Source: Zychaea mexicana (taxonomy: Eukaryota > Mucoromycota > Mucoromycetes > Mucorales > Lichtheimiaceae). From it: DNA of 64,000 bases. Below, one piece after another: positions 1 to 64,000 of the stretch. The stretch covers positions 248,001-312,000 of the forward strand of contig NW_026516680.1 of NCBI RefSeq assembly GCF_025766255.1. Reading direction: 5' to 3'. The position numbers and the translations under genes are program-made. Position 1 is the first letter of the stretch, and every line of letters begins with the position of its first letter. The notes beneath the pieces were generated by a model. It searched no databases. It saw nothing but the letters and a program-made list of their open reading frames with translations, and was not told the origin of the DNA.

Positions 1-780
1 AATCGTTTGTGCAGGTAGAGGACGATGTTGTATTACGCACGCAAGTCTGACGTTAAAATGGTGCAAGATGGTGCATCAAGTATATACAGAGAAAATGAGA
101 AAGAAGCAGTAATTCTGGATGATAATATCTCCACTAAAGCTATACCTCAAGCACAACCAGTAACCTTTTCCTTCCCTCGTTCACTTACCCAGCGTTTTTT
201 AAGCAGTAACGGCGGTCTACTCCTTATCAATCTTGAGCACATGCTTTTTTCAAGAAAACAGTTACCTTCATTTCGTTTTTCAATAAATCCGTGGATTGTG
301 CCGTTTTGTTTTCTTTGTTTTTATTCATCGTGAAGAGAGTAGGAGCCATTTACAAGTGTGCGTCGAAGCTGTTGATTTGCCGTGGCAAATGGTAATGAGA
401 AAAAAAAAGGATCTTTAGTTGTTGTTTTTTTCCTCTATACTGCTGCTAACAAACCCCACACTTTCCACCTACCTCAGCCACCAGCCTCCAGTTTGTTTCA
501 AACTCAATCCGGGTAAAATGAATGGAGGGGAAACGCTCAGGCCCTGTTCCCACAGCAGCAAAATAGGCTTATGCATACAGTAGTGAGTCTCTGATGCACC
601 CTTGCCATTTCCTGTACATTAGCCTACAAGCTTCTTGTCACGAGTGAAACAGCCATACTACTATATTGTGACATTGGCTTTGCACTGCTTAACTTCTATT
701 ATGTCTTGACTTGAATTGAAAATCTTAAGTACTCAAATATTCTGCTCTGCTACACTTAATATATTATCTACTTCAACTTT
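1..780. other. Intergenic, no supported gene
   Basis: A 102-codon open frame at 25-333 has no recognisable motif and unremarkable composition, so I do not call it a gene. The rest is AT-rich with no clear signal, although the edge of the 22-bp tandem array begins just downstream. Confidence 0.5.
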
Positions 781-782
781 TA

Positions 783-1225
783 TTATGTCTTAGTTGACTA
801 AAACAATGTCCAGGTTGACTGTTATTATGTTCAGGTTGTCTATTATTCATGTTTAGATTGATTATTATTCTTGTCCAGAACGATTTTCATTCATGTACAG
901 ATTGATTTTTATTTTGTCCACATTGATTTTACTCATGTCCAGATCGATTTATATTCATGTCCAGGTCAAGTAATATTCATGTCTAGATCGTTTTATATTC
1001 ATGTCCAGATCGATCTTTATTCATGTCCAGGTCAATTTATATTCATGTCCAGCTCGATTTTCATTCATGGCTAGATCGATTTTCATTCATGTCTAGCTTG
1101 ATTTTCATTCATGTCCAGCTTGATTTTCATTCATGTCCAGATCAATTATTATTCATGTCTAGATTAACTTTTATTCCTGTCCACTCAGATTAACATTCAT
1201 GTCCACTCTGCCTAAAATTAAATCC
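783..1225. repeat. 22-bp tandem repeat array, about 18-20 degenerate copies
   Basis: The consensus unit is close to ATTCATGTCCAGATCGATTT plus two bases. The central copies (about 925-1170) align end to end at exactly 22 bp with mostly single-base differences, and copies at both edges are more diverged. The period is not a multiple of three and the copies touch without spacers. This fits a minisatellite rather than a coding repeat or CRISPR. It sits directly beside the left breakpoint of the mitochondrial-type insert. Confidence 0.9.
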
Positions 1226-1255
1226 CTTCTGCCTAAATAAAAGTTCAAATGTCTA

Positions 1256-2895
1256 CTAGGAGGTGAAAAATCCTGTAGGTTCATCAGCTTTTCTCCATAA
1301 TCCTGAATTTAAATCTAAGATTTCTGAAAAATGTTGATCAACCCATTCTAATCTTTTGGTAATAGATAATTTATTTAATCCAAAGGCATTTGCTCCATAA
1401 ACCTTTAAAGAATTTAATCCATTTTCAGATAATACATTACCTTTTTTGAATAACAATAATGATCTTGCTAATTTACTACCTTGGAAATTTAATTCACCCC
1501 CTTGGCAATAAACTCTTCCTCTCTAGTCTAAAAAGAAAGTAAAATAAAATTATTCAACATCTCTATAAAGTTTAGCAATAGTTAAAATTGAATTATTATA
1601 TAAGAATTTACTATTATGAGATGTAATTTCAAATTCTTTTTCTTTATTATTCTTTTTAATAATCTCACTCATTTCATCTGTCTCCTAATGTAATGTTCTA
1701 ATAATTAAATCATCATTAAGTAGCAGATTCATTAGAAAATCTAATACTTTAAGATTAATATTGAAACCAATAGATGACATATAATTAACCATTTTAATTG
1801 TCATTTTATTTATAAATTTAATATTTGATTCAGTAAATCTTTTACTTCTAATTAAAGGATTAAAATTCTTAATATTATTAGTAATATATCCACCATATGT
1901 CTTAAATTCTTTGTTATCATTTCATTCCCAATAAATAGGTGGATATACTATAGGTAATTCATGACCATTAATCATACCTAAATATTTAATATAGTTTTTA
2001 TTGGTAACTAGGAATAATTTCTCTATGAGTTTTTTTACTTTTAACATCATATCATTCTAGGATATTAAAAAGATCACTTTTCATATCCAAATAACTATTA
2101 ACAGTACCACTAATATTAATAAAATTCTCTTCATTCATTGTAAAATTCTTCAAATATAAATTAAAAGTTATAATATCCTGAGATTTATCATCAACTTCTT
2201 TAATATATTTTTGATATAAATATTCTTTATATAAAGTTTTTCCTAATCTATATATGAAATAAAGTTATAACTAATTGTTCTTTATAATCTTCATATTTCA
2301 TAATAAAGGGGATTAACAAACTTAAAATCAAGAACAGCATCAAGGATTTATCTATTTCTTTAAACATAAAAAGATATTTTTTGTTTCTAATATATTTTTC
2401 ATTTTCAAAATACATTTTTAAGTCATCTTCTAATAACTTATAGTTATTTAAAAATTTTCTAAACCTAGGATTTATATTTCAGAAATCCTTAGACTTACTC
2501 ATTTTTTCTAGTTTTTTCAACCATAAAGAATGTAATTTTTCTTCTAAATTTAATTGTTTTTCTTTAAGAGATAAAGTATCGTTTGATAAAATTTCTTTAA
2601 TAGTAATATAACCACTAGAATTTTCATTTGTAAGAGAAAAATCTTTTATACCATTAAAAGTTGAATTTAAAATATTATTTTTTGAAGGGTTTTTATTTAT
2701 ACATACCACTGAAGGTAATAAAGCTGAAAGTAAATTATCCGGAGTATTAATCCAGATATTACTAGTAATTAAACCATCAGGTGTTTTAATCCTGATGTAA
2801 CTTGAAATAAGCTCTGTAAAAGAGTTTAAATCGCAGGTATTCGAAGGGAAAATAGGGCAATCACTAAAAATATAGAATAAGTTTGTAAACATCAT
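1256..2895 (-). pseudogene. Broken phage-type (T7-like) RNA polymerase, mitochondrial plasmid type
   Basis: The family is the single-subunit DNA-directed RNA polymerase that transcribes mitochondrial genomes and linear plasmids. Reading the minus strand across frames from 2895 gives a coding-like N-terminal region, then a block with VYPPIYWEW (the final W encoded by TGA), then FYFTFFLD, a stop, and RGRVYC. That corresponds to the family motif with aromatic-rich FYFP..LD(F/W)RGR(V/A)Y. It continues to SKLARSLLLF, ANAFGLNKL and LWRKADEPTGF, which is the region ahead of the catalytic palm. The C-terminal half with the later catalytic motifs is missing at the 1256 breakpoint. In-frame stops lie at 1523-1525, 1550-1552 and 1685-1687, and there are at least two frame changes between 1950 and 2280. 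No function is expected. Confidence 0.8.
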
Positions 2896-2945
2896 ATTTT
2901 TAAAGTAAGTAAGTAATTAGATAGCATCTAATTTTTAGTAATGAT
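2838..2945. repeat. Gene-start repeat, copy A (pairs with 4196-4300)
   Basis: On the minus strand this covers the first ATG and roughly 20 codons of the polymerase frame plus its leader. Shared blocks with copy B include GATAGCATC, TTTGTAAACAT and CGAAGGG..AATAGGGC(G/A)ATC. Both copies encode a related start, beginning MFTN and MFTK, followed by SD(C/R)PI.PS once a 1-nt slip in copy B is allowed for. Confidence 0.7.
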
Positions 2946-3307
2946 TTATTTAGTTTCAGATTAATTATCTCTACTTACAGTACCGCCACGAGAAGGCATA
3001 AATCAAGGTACCGGGGGAGAATTCTATAAAATAATGATAATAAATATTGATATCATGGGAGATTATTTATTATTATTATAAAATAATAATAATAATCTTT
3101 TATATGAATCATCAACCCAGAATGATTCGTTTAAATAATAGCAAATAACTAAAATTCCAATATGACATAATAACATAATTATTAATAATACAAAATTATT
3201 CCAATCTCTTAATGAAATAACAAGGCAAACTAATTTATGTAATAAAGGTCTATTCTTAATAAATTCTCATTCTTCAATTTTAATTAGTTTACTTAACATA
3301 CCTATAA
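2946..3307. other. AT-rich spacer with a small GC-rich cluster
   Basis: Between the two decayed genes the sequence is mostly A/T runs. Around 2979-3020 there is a GC-rich island, CCGCCACGAGAAGG followed by GGTACCGGGGGAG. It resembles the short GC clusters common between genes in fungal mitochondrial DNA. No open frame is supported. Confidence 0.5.
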
Positions 3308-4255
3308 TTAAAAGAAACAACCAAGAATTCCAATAAATGTAAATAGACAAACACATAAAATTAAAATAGGAGTAGGATTTCCATCACTACCTCTAAAATA
3401 TTCATTTAATAAATTAAATACATCTTGTGGATTTTCAATTAATTTTGAAATGAATTCTACAAAATTATTACTATTTTCATTTGGAGAATTAATTTTGAAG
3501 TTTCCATCTGGTGGAGGACTACCAGATCTTTCAATAGAGTGATAATACATTCTTTCACACATTTCTCTCATTTTTTTTCTTTCTTCATAGTTATGATTCA
3601 TCATTTCACCTAATCCATAAGTAGCAAAACCACCAATAGTACCAACAACACCTAAAAACAATCCATTTCTAGGATTTGTTTTTGCAATTTTAACTGCAGC
3701 AGTTATTGTTGTTCCAGAAAGAATTCCCGCAGCAACTCCAGGAGAAGTAATTGGTTTATCATTATTAGAATTACTATTTGATGGATGATTATTTGACCCT
3801 GCACCTCCATCTCCAAAATTAACATTAAAAGTATTTTTTGATGAAGGATTTGTATTAGATGAATTGGGGCAGAACTTATATAAATTAATAAACCTAGTAA
3901 TACTAAACCTAAAGAGCCTGTAAAAATTTAGAGAGATTATCATTTAAGAAGTGAATAAATTCTATAAAATAAAGATGAATAGAATCAACTAGAATATTAG
4001 GAATTAAAAATACAGATGCAAATCTAAAATGATTTTTATCTGTAGAATAGTAATACTTATGTTTAATAAACTTAATAATGATAGAATATTATTCTGTAAT
4101 AAAGAATAATAAGTTTGTAATAATCTATTACATCCATAAATAAGTATTTTAAACCAATAACTAGAAATAACCCAAACTAAGTTTAAAGTTAATTACAGGA
4201 TACGAAGGGGGAATAGGGCGATCGCTAAAATTTTAAAAGAATTTTTGTAAACATT
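3308..4255 (-). pseudogene. Frameshifted membrane protein gene, mitochondrial-plasmid type
   Basis: The longest intact part (3308-3943, 211 codons) has an Asn/Ser/Gly-rich segment (FNVNFGDGGAGSNNHPSN), two hydrophobic segments (around GVAAGILSGTTITAAV and GLFLGVVGTIGGFATYGL), an acidic/charged stretch and a C-terminal hydrophobic segment (PTPILILCVCLFTFIGILG). I cannot name a family. It resembles accessory membrane ORFs of fungal mitochondrial genomes and plasmids. Upstream, coding-like hydrophobic sequence continues in other frames to a start at about 4255 inside copy B of the gene-start repeat. Near 3880-3920 the alternative frame reads LGLVLLGLLIYIS, a better membrane segment than the annotated frame. 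At least two frameshifts are therefore likely. Confidence 0.55.
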
Positions 4256-4300
4256 TTTTTTTAATAAATTAATAAAATTAGATAGCATCAATTAAATAAC
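4196..4300. repeat. Gene-start repeat, copy B (pairs with 2838-2945)
   Basis: Shares ordered blocks with copy A, including the GAAGGGGGAATAGGGCGATC core and the downstream TTTGTAAACAT and AGATAGCATC boxes. It lies at the 5' end of the broken membrane-protein gene. Confidence 0.7.
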
Positions 4301-4357
4301 ACTATTTTTAAAAATAAAGACATTTAGTTTCTCATTAAATAATGATACTTAAAAGGA

Positions 4358-4888
4358 ATGCTTTCTGGCTACCAATATTTCGAATTAGACAAAACGACAG
4401 CACTCTTACTCAACAAAGATTGGACGCATGAGCTATATGTCAAGTTTGCCTGTGCCCAAGGCTTGGCAGGTTCAATCCTGATGAATGTCAACAATGGTGA
4501 AGCCAATCTTGTGAATACGGTAGAGGTTTATGGTCGAACCAAATCAGTTGACATCCACCGAGAACTGTCTACTTTGGCTACCTCCTCAATCCTCACAACC
4601 ACTCCAATGTACCCAAACCTCTGGCCATGCATCCAAAGCACAAGGGATGGCTCCAAGCTGGTAATTGGCACCCAATCATGCGATTGTCTCATTATGTTAA
4701 TCGTTCGCCTCGATCGGAACGAAGAGCCCAAAGTGGGACCTTTGGCTTTTTACTTTGCTGCATCACCAAAACATACTAAGATATTTATCGACCAAGACAG
4801 CTGGACAAAAGCCAAGGATATAGAGTCAAATGAATCAACACAGTCAATCGAGCCCTTCAATTTGGTTGGCCAAGCAAGACAGCTTTGA
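4358..4888 (+). CDS. Hypothetical protein, 176 codons, unrecognised
   Basis: The frame starts at an ATG 13 bp beyond the right edge of the mitochondrial-type DNA and has balanced, nuclear-like composition. It reads as soluble and mixed-charge, with no membrane segment (examples: LDKTTALLLNKDWTHELYVK near the N-terminus, LAFYFAASPKHTKIFIDQ near residues 128-145). I recognise no domain. The abrupt start beside foreign DNA suggests the true 5' end may be missing. A second open frame follows 57 bp downstream and could be another exon or the same protein after a break. Function unknown. Confidence 0.4.
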   Translation: MLSGYQYFELDKTTALLLNKDWTHELYVKFACAQGLAGSILMNVNNGEANLVNTVEVYGRTKSVDIHRELSTLATSSILTTTPMYPNLWPCIQSTRDGSKLVIGTQSCDCLIMLIVRLDRNEEPKVGPLAFYFAASPKHTKIFIDQDSWTKAKDIESNESTQSIEPFNLVGQARQL

Positions 4889-4945
4889 TCACATTTTCAC
4901 CATCCAAGCACTTATTTCCTTTGTCGTGCTTCAAGTCATCTCGCT

Positions 4946-5239
4946 TTGCCACATTACTGCCAACTGTATACAGTGTTTACCTACTGTAATCATGAAGGTG
5001 TGAATAAATCAATAGACAACGAAAACTCGTCAGCGATTGCTTCAAGACTATTCCAGCGAATTGCATATACCGTAATCAAGTCATCTTCCGAAGCACGTAT
5101 CAAAAAGGATTTGGCCGTTTCCTTGCATAGTCAATGCAACAATGATACCAGAATCAAGCTTCTTTTCGCAGACCTGATCAACCTGTGGCGTCCTACTATT
5201 AGTTGTCTAACCAATTATAATCTACTAGCTGTAATATAG
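4946..5239 (+). CDS. Hypothetical protein or gene fragment, 97 codons
   Basis: Coding-like sequence with helical character (SSAIASRLFQRIAYTVIKSS, EARIKKDLAVSLHSQ) and no recognisable domain. The frame stays open upstream of the first ATG, almost to the end of the preceding ORF. The two may therefore be pieces of one gene separated by a frame change or short intron around 4890-4945. It stops 34 bp before the left inverted repeat of the Rep/DDE element, so the element may have inserted at its 3' end. Confidence 0.35.
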   Translation: MPHYCQLYTVFTYCNHEGVNKSIDNENSSAIASRLFQRIAYTVIKSSSEARIKKDLAVSLHSQCNNDTRIKLLFADLINLWRPTISCLTNYNLLAVI

Positions 5240-5273
5240 ATAATCAAATTGCTATGATCGGTATAACCATCAG

Positions 5274-5326
5274 TGGCCGAATTAATTATTGATTTACAAT
5301 AAAAATAATAAAAATTGAATTTTTTT
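5274..5326 (+). repeat. Left terminal inverted repeat region
   Basis: The outer 14 bp (5274-5287) match the right end 12/14 in inverted orientation. An inner 20-nt block (5307-5326, AATAAAAATTG plus AATTTTTTT) matches 9067-9086 perfectly. A TCAG just outside (5270-5273) also appears, inverted and offset by 2 nt, beyond the right end. The AT-rich tract sits immediately upstream of the transposase start and could double as a promoter. Confidence 0.65.
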
Positions 5327-5394
5327 ATTTATATTGGTAGCCTCCCACGAGAAAAAAAAGAGCGATTGTTTAAAGTACATAACAACAAATAAAA

Positions 5395-6872
5395 ATGAAC
5401 ACAACACAACACACTGAACAACTCGATATCGAAATTAAAAATTTAATTAATAATAAATGGACTTTTCTTGATAAATCTTGGCCTGAAATGCAACATAGAT
5501 TTAATCATAGAACAGCTATTAAAGATATGAAGAATAATACAATAAATGATATAAAGGATGTATTACTTAATAGATTTGGATTTATACCTGTATTTTATTT
5601 CTTACAGTTTTATATGGAAATATTGAATATCTAGGGCCATACTGCGAGATTGAAAAAGGACTTACATTATTATATCATATGGTATCAGGTGTATCAGGAA
5701 AGGATATGCATACTGTTATGCTATATGCAACATTTTATGATTTATATAAGCAGTTCTGGATTACTAACTATAATGAATTGAATAAAAAGGTAAAATAAGA
5801 TCTAGATAGTATGTTCTCATCACCACGTATTCGCATTCTATCAGCAATAATAAACAATCCAGATGGTTTTAAGAATGTTACACTATTTATTGATGGACAT
5901 GATAGTAAAATAAAGTATTATAAACCAAATGAGTCACATTCACAGTTATATTCATATAAATTAAAAGGGCCAGCTGTACGTACACAAGTTATACAGGATA
6001 TGAATGAAATAATTACACATGTTTCAGTATCTGAAAAATGTGCTATCGGAAATGATGGTACTATGTTTATTAATATGAAACTATATAAAAAAATAAGTGA
6101 GGCAGATTGTTTAGGAATGGATGGTGGATATAACTTATTTATACAAAAGTTTAAAGATAATGCGACAGATGCTGGATATAGTTTTTATGATCGTAATTTT
6201 TTACATCCCACAAGAAAAGAACCAGGACAAAAGTTAACAATCAATGAGACATACTTTAATAACAAGTTTGGATCATTTCGTTCAGCAATAGAAGCACAGT
6301 TCTCTATGTTAGGCTCTAAATTTGAACGATTTAATAATAATCATGCAGCATTGCAAATAACCGATATAAGATATTATAATATTTAGTTTTGTGTTGCTTG
6401 TATTCTTACTAATATATGGCGATTTGTAAATAAGTATAATATAGAGGTACAACTACATCATAAATTATGGTATGGAAAAGATTTTGAATTCCCAAGTAAG
6501 AAAAACAAACTTGACTTAGTATTTTCAAATGAGCAAAAAGTAAATACTGAATATAATGAAATGGTTGACATGCAGCAGAAATTTCTACAGCTTAACATTA
6601 ATCAATCGATAGATATGGCTATAGATAGTGAGGACGAAACTGAAAATAATACATCTAAACGCAAGAGAAAAAATCAAAGAGAACAGAGAAATATAGAACA
6701 TAGTAATTCATATGAAATTGAGAAGATTGTAGGACATGTGTATACTGATAATAAGTACATATTTGAGGTTAAGTGGGTTGGATATAGTGTAAAAGATAAT
6801 AGTTGGTTAACAGTTGATAAGTTTAATTCCCGGGAAATGCTACATGAATATATGGCCACACATGGTATTTAG
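5395..6872 (+). pseudogene. DDE transposase (Harbinger/DDE_Tnp_4-like) with C-terminal chromodomain, broken
   Basis: The family is a cut-and-paste transposase of the DDE superfamily. The acid residues are visible as VTLFIDGHDSKI (first D), CLGMDGGYN (second D) and FRSAIEAQFSMLGSKFERF (E, in the R..IE..F..L...F context of Harbinger-like enzymes). The frame closes with a Lys/Arg-rich patch (SKRKRKNQREQR, a likely nuclear signal) and a chromodomain: YEIEKIVGH, then FEVKWVGYSVKDNSW, with cage-type Y, W and Y residues. Chromodomains read methylated histone tails and could steer integration to heterochromatin. Breaks are a frame change between about 5580 and 5610, a TAA at 5796-5798 and a TAG at 6384-6386. 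Both stops fall where Gln would fit and are one C-to-T change away. It ends 2 bp from the convergent Rep stop. Confidence 0.8.
6561..6872 (+). other. Chromodomain-coding 3' part of the transposase gene
   Basis: An intact 103-codon frame from ATG to stop. It contains an acidic stretch (DSEDETENN), a basic bipartite-like cluster and the complete chromodomain of about 50 residues (from YEIEKIVGH to the last helix). It is in the same frame as the DDE core and separated from it by one TAG (6384-6386). If the TAG is a real end in this copy, this segment could still be made as a stand-alone chromodomain protein. Confidence 0.7.
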
Positions 6873-6874
6873 CT

Positions 6875-8986
6875 CTAAATTAATCTCTTACTTATTTGCT
6901 TATTAAAAAATTTCATATTGAAACTGACCGCATCAACCTTTCGTTTACTTGCCCAATTATATTTATGTTTTATGCATTCATTAGTTATACTTGTACTTAT
7001 ATTAGTATCTGTTGATTTATTTTTGACGTCGGTTTCTTTTGTTATATCTATATCATCTATTATAGCCTGTTTTATATCCTTATGCTTTTTAATAGATTCT
7101 TTTGGCTGTATTTCTTCTACTATTTGCTTGTTTCTCCGTTTATTTTTAATGTGTCTTTTTTCCTTTTTACGTTTTGGTATATTATTTGGTATGTTGCAGT
7201 CACTGCTTTTCTCTGATTCAGATGTACTTACATCTATGTATTTATGTTTCTCTATATCTTCTGGTGGGTTTTCCCAATCAGTAGTATCATTTACAACATC
7301 ATCACATTTTATATCATTAAACACATCTTCCCAATGCCTACAATCTACTGATGGTGGTACCTTTACAGTTGACCATCCTCTATTATTTTGTTGAGGCGGT
7401 TTATATTGTTTATTGTTCTGTGTATTATTACTATTATGTTTTTCTTCTTGTTCCTTCATATATTCTTCTGTATCAGCTAATTCTTGTAGTTCCTCTACTG
7501 TTTTATCCATCGGTGTATATTTTTTAATATCATCCTGACCACTATTATGTGCATAACAGATAAATGTATGCTGATCTTGGTATTCGTTTTTGAATTCACC
7601 TTTGTATAAGTCCTCATACATATCCATGTTTTCATAATACATGAATTTATTTTCATAATCCTTCACCTTCATTGTGTATGAATTCCATATTATATGACCT
7701 TTACGGTTCTTATCAACATAGATAATATATAAACGATTGAGCGTTGGCTCTAACTCATATACTGATTTGTTTTTGTATAACATGTGCAGCATATAGTTAC
7801 TATTCAGTATTATTGGCATATTTTTCTTTTTAGTTATTGACTTTGTGAATTTGCTATTAAGTTTTAACCGTGTTCCTTCTAACATTTGGTTTAAAAATGT
7901 TAATTTGAAACCAGAACCTGTTTCTTCATTATACATAAAATCATAATCATCATCCTTATAATCTGACCAATCATTTTCTTTATTCATTAGATATGCTCGA
8001 TGACCACCTTGTTCTAATACATCAATGTTATATGTCTTACCTACATTTGATGGACCTACAATCCAGTATTGTGGTATCTTATTTTTGCCACTAAACATTG
8101 TTTCAATACCAAACATAGACCACATATGTAATTTATTTCCAAGGTTATTTTCCATATCTGCATCATGAAAGTAAGAATTTAAATTTGATTTTACAGTATC
8201 ATATTTCCATAGTAATTCTGGATATATTTCGGTAGCCTTCCATATATTAAGCTGCTTAGTAATTAATTGATATCTAAGTAACTGTTGGTGCATTTTTCTG
8301 GTTTTAATTTCATAATTTGGATCTATATTATAACAAATATAATCTTTTCCTTTCATACAATAGCTAATAGACTTTTGTGGATTACCACCTGGTTTAATAT
8401 TTGGAGTAACACCATCAATAGTAAAGAGTTTACGTGCTGTTTTTGTGTCGAACCGCTCATCCAATTGTATCTATATGTGTACATGTTTCTCATTGGTTTC
8501 TGGTGCAATTTCATCACATGCAATTGCCTTTTCAATTCGATAACCAATACATTCATGTTTTATAAACCATTCCATGATTTGCTCTTTTGTTAAATGGAAG
8601 TCCTTACAAATGTATATGAACAGCCCTTTAGTGTTTTGGAATCGGAATTCTTTGCCGCCCTGCGAGGAATCTGCACCAGAGGTGTTACCCTCTAACATTG
8701 CATCAGAAAATTGAGGATTTGAGGATTTGAGGAATCTCACATATTCTCGAATTCTTCCAATTATTTTATTGTGTGCATTATCTTTAGTTTTTTTATCTAC
8801 TTTAGCCTGTGTAAGGTCTTTTTCGAGTTCTGACCTCAGTTGTGTGACAAGAGGTTCATACTCAATATGCTGATGGTTTTCAGCAAGGTGTTTTGCTCTT
8901 TCAATTAAGAGCGTCAATGTAACTCCTAAAATAGGAACAAACTCAGCCATAATGGCTAAGAATGCGAGAAGGTTGAGTTGGTTCAT
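6875..8986 (-). pseudogene. rep: CRESS-DNA-type Rep: HUH endonuclease plus SF3 helicase, one in-frame stop
   Basis: Rep proteins of small circular ssDNA viruses and plasmids nick an origin to start rolling-circle replication and unwind it with a superfamily 3 helicase. From the ATG at 8986 the frame has a hydrophobic N-terminus (MNQLNLLAFLAIMAEF), a Lys/Glu-rich region, then the HUH fold: KGLFIYICKDFHLTKEQ (motif I position), KHVHI (motif II) and SYCMKGKDY (motif III with catalytic Tyr and Lys). The helicase has Walker A VGPSNVGKT, an acidic Walker B (DDDYDFMYNEE) and motif C (MPIILNSN). The C-terminal third is disordered and Lys-rich. A TAG at 8471-8473, directly after motif II, splits the frame; beyond it 529 codons are open. 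About 700 codons in all, long for this family, with roughly 100 unfamiliar residues ahead of the HUH domain. This copy is probably inactive unless the stop is read through. Confidence 0.85.
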
Positions 8987-9066
8987 GTCGATTGTTGAAG
9001 TAATAAAAATAAAAAATATAACAAATATATTTTGCTTTATATTCTGTGGTGTTATTTTTATATTAA

Positions 9067-9160
9067 AAAAAAATTCAATTTTTATTTTTTTCAAAAATTT
9101 AAATGTATGCATGCCAAGACATTCGTGCATGAATTATTTCAATAAAAATTAATTTGGCTA
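9067..9160 (-). repeat. Right terminal inverted repeat region
   Basis: The outer 14 bp (9147-9160) and the inner 20-nt block (9067-9086) are inverted copies of the left end. The spacing between the two blocks is 41 bp longer than on the left, so the ends are asymmetric. The inner block lies 81 bp ahead of the Rep ATG. Confidence 0.65.
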
Positions 9161-9224
9161 TCCTGACATATCTTAGCTAATAAGTCATCTAGGGTTACTA
9201 GATTGCATTAAAATCATCATAACC

Positions 9225-9374
9225 ATGGCCGGTCCCCTGTTTGGCGACCGCACTGAAGTACCCATCATCGGTAACGTGGAATTAAACAACCATATCCTGA
9301 AGAACATGGCTACGATAATGTCATCGGACATCTTCAAGGCTAATGAAGCGGTGGCCGTCAATATCCAAAAATGA
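9225..9374 (+). CDS. Possible short exon or small ORF, 49 codons
   Basis: An ATG in a good context (ACCATGGCC) opens 49 codons with ordinary amino-acid use (begins MAGPLFGDRTEVPIIGNVEL). It starts 65 bp outside the right end of the Rep/DDE element. I recognise no family. It may be the first exon of the decayed spliced gene that follows (9600-11030). Low confidence because of its length. Confidence 0.3.
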   Translation: MAGPLFGDRTEVPIIGNVELNNHILKNMATIMSSDIFKANEAVAVNIQK

Positions 9375-9599
9375 TTGCATGTATATTAATCCATACTACC
9401 TGATGATTGCTTTTCATTAACATGATTCATACCCACCATTCTCATCTTTTCAAAAATAATTATTCTGATTAAAACACGTCCCCCCTCATAATTCCATCAT
9501 GTTTCTTATACTCACCATGTTTTATATAGTATCCATCTAGCCACTAGTAGTTGTTTTATTAGCAGGGCATATCATCACAAATAAAAAGTTGTATCCCTC

Positions 9600-11030
9600 T
9601 TTTTTATAGTTGCGTTGGCTTGCAAGATGCTACACTCTACCGCAAGTCCAAGAAACGACACGTCTTGGGCAATGGCATATGCATTTATTTCAAAGATAGG
9701 CGAGACATGATCTACCTATGGCTTTAGATCAAATTGTTCAATGCCAGTTGTAGCTAGATAATGACCAGCATGATGGGCTTTCTGTTATTAACGCTGGACA
9801 CACCTTCTGTTACGTGCTCCATAGGAAGTCCATTCGAACAAATTTCCTATTTGGAAGTGGAGTATCTGCAAAGCCCCTAAGTTACTCAAGTGATATGGTT
9901 GGACGCGTCTTTATTTCGTGTGATTACAGCAGCAAGTAGTAGCAGCAACAACGAGTATAATATTTTTCTGCCTTGTCCTTTTTTACCATTTTCTATATCT
10001 TATTTGCACTGACGAGTATTATAGTCAAATTCTAGAACGACAGCCACACCACCCATGTCCCCCAATGAATACACAACTGCAATCGAAACTGGCGACCATG
10101 CTACATCGAGAGGGTAAATAATACTTTTTAAATGTTTGAAGTCAAAAGATTTTAGACTACTAGGTAGCTGCGTCTTGGATCAATATCTACATTTTATGGA
10201 TGATTCAGACCGCCTAAACCTGAGTTAAGCAACGATAAATGGTAAGATAGTCTTTACTTCTGTTCCTTAAATTTTTCATGTCTTACTGTAAATCATAATA
10301 TATACTCACATTAAACACTGCGAGTGGTATATAGATCATCAGGTACGAGGTCAATATCACACCGTTCCTGTCACGTAAGTCATGTCCTTTTTTGGTGCTT
10401 AATTTGACACTCTACATGTGTTCTCACACGACCTCAAACCCAATCTAGATCATCCTCTCTACAAGAAACCACTGCTCAGACAATTCAAAGTGCTCGCGAG
10501 TATGTTTACTATAGAAGATATCGGTTTTGCGCAATTTGTTTTAACGATAATTTATACTATATAGTATCTCGGATGCGCAAGAAACTGTTGCTCCCTTAAA
10601 CAAAACCGTTTGCAAGTAAGTATATAATTTCGGTTAGGAAAAAACAACAACAAGACAACTCCCCTAACCAGGGTTTCTCATTGATCTTCCATATAATGCA
10701 GTGATGCTCTTAGATCGAACCAACGATGCCGTCAAACAAGACAAGCAACGTAAGTTACATTTTCATAGAATGTATATTCAAGGCATAAGAAGAGTAATGT
10801 ATGTACATTTCATTTACACTGTTTATCATAGATCTGTACTAGACGGACAGCATCGAGAAGGAGGAGCAACAGAAGGATTACGAGCACCAAGCAATCGAAG
10901 AGTAGAACGTAGACGTGGAGGTAAAAACGACGTCAGAACGTCATAGTAGCAGAAAAAAAATTCCTCTACGATGTTCACAAGAGAGCAGTGAAGATGACAC
11001 GCCTTTGAAAAAGAAGAGCCGCATGTATTA
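9600..11030 (+). pseudogene. Decayed multi-exon gene, unrecognised
   Basis: From about 10055 onward there are well-formed donors (GTAAAT 10117, GTAAGA, GTAAGT 10374, GTATGT, GTAAGT, GTAAGT) and acceptors that delimit a run of exons of about 30-60 bp and a longer last exon. Splicing keeps phase in two different frames, and each frame meets TAA or TAG codons. The last exon reads well as acidic-then-basic sequence ending SSEDDTPLKKKSRMY at about 11030, but only across one or two TAG codons. Earlier, 9611-9960 holds coding-like fragments such as NGICIYFKDRRDMIYLW and INAGHTFCYVLHRKS in different frames. I conclude this is a once-spliced gene now broken. Function unknown. Confidence 0.4.
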
Positions 11031-11317
11031 AAGGTGTAGTAGTGATAAGTTTAAGTGTGGAAGTTCGCAAAAGAATAAAACGTAGTTCATATTTTTTTTT
11101 CGCGTTTGACATTTTCGCGTTTTCTTAACTGTTTGACACACTGTGGGAATTGCGACAACGACATCCGAGCAGCTAAATTCCACGCTCAAGTTGCATGGTG
11201 TCTGAAAAACTGGCAATAACAACAAGCACGCATGCAGCAAACCCAACCGCGAGAAATAGTAAACGAGCAAAAGTACTGGTTTTCCTTTTCCTTTTTTTTG
11301 TCGTTTGAAACTAAACG
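11031..11317. other. Intergenic, nothing seen
   Basis: T-rich stretches and short opposed open frames without motifs; no supported gene. Confidence 0.4.
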
Positions 11318-11584
11318 ATGCATAAACTCGTAAAAATATGCAGTATACCGATGCCTGCTACTTCTTTGGCAAGTCAAACATCGTCACCGAGAGAGGGATC
11401 GCTCCAACACAACTCACAAGAACAATCTGCTCGCGATGATAATGTCTCTATTGATGACCATGACTATGGCGATAGGCCTGGTACGGAAGCAGCTTCTGAG
11501 GAAGAGGACACAGAGGAAGAGGATCACGATCTCTTTGACGATGAGAGCTCGTTTGCCAGCATGGCAGTAATGAAGAAAGTGATG

Positions 11585-11624
<40 letters not shown>

Positions 11625-12135
11625 GCAAAGCATTGACGATGATAGAACGCCACTTCAGTATACCATTTACTCCCAAGAAAAGCTCACCAAGATCCAGGAA
11701 AAAAGTGTGGAGCTTTACAACCTATTGTATAGCAAAGGAGTCTCGCGCGAAATGCAGCAGGAGGTGGTCACCTTTATCAATGATTGGTTGTTGGATGATG
11801 ACTTTGGTAAGTGCAATTGCTTCGCGTCGATATTACACATACAGTACAACAAAATTCTAACTACAATTTATTAATCGTTTGAACGGATAGGCACAAAGAA
11901 GATATTAGTGCTCCTACGTTTATTCAAAGGCATCAAGGAAAGCAAATATGGAATGCCTTATCGACCCCCTCCAGATGACGAACGTAACAATAGACTTTAT
12001 GTTGCCGAAGCCGATAACATTGATTGTCTAGCTGGAACTTTACAGTCGATCAAATCGCCTCAGCACAACGTCTTTTACGTGTATCCAGGGATTCGGTCAT
12101 ATAGCTCAAAGCTTGGTGATACATCAAAAATTTGA
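11318..12135 (+). pseudogene. Acidic, poly-Q protein gene with a frameshift; possible transposon protein
   Basis: The N-terminal frame is Ser-rich then strongly acidic (AASEEEDTEEEDHDLFDDE). Just before a CAA run the sensible frame changes: the ATG frame would read the run as poly-Asn, whereas the next frame gives SNEESDE, poly-Gln, then EKLTKIQEKSVELYNLLYSK and VVTFINDWLLDDDFG, ending in a clean donor at about 11807. A second exon (from about 11893) is open to a stop at 12135. An acidic leader followed by a short helical block resembles the N-terminus of large CACTA/Plavaka-like transposases of Mucoromycota (weak inference). Most of such a protein would be missing. Confidence 0.4.
11587..11628 (+). 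repeat. (CAA)12-CAG-CAA microsatellite, poly-Gln coding
   Basis: Twelve CAA triplets followed by CAG CAA. In the frame that gives sensible downstream protein it encodes 14 consecutive glutamines. The frameshift that breaks this gene lies a few codons upstream, so slippage is not the direct cause. Confidence 0.9.
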
Positions 12136-12481
12136 AAGCATCATTACAAGTAGTAACCACCCATTTTTACTAAAATAAACCTGATTTCACATATTTTCAC
12201 CCTGGTGTTCACTATTTTTCACAATAAAAAAATTTGGTTATTTGGGTTGCAACCTTTGTTTACTATGTTTTACACAAATTCACCTCTTTAACCTATTTCA
12301 ACGTTGATTCACCAGTATTAACTAAAGCATTCAACCAAAATTTACAGAAAAGTGCTTAGTGATTTCTGGTAGCAACCGATCGTCCCCCTTATTAACCAGT
12401 TTTGACAGAGTTTAACAGGACATCACCTATATTGACCAGTATAAACCCAAAATTTTCCCGTGGTGTCTATTCATATAGCTA
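12136..12481. other. Intergenic with CACC/TTCACC-rich sequence
   Basis: No open frame. The stretch repeats short words such as TTTTCACC, TTCACC and TTGACCAG at irregular spacing. I cannot assign it to a known repeat. Confidence 0.4.
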
Positions 12482-14330
12482 GTGGCGTTATATTTTTCTC
12501 CAAACCTTTACGATAAAGATAAGCTATCTAAAATTGCCCAGCACTTTGTGTATGAAGGAGGCGACAATCAAATGTATGTCACGTACGAAACCAGACAATG
12601 GAGCAACCTTAATGGACGTTTTTTGAGCGACCAAAGGGTCGACCACCTAAAAGGCTCACGGCAACACCACCGGAGACAGAATTCATGCCTACCTGGCTCG
12701 TTCGGATATTTGATATGAAAATGGTTCCAGGTTCTAGCATCAACGAAGGATACTGCGCATTGTTCTACTCCTGGAATTGGTCGGGTGATATAGTCAAAGA
12801 TGAAATTACCGGCGATACCACTCGAGATGACCAAGGTAACACAGGATCATATTTCCTGCGCCCAAACACCGTGTTGTACGAAAAATCTAAGAGGCCGAAG
12901 CGCATACCTCCTCGTCGTCATAGCACGATGGCGTTAAACTTGTAAAGTTTGAAGGCATCATCCAACAAGTATGCAATGGCTTCAATATCAGATACATTTG
13001 GTATGACCGGTTGTGTATCAACCAAGGCGACAAAAAGGAAAAGTATCGCGAAATTAAACAAATGCATCAGATATATAGCAATGCCTACTGCACGATAGCA
13101 TTGATACCAGATTTTTACGTGGATCCACAAAACACATCACAGTTGGGTCAACCTGTCCAAGCGCCTAATACATTATATACCTGGATTGCGCAATTTGAAT
13201 GGTTCAGCCGCGTGTGGACACTTGAAAAAGCAATAATGTCTTCACGGATAATTTTTGTAGGTCGCAATATACATACGTGGTGGTATGCCGCACGCAATTT
13301 TCCGCCTCTGGCACCCCTCTGCCTACCATCGCAACAATGACACAATGCCTGCACTGTTCTGCAGCACGCGCAGATGCGCACAACAACTAAAGAACATGAT
13401 CGAGTATTTGTCCTTAGCAATATCTTCCCTGAAGCTATGACAAACTTTACTATGACTTACAAGAGTCCATTAATCGAGTCGATGGTGCACTTTTACGGCG
13501 AGTAAGCAGAAGAGGATCTTTCCATTTTGTGTTTTTCTCGGCATGGTACTTCCAGAACCATTGGACGCGTACGGTCCGCCAGGAACGGTAGAATCACAAG
13601 ACAGTACAACGTTCCTATCCAAAAGTTTGATCAACCTTCCTGGACTAGTGTTGCCGGAGAACATGTCTTACCTAGAACGGGCCGACATCTTGAAGCACCC
13701 TTCAACAGTACGCTGTGACAGAAAGGATATTACAGGTGACTTGTACCGCTGTTTCCGGCGATTCTTCACTCGTACTAGAATCATCATTTCGACTCGGCTA
13801 CAAATATCTACCTCCTTTGCCTGCAGAGCGATATTGCACTGCTATTGCATATATTGTAATCCGATGATGGTGGTGCTACTGACGATGACGATGATGACTT
13901 GCAGCTAGCTGCTTCAATCACGTTGCCCGGACATTAAAGCCCTAAAACAGTGTTTTTTGGACAAGTATCCAGCCGTGATGCCCAAGACAAACTCATGCAT
14001 AATGATGCCTCATACCAACTTCGGCTGCTGTCGCATTTGATCCCTTTCAAAAAGATGGACCTCGCCTGGTGTGATACTACTTTGTCAAAAGAATCTTTTA
14101 CACGGTTTCTTGGGTTTCGCATAACTGAAATGGTTTCTCTTCCACACAATATGTAAATCTTTCTGGATTCCCCTTCGGATGCATTCCCAATCAAAAGCTT
14201 TATCCAATCATCCGTAAAGATGGTGATAATAGCTCGTATTACAAGGCAACTTGGTATATGCGGAGTAGAGAATCCCGACTACTTCTTTTCAGACTATGCC
14301 GTACCCGAGCAAACATTCACAATTCATTAA
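12482..14330 (+). pseudogene. HET-domain protein pseudogene (paralogue of 21819-23498)
   Basis: HET-domain proteins mediate heterokaryon incompatibility responses in fungi. This region follows the intact gene downstream almost end to end but in shifting frames. Matches include MYVTYETRQWS, KFEGIIQQVCNGFNIRYIWY, LCINQGDKKEKYREI, MHQIYSNAYCTIALIPD and WTLEKAIMSSRIIFVGRNIH, then a broken middle, LLSHLIPFKKMDLAW, a YYKAT block and a final FTIH before the stop. The best intact block is about 12937-13340. It also keeps 31 codons (from 12482) ahead of the MYVTYETRQ block that the intact copy lacks. Frameshifts and stops throughout rule out a full protein. Confidence 0.85.
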
Positions 14331-14457
14331 AACAAGTGTCCTCACCCTTGCTCAACTTAACTTCTATCCTTTCCCCTTCCTCAAACCCTCATATAACATA
14401 ATATGGTAGCATTAATTTATTTATATATAATTGATATTTACATGCGATGATAATTGA

Positions 14458-15254
14458 TTACTTCTTGTTATAAGCGAGCCATACAGCCAAACCACCCACC
14501 AAAGCACCCACTGCCGTTGGCAAGCTCAACAGCTGCTGACAGGTGCTCTCTGTCTTCTCTTGGATCGTGGCCTCGGGGTTACAGTAGTATTTTGCAAAGT
14601 AATCGTTTTGGATCCACAAAAGTTTGTTGAATGCGGACAATGCGGCCCCAAGCTGGTCCTCGGGCAATTTCAACGACAAAATACCGCCAACCAAGGTAGT
14701 CTCGACGTATCCCATGAGCGCGTTGATGTGAATGTAATCGACGTTGATCTTGCTCTTCTTTTGAGGCGTGTCAGTATGGATTTTGGCAACCCAGTCCAAG
14801 TAGCGGAGCATGCGCTCGTCGTAGGGCCCGGACAAGAGCTTGTTCAAGTACTTTGACAAGAAATCTTTGCGGAATTTGATTTGCGGATGGTCGAGTGTCA
14901 AGTCTTCGAGCGACGCAGCTGTTTGACCTTCGAAACCTTCGTTCTTTGGCAAAAAGTGCTTCTTGGTGATATCGTAGGTGAACAGCTTGGCATATACGGC
15001 GTCGACAACGACCGGCACAAGCGGTCTGATCTTGTCGGCTACGCTTTCGATGGCCTTGATGTCGTCAGCGCCTGTTAGAAAATTATGCAATAGCGTTTCA
15101 GTAAACAGGAATAAAACGAGCTGCGAGTGCACGTGCGGGAGACGTGCGGAGAGAAAAGGTGTGTATAAAACCTACCAAAGTCCATGAACTGGCTGACATA
15201 GTTAAATCGGTATTCACCGTCAGAGTAGAGTTGGGAGCGATCAATGTGCTGCAT
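14458..15254 (-). CDS. Protoglobin-domain protein with C-terminal membrane anchor
   Basis: Exons 15254-15177 and 15071-14458 join in phase (FMDF, then G split across the junction, then ADDIK), giving 230 residues. Protoglobins are haem-binding globin-fold domains best known from archaea and bacterial globin-coupled sensors; fungal members exist. Visible signs are the N-terminal YRFNYVSQFMDF, a first helix (IRPLVPVVVDAVYAKLFTYD), an RKDFLSKYLNKLL segment, KIHTDT, YIHINALMGYVETTL (His candidate for haem contact) and LLWIQNDYFAKYY. The last 20 residues (LPTAVGALVGGLAVWLAYNKK region) form one hydrophobic helix with a short basic end, a tail-anchor layout. No output domain is attached. The ATG was chosen because it opens the globin N-terminus directly; a TATA-like run lies about 80 bp upstream. 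Confidence 0.85.
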
Positions 15255-15329
15255 AGTGCAAGTGTTGGAGAAGTAAAAGAGGAATAGTGCTGTGCTTTTT
15301 TTTGTTTGGCGCGCCGTCAACCCCCATGA

Positions 15330-15341
15330 TTATATATATAC
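15330..15341 (-). promoter_or_regulatory. TATA-like element for the protoglobin gene
   Basis: An alternating TATATATATA run lies about 80 bp upstream of the protoglobin ATG on the minus strand. Placement fits a core promoter; it is not proven. Confidence 0.4.
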
Positions 15342-16302
15342 CTGTTCCATGGCAAGTTTTTTTTTTTTTCATTCGGCGACAATCGTTTTGCCATTTTCGG
15401 ATAACAAACAAATGTACGCAAAAAATCGAACGATGTTGCCTCCCGACATGCTCCCTTTGGGTTACCGATTACTTTACCATCTGGCTAAACTTTAGATATC
15501 TTGATTTCATTAAATCAAAGAGAGCAATGGCTTCTATCTCGGTGGCGTGCTTTACTGGGTGAGCATACTCTGTCGTCCATGCTGCTCTAACAAAGAGAAG
15601 AAAGATGATGCTGATACGCACCACGCAAGAAAAAGGAAGTTGTTGATATCTGTGTGCAGATTGAAGCAGTGGCATGAGTCATCGTGTTCAGCCGTGTACT
15701 TGAATAAGAATTCCGATTCCTTCTTGTTCCATTACAAGAACATGCCATCAATACCTGACAGATGGCTTGGTTTTGCGACAACTATCACACGTTTTGCATG
15801 TACGTTGCACAAGATTCGTCAGCACGTTGCCTGCCCGTTATGCCTTCTTTATGGCAGAAGATATGGGGACAGACTGAGTACTTTGTTATTGCCGGCCCAG
15901 CGGTTTGGGTGAGAAATCCATACCATCTGATTCTTCTGTGCACATTGAAATATGGTGTTGTTCCGGTCGGGATGTAGTCTTTGAATCTATCTAAGCGCTT
16001 TAATCTGTATGATTTCACATATCATATCCAGGCTATAGGCTTTTGTACAACTATCTATCCATCATATTAACTTTTAAGTGCATCCTACTGAAATCATGCT
16101 TATTTCTTGGGATAAACACAGAGATACAGACATAAAGAGAAAACGCTTGTTCTTTGACGATGTGTGATTATTTATTAGCAAAACAAAACTGGTATGAAAT
16201 ACGCGTAGACATAACGGCGTTTTTCCCATTGTGTTTACAACAGCATAGATATAATATAAAGATATGATACTTGACTAGATTATTCAAATGATTAGAGGGT
16301 AT
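15342..16302. other. Intergenic with possible gene remnants
   Basis: Several short open frames on the plus strand, for example 15762-15977 containing SLWQKIWGQTEYFVIAGPAV, look mildly coding-like. None has a recognisable domain or splice context. I treat them as remnants or chance frames. Confidence 0.3.
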
Positions 16303-17982
16303 TTACTCTTTGTTGCCATATTGCTTCTCATACACCTTGAGATAATCTTCCAGCTCCTTTTTATGGAAAGTGACATAATCTTGTGCGTAATTGCCCATCA
16401 ATTCTACGAATTCTGGCGTAATAGTTTCGGCTAATGATTGGAAACAGTCAGTCAATACATACGAACGTTGAGTACTATGGATTTGCAGCAGTTTTCGATA
16501 TACTTACGAGCAGGAGGAGCAGGCTCTTGTTCACGAATCACGTCACCAGGCAATGCCATCAAGGTTTGAGCTGTTTTTTTTATAATGAATTAGGATACGA
16601 CTGCTGGTTCAGGTAGACTTTTGCGTTGTCATCTTTTTCCCCCTTACCATTACGAGTCTCATCTTCGATGAGCAAAAGAACTGCATTGACAACGTTCTCA
16701 GTAGTAGTTTTTGGGATCTTATCAACCAAATTGAGAACAGGTCCACCGCGGGAAAGCTGATCCGGGTTTGGCACAAGCATATCGGTCTCTTTTTAGGCCC
16801 AATAGAATTTTAGAGTTAGTGACCTATTTGATTTTATACGGATGTACTATTCTTTCTGCTACATACCGACAAAATGGGGGCACACTAGAATGGTATCACA
16901 TCAAAGGCAAACATTTAGCACCTTTATCACTCACTCGTATACATATTCTTTCTTTTCTGCCGTATTGTTACCTGCATTCACACGAACGTTACAGATTTGA
17001 GGGAGCATGGAGAAACAGCGTGTCCAACCGTTCATAGCGTGTTTGGAAGCGACGTATGCAGACATGGATCTATTCATTTTGTAATTACAGGTGTGAGCAC
17101 GGCAAGCAGTTGCATTTTATATAAAGCACACCCTTCCAGCAATCTCATCGCTCAAAATTACATACGGCACAGCATTCGATCCAAGAGTGGATGAGCAGTT
17201 GATGATAACACCTCCACCTCTTTTGGCCAAGTGAAGCATGGCAATTTTCGTTCCTATGGCGGTACAAGCAGGTGGTGATAGCTGTCAACATAAAAGTCCC
17301 GCTGGGCTCTACCATCCCATTGAAAAAAAAAACTCTTTCCCTTTTAAACCCTCTACCTTTCATAGTGCCTACAGCGTTCACATTCATTGCTCGTGCATCA
17401 TTCTCATCTTGAAAAAAGTCAGAATTATATCAGGCCCATTTCGCAAAAACAAATAGTTCATTGTGCGTCAAGATCGCTTACCATCAGGGGGCAAAAAGAT
17501 AATGTCGGTAGCATTACCAGCGACACCAGCATTCAAATAAGCAATCTATGTACATAACTAGAATGAGCAACAGCGACAGCTACATCAATCTCATAATCCT
17601 TTAAGCTTTTCAAGCTAAGTTTTCTTTTTCTGTTACTTACATCAACTCCTCCGAATTCCTTTTCGGCAAACTGGAAAAGAGCGATATTGTCCTTGTAGGT
17701 GGTAATATCGGTCTGTTTGAAGGCAGCTACTTTGCATCCAGCGCTAACAGTATCAAATCAGTTTATACATGTATTCATTGGCAACAACTATCTTCTTTGG
17801 CTTAATTAAACTTACGCAGCGTTAAACTCGTCCACTGTAGCAGTGCCTTGAGCAACGGTAGTGTTGCCGATAACGACCTTGGCACCACGTTCAATCAATG
17901 CCGCAGCAACAGCCTTGCCTAGACCGCGTCCACCACCAGTAATTACTGCAACTTTGCCTTCCAATGTTCTTTCAACGGTCAT
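16303..17982 (-). CDS. Short-chain dehydrogenase/reductase, ten exons
   Basis: NAD(P)H-dependent oxidoreductase of the SDR family, 306 residues. Exons, in order: 17982-17816, 17743-17641, 17545-17482, 17407-17357, 17253-17166, 17069-16972, 16884-16867, 16788-16648, 16570-16508, 16430-16303; every junction is GT-AG and in phase. Motifs: TGGGRGLG (Rossmann cofactor loop, residues about 15-22), LNAGVAG (NNAG equivalent), MNVNAVGT, VIINCSSTLGS (catalytic Ser), YVASK (catalytic YxxxK) and RVNAVCPHFVETDM. The length and fold are classical SDR; no transit or signal peptide is evident. Substrate cannot be told. Exon 7 is only 18 nt. A decayed relative lies at 24219-25366. Confidence 0.9.
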
Positions 17983-19231
17983 GATACCTGAGAGTTATTT
18001 TTTTTTTGTCTAGAAGGAAAAGAAAGAAAAAGATAGTAGTAACAACCGCGATCCTCTTTATATGTCCGTAATCTCGAGGGTAATACCTATATTTACCAGC
18101 TCCTGTCACTTGGTGTTTTCTCTGTGCATGTAGGGGCCCGAGTAGCTTATCAAGATATATAGTATGATACTTTTGGTGCGATGCTCGAGTTACAGTTGTG
18201 CTACTGTGTCTATAGAGCGTGTTAATACAAAGATTCTACGCTTTCGTACCACTACATATACAAAGCTTAAGCGGAGTAAGCGCATGTATCACATGGGATG
18301 AAGGAGTTGACATGATGTTCTTCTCCAAGCGACAGTATTCTCACCGAGAATGAAATGAGACTACAGCAATCGAGCTACGTAAAAAGTGACACATACATTA
18401 AAATTGATTTTAATTTTGCAGATATATAACGCAATGAATGGTGGTATAACCAACAAACTTTCAGAGAGCACATATAGCATGTAGCATAGATACAGGGATG
18501 CGTTAAAGAAGTGTGCATCGAGAATCGCTTTTCAAACCCAAATTTTGGAGCCCGTCCTGATACTCGGTTTTCGGGATTGTTGTACATAAACTTTATTTAA
18601 TTGGTGGTGCGCACCCACCCCTCCTCTACTAGCCTAGAGCGAAGTCAATATAAATTAATGTTTCTTAAACTGATAATTTTCATACTTCATGGACTCTGTA
18701 TACGAACATGTGACTGGAGAACTCTACATTAAACGACAGCGAAGATGCCCTATTGTGAGCATAATACCATACATCATGATCCATTCTTACGTCCTAAGTA
18801 TTTAGAAGCGACAACTGAGCGATTCGTACAGACACGAAAAGAATGTAATGGTAGTGTATAGCGTATTGAGTGATTGAGGATGTCTTGTACCAGTGTCGTC
18901 GAACCCATATATCAACATTCGCTTATCTTCATTCAAAACTACATTTACTACTGGAGGTCAAGAGTAAGAATATGTCACACTTCTCTGCGTCTTAGACCCG
19001 TACAGAAAATAAAGCTGTCATGGTCAGCCTGTACTGTATCCTTCTACCTCCCCCAATTCCATCAACTTTCTTGTCAAACCGGCATCTTATGCAAACATAA
19101 CCATATAGCCTATCTATGCTCGTTTTTCAATGTAGTGGCAGCAGGACCTTTTTTTAAAATTACCGAATGACCAAGAAAGAATAATAGATGACGTTGCATA
19201 AAAAATGTGTGCATGTGTGCGTATATCATGT
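17983..19231. other. Intergenic, no supported gene
   Basis: Contains the upstream region of the SDR gene (T-run at about 18000) and the downstream side of Tma20. Open frames here are short and without motifs. Confidence 0.4.
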
Positions 19232-20222
19232 CTATGGGTGAACAATTTCTTTCCAAAGCGTATCCATGAGATAATGAATGTTGTCACATCCGATACCCTT
19301 ATTCTTCTTGCGTCTATAGTAGTAACAGAGCCAAGATATATCTTAGTAACATGTCATACAACCGTCTTGGAGAGGTGATGGATCGACTCAACGTAATGCA
19401 CAAACATTTATGCCAAGTCACATCCAATACCATCAACTTATCTGCCCTTCTCGAAAACCAAAACCTTACATGTCTTCTGTGCTCATGGTAAGCTGTCCAA
19501 TAGCAAGCGCGGTCTCCTTTCCTTCAGCCATGATAGCCACAACTGCCCCCACTGGAAGATCAACATCCATCCGTGCACCACTCGATGTCAAGCCTGGGCA
19601 CATAATGTTGGCACCGGATAAAACAAATTTGATGGCACCACGATCCACTTGAATCTTGGGAAGAATATCCGGGTCTACACGTTTTATTGCACGCATATAT
19701 ACATACCCATTGAAATGGTAAGCTCTTTGCTGGGACCATTCTATCGCATACGCAAAGAGAAAAAAAATATCCAACCCCATTCTTACATTGATGAAGCAGT
19801 TTCAAGGTAGGAAAGTAAGGTCCGTCGAAATGTTGGAAGAACAGGATCTTGCCGTTCACTGACAAGAATGAAATGTGTTCGTGTCTGTTGTCGTCGTCGC
19901 CCCAAACATATAGCGTCAGCCTTTTATTTCAGCCAAGAGCATGATAATATTACTGCTGAGAGAAACTGAAACAATCCACCTACCCTTTGATCTGGATAAT
20001 GGGTGTCTTTTTAGGCATCAACTCTTCCATGACAGAATCTAGTCCTGGGTACTGCTCCTGCAATTTAGCACGGATTCCTCGCTGTACGGACGATTTGAGT
20101 TGCGACTGTCCTGCAATGTTTTCCGAAAAGCTAAATCTATTTGGCAACACACAAGCACATGGGATCAATATTTGTCAACACGATTTACTAGCTTTCTGTT
20201 GCCTATTTTACTTTTTGAACAT
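19232..20222 (-). CDS. TMA20: MCT-1/Tma20-like translation machinery protein (DUF1947-PUA)
   Basis: Ribosome-associated factor that, with its Tma22/DENR partner, helps release tRNA and recycle or reinitiate 40S subunits. Five exons: 20222-20212, 20136-19984, 19884-19787, 19674-19470, 19313-19232, all GT-AG and in phase, giving 182 residues, the usual MCT-1 size. Features: start [47 protein letters not shown], then the PUA domain with [35 protein letters not shown] and the closing [12 protein letters not shown]. The first exon is only 11 nt and was placed because it restores the conserved MFKKF start. Intact. Confidence 0.93.
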
Positions 20223-21818
20223 GGCTCCTCGTATAGTATATGATGGCGCGAAAAAAAGTTGAGCAAGAAAAGTGCTATTTGATTTCAGCTGAGTTACACT
20301 TGTCGCGTAGTTACCACAGTTGACAGGCCATACAAGCGTTATTGAACTTACCTCTCAACGCCATATAGTAAGAAGTGGCCACATCATACTGCTAGAAATC
20401 AACACTTCATAATACATTACTAATTACGTTGACTATTTTTTGATTCGTTTCAAGAGAAGAATTGAGTAAATAGTGTGAGCGAGTTCAATCCCTTCGAGCA
20501 AGAAAGCGTCGCTCATTGTGAGCGGTATTTAGCACCATATTTAGTTTGCATGTAAACCGTTCTGCTTTCCTCGTTACTAATATGCTGCTTATCAACTTAT
20601 ACAAAATTGTAAGCCAGTCTACGAGCAAAACCACTTTTATCACACTTCCACTTTTCACTTGTAGCAGAGTTTTTAAGCTCTACTGCCAATCAGATCGAAA
20701 AACTCATAGAGCAGAATACCGATGAAACTGACGCGCCATGATATGTACATTGCGACTGGCAAACAGCGCATCTCGCTGCTTCCACTCCTATCAATCGACA
20801 CATAACAGTGAGGTACCAGGACGATGTCGAGCCTTTATTCCAACAACATAGGTTGTAAAAGACGGAATTACTACCACGGTACAACGAACGTTTTCGTATA
20901 GTTGACGCATAACATTCGAACTTCTGACGCGCCATAGCTCATTATTACCAATATACAGTATATGTGGCTCAAGCTCATGCTGCTCCTATGAATACGACAG
21001 CATGCAATAATCTCTCAATTGCTAACAAAATGAGAGCTGGCATCACCTTCATGTTTGGTATGCGAGCCACCGCAATGAAAGTAAGCAAAAGTCTCAGTAG
21101 CTGCTGGGAGAATCTCTGTGCTAGGAGACATTTTTATTGGCTTGTCTCTTATGTATGATATAACGTACAAAATTAAAAACTTACTTGATGTGTAACCCTT
21201 GCACTACTGTACATATTCATGATGATACAACATCCGTTTAAAAGCTTAGCTCTATAGTCGAATGCCACAGTCAGAGCTCTATGATGATAGCCATACTGTA
21301 TGTCTGAAGCGCTATATACCATAATCACATTAAGCTTTGTATCACTTTTTTCTGATGCTTTATTCTTCTTACATCAGATAATGTATTTGCCTGTAAAAAC
21401 TTTATTAAGCTTTCATTCATGACGCTTTTATCTTTTGCCGCCGGATAGCGTACAGTATCATTTAATTGCCTGGTAACGTGGTACACAGGCCACAAGTGTG
21501 CTACAGTAATAGAATAAGAAACCACTAACTGCGCGAATGGATTCAATGGACTCTTTCTCCATTTTCTCTCTGGTTGAGGGCTTCCAACGTTATTTCTACA
21601 CTATATTACCAATAGTAAAGCTGTATCATAGCCAATAATAAGGCTAAACCAAAATTTACGTCAGAAAGCAAGGAAGCATAGCCGCTAGAACACATTGCTC
21701 AAAGAAGAACAATCTGTTACTAAAGAAAGGAAATACTATCAATCTTGACCCAGAGGTACGTTCTATATAGACCCTGCCTGTAAACACAACAGTTTAATTT
21801 ACCTAGTGAGTTTTAGAA
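20223..21818. other. Intergenic, possible remnants only
   Basis: Short frames on both strands, such as 21325-21546 on the minus strand (NESLIKFLQANTLSDVRR), lack recognisable domains and splice context. Nothing is supported as a gene. Confidence 0.35.
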
Positions 21819-23498
21819 ATGTATATAACTTACGAGACCAGACAATGGAGCGAATATACATATAAAAAGGTCTCACTTGCCACAACACTCATTGCTGCGC
21901 TTCGATCACATGCCCGGCCACCTCGACGGTTTTCTACATTGTCGAAACCTAGCTTCATGCCCAAGAAGCTTGTTCGGACTTCTGATATGCAAGTGGTTTC
22001 TGGGTTGCAAGTGAACGAAGGGTACTGTGCTCTCTCCTATTCTTGGAATCAATCGGGAGACAGTGTTGTAGACGAATTCACTGGCAAGGAGAAACGAGAC
22101 GACCAAGGCAAACACAAAATAGTTTATCCTGCGAAAAAAATACGACAAAAACCAAGAGGTCGAAAGCGCATTCCACACAAGGTTAGACTTGTCAAGTTCG
22201 AAGGTCTTATACAGCAAATATGCAAAGATTTCAACATCAAGTACATATGGTATGACCAAATGTGTATCAATCAAGATGATATGGAAGAGAAGCGGGAGGA
22301 GATACGACATATGCATCGAATCTATTCCAACGCGTACTGCACCGTAGCTTTGGTACCCGAACTACAGGTGCGCAAGTACATCAGCAGTGAGCGACTCAAA
22401 AGTGTTTACATAATAGAGAGGACGGATATACTGTATTCCGAATGGTACAAACGCCTATGGACACTAGAGGAAGCTGTAATGTCACCAAGAATTCTTTTTG
22501 TTGGTCAGAATATACATACATGGTGGCATGTACCGACTTGGCTTTGCGACGAGCTGTCGTTCATCTGTAAAAGACCGATACGAGTAAATTCCAGCGCTGT
22601 TCTACATAACGCACATATACGCCGTAGTACCAAGGAACATGACAGGGTCTTTGCGCTCGCCAACATTTTTCCAGAAGTCATGAGCAAGATAACTGTTGAC
22701 TACGACCAATCGTTACACGACCTATTGATCCAGTTTTACGGCGCTTTAGCAGAACATGATTTATCTGTCTTGTGCTTTAAGCGACGTGGTTACTCTCGCC
22801 TGTACAAGTCGATTGCAGGTACTCACCCCACCGAGGCAGATCCAAATTACATCGGATTTCCACTGGAATCTCATCGGTTACCATCGTGGACTGGCGTCGC
22901 CGGAGAACATTATCAAATGGGGCAATTGAAAACCAACTTCCAAAACTACTGCATCAATGGAGGGACCTTGGAAGTGACTTGCATCGCAGTTACCAACAAC
23001 AACCGGTCGATTGCACCACCGCTTGTTTTCGAGAGCACTGACATACCACCTATACCTAAGGTCAAGGCACAAGGCGTTTACTATCTTGCAATAATCGCAC
23101 AACTGCCTGACTACGGCACTAAAACCGTCTACCTTATATCCGAAAGAGCTATTTTAGACAAGGCTGGTATACAAGCTCTATCTAAAAAATGCAGCTTACT
23201 GTCATTTTTACTGCCAATCAAGAAGGAGAATCTGTGCTGGTTGGATCGTGCTGTAGAAAAGGACCACACGCTTGTAGACGATATCAATTTGACGGAAGAT
23301 ATTAGCGATACTTCTCGACAGCTTGTAATGCTTTCCGAAATAAGCTTTCCCGTCTCTGATGATTTTACAACATGCTACTACCCTGTTGTCAAAAAAGATG
23401 GTGATCATTACAAAGCTATTGGTATTTGTATACTAGATGATCCTGAATTATTATTGGCCGGATATACTCCCGCCAAACAAACGTATCGTATTCAATAA
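21819..23498 (+). CDS. HET-domain (heterokaryon incompatibility) protein, intact
   Basis: A single open frame of 559 codons. HET domains act in fungal nonself recognition and may trigger a cell-death response, acting in the cytoplasm. Conserved blocks: GYCALSYSWNQSGD (residues about 67-80), FNIKYIWYDQMCINQDD (about 138-155), IYSNAYCTVALVPE and RLWTLEEAVMSPRILFVG, followed by HDRVFALANIFPE, the usual end of the domain. The C-terminal half is unassigned but is shared with the pseudogene at 12482-14330. The ATG used is the first in frame, directly after TTTTAG; the pseudogene's extra 31 codons upstream suggest that a 5' exon may exist or was lost here. No signal peptide or membrane segment. Confidence 0.88.
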   Translation: MYITYETRQWSEYTYKKVSLATTLIAALRSHARPPRRFSTLSKPSFMPKKLVRTSDMQVVSGLQVNEGYCALSYSWNQSGDSVVDEFTGKEKRDDQGKHKIVYPAKKIRQKPRGRKRIPHKVRLVKFEGLIQQICKDFNIKYIWYDQMCINQDDMEEKREEIRHMHRIYSNAYCTVALVPELQVRKYISSERLKSVYIIERTDILYSEWYKRLWTLEEAVMSPRILFVGQNIHTWWHVPTWLCDELSFICKRPIRVNSSAVLHNAHIRRSTKEHDRVFALANIFPEVMSKITVDYDQSLHDLLIQFYGALAEHDLSVLCFKRRGYSRLYKSIAGTHPTEADPNYIGFPLESHRLPSWTGVAGEHYQMGQLKTNFQNYCINGGTLEVTCIAVTNNNRSIAPPLVFESTDIPPIPKVKAQGVYYLAIIAQLPDYGTKTVYLISERAILDKAGIQALSKKCSLLSFLLPIKKENLCWLDRAVEKDHTLVDDINLTEDISDTSRQLVMLSEISFPVSDDFTTCYYPVVKKDGDHYKAIGICILDDPELLLAGYTPAKQTYRIQ

Positions 23499-24218
23499 AA
23501 AACCGGTTACAATGCTTTGTATGTAATGGTACCAGAAGATATCAAGAGCATTCATAAAGGATAATTGTGAGCCTTTATAAAGTGTCATGTCGACTCGGGT
23601 CGACATAGTTTTTCTAGCATATTAAACGATTGCTGGACTGAAAATAGAGCTAATGATACATGCTATATAACATCCACAAGTATGGTCGCGTCTCCTAGAT
23701 GAGCTACGTTCGCGCCCTTTGCTTAAATTTTATGGCTGATGCAGATCTCTCTACTTCATGAAAAGGAACGGACGAATCAGGAGACAGTCGGTAAAAATTT
23801 AAAAATTAGGAGAGCCTCAGTTGACTTGCTGTTATTTGACGGCACGACCTTTTGGCCAGATGGTGTGGCAGCCAGCACCACACTAGCGCTCAGACGGATA
23901 CATGCAGAAAACTCATCTATAGCATAGTAACACTATCAGATGATGTAAATATCCTTTCTTGCCTTATAATTACCGACATCAACGGTATCTCAATAAATCA
24001 TCTTCTACACAAAAAAAAAGTTGACTTGCTGTTAAGCCTTTTCTGCCAGCAGCGGTAATTTTCTTTATTATATGGCAAATGTATAGCGGAGCTACGTGAC
24101 ACTGTAGTCCTGCAAAAGATATATTACATGCATTATTTCCACACGGGCGGGCGCTTGTGTTTTCAATTTTTTTATTCCTTTTTTTCCGTTTCTGTTTTTC
24201 TACTTTGGTCCAATTACT
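23499..24218. other. Intergenic, nothing firm
   Basis: Contains a repeated 15-mer, GTTGACTTGCTGTTA, at about 23820 and 24021, and a palindrome GTCGACTCGGGTCGAC-like at about 23590. No gene is supported. Confidence 0.35.
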
Positions 24219-25366
24219 ATGGCACCTACCATAGCAAGTATTACTCGAAACGAGGACAATACTGACTCTAAAGTTGCAGTACTTACGGGTGGTAGTCGAG
24301 GTATAGGATATAATGAAGATAAGGCACTTGTTGCTCGTAGAGTTACTTTTGCTATTGGTGATATTCTCGACGAGCAAGGCCAAGCTGCTGTACGAGGATT
24401 TAATAAGCAGTTGAGTATACAAAGATAGACAAGCGAGTAGTATTCTGTGATGACACTGGTTTTCCCTTCTCTCTCAATGGATTTTAAAGAGATGGAAAAA
24501 ATGTTGCAGCTTACATCTATACGGATGTTTTAAAATACAAGGATCTCCTTGCAATGTTTGCCTTGGCGGATAAAGAGTTTGGAGGGGTCGATGTGCGTAC
24601 ATAAAGGGCCGTATGGTCTAGATTTTCTGTGGTTTGACTGAGAGCATTATGTAGATACTCACAATTGGAGAGGTTATATTATTTTACCTTGTAGATTGCA
24701 AATATGAATGCTGCTATACATAGCGCTTTCTGGATATGAATGTGGCGAGTCCTCAGCTAAATAATCGCTAAAAAAAGCATTGCCAACATACTCCTTTCGG
24801 TTAAACAGCGGTATAGAATTACTCATAAGCATGAAGCCAATGTGGGTGGTGTCATAGAATGTAATAGAGTGGAGTTAATGTATATGGCTAAACGAGGCCA
24901 GGGCATAATCATAAATACGGCATCAGTTGCAGGTAAGTAAGGGATGAAAAGGATAAGTTATATTTCAGCAGCTGTTGGCTTATGGAAATCTGACTGATCG
25001 ATGATAACGTTTGGTATCATAAGAACTTATCCGATGAAGTAAGCAGTCTTTATCACTTTCTACCAATGTGCTCATCCGTTTCTCTAACTATCATCGTTTG
25101 ATAAAATGCCAATTACAAAGGGACTGGCCACTTACTCAGCTTCCAAACATCTGTACATGTTCCTTTGCACATTTGCCGAAAGTGTATAACACGAGAGTCA
25201 ATGTAGTATGCCCATACTGGGTCCAAACGGATCTGCTGACAAAGACTGTAGATGCAAATCCGGCAGTTTCCGAAATTATTCAAGCTTTCGAAGAGGCACG
25301 CATTGATGGTGTTGTCAAAACATTTCTATACAATGTATTGATTAGCCGAAACTATCCGGTAAGCTA
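24219..25366 (+). pseudogene. Decayed short-chain dehydrogenase/reductase (relative of 16303-17982)
   Basis: Pieces of an SDR in order on the plus strand: KVAVLTGGSRGIG (cofactor loop) in 24219-24410, then VAAYIYTDVLKYKDLLAMFA and DKEFGGVD ending at a donor, IANMNAAIHSAFW followed by TGA, MYMAKRGQGIIINTASVAG with a GTAAGT donor, ITKGLATYSASKH (catalytic YxxxK as YSASK), a 1-nt frameshift at about 25190, and NTRVNVVCPYWVQTDLLTK. Exon order and several introns match the intact gene, so they share ancestry. Missing exons, the TGA and the frameshift make a working enzyme unlikely, though the YSASK and cofactor motifs survive. Confidence 0.8.
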
Positions 25367-27728
25367 AAAAAAATATGAGTCTTATGTAGAGTGAATAGGG
25401 AAAAGAAAACCAGGCACATATTCAAAAGCGCTAGTATGGTATAATCCAACTACTGTTTTGTTCATTTCAATAAATATGAGGTGCGACTTTGTCTGTTCTG
25501 TCAGATGGAATCTGTTTTAAAAGTGCCTGCAGCACGCAGTAAGCTTTCGCTACATTTCGCATACAAAGAGGAAATGGGAATATGTCATATCAAACCCACT
25601 TTAAATATCAGGTATGATAGTATGATCACTTCTAGGTTACAAAAGCAAAAGACTTAGCAATTCAGTCGTCAAAAGAGCAGTTCAATGTGGCCGTTGAGCG
25701 CAGTAAATTATAATAGCGACGAATGAACAATACTTAATGCTGCCCTGCCATTGAGATTGTCAATATTACAGTGCAAAGCAAATACCTACGATAGCTGGTG
25801 AAATACGGACAATATACACTGTGAAGCTCTTTACAACATATCATTTGGATTACAGCTTTAGACATCTCCCTGGGAGATATGAATTGAACGACCTGAGGTT
25901 AACACTCTCCATACGAATATAAAAACACAGTTCGGTGCATGACAGCATTGCAACGTTGAGTTGGCTGTCCTGTAAGCTAGGAGAAATAGGAAATAGCGAG
26001 TTTATTCATGAGAAAAATTAGCACCGGCCGTCATTGAAGGAATAGATATGCCTCTTTTTACTGTTTGGGTAAGGATCTCAGTTGGCGCTGTAAAACATCC
26101 GTGAAAAACATGCTGTTCAGCGGTCTCAGGTGGAAGAACGATTAGATAAAACGCACAACACCAGGTTATATTATTGATATGCATGATGTATCATAGTTTT
26201 ATAGTGTAAACTTCTATCCAACTAAAAAAGAAGGTTGTTCAATGTTTGTTCAGTGTTCTAGTTTCCAGCTGTTCCATCAGCTCCGCAAGATACCACCACC
26301 AAGACACCCTTTGGTCTCCAGAGGTGCGTTAATGTAGCTGTCAAGCCCTGCAGTGTCGCTTTCAACGCCTTCATCATGTGTAAATGGCAATAAATCGTCA
26401 TAATTCTATATTGGTCTTGACAAAAGTGCAACGATCTAATACTTTGTAAACTGACTTTAACTTGGATGAGAATACATCTAATGGTACTATTGTCAGTCGT
26501 ATGAAGATGTCAAAGGTACCTTCTCTTTCAAATCTCTTCGTTGATATGCTCTGTGTAATACGGCTTCCAGTTTGACACCACGTTACTACATGAACATCTG
26601 ATGATTTCTTGTCTGTCTTTGTCATGCGTCGTCCGCATAATAGCGAATTTTAGATTGCCCCACAAGAAAGAATCACTTGTGTGCCATAAGAACGGCTGAA
26701 GCTTACGTTCGGAAGGCTGCATCTGGAGAAAAGACTTGCCTGGGTTGAAGAAACTGGCAAGTCTGTATTGCTAGGGTCGGAATGCGTATTAAAAAGTCGT
26801 TGACGTTTGAAGACATTGTTAGGTTATGGTAATGTTGAGGGAGGACGGGCAAGAGCTACGAGGAAAATATGGGCACTGAAAATGAGAAAGCTGAGCTTGT
26901 CAGAGGTGAAAGATGGTAAAATGTGTCAACCTGCTCACAATAGGTTCGGGTGTCATCATTTTAAGCCAGTCTGGACCTACTTAACTTTTGTTTATTGACA
27001 AGTATACATATCTACATAGACGTCAATGACGTACATAGCATGATAAAGGGATCAGTGAAAAAATGTGTGAGTGTGAGATATGTGCGTTGTACTGCTGAGT
27101 GCGGAATATGTTCATATTTGATCTGCTGACAGTGACAGACACCATTCCAAAACATGAAAGCATCCGAAAAACTACGCATAACGGGAAGTCCTCAGACCAT
27201 CCCAACAATGTAATATGCTCCAAAGTAAAATCATGTGAAGATGCAAAAAGTCGTTGATACAGTATCTAGAACCCAAGAAAATAATGCAGGTCCGAATTGT
27301 CTTTTGCTAGATGAAATCCATCTTTAAGGAAGCTCCGGAAGTTTTTGCTCCTCTCTTTTTCTACTATGCTCGCTCAAGCGCAGGCCTCCGCTCACTGTAA
27401 AACACTTCCAGGTCAATCACACAAAGAACACTTTAAGACTATGATCGAGCGTTGAAACTATAATGACATAAATTAATTATGATAGAAAGCTACCCCTACA
27501 TCGTGCATATCAGAATTAGCGCACACAGATAAGAAAGCTTAATAGTATGTTTCAAGCAATACACTGTGAAACAGAGCTCTTCGTTTTTGCAACATATCCA
27601 TTTGAATGCAGCCTTGAAGTCCTGAGCGTCTTTTAACTTTCCGAAACCCAATTGTAGCTGGGCTTGCCTTATTCCTGCTTCGAGAACCTCTTCCCCTTTT
27701 TTATTTTTTTTCTAACCGCAAGTAGTTC
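25367..27728. other. Long intergenic stretch, no gene recognised
   Basis: About 2.4 kb with only short, motif-free open frames on both strands (the longest near 26400-26720 and 26807-26998). A T-rich tract at 27690-27715 precedes the BEACH gene. I see no repeat family or RNA gene. Confidence 0.4.
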
Positions 27729-35635
<7,907 letters not shown>

Positions 35636-35853
35636 ATAAAGGAAGCGATAATAAAGAGAGGAGGATCAAATATCCTGTGCTTCCATGCAGAGTTATCCGA
35701 CGTGTCCAAATGGTCTTAGTCATCATGGAAAGCTATAAAGTGCTTCATGATGGCTGCTGTCCTGCTCGTTCTTTTTTTTGTGGGGTATTGAGTTGAAATT
35801 CAACTCTCATTTTCTCTTATTTTCTTGAGTCCGAAATTATTGATAACCAACCG

Positions 35854-37973
35854 ATGCTCGACGGCTGTTATCCCCCTACTTCACTTTTGAACATGAACGT
35901 AATTGGTGCCTCGGTATCCGAGGCCGCTACATTTGGCTCTCATGAAACAAGAGATATTGTGCTTCCCAACCAAATTGAACACGTCTCTCAAATCGCTGTC
36001 GATGTAAGCATGATTCTGGTGTTCGCTCTCACCCTTTAAAAAAGCACATACACTACATAAACTTTGTCGGGTGAGAAGGAGGCGGCGGAAGGAGAAAAGA
36101 GTGAAAACAAAGAAAGTAAGCATATATTAACAAGGCGACAATATGCGGCTGTTACATGTGTAGATCGGAGGTTCATTGGCCAAGATCGTATACTTCACAT
36201 CATCTGCAGATCGCAAGGGCGGTCGGCTCCACTTTAAAAAATTTGAAACGGATAAGATCGACGAGTGCATTGACTTTATTGCAGAGCTGGTAGAGGATGC
36301 CCGACACATTGCGACGACAGAGCAGGTTCTTAAGGCGACAGGTGGAGGAGCACATTTGTATCATGACAAGCTGTCAAAACGGCTCCCGGGCATAGTAGTA
36401 CAAAAGGAAGATGAAATGGAGTGCCTCATTACAGGTATGTTGAGAAGAAAAGGATTGCAGGCTCATGTTGTACCGGGGAATATAAGAGTAAATGTAACTT
36501 ACGCATTTATTGGGATCTTTTCATGGAATATTATAACAATAGGATTGAATTTTTTTATTACCGAGATACCATATGAAGTATTTACGTATAACGAACAAGT
36601 CGATAAGAACCCAATGCAGTTTGAGGAAATGACTCAGGCGATATACCCGTACATGGTGCGTGGCCTTCATCAAGGCCGTTTCTTTTCAGTTCTTCTGTGG
36701 TAGTATCTGCGACATGCATTATAACTAATAACGTTTATGTTTGCTCCCCTAACTTCTGTTTAGTTGGTCAATATTGGCTCTGGTGTAAGGTAAATATATA
36801 TGTGTTAGTGTAGCTGGAAGAGGGAATCATGCAACAAATTTTGTTGGTGGTGATAGATTACCTTATTAATCAGTCAAATTTTTGTCATTTGACAGCATAT
36901 TAAAAGTAACCGGACCTGACCAGTTTACCCGTATTAGTGGCACATCAGTAAGCGACTAAATCTGAGATGGATGCGCATAAGGAGACTTTGGCGTGTGAAT
37001 GATATAGGAAGAGAGAGAAAAGAAAATAAGCTAAACTCTCGTCTAAATAATAGCTGGGTGGTGGTACATTATGGGGACTCTTGTCCTTGTTGACAGATGC
37101 ACACCACTTTGATGGTAAATAACGGGAAAAAGCTCAATATGTAATTTGAAAACTTGCTCATGGGAAAGTATCACTAATGCAAGATCGAATTACTGCAGAT
37201 ATGCTTGAATTATCCCAGACAGGGGACAATAGGAATGTGGACCTAATGGTGGGAGATATTTATGGATCTGATTATGGTCGATTGGGCCTCAAGTCCTCGC
37301 GGATAGCGTCAAGTTTTGGCAAGGTGTTCAAAAAAGGTGTTCGTCAATCTCCCGGTAGTTTCTCATCGGCAGATATTTCTAAAAGCCTCTTGTTCATGGT
37401 CAGGTAAATATGGAAGTCCTTTGGGAAAAATGGAGAGGTTTCTCGATTCGAGCCGTGTTTTACCTTTCCGTTTGTTCAACGAGAAAAAATAATTTGCGCG
37501 CACAATGGGCTTATAAATGCATGATTTTCTATATAGCAACAATATCGGACAGATTGCCTATTTGAACGCACAACAGCATGGCTTAAAACGGATTTATTTT
37601 GGTGGATTCTTCATTCGTGGCCATCCTATCACCATGAACACACTTTCTTATGCCATTGATTTCTGGTCAGGCGGTGAAATGAAGGCCCTGTTCCTGCGAC
37701 ACGAAGGACATTTGGGTGCAACCGGTGCAGTAAGTCAAGAAAGAAGTGGGTTTAACCCGATCCCTTTCGTTTGAATAAGCCGGTATTTTGAGATGATTAA
37801 CAAAAACGTGTACTCGTTATATCTAGTTCCTCAAACACAAGCCGATTCGTAAAGCAAGGCACTCGTTCTCTTATTCAGAAAACTTTCGACCAGACACAGC
37901 GGCAACGCCTAGCCGAGTGTATGATGTATTAGAGCAAACCAATGTAGAATTACGATCAGAAGACAAAATTTGA
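35854..37973 (+). CDS. Pantothenate kinase (eukaryotic type, PanK/Cab1)
   Basis: Catalyses ATP-dependent phosphorylation of pantothenate, the first and controlling step of coenzyme A synthesis, in the cytosol. Nine exons, all GT-AG and in phase: 35854-36003, 36164-36434, 36543-36655, 36764-36789, 36896-36947, 37054-37114, 37199-37403, 37537-37729, 37827-37973, giving 405 residues. Motifs: IAVDIGGSLAKIVYF (N-terminal phosphate-binding loop), KATGGGAHLYHD, YPYMLVNIGSGVS, ISGTSLGGGTLWGL, GDIYGSDYGRLGL, YFGGFFIRGHP and LRHEGHLGATGA. This is the acetyl-CoA kinase-like fold of eukaryotic PanKs, unlike bacterial CoaA. The start could also be the second ATG at 35893. It begins 218 bp after the BEACH gene on the same strand. 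Confidence 0.92.
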
Positions 37974-38926
37974 TAGTATTCCCCCGTTTTAATCGATTGT
38001 GTATGTGTATTTTTTATTTTCCTTTATACTTCTCTTTTTTTCTCCTTTTCACTCTATATTAAAAAGTTGTTCGTTTCCTTCCGTTCTACTATGATACATG
38101 CGTATACTCTACTATATCGTCTTACACAGAAAACAACCCGGTTTTACAGAACATATACGTTACATGTGTAACGATGGGCTAGATCTCTCCGTTACCCACC
38201 TATTCATTTTACGTTTTATTTTCCTATACTTGTATACGCACACACCCACACAGAAAAGACTTTGTGCGAGTTGATTCCAGCCCCACCCCGATCCAAGAAC
38301 AACTCACGACAGCTTCTTTCCAAATTCGCTTTGTAACCAGTCCCTTTTATTCTCATACATTTCCCTTTTTCAAAAAATATATACAATTTATCTGTTACTG
38401 CTACTTAGTAAGATCATATATTGCTACTAGATGGTAGGTTAGGTAATAATGACTTTCAGCTATTAAGAGACAAAGTAGAAGAGAAGCGAAGAAAACGATG
38501 CATTCTTAAATAGTAGATATACATTTCATATAAATTTCTAATCGATTTTGGGACAAAATGTCTACAAAAAGGATCTCCTAAACTTCCTCCACTAGGAGAA
38601 TTTTGACCGCATTTAGGATAAATTTCCCTGTACTCATGTGTACTACGTACATAGCATGTAAGTACACAAGTAGCTTCGTATATGAAGCAGCGGCAACAAT
38701 AGGCTAGAAAAACGCGGAAAATGCAAATTTTGGGATACCGTTCCCTTCAATTCACACGAGCACAAACGGAAAGAGAGACAGGTCGGCTGTCGTGGCAACA
38801 TTAAGCGAAAAAAAAATTGTAACACAGTAGTATGAGGAGGAGAGGGAGAATAAAGTTATAAAAGGTCGCGTTCAAAGAGGTGATTTTTATAAACATATAC
38901 ATCTTCTCTAATCACATATTAATACC
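37974..38926. other. Intergenic and promoter region of the GH3 gene
   Basis: T-rich 3' flank of the PanK gene, then about 400 bp without open frames before a TATA box and the GH3 start. Confidence 0.5.
38857..38864 (+). promoter_or_regulatory. TATA box (TATAAAAG) for the GH3 gene
   Basis: A consensus TATAAAAG 63 bp upstream of the ATG, at the spacing usual for a fungal core promoter with a short leader. Confidence 0.6.
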
Positions 38927-41900
38927 ATGAGACTCTTTGCTTCTGCAACCGGGCTCTTGGCCGTCCTTTCGGTTTTACAAGTGTCATCTGCCGCACCTAC
39001 TAGTGATGACAGCTATGAAATCTCTTGGGATGAAGCATATGCCAAAGCAGAGAAGTTGGTCAGTGGTTGGACGTTGGAAGAGAAAGTCAACGTTGGAACT
39101 GGAAGTGGCAACGAACAGGTAAGAAGCATCATTGGTATATTATTGCTTGTGTAGGTGGGCATAAGGTAGAAAGAACATTGTTTATGAACATAAAATGATT
39201 GGTATTCAGGGTCCTTGTGAAGGCAATACTATCGCAGCTCCAGGTTTCCCTGCTCTGTGTATGAACGATGGTCCTACCGGTCTTCGCCGAGCCTACAATA
39301 CGAGCCAGTATGTTGCGGGTATCAACGCTGGTGCTTCATTTGACAGGGAATTGACGCGCCAGCGTGGTGCTTATATGGGTCAAGAATGGCGCGATAAGGG
39401 CGTAAATGTTATGCTAGGTCCAGGCATGAACATGCTCCGCGTACCTCGTGGTGGTCGCAAGTAAGTATCAACTACTACTTTTTCTCATGAAGATTTTTTT
39501 TCAAATCACTATCACTACTGCATAAGCTCAATAAAACTCACGCAAAAAATGTTTTGTTTATCCTAGCTGGGAATACGCCGGTGAAGATCCATATCTCGTA
39601 GCCGCTATTGCTGAAGAAAGCGTCAAAGGTATCCAGAGCTCGGGTGTGGTAAGTTGCTATTTACGCCACCAACACAGGTTATTGGTAACAAGTAAGCAAT
39701 CCATGTATCAACTGCCCTCTAATTTCTATTATGATTTGTAGGTTGCCACCACTAAGCATATAATTGGCAACGAACAAGAAGCCAACCGCTATGATGTATG
39801 TGATCAATCACTGATACATCCTACATTTCTCCTCCGCCATATGCAATCCCAAAACTGACAACTTTCCAAACTTCATATGCTATGATCATATTATAGGTAG
39901 ATACTGTGATGGATGACAAGACTCTACATGAAATGTACTTGATTCCATTTATCCACGCTATCGAAGCTGGCTCAGCGTCGGTCATGTGCGCCTACAGTAA
40001 GTTGAACGGTGTAGAGCCACTTGAAATTCCGAGTAGCGAAGAAAGAGCACTTTATTTAAAATGAAAATAGATAAGGTCAATGGTTCGTATGCTTGCGACA
40101 GCGATAATGTCATGAACCACATCACGAAGGAAGAATTAGGATTCAGGGGTTTTATCATGGTATATATTATTTCGTAGAGACTATATTTATGTCATGAAGA
40201 TGGTGAAAACTTAGAGTATTAATCATCTCGTTCTTTGCAGAGTGATTGGTGGGCGACGCACTCGACTGTCAATGGTATAAACAGTGGTCTTGATATGACT
40301 ATGCCTGGTAAGTAGTGCTCGTCGTAGGTTCATAATACCATATACAAAATAGTATATACTCATATAAGAATCTTTACTGTTATTGTAGGTGATGCCAATG
40401 CTGACAGTGTTACTGGTGGTGGTTTGTGGTTTGGCAAGAACTTGACTGATGCTGTGGAACGTGGTGATGTCACTGAAGAACGGGTATGATGATGATGATG
40501 ATGAGATGGTGACAAGCCAATCCTCCAAGTTGGGGCTGATCTACGTGGGACATCAGTGACTAACAAAGAAGCAATTAAATATTAGATTACCGATATGGCA
40601 ACTCGCATCGTTGCTGCTTGGTACAAGGTGATGCTCAATTAGGACATGTCGTTATAATGTAAGGTTTGTTACTGATTTTCTTTTAATATGTATATAGGTC
40701 AGCGAAGACAAGGACTATCCCGAGCTTCGATTCAACTACTTCGATTCTTCTGTTGGTGAGGAAGTTGATGTCCAGCGTAACCACAAAGAAAACATTCGTG
40801 CCCAGGGTGCTGCCTCTGTGGTTCTTTTGAAAAATGAGGAAGACATTCTTCCTCTAAAGGAAGATACCATTAAAAAGCTCGCTATCATTGGCAGTGACGC
40901 TGGACCTGACCCTGAGTATGTTTATGTAAACTATATGAACGTTTTACAACTCACATGCGTGTATACTAGCCAGCGTTGATAATACTCACAGCATATATCT
41001 TCTTTTGCTACAGAGGTTTGAACCAATGCATTGATGGCAGCTGCTCTCGTGGAACTTTGACTCAAGGCTGGGGATCAGGTTCTTGCTAGTAAGTTATATT
41101 CTTGATATTGTATCCATAATTTTTAAGATAAACTTTAAACAAAAGCTAACAGCGCTTACTTTATTGCGGTGACCAACAAATTCTACCATCAGCTTACCAT
41201 ATCTTGTTACGGTAAACCACCAATTCAATTTAGTATCAATAATAGAACATACATAAAGACAACAGCAGTATAAATTAATGAAAAATGTATAATTTAGCCT
41301 CTCGACGGTATTACAGCTCGTGCTGGCGACTCTGTTGAGATCTCTCATACCTTCGATGATTGGGACCTCGAAAACGCTGCCAAGGTTGCTGCTGATGCTG
41401 ACATAGCTCTTGTATTTGCCAAATCGAACTCTGGTGAAATGTACATCATTGTCGACGATAACGAGGGTGACCGTAACAACATTACCCTTTGGTACAATGG
41501 CGAGAACTTGGTAAGAAGATAACATCACCATTAATATTAAGCAAATGGGTCGAATGTACTCACTGATAAACTTTTGATATACATGCGCCAATGCTTGGGG
41601 AATAGATAAATGCAGTTGCAGATGCAAACAAGGAAACAATTGTTGTTATTCACTCTGTTGGACCTATTGACTTTTCATCCTGGATCGATCATCCCAATAT
41701 CAAGGTAAAATATTGAACAAACGCAACACTTTTACACTTTTCAGGAATTAGACTGAACACATGTTAATCTCCCACGTCTTTTGGTGCCTAGGCTATTGTT
41801 TGGCCTGGGTTGCCGGGCCAGGAAACCGGAAACTCACTTGCCGATGTCTTGTTTGGTGATTACAACCCTTCAGGTCGCCTGCCTTATACTATTGCCAAGA

Positions 41901-42527
41901 AAGAATCCGATTATGTTGCTGACGTGTCCCAAGAGCTCACTGTAAGTGATCATGTTCGTTCTCATTTTCCTGTCACCTTTCAATTGCTGCCCTGCTGGTA
42001 GTTGGTCTACTAAAGAATTACGTGCTAACATTATTTTATATCTTGTTCATCGGCATAATTAGGTCGAGTACACCGAGGGTGTCTATATTGGCTACCGTCA
42101 CTTTGACAAGCACGGCATTGAACCCTTGTTTGAATTCGGCTACGGCTTGTCTTACACCACGTTCGACTATAGCAAATTGAAGGTCAAGACCTCGCACAAC
42201 AAGGACAAGGAACCCAAGCAAAAGGATATTTTGGCTAGCGCTTCACTATTTGTTGAGAACACCGGCAAGGCCGATGGCAACGAAATCGTTCAAGCTTATA
42301 TTGCCTACCCTGAATCGGCCGATCAGCCACCCAAGCAATTGCGTGGTTTTGAAAAGGTCTTTTTGGAAGCTGGCAAGAAGAGCAAGGTTAACTTTGACTT
42401 CACTGCTCGTGATCTGAGCACCTGGGACGTTGTCCAACAAAAATGGGTTGTTGCTACCGGTGAATTCACCTTGCTTGTCGGTCATACTAGCTTGGATATC
42501 CGGCAAAAGGCTTCCTTCACCATCTAA
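38927..42527 (+). CDS. Secreted GH3 beta-glucosidase
   Basis: Hydrolyses terminal beta-glucosides such as cellobiose outside the cell. It starts with a signal peptide ([19 protein letters not shown], cleavage likely after SAAP). Sixteen exons fit: 38927-39118, 39210-39460, 39567-39648, 39742-39795, 39897-39996, 40071-40159, 40241-40307, 40389-40483, 40586-40627, 40698-40915, 41014-41088, 41193-41211, 41298-41510, 41606-41704, 41792-41941, 42063-42527; total 736 residues. Motifs: [44 protein letters not shown] (nucleophile Asp in SDW), [35 protein letters not shown] and [16 protein letters not shown], then a fibronectin III-like end. The 19-nt exon is needed to keep phase and restores the YLPYLVTPLDGI segment. 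Complete and intact. Confidence 0.93.
41193..41211 (+). other. 19-nt microexon of the GH3 gene
   Basis: Without it, exons ending at 41088 and starting at 41298 are out of phase by one base. Inserting 41193-41211 (after ATCAG, before GTAAAC) restores phase and adds YLPYLVT, the residues GH3 enzymes usually have between GWGSGS and PL(D/E).I. Confidence 0.8.
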
Positions 42528-43734
42528 GAAAAGAACATCACTCTTTCCTTACCTTTTCTTTTCCCTTTCAATGATTATACTTCTGTTATCGCTCTGAGCC
42601 CCTTGATATTATTTATTTGATATAAATGAACACAAATTCTTTATTTCCTCGTAACAGACCATTACCAATACTGCGTGTTCATGATGATACTTTCATATTT
42701 TTGAGCTGATCCCTCTCTTTAGATTAACACAAATGAAATTATCACAAAGGAAGTCAGGTGTGACAAAGCATCATATGCTTGATTACTTTGTTTTTACTGA
42801 TACATTATTTATAATGCTTTATGCTGGATAGCAAGTGGTAGCGTGGTATTAGCTCATATACTATATGTGCGTACAGTATGGCTCATTCTTTTCTGATCGT
42901 GAGAAAAATTTACTAAAGCTTATGTTGTCGAATTTACGATGAGAAGTGTGTATGACATTGTACTGTTTGCCAATAATCACGTTGAATGGGTTGCTCATTA
43001 CCTAATTTTACCCTTAACGTGCTTTATCATTTATTTTAAGCATATCTCTTGTTGGAAGAGAAGGCCTTAGGGCTCAGTTGCCACGTAGCACTTGTAGGCA
43101 CAATAAGAAGAAAACGATCAAGGTTTCATGCACCTGATATATACAGCTGTATTGTTTCTGCACTTATGATGATGCATTATGGGAAAAAAAGTGCTAGTGC
43201 CATGATAAAATGCAAAATACAGGATCCATGGGTTCATGTTGGATATGTAATAGCGTGGTAATGTAAATGGTGAAATCAGGTGGGCCACGAAATCCTCATA
43301 CGTCAGTGTGCTGTGTGCATTTGCATGGCCCGTGAGGGCCGTTAAAAACAGATAAATTCGTTGGAACACATCTTTTGTGCGATGTGACAACCATTTATAA
43401 GGCAACTATGTTCTTCATAGCGAAAGTTGCATTTCCCGTCTGACACAAGAGATGGCAGACTATACGATCGCACTGGAACAGCCTTCCTGAACAAGATATT
43501 GTGCCAGCCACTAAAGTAAGAAAGCAAAAAGATAACGAGGTGTGGAGGGAGATGGCAACTCATATCTCTCCCCAATAAGAGAAAAGAATCTAACGTCATT
43601 TTCATGCCAAAATCACATGGTCATGCACGAGGTCTTTTTTTTGGTTCCTAAAGCAATCATACACGTCATGAATAAGCATATAAACGGAGTATTGTCAAGA
43701 GAGGTTCTTTGATGATGATACGAGTATTATTCTT
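42528..43734. other. Intergenic between convergent GH3 and TAN1 genes
   Basis: About 1.2 kb of 3' flanks with no open frame worth calling. Short ORFs on the minus strand (43118-43605) have no motif. Confidence 0.5.
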
Positions 43735-44963
43735 TTAGTCATCCTGTTTCACTTGTTTGTGTTCTTGCTGTTCTGGCTTTGATGCTTTGTTTTTCGGTGG
43801 TGGCGGCCCGCCGTCATTCAATCCCAGTAAGCTTTCCAAGTTGTACTTTTTCAGCTCGTTGAAATCTTCCACCACAGACATCATGCAAATATTTTGACAA
43901 ATTTCCACAATGATTGCCAAATCGGGATTCTCCAGATCAACACGATGTCCCTCGCCTACTGTTTTAGCTAGTGTTTGCACAACTGTCATTCTGTCAAGCT
44001 TGGTACAGTTCCGAATTCGACACATCACGGCAAACTGTATGTGCGTTTACAACGGTCAGCATCTTTGAATCACGTCGATGGAGGGTGAATGGAGAAAGGA
44101 TTCTTCAGACTTACAGATTTAGAGGGCTTATCATGGAACTTGGGTCCAACGATCAACTCTGCCATCTTTTCAATGGCATTCATATTGGCATGACAGGTAT
44201 TCTCGATTGGCAAAAATCGACTTGTATAGCGTGTTCTTTGTTGCTTGTCCTTTTTCAAATCCGTCAAAATGCGATGGACAAATGGAACTGGTTCGACTGG
44301 TGGGCGTGTCTTGATAAACAATACTAGCATATGGCACCAGCCCAATGATTACAGAAAGTCCAAACGGCGTTGATCAAGGGTGCCATTGGCTTGGGTACTT
44401 ACCGCAATCCATATTAGTCGCAATGTTGGCAAATAGCGTCCGGTTATTATCCTTGGCAGGTTGCTTGAGTTCGGCCAATTCTTTGGCCACTTGTGCTTCC
44501 AGATCCAATTGCTCCTCCTCCTCCTCTTCCTCCTCTTTGTTCTGTTCTGATTCATCATCCGAATAAAGTTTTCGGGCGTACTACCACATAGAAGGATCAG
44601 GAGTCATTATGCGAATTAATTCTCTGCATAAATACACGAAGGAACGCGGCCATATACACGTAGAAACCATATCGCCAGAATTACAAGTGCACTATACGTA
44701 CTTCTTCGAACAAATCAGTGACTTCCTTCTGCGCTCGAGATTCCTTAGATCGCGTGCAGGTCACCATGATTCCACTCATGTTGGGTTGCACCTGGAAAGC
44801 GCCGGCACCACTACCCGTTCTTTCCTTTTGAAAAAAAAAACCGAGCAAGTCTTAATAGAGTGCGTATAAAGTATAGGAGGTATACTTATAAGCTAACCTT
44901 GGAGCAGTGATACGATTTTGTGCGTTTTTTACGATGTTCGTTTGAATGTGATGCTCGTTTCAT
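43735..44963 (-). CDS. TAN1: THUMP-domain tRNA acetylation adaptor (TAN1/THUMPD1)
   Basis: TAN1 binds tRNA through its THUMP domain and helps the Kre33/NAT10 acetyltransferase make N4-acetylcytidine at position 12 of tRNA-Ser and tRNA-Leu. Five exons: 44963-44898, 44824-44702, 44580-44403, 44323-44115, 44034-43735, all in phase, giving 291 residues. Features: a basic start (MKRASHSNEHRKKRTKSYH), SGIMVTCTRSKE, an acidic run (about eight Glu) and the THUMP core: VLFIKTRPPVEPVPFVHRIL, RYTSRFLPIENTCHANM, FAVMCRIRNCTKLDR, VDLENPDLAIIVEICQN and KYNLESLLG. The C-terminus is a Lys/Gln-rich tail. Intact. Confidence 0.92.
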
Positions 44964-45479
44964 TATTATTAAGCTTTATGGTACTACACACAAGAAATAA
45001 AAAATGCGGGAGGATGGCGAGCGCTGAGTGGCTGGTTTTCGTCTCGTTGGAGCAACGAGAAAAACAGTACTCACTGCCCCCAATTCGGAAACTGCGGTCC
45101 GTGAAATGTGTCTCTTTTCAACAAAAAAAGTGGGGCAAATAAGCACGGATTATTCCGGACTGCACAAGAGAATACAAAATAAGCCAGAAACGGATTTTTC
45201 TTTTTGGATTGATAAGATTGATGTTGTATTGTACAAGGGCAGAGGCGGAGTAATCTTGATAACTAAAAACCAGGAGAATAACGGGTGCAAGGATATCTAA
45301 TACTGTAGATTGCTTTGTGTGTGTGCGTGCGATGAGCGTATTGTTGGAGTATGCGAGTGGGGGGTTGTGGTGGTTGTGGTTGTTTTGGGTGATAAAGAAG
45401 AAGACAAAGGAATATATATCATAATACACAAACTTATAAGACTACTTTTGTTGCTGTGTTGGATGTGATGTGGTGTTAT
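44964..45479. other. Intergenic between Sfc1 and TAN1
   Basis: Upstream region of TAN1 and 3' flank of the carrier gene, both on the minus strand. It includes a G/T-rich stretch (45350-45395). The plus-strand frames here have no motif. Confidence 0.5.
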
Positions 45480-46896
45480 TTATTTTTGAGGAGCCTTGAT
45501 GGTCAATTCACCCTCCTGGACCTTGCCCTGGACGATTTCCAACCATGACTTGACTCGTTCGTACACGACGAAGGTGACCGACTGACCAGGGGCAACACGC
45601 AAGACACGAGGAGTCAAGCCCTTGTAGAACGCGCGAACACCTTCCTTCTTGTAGATTTCGGTCGTAACAGTAACGAAGCGGCTCCAAGCCGTTCCGCCCG
45701 AGATGTGCGACTTCTGGATACGAGTCTTGATGGTATCAATAGGAGCGTTCGACAAAGGACCCATGGCACCAGAGATACCACCAATGACCAACGTTTGGTA
45801 TGCGGGAAGTTCGCCATCAATGTTCTGGTAGTGCTTGCCCCACTTCTTCAACTCCTGATAGGCAGTGAAGTTGGCAGCCTGGTTGGTGGCTAATATAATT
45901 CAAAGTGGTTTATGTCAGCCTAATTGTGCTCCTAAATTTTCCCTTTCTCTACACTCACACATCCTAAACCACACCACACTACTCCAATTTTTCCCATGAC
46001 TCTTAGTCTTTACCTTGTCTTAAAGCAGTCAAAGCAACGCCCTTGTACATGGCACGGAAACCTTCCTCCTTAATAATGACATAAGCGGCATGAGGAGCGT
46101 TACGGTACTTGGGGATGTCCATAGGATCAGCCATGGAGTTGCGTTGAGCCTACATATTCGGGTATCATTGATATGTCAGAATTTTATGTGATTCACAAGC
46201 ATTGTGGATTGATTATCCAGGAACACACTTTACCTGAAGTCTGATCTTGATCAAATCCATGGGCGAGACAACCATGACAGCTTCGGTGGTACCGGCAGCA
46301 AGACCAGCTATTATTATCGTGATCAAACATGTACATGGTAGATTAGTAAACATTTGATAATCAGAGAGGTGTTGCACCAGATCCATAGTGACCATTTGTT
46401 CTCATTTATGCGGATTCATTCTTCCGGTTAACTTACCAAAGAAGACACTCGTACGCGAGTTCTTGCCATTTTCATCGACCATCATACCCTTGTACAGTTC
46501 GAACGAACTGAAGCGAATGGCCATCTTGGGGACGATACCAGCAATGACGGCACCAAGACCCTTGTACAGAGCCAAGAAGGATTCGTTCTTCACGATTCTG
46601 ACACCCACACCAAAGAAACCGAGTTTCTTGCCCTATTTGTTGATATTTGGATCGCCATTAGTATATGCGCTATATGTACCTACAGCGATCAAATGGTATT
46701 CTTTTTTCTTTTCTCCTTATTCTCTCGAGAAACGACAACTTACAGAAGCGCTCTTCTGAGCATTCTTTGCGAGCTGCATTCTGACTTTGATGGTATCAAG
46801 AGGATGGCAGGTGCAGGCTTCCATGAAACCGGCAGAGCCACCGGCGACGAGATGGGTGAGGATAGGAGTCTTCTTGGCGTCGTTATTTTTGCTCAT
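45480..46896 (-). CDS. SFC1: Mitochondrial succinate/fumarate carrier (Sfc1/Acr1-like)
   Basis: Inner-membrane solute carrier exchanging cytosolic succinate for mitochondrial fumarate, needed for growth on C2 compounds by linking the glyoxylate cycle to gluconeogenesis. Five exons: 46896-46744, 46632-46437, 46307-46234, 46149-46014, 45889-45480, in phase, giving 322 residues. Three carrier repeats are seen: CHPLDTIKVRMQ, SPMDLIKIRLQ and APIDTIKTRIQ (PxDxxKxRxQ signatures). Sfc1-type blocks include ALYKGLGAV, GIVPKMAIRFSSFELYK, TALRQATNQAANFT and GLTPRVLRVAPGQSVTFVVYE. The order and wording fit Sfc1 better than the citrate carrier Ctp1. Intact. Confidence 0.92.
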
Positions 46897-47515
46897 GATT
46901 GTTTAAAAGGTTCAAAAGAGAAGGGTGGTTGTGATATTCGTTGATAAAAGAAAGAAAAGGAGGAGAAGAAGAGAAACTGGAAAAAGGCACACACAAAGAG
47001 GCATCAAGTGAGACTCTTTATAACCTCTGAAATTTCATATGGCAATGAATCATAGGATATGTTGACGTTCGAAATCTTTTGGGCAACTTGAGAGCTCCGC
47101 ACAGCACTGTTGTGGGCACAGCCAATCATGGGTTCGCAAGAAGCTCTTTTTGCGGGGTACGTCGGAACATCTTCACATGTTTAAACCGGTTCTGTGCTAC
47201 TCGAAAACATTGAGCCGCTGCCGCCTAATCGTTTTTTTGTGGTGATGATGCTGCTTAGTTGGTTGTTGATTCTGTTTATTTTACATCAATAACGGAGAAT
47301 TTTAGGTTGTCCCGCTCTTTTTTGCTTTTTCCTTTAGGAAACTCGAGTTTTCGGAAAATTTAAGTTATGCATTGGTCTCCAATCCTTCTCTTTTCCCATT
47401 GACGCCTTTTGTTATTGAATATTACAATTATTTACACCGCTTCTCTCCTTCCACTCGTCTTTCAGCCCAGCAATACATATAATTTATACAACTGCAGCAG
47501 CGACGACGACGCGTA
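46897..47515. other. Divergent promoter region between the carrier and the Chs4-like gene
   Basis: About 620 bp between divergent starts. A TATA box for the carrier lies at 47026-47032 on the minus strand. No open frame is supported. Confidence 0.5.
47026..47032 (-). promoter_or_regulatory. TATA box (TATAAAG) for the Sfc1-like gene
   Basis: TATAAAG on the minus strand, 130 bp upstream of the carrier ATG. Confidence 0.5.
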
Positions 47516-49493
47516 ATGAGCCATGTAAATACACCAATTGCATTCGCAACGAAGCAGAGATCAATTCCCTCTATTTTCCCAAGATCAAAGAAGGATCACA
47601 TGGCTAGAATCTTACAGAAGGAAAATCCAATAATAAGATTTGTCATTTATCATATATGAACGTATATAGGTTGTAGACAGGCCTGTCAGCCATGTCATTG
47701 ACAGTAGTAGCGCTTCTATTGCAACCCCGCACCATCATCATCTGGATCTGCAACGTTTCAGTCTGGACATTGATCAAGCATTTGAGACTGTCGAATGTCG
47801 TCCACGGCGGGACATGGATCACTCCGCTAATCAATGGTTTTACGATGAGTTCTCCGGAATGTATCGTCATAAAGCCCCACCGGGCCATCCGGCCATCCTC
47901 CAATCGTCATCATCCGCATCATCATCTCCTCTGCAACAATCACAGCAAAAATTTCGAATAATACGAACACCATCCGTGCATCATCAAAATCATCAACAGC
48001 ATTATATTCATCATCATAGACAATCGACAGCAACGCCATCTTCTCCTCCTAGTAACAACAATCAATCCGGACCGTTGTCATGGCAACGGATCCTAGCGAA
48101 CGGGCCACCATATCCACCACCCGAGTCGGTAGAGCAGATTTATAGCTGGCGAGACGAAAGCCGGCGCCGGCCTCAATGGATGCTTTGCTTAGCGTGTCAT
48201 CTGATGGACGTCCGGTTGCCACCATTAGAACAAAACCAGCCAGAGCAGCCTGCATCAAAACAACAACAGCAGTTACGCCAAGTTGCTGCACACGAAGCAT
48301 ATCGATTATTAAAGCGATTGACGCAATACCGAGGGTCGTTGTGCGGTGAGGCACATTACTTACTTGCCAATTGCCACGGGTTTGGTTATTTTAATGGTTC
48401 TCGGAATCCAGATCAAGCCTATATCATGTATACCCAAGCATCCAAACAAAACCACGGCGAAGCGACCTATCGTACCGCTGTCTGTCTTGAATTAGGTTTG
48501 GGTACTCATCAAGATCTACAACGTGCTTTTGTCTTTTATCGTAAAGCAGCACATTTGGGCCATCCAGCCAGCATGTACAAACTCGGCATGATCTTGTTCC
48601 AAGGTCAACTTGGGCAGTCCGTCCATAAACGTGAAGCAATTAGCTGGTTACAACGTGCAGCAGAAACCAGTGCTATACCGCTCGCACAGCATACCTTGGC
48701 CATGATCCAACTCAAAGGAGGCGAGAATATTAACACCAGTAACGACATTAGTAAAAATCACAACACCATTAAGAAAAATAAGACGACGGATCGTCTGAGT
48801 AACAACAACACCACCACGAGCAATAACGACACCGGGTTAATTATCGAAGACTATCCGTACGCCATTGAATTATTATACGACGCGGCGCAAGAAGGGTTCG
48901 CTCTGAGCCAGTTTAAATTAGCGGAATGTTTTGAACACGGTTTGTTTGTCCACCCGGACATGGATCTAGCTCTCTACTGGTATACCAAAGCCGCAGAGTC
49001 GGGCAATGCGGAAGCAGCATTAGCGCTTTCTGGCTTCCATTTGACCGGGTTTGGCGCACTAGAACAGTCGGACCGTCAAGCTTATCTCTGGGCCCGCAAA
49101 GCTGTCACGATGGCAGCAGTCATCTATCATCAATATGGTGCGGATCGTTGGACATTAGCCAAAGCGTATTTTATGGTCGGATACTATACTGAGCAAGGCA
49201 TTGGATTGTTGGGTGATAACGGGAAAGACGATGATGATGATGATGATGATCAAAAGATGGATGAGGAAAAGAATGGTGGCGATGATGATAAGAACGAGGA
49301 TGCTTTGGTTTGGTACAAAAGGGCCTCTGACTTAGGCCACGCTGCTGCATTTAAACGTATGGCATCATCAGCTTCTTCAAATGTAGCAGCAGGAGGAGCC
49401 GTCGCTGTCGCCACTGGTGCAATCAATAACAAGAGCGATATAGTAGCGAAACCTTTAAACTTTGTTAATGATAATAGATGCATTATCATGTAA
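47516..49493 (+). CDS. Sel1-repeat chitin synthase activator, Chs4/Skt5-like, with CaaX end
   Basis: Yeast Chs4/Skt5 is a prenylated Sel1-repeat protein that activates chitin synthase III at the bud neck. Proposed exons are 47516-47524 (only ATG AGC CAT) and 47670-49493; the second is open and in phase. The 5' end is less sure and an ATG at 47814 is an alternative. Disordered His/Gln/Ser-rich leader, then Sel1 repeats: EAHYLLANCHGFGYF, DQAYIMYTQASKQNHGEATY, RAFVFYRKAAHLGHPASMYK, EAISWLQRAAETS, YAIELLYDAAQEGFALSQFK, LALYWYTKAAESGNAEAA and ALVWYKRASDLGHAAAFKRM, with an Asp-rich insert. The protein ends CIIM, a CaaX farnesylation box like that of yeast Chs4. The function is inferred from repeat order plus CaaX. 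Confidence 0.85.
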
Positions 49494-50068
49494 ATTATTC
49501 TCATGTTTTCGAACCTAATGATAATGATAGCAACAGGCTTCTACTTGTGTATACCCGATCGAAAAAAGACGTCATATATCTATTCTTTCCTTTCCTTTAT
49601 CATCTTCGATACTTTTATAGGTCCGAACATGTAGATATTTTGATAAGCTTGTCGTTAATGTTGTCATCAACGTCCACTTTCCTTCAAGGGTGGTCGATTT
49701 AAACGTAAAAAACAGAAAGGAAGAGTCGGAACCATTCGGAAATGGTCGGATTTGCTTTCGGCCTATTCATCGCTTGTGTGCGATCTGTTCATCCAATCTC
49801 CACCTTCCCGATCCATCGCTATCTCCCACGGTCATCAGCAATAAAGAAAAAAAGTCAGCATGTTCCTGAACTCAATTATGCGAGCTTTGTACGCCGGCCG
49901 CTTGCGCATTAAGTGCACTAAATGCACGATATTGTCATCTATTCAGTTTTTTGTTCATGCAAAAAGCAGCAATACTAATTAGTCATTAGGTATGTATAAT
50001 ACACAAAAGAGAAGCTGATGGCGAGGAGATGGTTGGGGAGGGATATATATTGTGTGATTGTTTCGTAT
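49494..50068. other. Intergenic between convergent genes
   Basis: 3' flanks of the Chs4-like and Spc24 genes; T-rich and without supported features. Confidence 0.5.
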
Positions 50069-50986
50069 TTACATGGAGATAAACTGCCAAACAACTTTGG
50101 CTAAATAAAATTGTGAATAACCCTTTGTGATGTCCACAGTATTTACTTTACTGTATTTGTCGTTGGCTGTATGGTGAAAAATGCCGTTTGTTTGAGTTAG
50201 ATTCAAGAAACGCGTTCATAACTGAAACAAATAACCAACACCACACCACACACATATTCAAATCAGGAGGTGTAACTCTAATAGTATCAAAATAGCGATA
50301 AACACACTTACCTAATAATGCAGTAACAAACTTGTCGTCCTTTGAAAGCATGCGTACGCCCAAGCCCCTAAATACGGCAAGTTGAAGGCTATACACCCAA
50401 AGGATTTTTGTGATTAAGTGATTGGAAAATAAAGCATCCTTTGTTTCCTTCTGTCTCTTTTGTCCCCGTACAATTACCTCACCGCATCCGTTTCTTGCTC
50501 ATCATCTTGTTGTTCTAATGTAGATAATTCTTGCCGTAAATCCCTAATGTTGCTTTCCAGTTGGCGTATGTCGTCGTTGGTATCTTGATTATGCTGATCC
50601 AGTTGTGCCTTTTCCTTGGTCAGGGACGCTAGTTTACTTTCTTCGGAATCTGCCATTATGGTCTGCCATTCTTGTTTTAATTGTGCGAGCTTTTCTTGCA
50701 GTTCTTTTTTTTTGTCAAACAAAAAAGCGCATATACATGGAATATAGTTATGAGAAATCTTTTGTGTTCATTAAAAAGTATAGCAGCTTTTGGGTGTAGA
50801 TCTCATACCTTGTGTTTCAGGATCATTTGTTTCTTGCCTATTTAATTTCAAATTATCCAATTTGCGTTCTGTTGATTTTAGTTTGTCAAGAAATTGGAGA
50901 TTAAGGGTTGATGAACGTATATTGTCGAGCTCCAGTGCTACTAAATCGCGAGCTTCCTGGACGGTTTTGATCTCGTTACGCGCCAT
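50069..50986 (-). CDS. SPC24: Kinetochore protein Spc24 (Ndc80 complex)
   Basis: Spc24 pairs with Spc25 to anchor the Ndc80 complex to the inner kinetochore. Four exons: 50986-50809, 50703-50478, 50388-50312, 50166-50069, in phase, giving 192 residues, the normal Spc24 size. The N-terminal two thirds are coiled coil (LDKLKSTERKLDNLKLNRQE; LKQEWQTIMADSEESKLASL; DIRQLESNIRDLRQELSTLE). The short globular C-terminus reads LQLAVFRGLGVRML and then YSKVNTVDITKGYSQFYLAK ending WQFISM, the expected L.L.(V/Y)R.LG and ..D....YS.F..A...W pattern. The last exon uses the acceptor at 50167; an earlier AG gives a different, wrong ending. Confidence 0.85.
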
Positions 50987-52200
50987 CGTGTAAGTTGGTG
51001 ATAAGTTATAAATCAAGTACACAGTATTACCTTGTTAGCACGTGTCGGAGAAATAGAAATGGGACGCTTTTCTAACTCTTTGCAAGACACATCACCGAAC
51101 CAAAGTAATGGGATAGACGATTTACTTTAAATGTAGCATCGCGAGTAGTTTTGCTAAGTTTACAACCGATAGGAGATTCTAAAAGTATAGAATTACCTAA
51201 TCTTATAGGGATTGCGTATACAGAAAGCGTGCTTCCCTTGGTTAATGTCCTGCTTCGAAGTAGTTAAGTCTACATTTGTCATAGCAACAACCACCCCTGT
51301 CCTGTCAATGTATGTTGCTGCCCTTGGTTCCTAATCGTCTTATGAGTTGCCGAAGTCTTATTTTTGTCGTATGCAACTAGTAACTTCGTTGGGTAATTAT
51401 TGAGACCCTTGTAGACCTTGTTAGTGGGCCACGGAAAAGGACGTTGATGGTCTTGACTACTTTGAAGAAGATCCTACTTGGGTGAGCCCCATCTACCACA
51501 GGGAATTTATTTGGATCCTCTGAGTACTGGAAATATCTGCCATGAGATATTTGTGAGATTCTCGTATATATTAGTGCGAGCCGGACAATGAAGGATACTC
51601 CCCGTGAGAGGGTTCGTTGTGTGCAACAACGCTCGATAGGGAGGGGAAGATGGATGTTGATTCGATGAATAAGTAACTTTTGTATATGATAAGCAGGTCA
51701 ACGGATGGCTTTTATCTATATAATCACCTTCTAAAACATCAAGATCTTTGGTTTCTTCGACAGGAAACGACCAAAAGCTTAGCATAGTGTAAGTTCAGGC
51801 ACAAAACACACTTATTCAGGAAGACCAAGATCATTAATATGTCCCTACAAAATGTTTTTATTGAGCTACCAGAAAGATTGCGAATTACTGATTGATAAGG
51901 TGGACCCTCTCGACTAGTTGTGATATGGCTGAATAAATGGTTTTCTCCACTTTTGCTTTGTTGAAGAATGCTTCTTTCGATAAAAGTCTTGCTAGACTGG
52001 GAGAAAAATTGACATGCAGCTTAAAGTTTATTGGATGTGACAGTAAATCAGGACATTGACCAGAATAAAATACACAGGTTCGTTTTTGAGATTGATTGAT
52101 GGAGGTGAACCGCGTAACACAAATTTGTCGATAGTGCTAAAATTCGTTGCTGAGCAGATCTAGAGTAAACGGATCCGGTGGATTTTATTGTAAACTATGC
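50987..52200. other. Intergenic, no supported gene
   Basis: Includes the Spc24 upstream region. A 92-codon minus-strand frame (51507-51785) has no motif. Nothing else is seen. Confidence 0.4.
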
Positions 52201-52487
52201 TTAGCCTTCTCTTTTTCTCTTTTTATTACTCTCACTGCTAGCGTCATCTGTACCGGCCAGCAGTTTCTACAGTATCATGCAAGAATAATGATTAACTCAA
52301 GAAGCCCCCTCGACAAGCGCCTATGAAAAATAAGAAAGAAAGACACTTACCAGAGACGGTTTTGGATTAACGGGGAACATTGGTGTCTGGACATAATCCT
52401 TCAGCATCGTTTTCCAGGCATTCAGGCCACTTGCATACAAATCACTATCTATCACCAATTCACGGTCAAGTATAAAATCTTGAGGTC
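52201..52487 (-). pseudogene. 3' end of an unidentified gene, truncated at its 5' side
   Basis: Two exons in phase: about 52484-52351 and 52266-52201, with a GTAAGT donor and a GATACTGTAG acceptor. The protein piece reads DFILDRELVIDSDLYASGL, LNAWKTMLKDYVQTPMFPVN, PKPSL, then KLLAGTDDASSESNKKRKRE and Gly before TAA, ending with a basic cluster like a nuclear signal. Upstream, coding stops in a triple GTCCACC word (52485-52533) and a hairpin, so the rest of the gene is absent. I cannot name the family. Confidence 0.5.
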
Positions 52488-52542
52488 CACCAAAGTCCAC
52501 CTGGGTCCACCATTTTTTGAAATCCCGATAGCAGGACCACAG

Positions 52543-52592
52543 TGATATCCAGCGATATCATTGGTTATACCGAATGATATCTGCGAATATCA
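52543..52592. repeat. Near-perfect inverted repeat (hairpin), arms of about 22 bp, 5-nt loop
   Basis: Arm TGATATCCAGCGATATCATT.. (52543-52564), loop TTATA, arm 52570-52592. The arms pair apart from a few mismatches and a single-base bulge, and each contains GATATC. It adjoins the truncated gene end and could be a mobile-element terminus or a cruciform-forming site. Confidence 0.65.
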
Positions 52593-53992
52593 ATTGTTGG
52601 GGACCGTTTTTATAAGTAGAGCCGTGGACCTGCTTGTTATTAATAAAAGAAGAGCTTGGTATCTTTAGAATAATTACAGAAAACCTTCAAAATGCTTTAA
52701 ATGAACCGGGCATTGATTCCATGTATTCAAGGAAAGGTTAATGTCATCCGAGATTGCAGAATAAGTTTTTTAAATCGTGCTGTTCTTAATGAATGAGCTG
52801 CTCTAGGTCGTGTAATTTGTATCATGCTAGCTACATACAGCAACTGTACCACTCAAAGAGCCTACATTTTAGTGATCTCTCCAATACTTTCAATGTTAGA
52901 TGACAGTGATATGGATGCCATGGTGTTAGCAAAACTATTACACTCTAACATACACGTAGATCCAACATCAGTGTCTACACTTCAGACTAACCCTATCTTT
53001 CTTCTGTCTCGTCAGGTACCTTGTTGATAGCTTTCAAAAAGCATTGGTATAGATGGCACATTGACTCAGTGGATTGGACGGTATACGCTATTCTATCTAT
53101 GCTTGAGATATTAACAATGTTTTCTCTCCTTTCCTGTACTTTGAACATGTAACAGACACTAGGTAGAGATAGTTAGTGTTGTGTAGGAACATGTCATATC
53201 TTGTTCCTTTCTTTGCCTGACTGATGAATAACAGCAACTTATTGCTGCCATTGCAACGATTATAAAACCACTTTGTAACCGCTATCGACCGATGAACTAA
53301 CTATAAGCAGTTCTAATGACTATCCTTCCTTGATAACTGCTCAAGATTTATGTATTCACAATGCATTTTGACAGCGGAAGGTGCGAAAAACCAGCGCAAC
53401 ATCTGCAGCAGTACGAACATTTTTGGAGAGAAAAACTAATCTACATCGCCTTCATTTAAACAACATATTTCTGTTCCCAGTAATACATTATCGCCATGCT
53501 GCTAACCATGTATCGTTCGTGGTATACACAGTCGTCTCGAGTGTCCATTATTAAATTACTAAAATTAGAGCCATATCCAGTACTGCGTGTATATATATAA
53601 TCTAATTCCTACATCTTAAGCTCTGCATCAAGTGCAACTAATTTATCAAATGCATTTCATCATGCTTCAGAAAACGTACTATAATAAGCATTCCCTATTC
53701 AAAACCATTGACAATCATTTTTAGGACAGGCCTCGTGAGCCCATGAAACAAAAGTTATATATTCTTTGAAAAAAAAAAGGGCCAAACAAGGCCACGAAAC
53801 AAGCAAAAGTTAAAAAGAAAAAAAAAGCGAGGCAAAAACCATCATGGCCAACAGACCACAACATGAAAGTAATACAATAAAAAAAATATGGCTAAGCAAG
53901 GCCAATGTTAGAAAGTTGAAAAAAAAGCGTGTCAAAGGGAAAGCTAGCGAGTGAAAAAAAGAACAAGATGGTGAAATGAATATACAAAAAGT
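52593..53992. other. Intergenic, no supported gene
   Basis: About 1.4 kb with short motif-free frames. 53770-53990 is A-rich with repeated words such as GGCCAA and AAAAAAAGCG. It lies just downstream of the Crypton gene. Confidence 0.4.
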
Positions 53993-56900
53993 TTAAAGTG
54001 TATCAAAAAAACATAAGTCTTTCGATAGTGAATCTAATGAGGTAATGCCGACAGCGAGATAGTGTCTATGTATAGTGTCCAACGCTTCTGGTACTCTTTC
54101 TTGCATTCCTTTTCTTTCGATATAATCTTGAACTTTCCGAATAATCGCTCGTCTTCTACGAAACCATTTGCCGTCTGAATCACTTTTTCGCCATGCAGTT
54201 TTGTACACTTCTTCCATTCTAATCACAGACATGCCGCCATTCCAACCGTCAAACCATTCAGTCCATAATTGTGGGATTGTTTGGACGTTTGTGCGGTTCA
54301 TGGATGGATATATGGGCTGTTGTTGTTGGGGGCGATGATGATGGTGATGAGTTGGTGCTGATGCTGCTGACGATGATGATGACGATGTTGGTGCTGGTGC
54401 TGCTGACGACGACGACGAAGATGATGATGGCGCTGGTGCTGCTGATGGCAGTGCCACAGTTGCTGTCATGGTGGATGGGAGGGAGGAGGACGAGGACGGG
54501 AGCGAAACCGAGCCCCAACCTTCCTGCTGCTGTTGTTGTTGCTGATCTTGTTGTTGTTGCTGCTGCTGACCTGCCAAGTTGAGCGTGACGCTCAAGGACA
54601 CTTGTCCGCTGGCGATGCGGTCCCAATGCTGTACAATATCTCCTATACGACTCATGTTTGGTGCAAGCTGCGCAAGTGCTTCCAGAGTGGGTATGGCGTT
54701 AGAGAAAGATTGTACGATGCGATTGGTGTCTTGTTGCTGAGCAGCGATTTGTTGTTGTATTTGTTGTTGCAAGATGGCAAGTCTATTTTCAATGATCGGC
54801 ACGGCACGTTGAAGTAACAGATCAGTGGGCTCTTCGTTGTTTTCAAGTGCATGATTCAAGTTACTATTTTAAAAGGATAATTAGTATATAAACGAAAGAC
54901 TGTAGTCCACCAGCACATACCGTTCAAATTCAAGATACAAAGGATCACGGAACAAAGGATCTTGCCACAAATGATGACCTGGACAGCGCTTTTTCATCAA
55001 AACCGAATCTTGCAAAAATACAACACGCAACTGCACAAGAAGACGCAAAAACGAATCAGCCGCGCACGAGTCCTCCACTTGTTTGGCATCCAGCAACGCC
55101 CGCCACCGATCGACTTCAGGAAAAACCTTCTTGCAAAGCTCAAGGGGTGGTGTAACAGCAGCACGAGGTAAGTAGAATTGGCCAGCCTCTCTAGTGAATC
55201 CTGCCATGGTCCGCAAGATATCACGAGGCAAATTGGTTAGATAACTGGTCGATAAAGCAGAATTATTCCAACGACCTAATCGCCGGATAGACTCTTCGCT
55301 CGTTCCAGATATCTCTGCCATGCGTGCTGACGAACCCCTCATAGCGTGAGTGACCGCTTTACTGTGAATGCCGACTGACTTGAATGCTTCTAAAATACAC
55401 TCGCGATGACGATCATACGTAATGGACTGCGTGTTGCGATCTCTGCCTCTGATGAGCTTGATGTCGAACCAATCTCGATTGCTTTGGAAACAAGGGAATG
55501 CCTCACCAGCAACGTGCCACCGATGAAAGAGATAAAAGGAAAGCATCATCAAAGGACAGATAACAACATTGGCGTTACGCATCGCAGCAGCAAACTCCAC
55601 ACGGCCCTCTTGGTTTGTTTTTCCTTGCTTAAGCACCATCACCAACGCATGACATTCAGTGACACCCTCGCGCTCAAGAAGTAACGTTTGTAGATCGGCA
55701 AGTTCCATCATACGAACGCTTTCGCCCCGTAGAAGTCCATAGTGTTGCAGAAGAAAAGCAGTGCAGTTTCGCAGTCCTTGTTGCTTGTTGGTGGCCAGAA
55801 AATGATCTACAATACGCTCCATCTCAGCTGATGTCGAATAACCATCTGCTGTCGTACGCATGCCTCTGTCTTCGTAGTTTTGTCGACTAAGCTCCTTTTC
55901 CACACGTTTCAAATGATCAACCAGTGCATGAACAAGCGGGCCACGCGGATGCGGACGATTGAAGCAAGGATCTGTTTCGGCTTGTTCAAAATGGAGATCG
56001 ACAATGGAAGTAATGTATTGTTTAACGGTAGCAAGCTTGACTTTGGGGGCGGGGGCATCAGGCGCAACAGGTTGCTCAACGGTATAACCCGGAGCATCGC
56101 GTACAGGTAGAGCAGCAGATGATGACGACGACGATGATGGCAAGATGGTGGTGACGGGCGAGAGAACAGCAGCAGACGACGATGATGGCATGACGGCGGT
56201 GGCGGGCGAGAGAACAGCAGCAGACGAGGATGATGGCATGACGGCGGTGGCGGGCGAGAGAACAGCAGCAGACGAGGATGATGGCATGACGGCGGTGGCG
56301 GGCGAGAGAACAGCAGCAGACGAGGATGATGGCATGACGGCGGTGGCGGGCGAGAGAACAGCAGCAGACGAGGATGATGGCATGACGGCGGTGGCGGGCG
56401 AGAGAACAGCAGCAGACGAGGATGATGGCATGATGGCGGTGGCGGGCGAGAGAACAACAGCAGCAGGCGAGGATGATGGCATGGTGGTGGTGGTGGTACG
56501 CATGGCAGGAGCGGGTGACGAGGCGGGCGACAGCACAGAATTCTCTGGCTCTTTTCTCTTTCTTCCAGGTTTACGCTTCTCTCTGAAGACGACCTAAAAA
56601 GAACACAATTGTAAGACATGCGTACATATATAGATTGCGAACAGATATGTGGCTAACCTCTTCCACAAGAAAAAGATGAAGCTTTCTGTCGTCGATCAAC
56701 TGGTTAGTGTGATCATTTGGACAGCGTCTTCGGCACCACTCGAGAAATTCTTCCTGCCTGGGAGAATACGATCTAACTGTATTCTGCGGACGGCTTCCTC
56801 GTGCTTGTTCGTATGTAGCTCGAGCAGCAGATTCAGCAGCTGCTTGATACTCCATTTGCGAGCTCATGAAAGAAGTATACTGTGGTAGAGGGGGAGGGAC

Positions 56901-57020
56901 AGGGAGAGAAAGAGGACGTGGTGAGGCACCATTACTCGCCACCACACGGCCCGGGCGATTAGCCAAACGGGCGGTGCTTCTCCTAGCGGGAGTAACAGTG
57001 CTACCACGACCTCTGCTCAT
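53993..57020 (-). mobile_element. Crypton tyrosine-recombinase gene with GCR1_C domain
   Basis: Cryptons are DNA transposons that move by a tyrosine recombinase. Exons 57020-56658, 56593-54921 and 54863-53993 join in phase (60- and 57-nt-scale introns), giving about 968 residues. Order: an Arg-rich start, a SAM-like core-binding region (NTVRSYSPRQEEFLEWCRRR), a tandem Ser/Ala/Pro repeat, then the catalytic domain with YGLLRGES (first Arg), HAMRGSSARMAEISG (His-x-x-Arg), RRLGRWNNSALSTSYLTNLP (Tyr nucleophile) and DILRTMAGF. The last exon has poly-Gln/Ser/His stretches and a GCR1_C DNA-binding domain (TEWFDGWNGGMSVIRMEEVY; YKTAWRKSDSDGKWFRRRRA). All catalytic residues are present and no stops interrupt, so it may be active or domesticated. 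No terminal repeats were found, as expected for Cryptons. Confidence 0.88.
56145..56480 (-). repeat. 48-bp tandem repeats inside the recombinase gene
   Basis: About seven copies of a 48-bp unit, central copies nearly identical, encoding AVLSPATAVMPSSSSA on the minus strand. Because 48 is a multiple of three, all six frames stay open across it, which explains the long shadow frames on the other strand and frame. The repeats link the N-terminal core-binding region to the catalytic domain. Confidence 0.9.
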
Positions 57021-59085
57021 GTTGTTAAGATAGTGAACGATTTATTGAGGAATGGAAATGAGATGAAGGAAACGGAATCTGACAGATGTGCCTGACAAAA
57101 GAAAAGTGGCGAAGCTTCGAAAATTCTTTTTTTTTTCCTGGATATCAAGATTGGGTCCCCGCCATGCTGTGGACCTGAGTCCGGACCCGCACTAAACACA
57201 AAATGATATTGCCAAAATATCATAGCCTTGCGCTCATTCACGTCATACAGTGGCCAATGCGGAATACCCTGATGATTGGGACTACCGGTGTTGGCAAACG
57301 CCACAATAGCTTGAGACACTTGCTTGGCTATCCGATCACGTTCATACTCATCACCAGGACCCAAAAATGGATTGCCTTCCCAAAAGTGAAGGTTATCCCA
57401 CGAGAAAATGGCATCAACCATATGGGCTGCCTTGATAATGTTCTCAACATCGTTCGACTCGTAGCGCCATTCATACAAATGCACCTTGTGGCCGTGTTTG
57501 ACTAGATTTTCCGCGGTCAACAGCACTGATATCCTACACATGACATCTGAGCACATGTATCGCGCCACTTCACTAGGTGGTGAAAACGGCGGTACGATCT
57601 GGGATTTGTATATCTCGTATGCTTCGCGTGCATATTTCCGACCAAACACATGGGCGAAATAGGTTCTGACAAACATGGTATCGTCCATTTCTTGGAAATT
57701 GGGCAAGAACGGGAAAAAGAAATTGAATTCGTCGCGCGTGTAGCCAATGATGATGTCCAAGTCTTTGTAGTGGTCTGGCAAGGGATGGTGAAAGTAGTAC
57801 TCAATCAAGGAGCTCGGTAGCGTCTTGTTGTCATCGCCTGCAGGGCCTACAGGTGCCAAGCCTTCCAAGAAATTGGGCCAGGTCGTCATGAACGATTGTG
57901 CGTCCAATATCGTCTGCACATCCACTTCTCGTAACTCGTCCAGTTGGTCAGGGCTAATGCCCATGGATCGAATGAAAATGTCGCCCTTGAACTTGGCCCA
58001 ATCGCGCGGACTAAAGTGGAACATGGGTGGGGATTGCAGTATGACGCGTTCAAAGAATCGACCCGCGCGTGGAGATATTAACATGGCCATTAGACAGGTT
58101 GCTGTTTGTTGTAGTGTATATTATAGGTAAGAACAAATCAGTATGCAATTGTAAATAAACGCTTACTTGAGCAGCCATGCAACTTCCTCCAAATCCCAAT
58201 ACATTATTATGCAATGTAATGCAAAGAATCACAGAAAGAACATGTTTGTCCGAAGAGATATTGCTTTTCCCGCATGCTACATTACCTCCTGCAGATGAGC
58301 CGTAGCCAGTGATGTTGTTGGGATCACCTCCAAATGTTGCAATATTGTCTTTGACCCATTCAGCAGCCACTATAAGGCAAGTCGTCTTTAGTACCACCCA
58401 TTTGGTGCACACGTCCACACCCCAGGTACGAAACGAACTTACCGATCTGATCCAATAACCCATAATTGGCAGATCCGTCAAAATCATTGGATAGATGATC
58501 CAGTGTCATCCACCCTAACGCACCTAGACGATAGTTAAATGTCACGACCACCACATCCTTGCGTGCAAAGTTGGTACCGTCCCAGAACGACTGATCTCCA
58601 CAGCCACTATAATCAGATATCGATGCATTAGTGACAAACAATATAAAGAAGAACCCTGATTTCTCTCCTGGAAAATATATCACAGTCAACATCGGTCTGT
58701 CGATAGAGTGCATGGATTATTTGTACCTCATGCAGGCACCCGTGTGGATCCAGAAAAGAACAGGTAGCTTGGCTGCAGGATCAACGGTGGGTGTCCACAC
58801 GTTTATATACAGACAATCCTCGGACTGGTTGTCTGGGTCGATCTGGATACTCATAAGGGTATCAAAGGGCATTTGGGTCTGTGGCGCTGCTCGGCCTGCC
58901 TGCAAGCATTGTCGAACAGTCGCAGGGTCACCCTCTGGTTTGTATGGCTCAGGTGGTCTGTACCGACGATCGCCCACAGGTGGCATGGCGTATGGAATGC
59001 CCATAAAGACATGGACATTGTGTTCAGCATGCGTGAATCCCTGAAGACGGCCCGATGTCGTGTCTACAATGGGAGATCCTGTCAT
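57017..59085 (-). CDS. Type-B carboxylesterase/lipase (alpha/beta hydrolase)
   Basis: Hydrolyses carboxylic esters. Exons 59085-58727, 58606-58443, 58369-58286 and 58101-57017 join in phase, giving 563 residues, the usual size. Motifs: YAMPPVGDRRYRPPEPYKP, SEDCLYINVWTP, VLFWIHTGACM (oxyanion region; unusual in place of HGGG), VVVVTFNYRLGALGW, NYGLLDQI and GYGSSAGATCLMAML (nucleophile Ser in GSSAG, where most members have GESAG). The acid is probably in IGYTRDEFNFFFPF and the His in AAHMVDAIFSW. The start at 59085 lacks a signal peptide. The C-terminus after GGDPILIS runs about 45 residues into sequence of doubtful origin and its stop overlaps the recombinase ATG (ATGA). Confidence 0.9.
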
Positions 59086-59195
59086 GGTACAATAGTGAAT
59101 ATAAAATGAGTGATGGGCAGTAGACACACACACAAATGCTGGAAAACGAGAAGAAAGTAGCAAGAGTATCGAAAGCAGGAGAAGAGGAAACTCTC

Positions 59196-59203
59196 TTTTT
59201 ATA
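59196..59203 (-). promoter_or_regulatory. TATA box (TATAAAAA) for the carboxylesterase gene
   Basis: TATAAAAA on the minus strand, 110 bp upstream of the esterase ATG. Confidence 0.5.
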
Positions 59204-59409
59204 TTTTAAATTGAAGGTGGAAGTTGGGCGGGGGGGTTGAAGAAGCATTGTCTTTTTTTGGGGGCTTGTCGAGACTACTAGGACATTATGATCGATGATG
59301 ACAGCGTATAACAGAATGATGGATGGGATGGACTCGATGCGATTATAGGGGAAAGAGGGTATGTGTAACAAAAGAGTGGCGATCCCGCATGAAAAGAGGG
59401 TGGTGGCTG
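59204..59409. other. Intergenic between esterase and Sec7-protein genes
   Basis: About 200 bp holding a G-run (GGCGGGGGGG) and no open frame of interest. Both neighbours are on the minus strand. Confidence 0.5.
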
Positions 59410-62400
59410 TTATTGGATCTGCTTGCGCAAGAATCCAAGCATGAGTGGCACTAAGGAGTTCTGTACGACTAGCTTTATAATTTCATGCCCACGTTTGGTG
59501 ACCACCGTGGGTTTCTTTTTGCTGACCACCGTCGACGTCCTGTTGTTCTTCTTGTCCTGCTCCTCGTCTGCCGCTGCCCCAAACACCACCACATCGTCCT
59601 TGTCGTTGCCAGGGCTCTGCACCCACAGCAGATCCCCATCCTTGATATCCTTGTTGTTTGCGCTTGGGCTATGGATTGAGCCTGCCGTCAACGCCGTATG
59701 CGTGCTTGCCACATCAATCATGCTGAGACGACTGTTATGGTGATGGTTGTTGTTGTTGTTGTTGTTGTTGTTGCTGCTGTTTCCGTTACCACCCCATAAT
59801 GCTGCCGTATTGGGCTTCACCAAGGCTGCAACATTGGCCGTCCCCTTTTTGTATTCGTCGGCCAACAGGATTTCCTTCAAGACTTGCAGACCGACCCGTT
59901 CTTCAGATGTCATCGGCGTCTCTCCTGCTGCCGCTTCTTTACTGTTGTTGTTGTTGTTGTTGTTGTTGTTAGTCGTAGCGGTTGCACCATTGACATGCAC
60001 ATGGCCCGATAAGGTTTTCAGCCAGCTGATCCATTCTGTCCGCTCTTGCTCCGTCTCAACGCTAAAGATATACTTGCGTCGGACCATCACTGGCGATTTC
60101 GGCTCTTGCTCATCTGTTGTTCCTGCTGCTGCTGCAATGGTTTTATCGTCGTCTTTCCCTGTTACTGCTCCCGATGGGGCTTCTGTCGTTCCTGGAGTAG
60201 TATTGCTACCAGCTGCCGCTGTAGCCGTTGTTGGCGTTGTAACAGCGTTTGCTGCTGCTGCTGCTGCTGTTGGTGGCAGTCGCATATCCACGTGTGAAAA
60301 AGCAATCTGGAACGTGTAGCGCATAAACGGCCGCTCTACGACGATGCTCTTGGTCCTCGGCAGCGTCGGACTGACATAGCGGCTGGCGTGTGGTCCAGAT
60401 TTGATAAACATCAAGCTCGTCCTACCTAGAGTATGACCGGTGATCGTAAATGTTTGAATGCACGAGTCGCTGAAATCCAGCACGTTGGGGTGACATTCTA
60501 TATCTTGTCCGCGTAGCTTGATTTGAAGGCCAGGATCGGGCGCGGCTATTGAAATCGTGATTGGCGCCGATGGTACGCTTCGAGTTAAACGCGTCGGGAA
60601 ACGATAGGGCGTCACTGTGATGATTGTATCTTGCTCTGGTGCATCCGAAGCCTCCACGTCATTATCCCAGCCCGTCTCCAGTCTTTCATGGGCAATCGAA
60701 TTGTACATGTCCCGCAAGAAATCAAAGGACACGAGTATGTACTGATCATAGTAACGCCATCGTTGTAAGAACTCGTCAAACGTCGGCCGCACGTTCCCCT
60801 TTTGTGCACGTAGTGCCGAAATGTAGTGTAACGGCTCAATAGCCACACTCCCACGCTCGTCCTTATTGCGATCTACCATACTTGCTCGTCGTGTGAGCCG
60901 CTGTCTGTCGCGCCGTTCTTTGTGCTCACGAGCAGACCAAAACACATCCAACTCGCTGCTCGCATCGTACCACCACTCGGCATTCAGGAACAGCATAGCA
61001 ACCACGACCTTAACCACCATGTCCTCGTGGAACTTGACAACGTTCTGATTCGCGTCATGCCATTTCTTTGAGAACCGTTCAATCACATACTCGAGCGCCT
61101 CCCACTTGCTCGGCAGTCGAAGCGTCATGAGCAGAATCCGCAACGCTTCGTCCAACCGCAGCGCTACCATACGAAAACAGTCCAAAAACGCGTCGTAAAT
61201 GTCACTGTTTTTTGGATCCGCCAAGAAATCTCCCAGTTGGTGTCGACACAGATCGGGCGTTTTGAACAGGAAATTCGCAATGCTGAGTGGCTCGTTGGCC
61301 AACACGCTTTTATCTACCAAGTACGCAATCGCAGCGTCTGGATTAGTTTCGAATTTTCGTAAAGCAGAGGCTAGCAGTGGATGCATTTTGCGGGGTGCAG
61401 CTGCCAAGGAAACTGACGGTTTTTGCTGGTCGTCCCGCGACAAGTAGAGCGTCAGTTTACTCAGTTCTACGATATTCTTGACTTGGAACAAACTGTTTTC
61501 GTTGGGTCGGAAACGATATCGCGCTTCTTTGGCACTGTGGTGGTCCCCAACAATGATGTTTTCGTCCATGATAGGTTTGCAGATGATCAGCAGATCGTTG
61601 AATAAGAACAAGTAGCGGTCCTTGACCGTGTTTGCATTCACCACCTGGAATACCGGTGTCTGCAATATATGGGATCGCGGCGGTGGTCGTTCGAGTCGTG
61701 GTTTGGCTGTACCTGCAGGCGAACATTGATGTTGTCCTGTTGTTGCTGCATGGTGCTGCTGCTGCTGATGATGATGATGCTCAAGTGGATACTCTGCCTG
61801 GTCTTCCGACGAAGGTAACGAAGGGGCATAGCTGGTCAACATGTTCTTGATCCGGTCAAAGGATGGGCGGATGGGTGGTGGTTCGTCTCTTTGCGGACAT
61901 ATTGAATTATAACTGGCTGGATCATGTATGTCAAACACATGTTCATCCTCATGTTTTTCCTTGTCTCTTTCTTCTTCCTGTGCCTTCTCCTCTTCGTCCT
62001 CGCTTTCTTCTTCTTTTTCGTCTTCCGACAACTCGATATCACTATTATCGTCTTGTCGTCGTCGACGTCGATTTTGATCATGTTGCTGTTGTCGCTGCTG
62101 CTGTTGTTCCTGCTGACGCTGCAATAATTTCGGAGATGATGCTTCTGGTACTTGATGAGGCGACATTTTCATGAGCATTTCAGGAGACGATGATCCACCA
62201 CCTCGTTCCTCGTCGTCTTCATCATCGTCATCTTCATCTTCTTCTTCCAATTCATCCTCGCTTTCATGATGTTTCTTTCTGGCACTGCCACTGCTGCTGT
62301 TTCCACCATCACCACCATGATCCCGTCGTTCCTTTTCGTACCGTTGCCATAACGACCGATACCGCACAGTGTTGTTGCCAATCGACGTACCCCGCTCCAA

Positions 62401-62868
62401 CATTGGCGTTGTTTCCATAAACGACGAAGTGACAAACGGTGACAAGCCGTAATACGCGCTCGAGTCGAATTCAGAAGAGCTGACCGATGACGAGTGCGGT
62501 CGATTGTTATTTTCCCAATCGAACGATGTAAATGACGAAGGTACAGCTCCACCTCGTTCGAGTCGCCGTTGTGTAAAAGAGGTACTACTACCACTAGTTT
62601 CTCCACCATTGCTATTACTGGACTGGGATCCTCCTCCGCCCAAGGATGAACGTTCAAAGTAGGATGACGATGCATCGTTACTGTTGAAGGAAGGCGTGTC
62701 GAGCGTTTGTCGTTTGGTTAATTGATCAAATGCTGCTTGGACGTTTTTGTTTTCAGAGACAACCGACGAGCTTTTTCGAGAGTTGTCGCTGTTGCCGCTG
62801 TTGCCACTACGCAAATGAGCTAAAGGATGGGGTCGATGCAGTTGGCTACTGGGTGATGACGAGTCCAT
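59410..62868 (-). CDS. Sec7-domain protein with PH regions (Arf-GEF-like), 1152 residues
   Basis: Single-exon gene. Sec7 domains catalyse nucleotide exchange on Arf GTPases in membrane traffic. Order: Ser-rich disordered N-terminus (1-180), acidic and Gln-rich stretches (205-310), a PH-like segment (DRYLFLFNDLLIICKPIMDE, about 415-435), then the Sec7-like domain (about 490-640): SIANFLFKTPDLCRHQLGDF, YDAFLDCFRMVALRLDEALR, LRLPSKWEALEYVIERFSKK and FHEDMVVKVVVAML. A second, split PH domain follows (MRYTFQIAFSHVDM; RRKYIFSVETEQERTEWISW), interrupted by an Ala/Thr-rich insert, then Asn/His runs. In active Sec7 domains the glutamic finger sits in LPGE; here it is LPSK, so exchange activity is doubtful. 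Family is inferred from Sec7 plus PH layout. Confidence 0.85.
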   Translation of the reverse strand: MDSSSPSSQLHRPHPLAHLRSGNSGNSDNSRKSSSVVSENKNVQAAFDQLTKRQTLDTPSFNSNDASSSYFERSSLGGGGSQSSNSNGGETSGSSTSFTQRRLERGGAVPSSFTSFDWENNNRPHSSSVSSSEFDSSAYYGLSPFVTSSFMETTPMLERGTSIGNNTVRYRSLWQRYEKERRDHGGDGGNSSSGSARKKHHESEDELEEEDEDDDDEDDEERGGGSSSPEMLMKMSPHQVPEASSPKLLQRQQEQQQQRQQQHDQNRRRRRQDDNSDIELSEDEKEEESEDEEEKAQEEERDKEKHEDEHVFDIHDPASYNSICPQRDEPPPIRPSFDRIKNMLTSYAPSLPSSEDQAEYPLEHHHHQQQQHHAATTGQHQCSPAGTAKPRLERPPPRSHILQTPVFQVVNANTVKDRYLFLFNDLLIICKPIMDENIIVGDHHSAKEARYRFRPNENSLFQVKNIVELSKLTLYLSRDDQQKPSVSLAAAPRKMHPLLASALRKFETNPDAAIAYLVDKSVLANEPLSIANFLFKTPDLCRHQLGDFLADPKNSDIYDAFLDCFRMVALRLDEALRILLMTLRLPSKWEALEYVIERFSKKWHDANQNVVKFHEDMVVKVVVAMLFLNAEWWYDASSELDVFWSAREHKERRDRQRLTRRASMVDRNKDERGSVAIEPLHYISALRAQKGNVRPTFDEFLQRWRYYDQYILVSFDFLRDMYNSIAHERLETGWDNDVEASDAPEQDTIITVTPYRFPTRLTRSVPSAPITISIAAPDPGLQIKLRGQDIECHPNVLDFSDSCIQTFTITGHTLGRTSLMFIKSGPHASRYVSPTLPRTKSIVVERPFMRYTFQIAFSHVDMRLPPTAAAAAANAVTTPTTATAAAGSNTTPGTTEAPSGAVTGKDDDKTIAAAAGTTDEQEPKSPVMVRRKYIFSVETEQERTEWISWLKTLSGHVHVNGATATTNNNNNNNNNSKEAAAGETPMTSEERVGLQVLKEILLADEYKKGTANVAALVKPNTAALWGGNGNSSNNNNNNNNNHHHNSRLSMIDVASTHTALTAGSIHSPSANNKDIKDGDLLWVQSPGNDKDDVVVFGAAADEEQDKKNNRTSTVVSKKKPTVVTKRGHEIIKLVVQNSLVPLMLGFLRKQIQ

Positions 62869-63200
62869 AGTGAATCAGGAAGGTATTAGGGTATTAGATT
62901 AAATATAAAGAAAGAGAGCCAGGGCAAGCTAGCTTTGGCTGGGTTATTAGAGAAACTGTCAAGCACACTGGAAAAATGGGATATGATACGCATAAAATGC
63001 CAAAACAGTGGGATTGTAATGCTCGGAAAGTTTGTTGTTGCTGGCGCTGTTTTCTCTTTCCCTCCCATATCAGTACTCGCAGTTTTGAAGAAAATGATTT
63101 CGCTAGAATAGTAATTCTCTTTCGATCTATTTTTCCGGTTTGGCTATCCATCTTTGCCAACTCTTCCTTTTCTTTCTGTTTGTCGATAATTAATTGAACC
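62869..63200. other. Divergent promoter region
   Basis: Lies between the Sec7-protein start (minus) and a small plus-strand gene. Short minus-strand frames here have no motif. Confidence 0.4.
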
Positions 63201-63679
63201 ATGCCATCCATCACAATAAGCTCCAATGAAAAAGTGTTGCTCCAAGATCATGCGAGTACCACGACTGTCTGCGAAAATGAGGTATGATGAAGTCTCGCAC
63301 ATCATGCAGACCGGGCACTGCTGAGTCCGTTTCCTATGGATGCAGAATTATATTTTAGCATATTCACCCGTGTACATCGTAAAAGATCAAACAGGGTGGC
63401 GAAGAAGAACGGTTGACATTGCGAGATATTGCCGAGGAAATTGTTGCCAAAGAGCGGTTAAAGACATGGAGAAAGGCCAAGAAACACTCGAGTAGTGCGA
63501 CTGAAAAACAGCAACAGCAACAACAACGAGGAGGAGGAAAGGGAAATCGATCCAAATCCGTAGCACTTGTCGGTGCCATCATGGAATATTTAGCAAGAAG
63601 ACGACAACGTCGAAGCCATCAGCCACTACGCGAAGATAAAGATTCCATTACTGCTGCAGAATCTACATCATTGCTTTAA
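63201..63679 (+). CDS. Small basic protein of unknown function, two exons
   Basis: Exon 63201-63281 starts with ATG (MPSITISSNEKVLLQD) and ends at a GTATGA donor. Exon 63395-63679 follows AACAG and continues in phase as GGEEERLTLRDIAEEIVAKE. Total 121 residues, with an amphipathic helical segment (EEIVAKERLKTWRKAKKHSS), a poly-Gln/Gly/Lys linker and a C-terminal SVALVGAIMEYLARRRQRR. No known domain. It is divergent from the Sec7-protein gene and followed 231 bp later by another plus-strand start. Confidence 0.6.
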
Positions 63680-63910
63680 AACAGCCTTTTCTAGCTGTGA
63701 ATAACGATTAAAAGCCTCTACCATATGCTATAGTAGATTGCCATAGGCCCCATATATCGCCAATGTTGATTTGCATGGATGGACAAGTGAATACATTTTT
63801 CGTAATTGATCACCCGACAAAGTGTTCACGGCATATACTTTTTTTCTTCTTTTGCATTTGTTTCATATCAGTATACTAATAACAACAACAACAACAACAA
63901 GACGAAGACG

Positions 63911-64000
63911 ATGGAAGAACAAAGAACAAATGGAAATTACCATCCGCCCACACAAACACGCATGGCAGGCGGTGCAACGTCAACTCCAACTCATGGATCA
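63911..64000 (+). CDS. 5' end of a gene cut by the window edge
   Basis: An ATG after an ACAACAACAA-rich leader opens a frame to the window end (begins MEEQRTNGNYHPPTQTRMAG). Thirty codons, low-complexity, family unknown. Confidence 0.5.
   Translation, partial: MEEQRTNGNYHPPTQTRMAGGATSTPTHGS

What the first reader, a model, noticed from the sequence alone, without database searches (positions are those of the whole stretch)
5274..9160. A mobile element pairing a CRESS-virus-type Rep with a DDE transposase and a chromodomain
The window shows, between matching inverted ends, a convergent pair of genes: an HUH endonuclease/SF3 helicase Rep (HVHI, YCMKGKDY, GPSNVGKT, ILNSN motifs) and a DDE transposase with all three acidic residues plus a chromodomain. 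Known Rep elements replicate by rolling circle and known DDE elements by cut and paste; a single unit carrying both would have two independent mobility enzymes, with a chromatin reader for targeting. The layout, two convergent genes reading inward from AT-rich ends, resembles a geminivirus- or circovirus-like genome in which the capsid gene is replaced by a transposase. I know of no description of this combination.
Basis: partly seen in the sequence, partly recalled or inferred. Interest (0 to 1): 0.9.

Follow-up and report, generated by a model that had tools for sequence, protein, structure and literature searches.

The report
Fungal transposon carrying virus-type replication gene
A mould genome carries dozens of copies of a jumping gene that pairs an ordinary cut-and-paste enzyme with a virus-type DNA-replication enzyme, both apparently kept by selection, so it may move by cutting and multiply by replication.

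Summary
The element is window 5187-9237 (4,051 bp, a little larger than reported), flanked by a TGT duplication. In its own 50.3-Mb genome the two genes sit side by side, convergent, in 41 of 63 Rep clusters. Twenty of 53 paired-end copies are 4,031-4,075 bp long. Of 35 copies with both flanks read, 22 have exact 3-bp target duplications; seven paralogous empty sites were aligned. Chance nesting is excluded. The Rep is a CRESS-type HUH/SF3 protein (best solved match a Redondovirus Rep); its core is under purifying selection (dN/dS about 0.10 between diverged copies), apparently also in a lineage that lost the transposase gene. The transposase is a DDE_Tnp_4 protein with a chromodomain, from a large Mucorales family. 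Some backbone copies carry other second genes in the same slot, so this looks like a PIF/Harbinger-like transposon that acquired a Rep, not a virus that acquired a transposase. The window copy is broken in both genes. Rolling-circle amplification is inferred, not shown. A decayed truffle element with Rep and transposase ORFs (Liu et al. 2011) is a precedent, so I call this a new variant of a known kind.

The parts
5187..9237 (.). whole element, 4,051 bp
   Evidence: Similarity to other genomic copies stops at these positions; 20 of 53 paired-end copies are 4,031-4,075 bp
5184..5186 (.). target duplication TGT, left copy
9238..9240 (.). target duplication TGT, right copy
5187..5193 (+). left terminus GGCGTCC; inverted match of 5 of 7 bases to the right terminus
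9231..9237 (-). right terminus, reads GGGGACC on the minus strand
5302..5326 (+). AT-rich subterminal inverted repeat, left arm
   Evidence: 96% complementary to 9067-9091
9067..9091 (-). AT-rich subterminal inverted repeat, right arm
5395..6872 (+). transposase-chromodomain gene, broken here (frame break within about 5598-5664; stops at 5796 and 6384)
   Evidence: uninterrupted 494-aa form in other copies
5811..6386 (+). open part with the DDE catalytic core (DDE_Tnp_4)
   Evidence: E 8.3e-10
6561..6872 (+). open part with the chromodomain
   Evidence: PF00385 E 8.7e-08; the full-length protein matches HP1-type chromodomains in the PDB, best E 1.3e-04
6875..8986 (-). Rep gene (HUH endonuclease and SF3 helicase, long C-terminal tail), in-frame stop at 8471-8473 in this copy
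   Evidence: 703-aa uninterrupted form in another copy
8471..9130 (-). open part with the N-terminal helical region, HUH motif I and HVHI
6875..8464 (-). open part with motif III (YCMK), Walker A/B, motif C and the tail
9188..9202 (.). TCTAGGGTTACTAGA palindrome near the right end; weak candidate for a Rep site (loosely like the CRESS nonanucleotide, which is recalled)
   Evidence: Mostly kept, with variants, in the Rep-type right ends printed; different in the right ends of C115B, C112 and the short coiled-coil-gene copies; absent from the 151-bp copy; the 9100-9237 fold is no better than shuffles

Best explanation
A DNA transposon of the PIF/Harbinger (PHIS) type, most likely from a Mucorales mould, in which the second, convergent gene is a captured and maintained CRESS-type Rep. 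SHOWN by sequence: the two genes move as one unit with fixed ends and 3-bp target duplications; both proteins keep their catalytic motifs in many copies; the Rep core is under purifying selection. INFERRED: the chromo-DDE protein does the cutting and pasting and may steer insertion by reading chromatin; Rep nicks and unwinds the element (excised circle or replicating copy) so that extra copies are made by rolling-circle-type synthesis, and the transposase pastes them in. Likelihood by step: one co-mobile transposon 0.97; Rep contributes to propagation 0.85; it does so by replicative amplification 0.45-0.5. The confidence below is for the whole statement including the mechanism.
For: Co-mobility: 41 of 63 Rep clusters and 41 of 59 close transposase hits are paired, convergent; 22 of 35 flank pairs have exact 3-bp duplications, about 0.6 expected under an assumed 62% A+T; spanning empty sites for 7 of 15 insertions searched; all 7 aligned, six with the very target triplet once and the seventh, more diverged, with AGA for AAA; among them are three two-gene copies of 4.05-4.08 kb and one Rep-only copy. 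Rep identity: PDB profile match to Vientovirus Rep 1.2e-08 and TYLCV Rep 1e-06; Foldseek top PDB hit Vientovirus Rep 6.4e-12; 531 BFVD matches at E<=0.001, of which 50 were listed and the named ones are all Rep, replication or replicase proteins. Selection: 24 fetched Rep copies (of 63 clusters; two pairs are duplicated loci), core median dN/dS 0.10 at dS 0.4-1, 0.19 at 0.1-0.2, 1.17 below 0.03, the usual pattern of a transposon gene selected while moving and decaying after. H168 24/24, H170 21/24, Y209 23/24, K212 24/24, Walker A K 24/24, E354/E355 24/24, N395 24/24. In three Rep-only copies that share one deletion of the transposase gene with a decayed chromodomain remnant, nonsynonymous changes are still too few in the three (non-independent) comparisons (10 of 30, 9 of 26, 11 of 20; P 3e-08, 5e-07, 0.009), a hint that Rep acts preferentially on the copy that encodes it.
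Against: No origin was identified: the only NANTATTAC in the element lies inside the Rep gene (7424), and the right-end stretch with the palindrome does not fold better than shuffles. No circular form was looked for in reads. A 151-bp copy with both ends and a duplication lacks both genes and the palindrome; it may have moved so, or been deleted after insertion. Copies with other second genes also amplified, so Rep is not needed by every relative. The helicase part of the model is low confidence (mean pLDDT 49.6 overall, HUH part about 80). H170 is lost in 3 of 24 and Y209 in 1 of 24 copies, and one relative (P0002) lacks the second HUH histidine. 19 of 24 Rep copies carry at least one stop. 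Rep alleles recombine between copies (C140 and C174 differ by 1 of 203 sites in the remnant but dS 0.41 in Rep), so lineage-wise selection estimates are approximate.
Confidence: 0.5

Rival explanations
1. Rep is an accessory subunit of ordinary cut-and-paste transposition. It binds (and perhaps nicks or melts) the ends, taking the place of the Myb/SANT DNA-binding protein usual in PIF/Harbinger elements, with no rolling-circle replication.
For: Same slot and orientation as the second gene reported for Harbinger elements; other second genes without any Rep occupy the slot in C115B, C112 and C212; target duplications and empty sites look purely cut-and-paste.
Against: HUH, catalytic tyrosine and Walker residues are nearly always conserved in the copies, not only a binding surface, and hold in the four relatives of 50-60% core identity aligned.
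Confidence: 0.35
2. Rep is a passenger: captured cargo without a role in mobility, kept for some other reason (for example host control).
For: Transposase relatives without Rep are numerous (63 of 64 distant ones tested).
Against: Purifying selection across many copies is hard to explain for cargo that does nothing for the element.
Confidence: 0.1
3. The unit descends from a CRESS virus or plasmid that acquired a DDE integrase.
For: Two convergent genes in about 4 kb, virus-type Rep.
Against: The transposase family is larger and mostly Rep-free (1 of 64 distant members tested has one nearby), slot genes differ, no capsid family matched the open frames tested, and no relative was confirmed among 2.9 million viral contigs by pattern scans, which reach only fairly close relatives.
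Confidence: 0.04
4. Chance nesting of two unrelated insertions.
For: Rep-only and transposase-only copies exist: 22 of 63 Rep clusters and 18 of 59 close transposase hits are unpaired (some are at contig ends or fragments).
Against: They share the same ends; the four Rep-only copies C68, C140, C174 and C57b carry a remnant of the chromodomain gene, so they derive by deletion; the pair itself occurs 41 times, three two-gene copies with empty sites.
Confidence: 0.01

Closest known systems
Geminivirus-like transposon of the truffle Tuber melanosporum (Liu et al. 2011, PMC3198968; section 8 read)
   Same: Repeated fungal element with a Rep-like ORF and transposase ORFs between inverted repeats
   Different: There: one interrupted Rep ORF, two transposase ORFs (one interrupted, one truncated), 37-bp inverted repeats, no obvious target duplications, transposase type not stated in that section. 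Here: 3-bp duplications, empty sites, short imperfect ends, chromodomain, uninterrupted genes in some copies, selection measured
PIF/Harbinger and the wider PHIS superfamily (Han et al. 2015, PMC4482050; passages)
   Same: DDE_Tnp_4-type transposase, 3-bp target duplications, two genes, about 4.1 kb
   Different: Rep instead of a Myb/SANT protein, chromodomain on the transposase, target triplets fit none of the published group consensuses
Cressdnaviricota Reps, nearest solved one Redondovirus (Vientovirus) Rep (PMC12981564; abstract and outline)
   Same: HUH endonuclease followed by SF3 helicase, with the catalytic motifs
   Different: About 700 aa with a helical N-terminal extension and a long charged tail; no capsid gene recognised; chromosomal repeat
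Fungal transposons with captured accessory enzymes, such as TET/JBP-bearing Harbinger, hAT and Helitron lineages (PMC12730594; passages)
   Same: Fungal DNA transposons that acquired an enzyme gene beside the transposase
   Different: There a DNA-modifying enzyme, here a replication enzyme
Terminon retroelements of rotifers with Rep-like ORFs (mentioned in PMC5718144; passages)
   Same: A transposable element that carries a Rep-like ORF in what the review calls a transient association
   Different: Retroelements, not a DDE transposon
Helitrons (recalled)
   Same: HUH endonuclease with a helicase on a eukaryotic transposon
   Different: Helitrons use their HUH protein as transposase, have a different helicase type and make no target duplications; here a DDE enzyme and duplications are present

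Membership tests
PHIS / PIF-Harbinger superfamily | DDE_Tnp_4-type transposase | tested here: met
   5.3e-11 and 7.5e-12 on two uninterrupted copies, above Pfam cut-off, profile positions 2-158 of 158. No transposase tree was made
PHIS / PIF-Harbinger superfamily | 3-bp target duplication | tested here: met
   22 of 35; aligned empty sites
PHIS / PIF-Harbinger superfamily | Group-specific target triplet (TWA, ANT, CWG or TNA, from the passages) | tested here: not met
   Triplets are mixed (AAT, ATG, TAG, CTT, CAA, GAG and others); only the middle base leans to A/T, 20 of 22 listed. So group membership is not claimed
PHIS / PIF-Harbinger superfamily | Second gene encodes a Myb/SANT protein | tested here: not met
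   Second gene is Rep; no Myb/SANT hit in Rep or in the three other second-gene proteins tested
PHIS / PIF-Harbinger superfamily | Two tail-to-tail genes, about 4 kb | tested here: met
CRESS-type Rep | HUH motifs I-III with catalytic tyrosine | tested here: met
   lost in a few copies
CRESS-type Rep | SF3 helicase motifs | tested here: met
   Walker A, B and motif C conserved in the alignment and in genomic copies; model of this part has low confidence
CRESS-type Rep | Sequence or fold match to known Reps | tested here: met
   PDB E 1.2e-08, Foldseek 6.4e-12; Pfam Gemini_AL1 only below its cut-off for the own protein (0.0016) but above it for the relative P0107 (2.3e-08)
CRESS virus | Nonanucleotide stem-loop origin | tested here: inconclusive
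   In the element NANTATTAC occurs only inside the Rep gene; palindrome near the right end, not a significant fold
CRESS virus | Capsid gene | tested here: not met
   The two genes fill the element; no capsid family hit on the open frames tested
Helitron | Insertion without target duplication, no DDE enzyme | tested here: not met
Truffle geminivirus-like transposon | Homologous Rep and transposase | not tested
   Its sequence was not fetched

The most novel reading that the evidence does not exclude
A transposon with two mobility engines: a chromatin-reading DDE enzyme that cuts and pastes, and a virus-type Rep that amplifies the excised element by rolling-circle replication, Rep acting mainly on its own copy. 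It would be a living intermediate between ssDNA replicons and cut-and-paste transposons, with a slot for exchangeable second genes. The seven head-to-tail junctions with a common 15-bp linker could be traces of circular multimers.
Probability: 0.42. Interest if true: 0.93.

Novelty: new variant of a known kind. Interest (0 to 1): 0.8.

Why it matters
Cut-and-paste DNA transposons must gain copies indirectly, and ssDNA replicons rarely have their own way into chromosomes (both recalled). An element selected to keep both a DDE transposase and a CRESS Rep would join the two and makes the old question of how ssDNA viruses, plasmids and transposons interconvert directly testable in a fungus. It would also show that the second gene of Harbinger-type elements is an exchangeable module.

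Tried and rejected
Chance nesting: rejected. Virus with captured integrase: disfavoured. Viral relatives in IMG/VR: four scans, none confirmed (41 pattern matches, 0 confirmed; 0, transposase: 0; no match). Origin search: nothing significant; the left end folds better than shuffles (z -2.07, 8 of 200 shuffles as good), largely through an AT hairpin at the subterminal repeat.

Claim dropped: selection in the Rep-only lineage had looked strongest in comparisons with the C140 copy (dN/dS about 0.07). One search showed C140 and C174 nearly identical outside Rep, so a Rep allele was exchanged by recombination; I use only the three other Rep-only copies.

Linkage in another organism: the relatives P0002 (Rep, 55%) and P0034 (transposase, 56%) both list a longest contig of 4,459 bases. 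This may be one contig with both genes, but I could not fetch it, and by my rough estimate an equal length among so many proteins could be chance; not used as evidence.

Head-to-tail junctions: 7 loci with right end, 15-bp linker and left end, in both orders of element type. Outer flanks match at C115 (TGA) and not at C303 or, where the left end lies 11 kb away, C51; the others could not be tested or were truncated. Composite transposition, recombination between arrays and circular intermediates all remain open.

Literature: ten searches of open PMC papers; nine aimed at this element or its background, one at Redondovirus Reps. In them Liu 2011 was the only account of a Rep plus transposase element that I noticed; most papers were seen as listings only, and passages or sections were opened for seven. 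Repbase and closed journals were not searched.

Limits: the genome searches scored part of their candidates (82 of 132 for Rep, 150 of 449 for the transposase, 40 of 63 and 40 of 136 for the flanks), so counts are lower bounds and absences are soft.
Full report
WHAT IS THERE. The window lies in contig C79 of an unnamed 50.3-Mb, 305-contig genome. The plus strand from 5395 encodes a transposase with a chromodomain; the minus strand from 8986 encodes a Rep; the genes face each other with two bases between their stop codons (6872 and 6875). In this copy both are broken. Uninterrupted forms stand elsewhere in the genome: a 494-aa transposase-chromodomain protein and Reps of 696-703 aa; 5 of 24 Rep copies compared have no stop in the aligned part.

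TRUE ENDS. Aligning the window to 50 loci shows similarity stopping at 5186/5187 on the left and 9237-9239 on the right in most copies that reach that far, with unrelated flanks beyond. The ends read GGCGTCCTACTATTAG... and ...CATGGCCGGTCCCC. The genome holds 93 left-end and 62 right-end matches with up to 3 mismatches, against 0 for reversed controls. Pairing each left end with the nearest right end in the same orientation gives 53 pairs; 20 span 4,031-4,075 bp. One 151-bp copy keeps only the two end regions (C106).

IT MOVES AS ONE UNIT. Of 35 pairs whose two flanks I held, 22 have an exact 3-bp repeat (20 of 33 if the duplicated loci C13/C141 and C294/C294 are counted once), 13 do not; about 0.6 were expected under an assumed 62% A+T. 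Two further copies read later show AAG (C135) and, placing the end at GACTTCC, GAG (C140). I joined the flanks of 19 insertions and searched 15: 7 have paralogous empty sites spanning the junction (C13, C19, C46, C68, C112, C201, C234); for 8, the window copy among them, none was seen among the candidates scored. All 7 were fetched and aligned: six show the target triplet once, exactly where the element sits; the seventh (C112) is a more diverged site with AGA for AAA. C13, C19 and C46 are two-gene copies of 4.05-4.08 kb; C68 is Rep-only. Copies without a duplication are probably recombinants (inference); for example the second C79 copy shares the window copy's left flank but not its right flank.

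THE PAIR IS THE RULE. The 89 Rep matches (82 of 132 candidates scored) form 63 clusters; 41 have a close transposase convergent within 3.5 kb, 21 of them 490-501 bases from the catalytic core. Of 59 close transposase matches (78-100% identity), 41 have a Rep. Of the 91 distant ones listed (150 of 449 candidates scored), I tested 64 (49-65%): 1 has a Rep nearby. All 89 Rep matches are 68% or more identical to the query, so no other Rep family turned up in this genome at that sensitivity.

OTHER SECOND GENES. In C115B and C112 the same transposase backbone carries a different convergent gene, a coiled-coil-like protein; in C212 it carries a small gene with a KRGK..C..KKI.TNLN motif. Pfam gives no match above cut-off for the three such proteins tested. 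The coiled-coil protein shares a short linker (SSIPHISEAMLDGNTSS..TSQGG against SSNPQFSDAMLEGNTSGADSSQGG) with Rep, and in C115B and C112 also the C-terminal tail, a sign of recombination. Four Rep-only copies (C68, C140, C174, C57b) share one deletion; they keep a chromodomain remnant with a common in-frame stop and frame breaks, so they derive from the two-gene form; C115A is a separate Rep-only copy with another deletion. The second gene therefore looks like an exchangeable module, and Rep is one occupant.

WHAT THE REP IS. Pfam matches are below cut-off for the own protein (Gemini_AL1 0.0016) but clear for the unnamed relative P0107 (2.3e-08). Solved-structure profiles give Vientovirus FB Rep 1.2e-08 and TYLCV Rep 1e-06. 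An AlphaFold2 model from 11 sequences is confident only in the HUH domain (about 80; whole 49.6); Foldseek puts Vientovirus Rep first (6.4e-12), followed by geminivirus Reps, parvovirus Rep68 and circovirus Reps. Relatives keep motif III and the SF3 motifs where they are complete; the second HUH histidine is lost in one (P0002, HYY).

SELECTION. For 24 Rep copies (those fetched and long enough, of 63 clusters), core dN/dS falls from 1.17 (dS below 0.03, 11 pairs) through 0.66, 0.41, 0.19 and 0.16 to 0.10 (dS 0.4-1, 113 pairs). The transposase (38 rows) gives 0.83 for the closest pairs and 0.14-0.15 between the main group and the C212 and C63 copies; its classes between dS 0.03 and 0.4 stay at 0.59-0.83, and some of those rows are short or mixed alignments, so the transposase series is less clean and gives weaker evidence. 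Rep-only copies C68, C174 and C57b, compared pairwise, show 9 of 26, 10 of 30 and 11 of 20 changes nonsynonymous (P 5e-07, 3e-08, 0.009), while their transposase remnant has decayed. If Rep served any copy equally, a copy that lost the transposase gene would not need to keep Rep intact; the data hint at preferential action on the encoding copy. These copies now carry stops too (2-4 each), and recombination between copies is common, so this remains a hint.

HOW IT PROBABLY WORKS. Insertion by the DDE enzyme is supported by target duplications and empty sites. The chromodomain resembles HP1-type readers and could steer insertion; no targeting test was made. Rep keeps nearly everywhere the residues needed for nicking, tyrosine linkage and ATP-driven unwinding, so a catalytic role is more likely than mere binding. 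The simplest use is to copy the excised or replicating element. Seven head-to-tail junctions sharing a 15-bp linker would fit circular multimers but also have recombinational explanations. The origin was not found.

NOVELTY. Liu et al. 2011 (section 8 read) reported a truffle repeat with a Rep ORF and two broken transposase ORFs, so the pairing as such has a precedent. New here, as far as my searches show, are the transposase type with chromodomain, co-mobility with target duplications and empty sites, selection on Rep, the Rep-only lineage and the exchangeable slot. Nine paper searches on the element or its background found no account of it; Repbase was not searched.

Noticed in passing
window 1-9239 and own-genome C79:237490-246734: A 9.2-kb inverted duplication (99.4% identical); the arms run on about 118 bp beyond the window start and are separated by about 1.03 kb. 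On the window side it ends within 2 bases of the element's right end. Could be a genuine fold-back or an assembly effect.
   Followed up: partly
C115:38319, C51:10313, C53:15914, C79:237469, C174:4106, C194:10362, C303:10349: Seven head-to-tail junctions: right end, 15-bp linker like TGAATATTTAAAATT, left end, with different element types on either side in both orders.
   Followed up: partly
C201:162964-164118, C51 about 9170-10320, C53:15938-17121: Short elements (about 1.2 kb) of the same family that carry only the coiled-coil-like gene; the C201 copy has a TTA duplication and an aligned empty site.
   Followed up: partly
C140 and C174 Rep-only copies: Nearly identical left flank and remnant (1 of 203 differences) but very different Rep alleles (dS 0.41): gene conversion or allele exchange between copies.
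   Followed up: partly
C292:187604-190257: Mosaic element: transposase 97% but Rep only 84% identical to the window copy.
   Followed up: no
window 1001-4000: Very AT-rich stretch (22-26% GC) to the left of the element; most of the rest of the window is near 40% GC or above.
   Followed up: no
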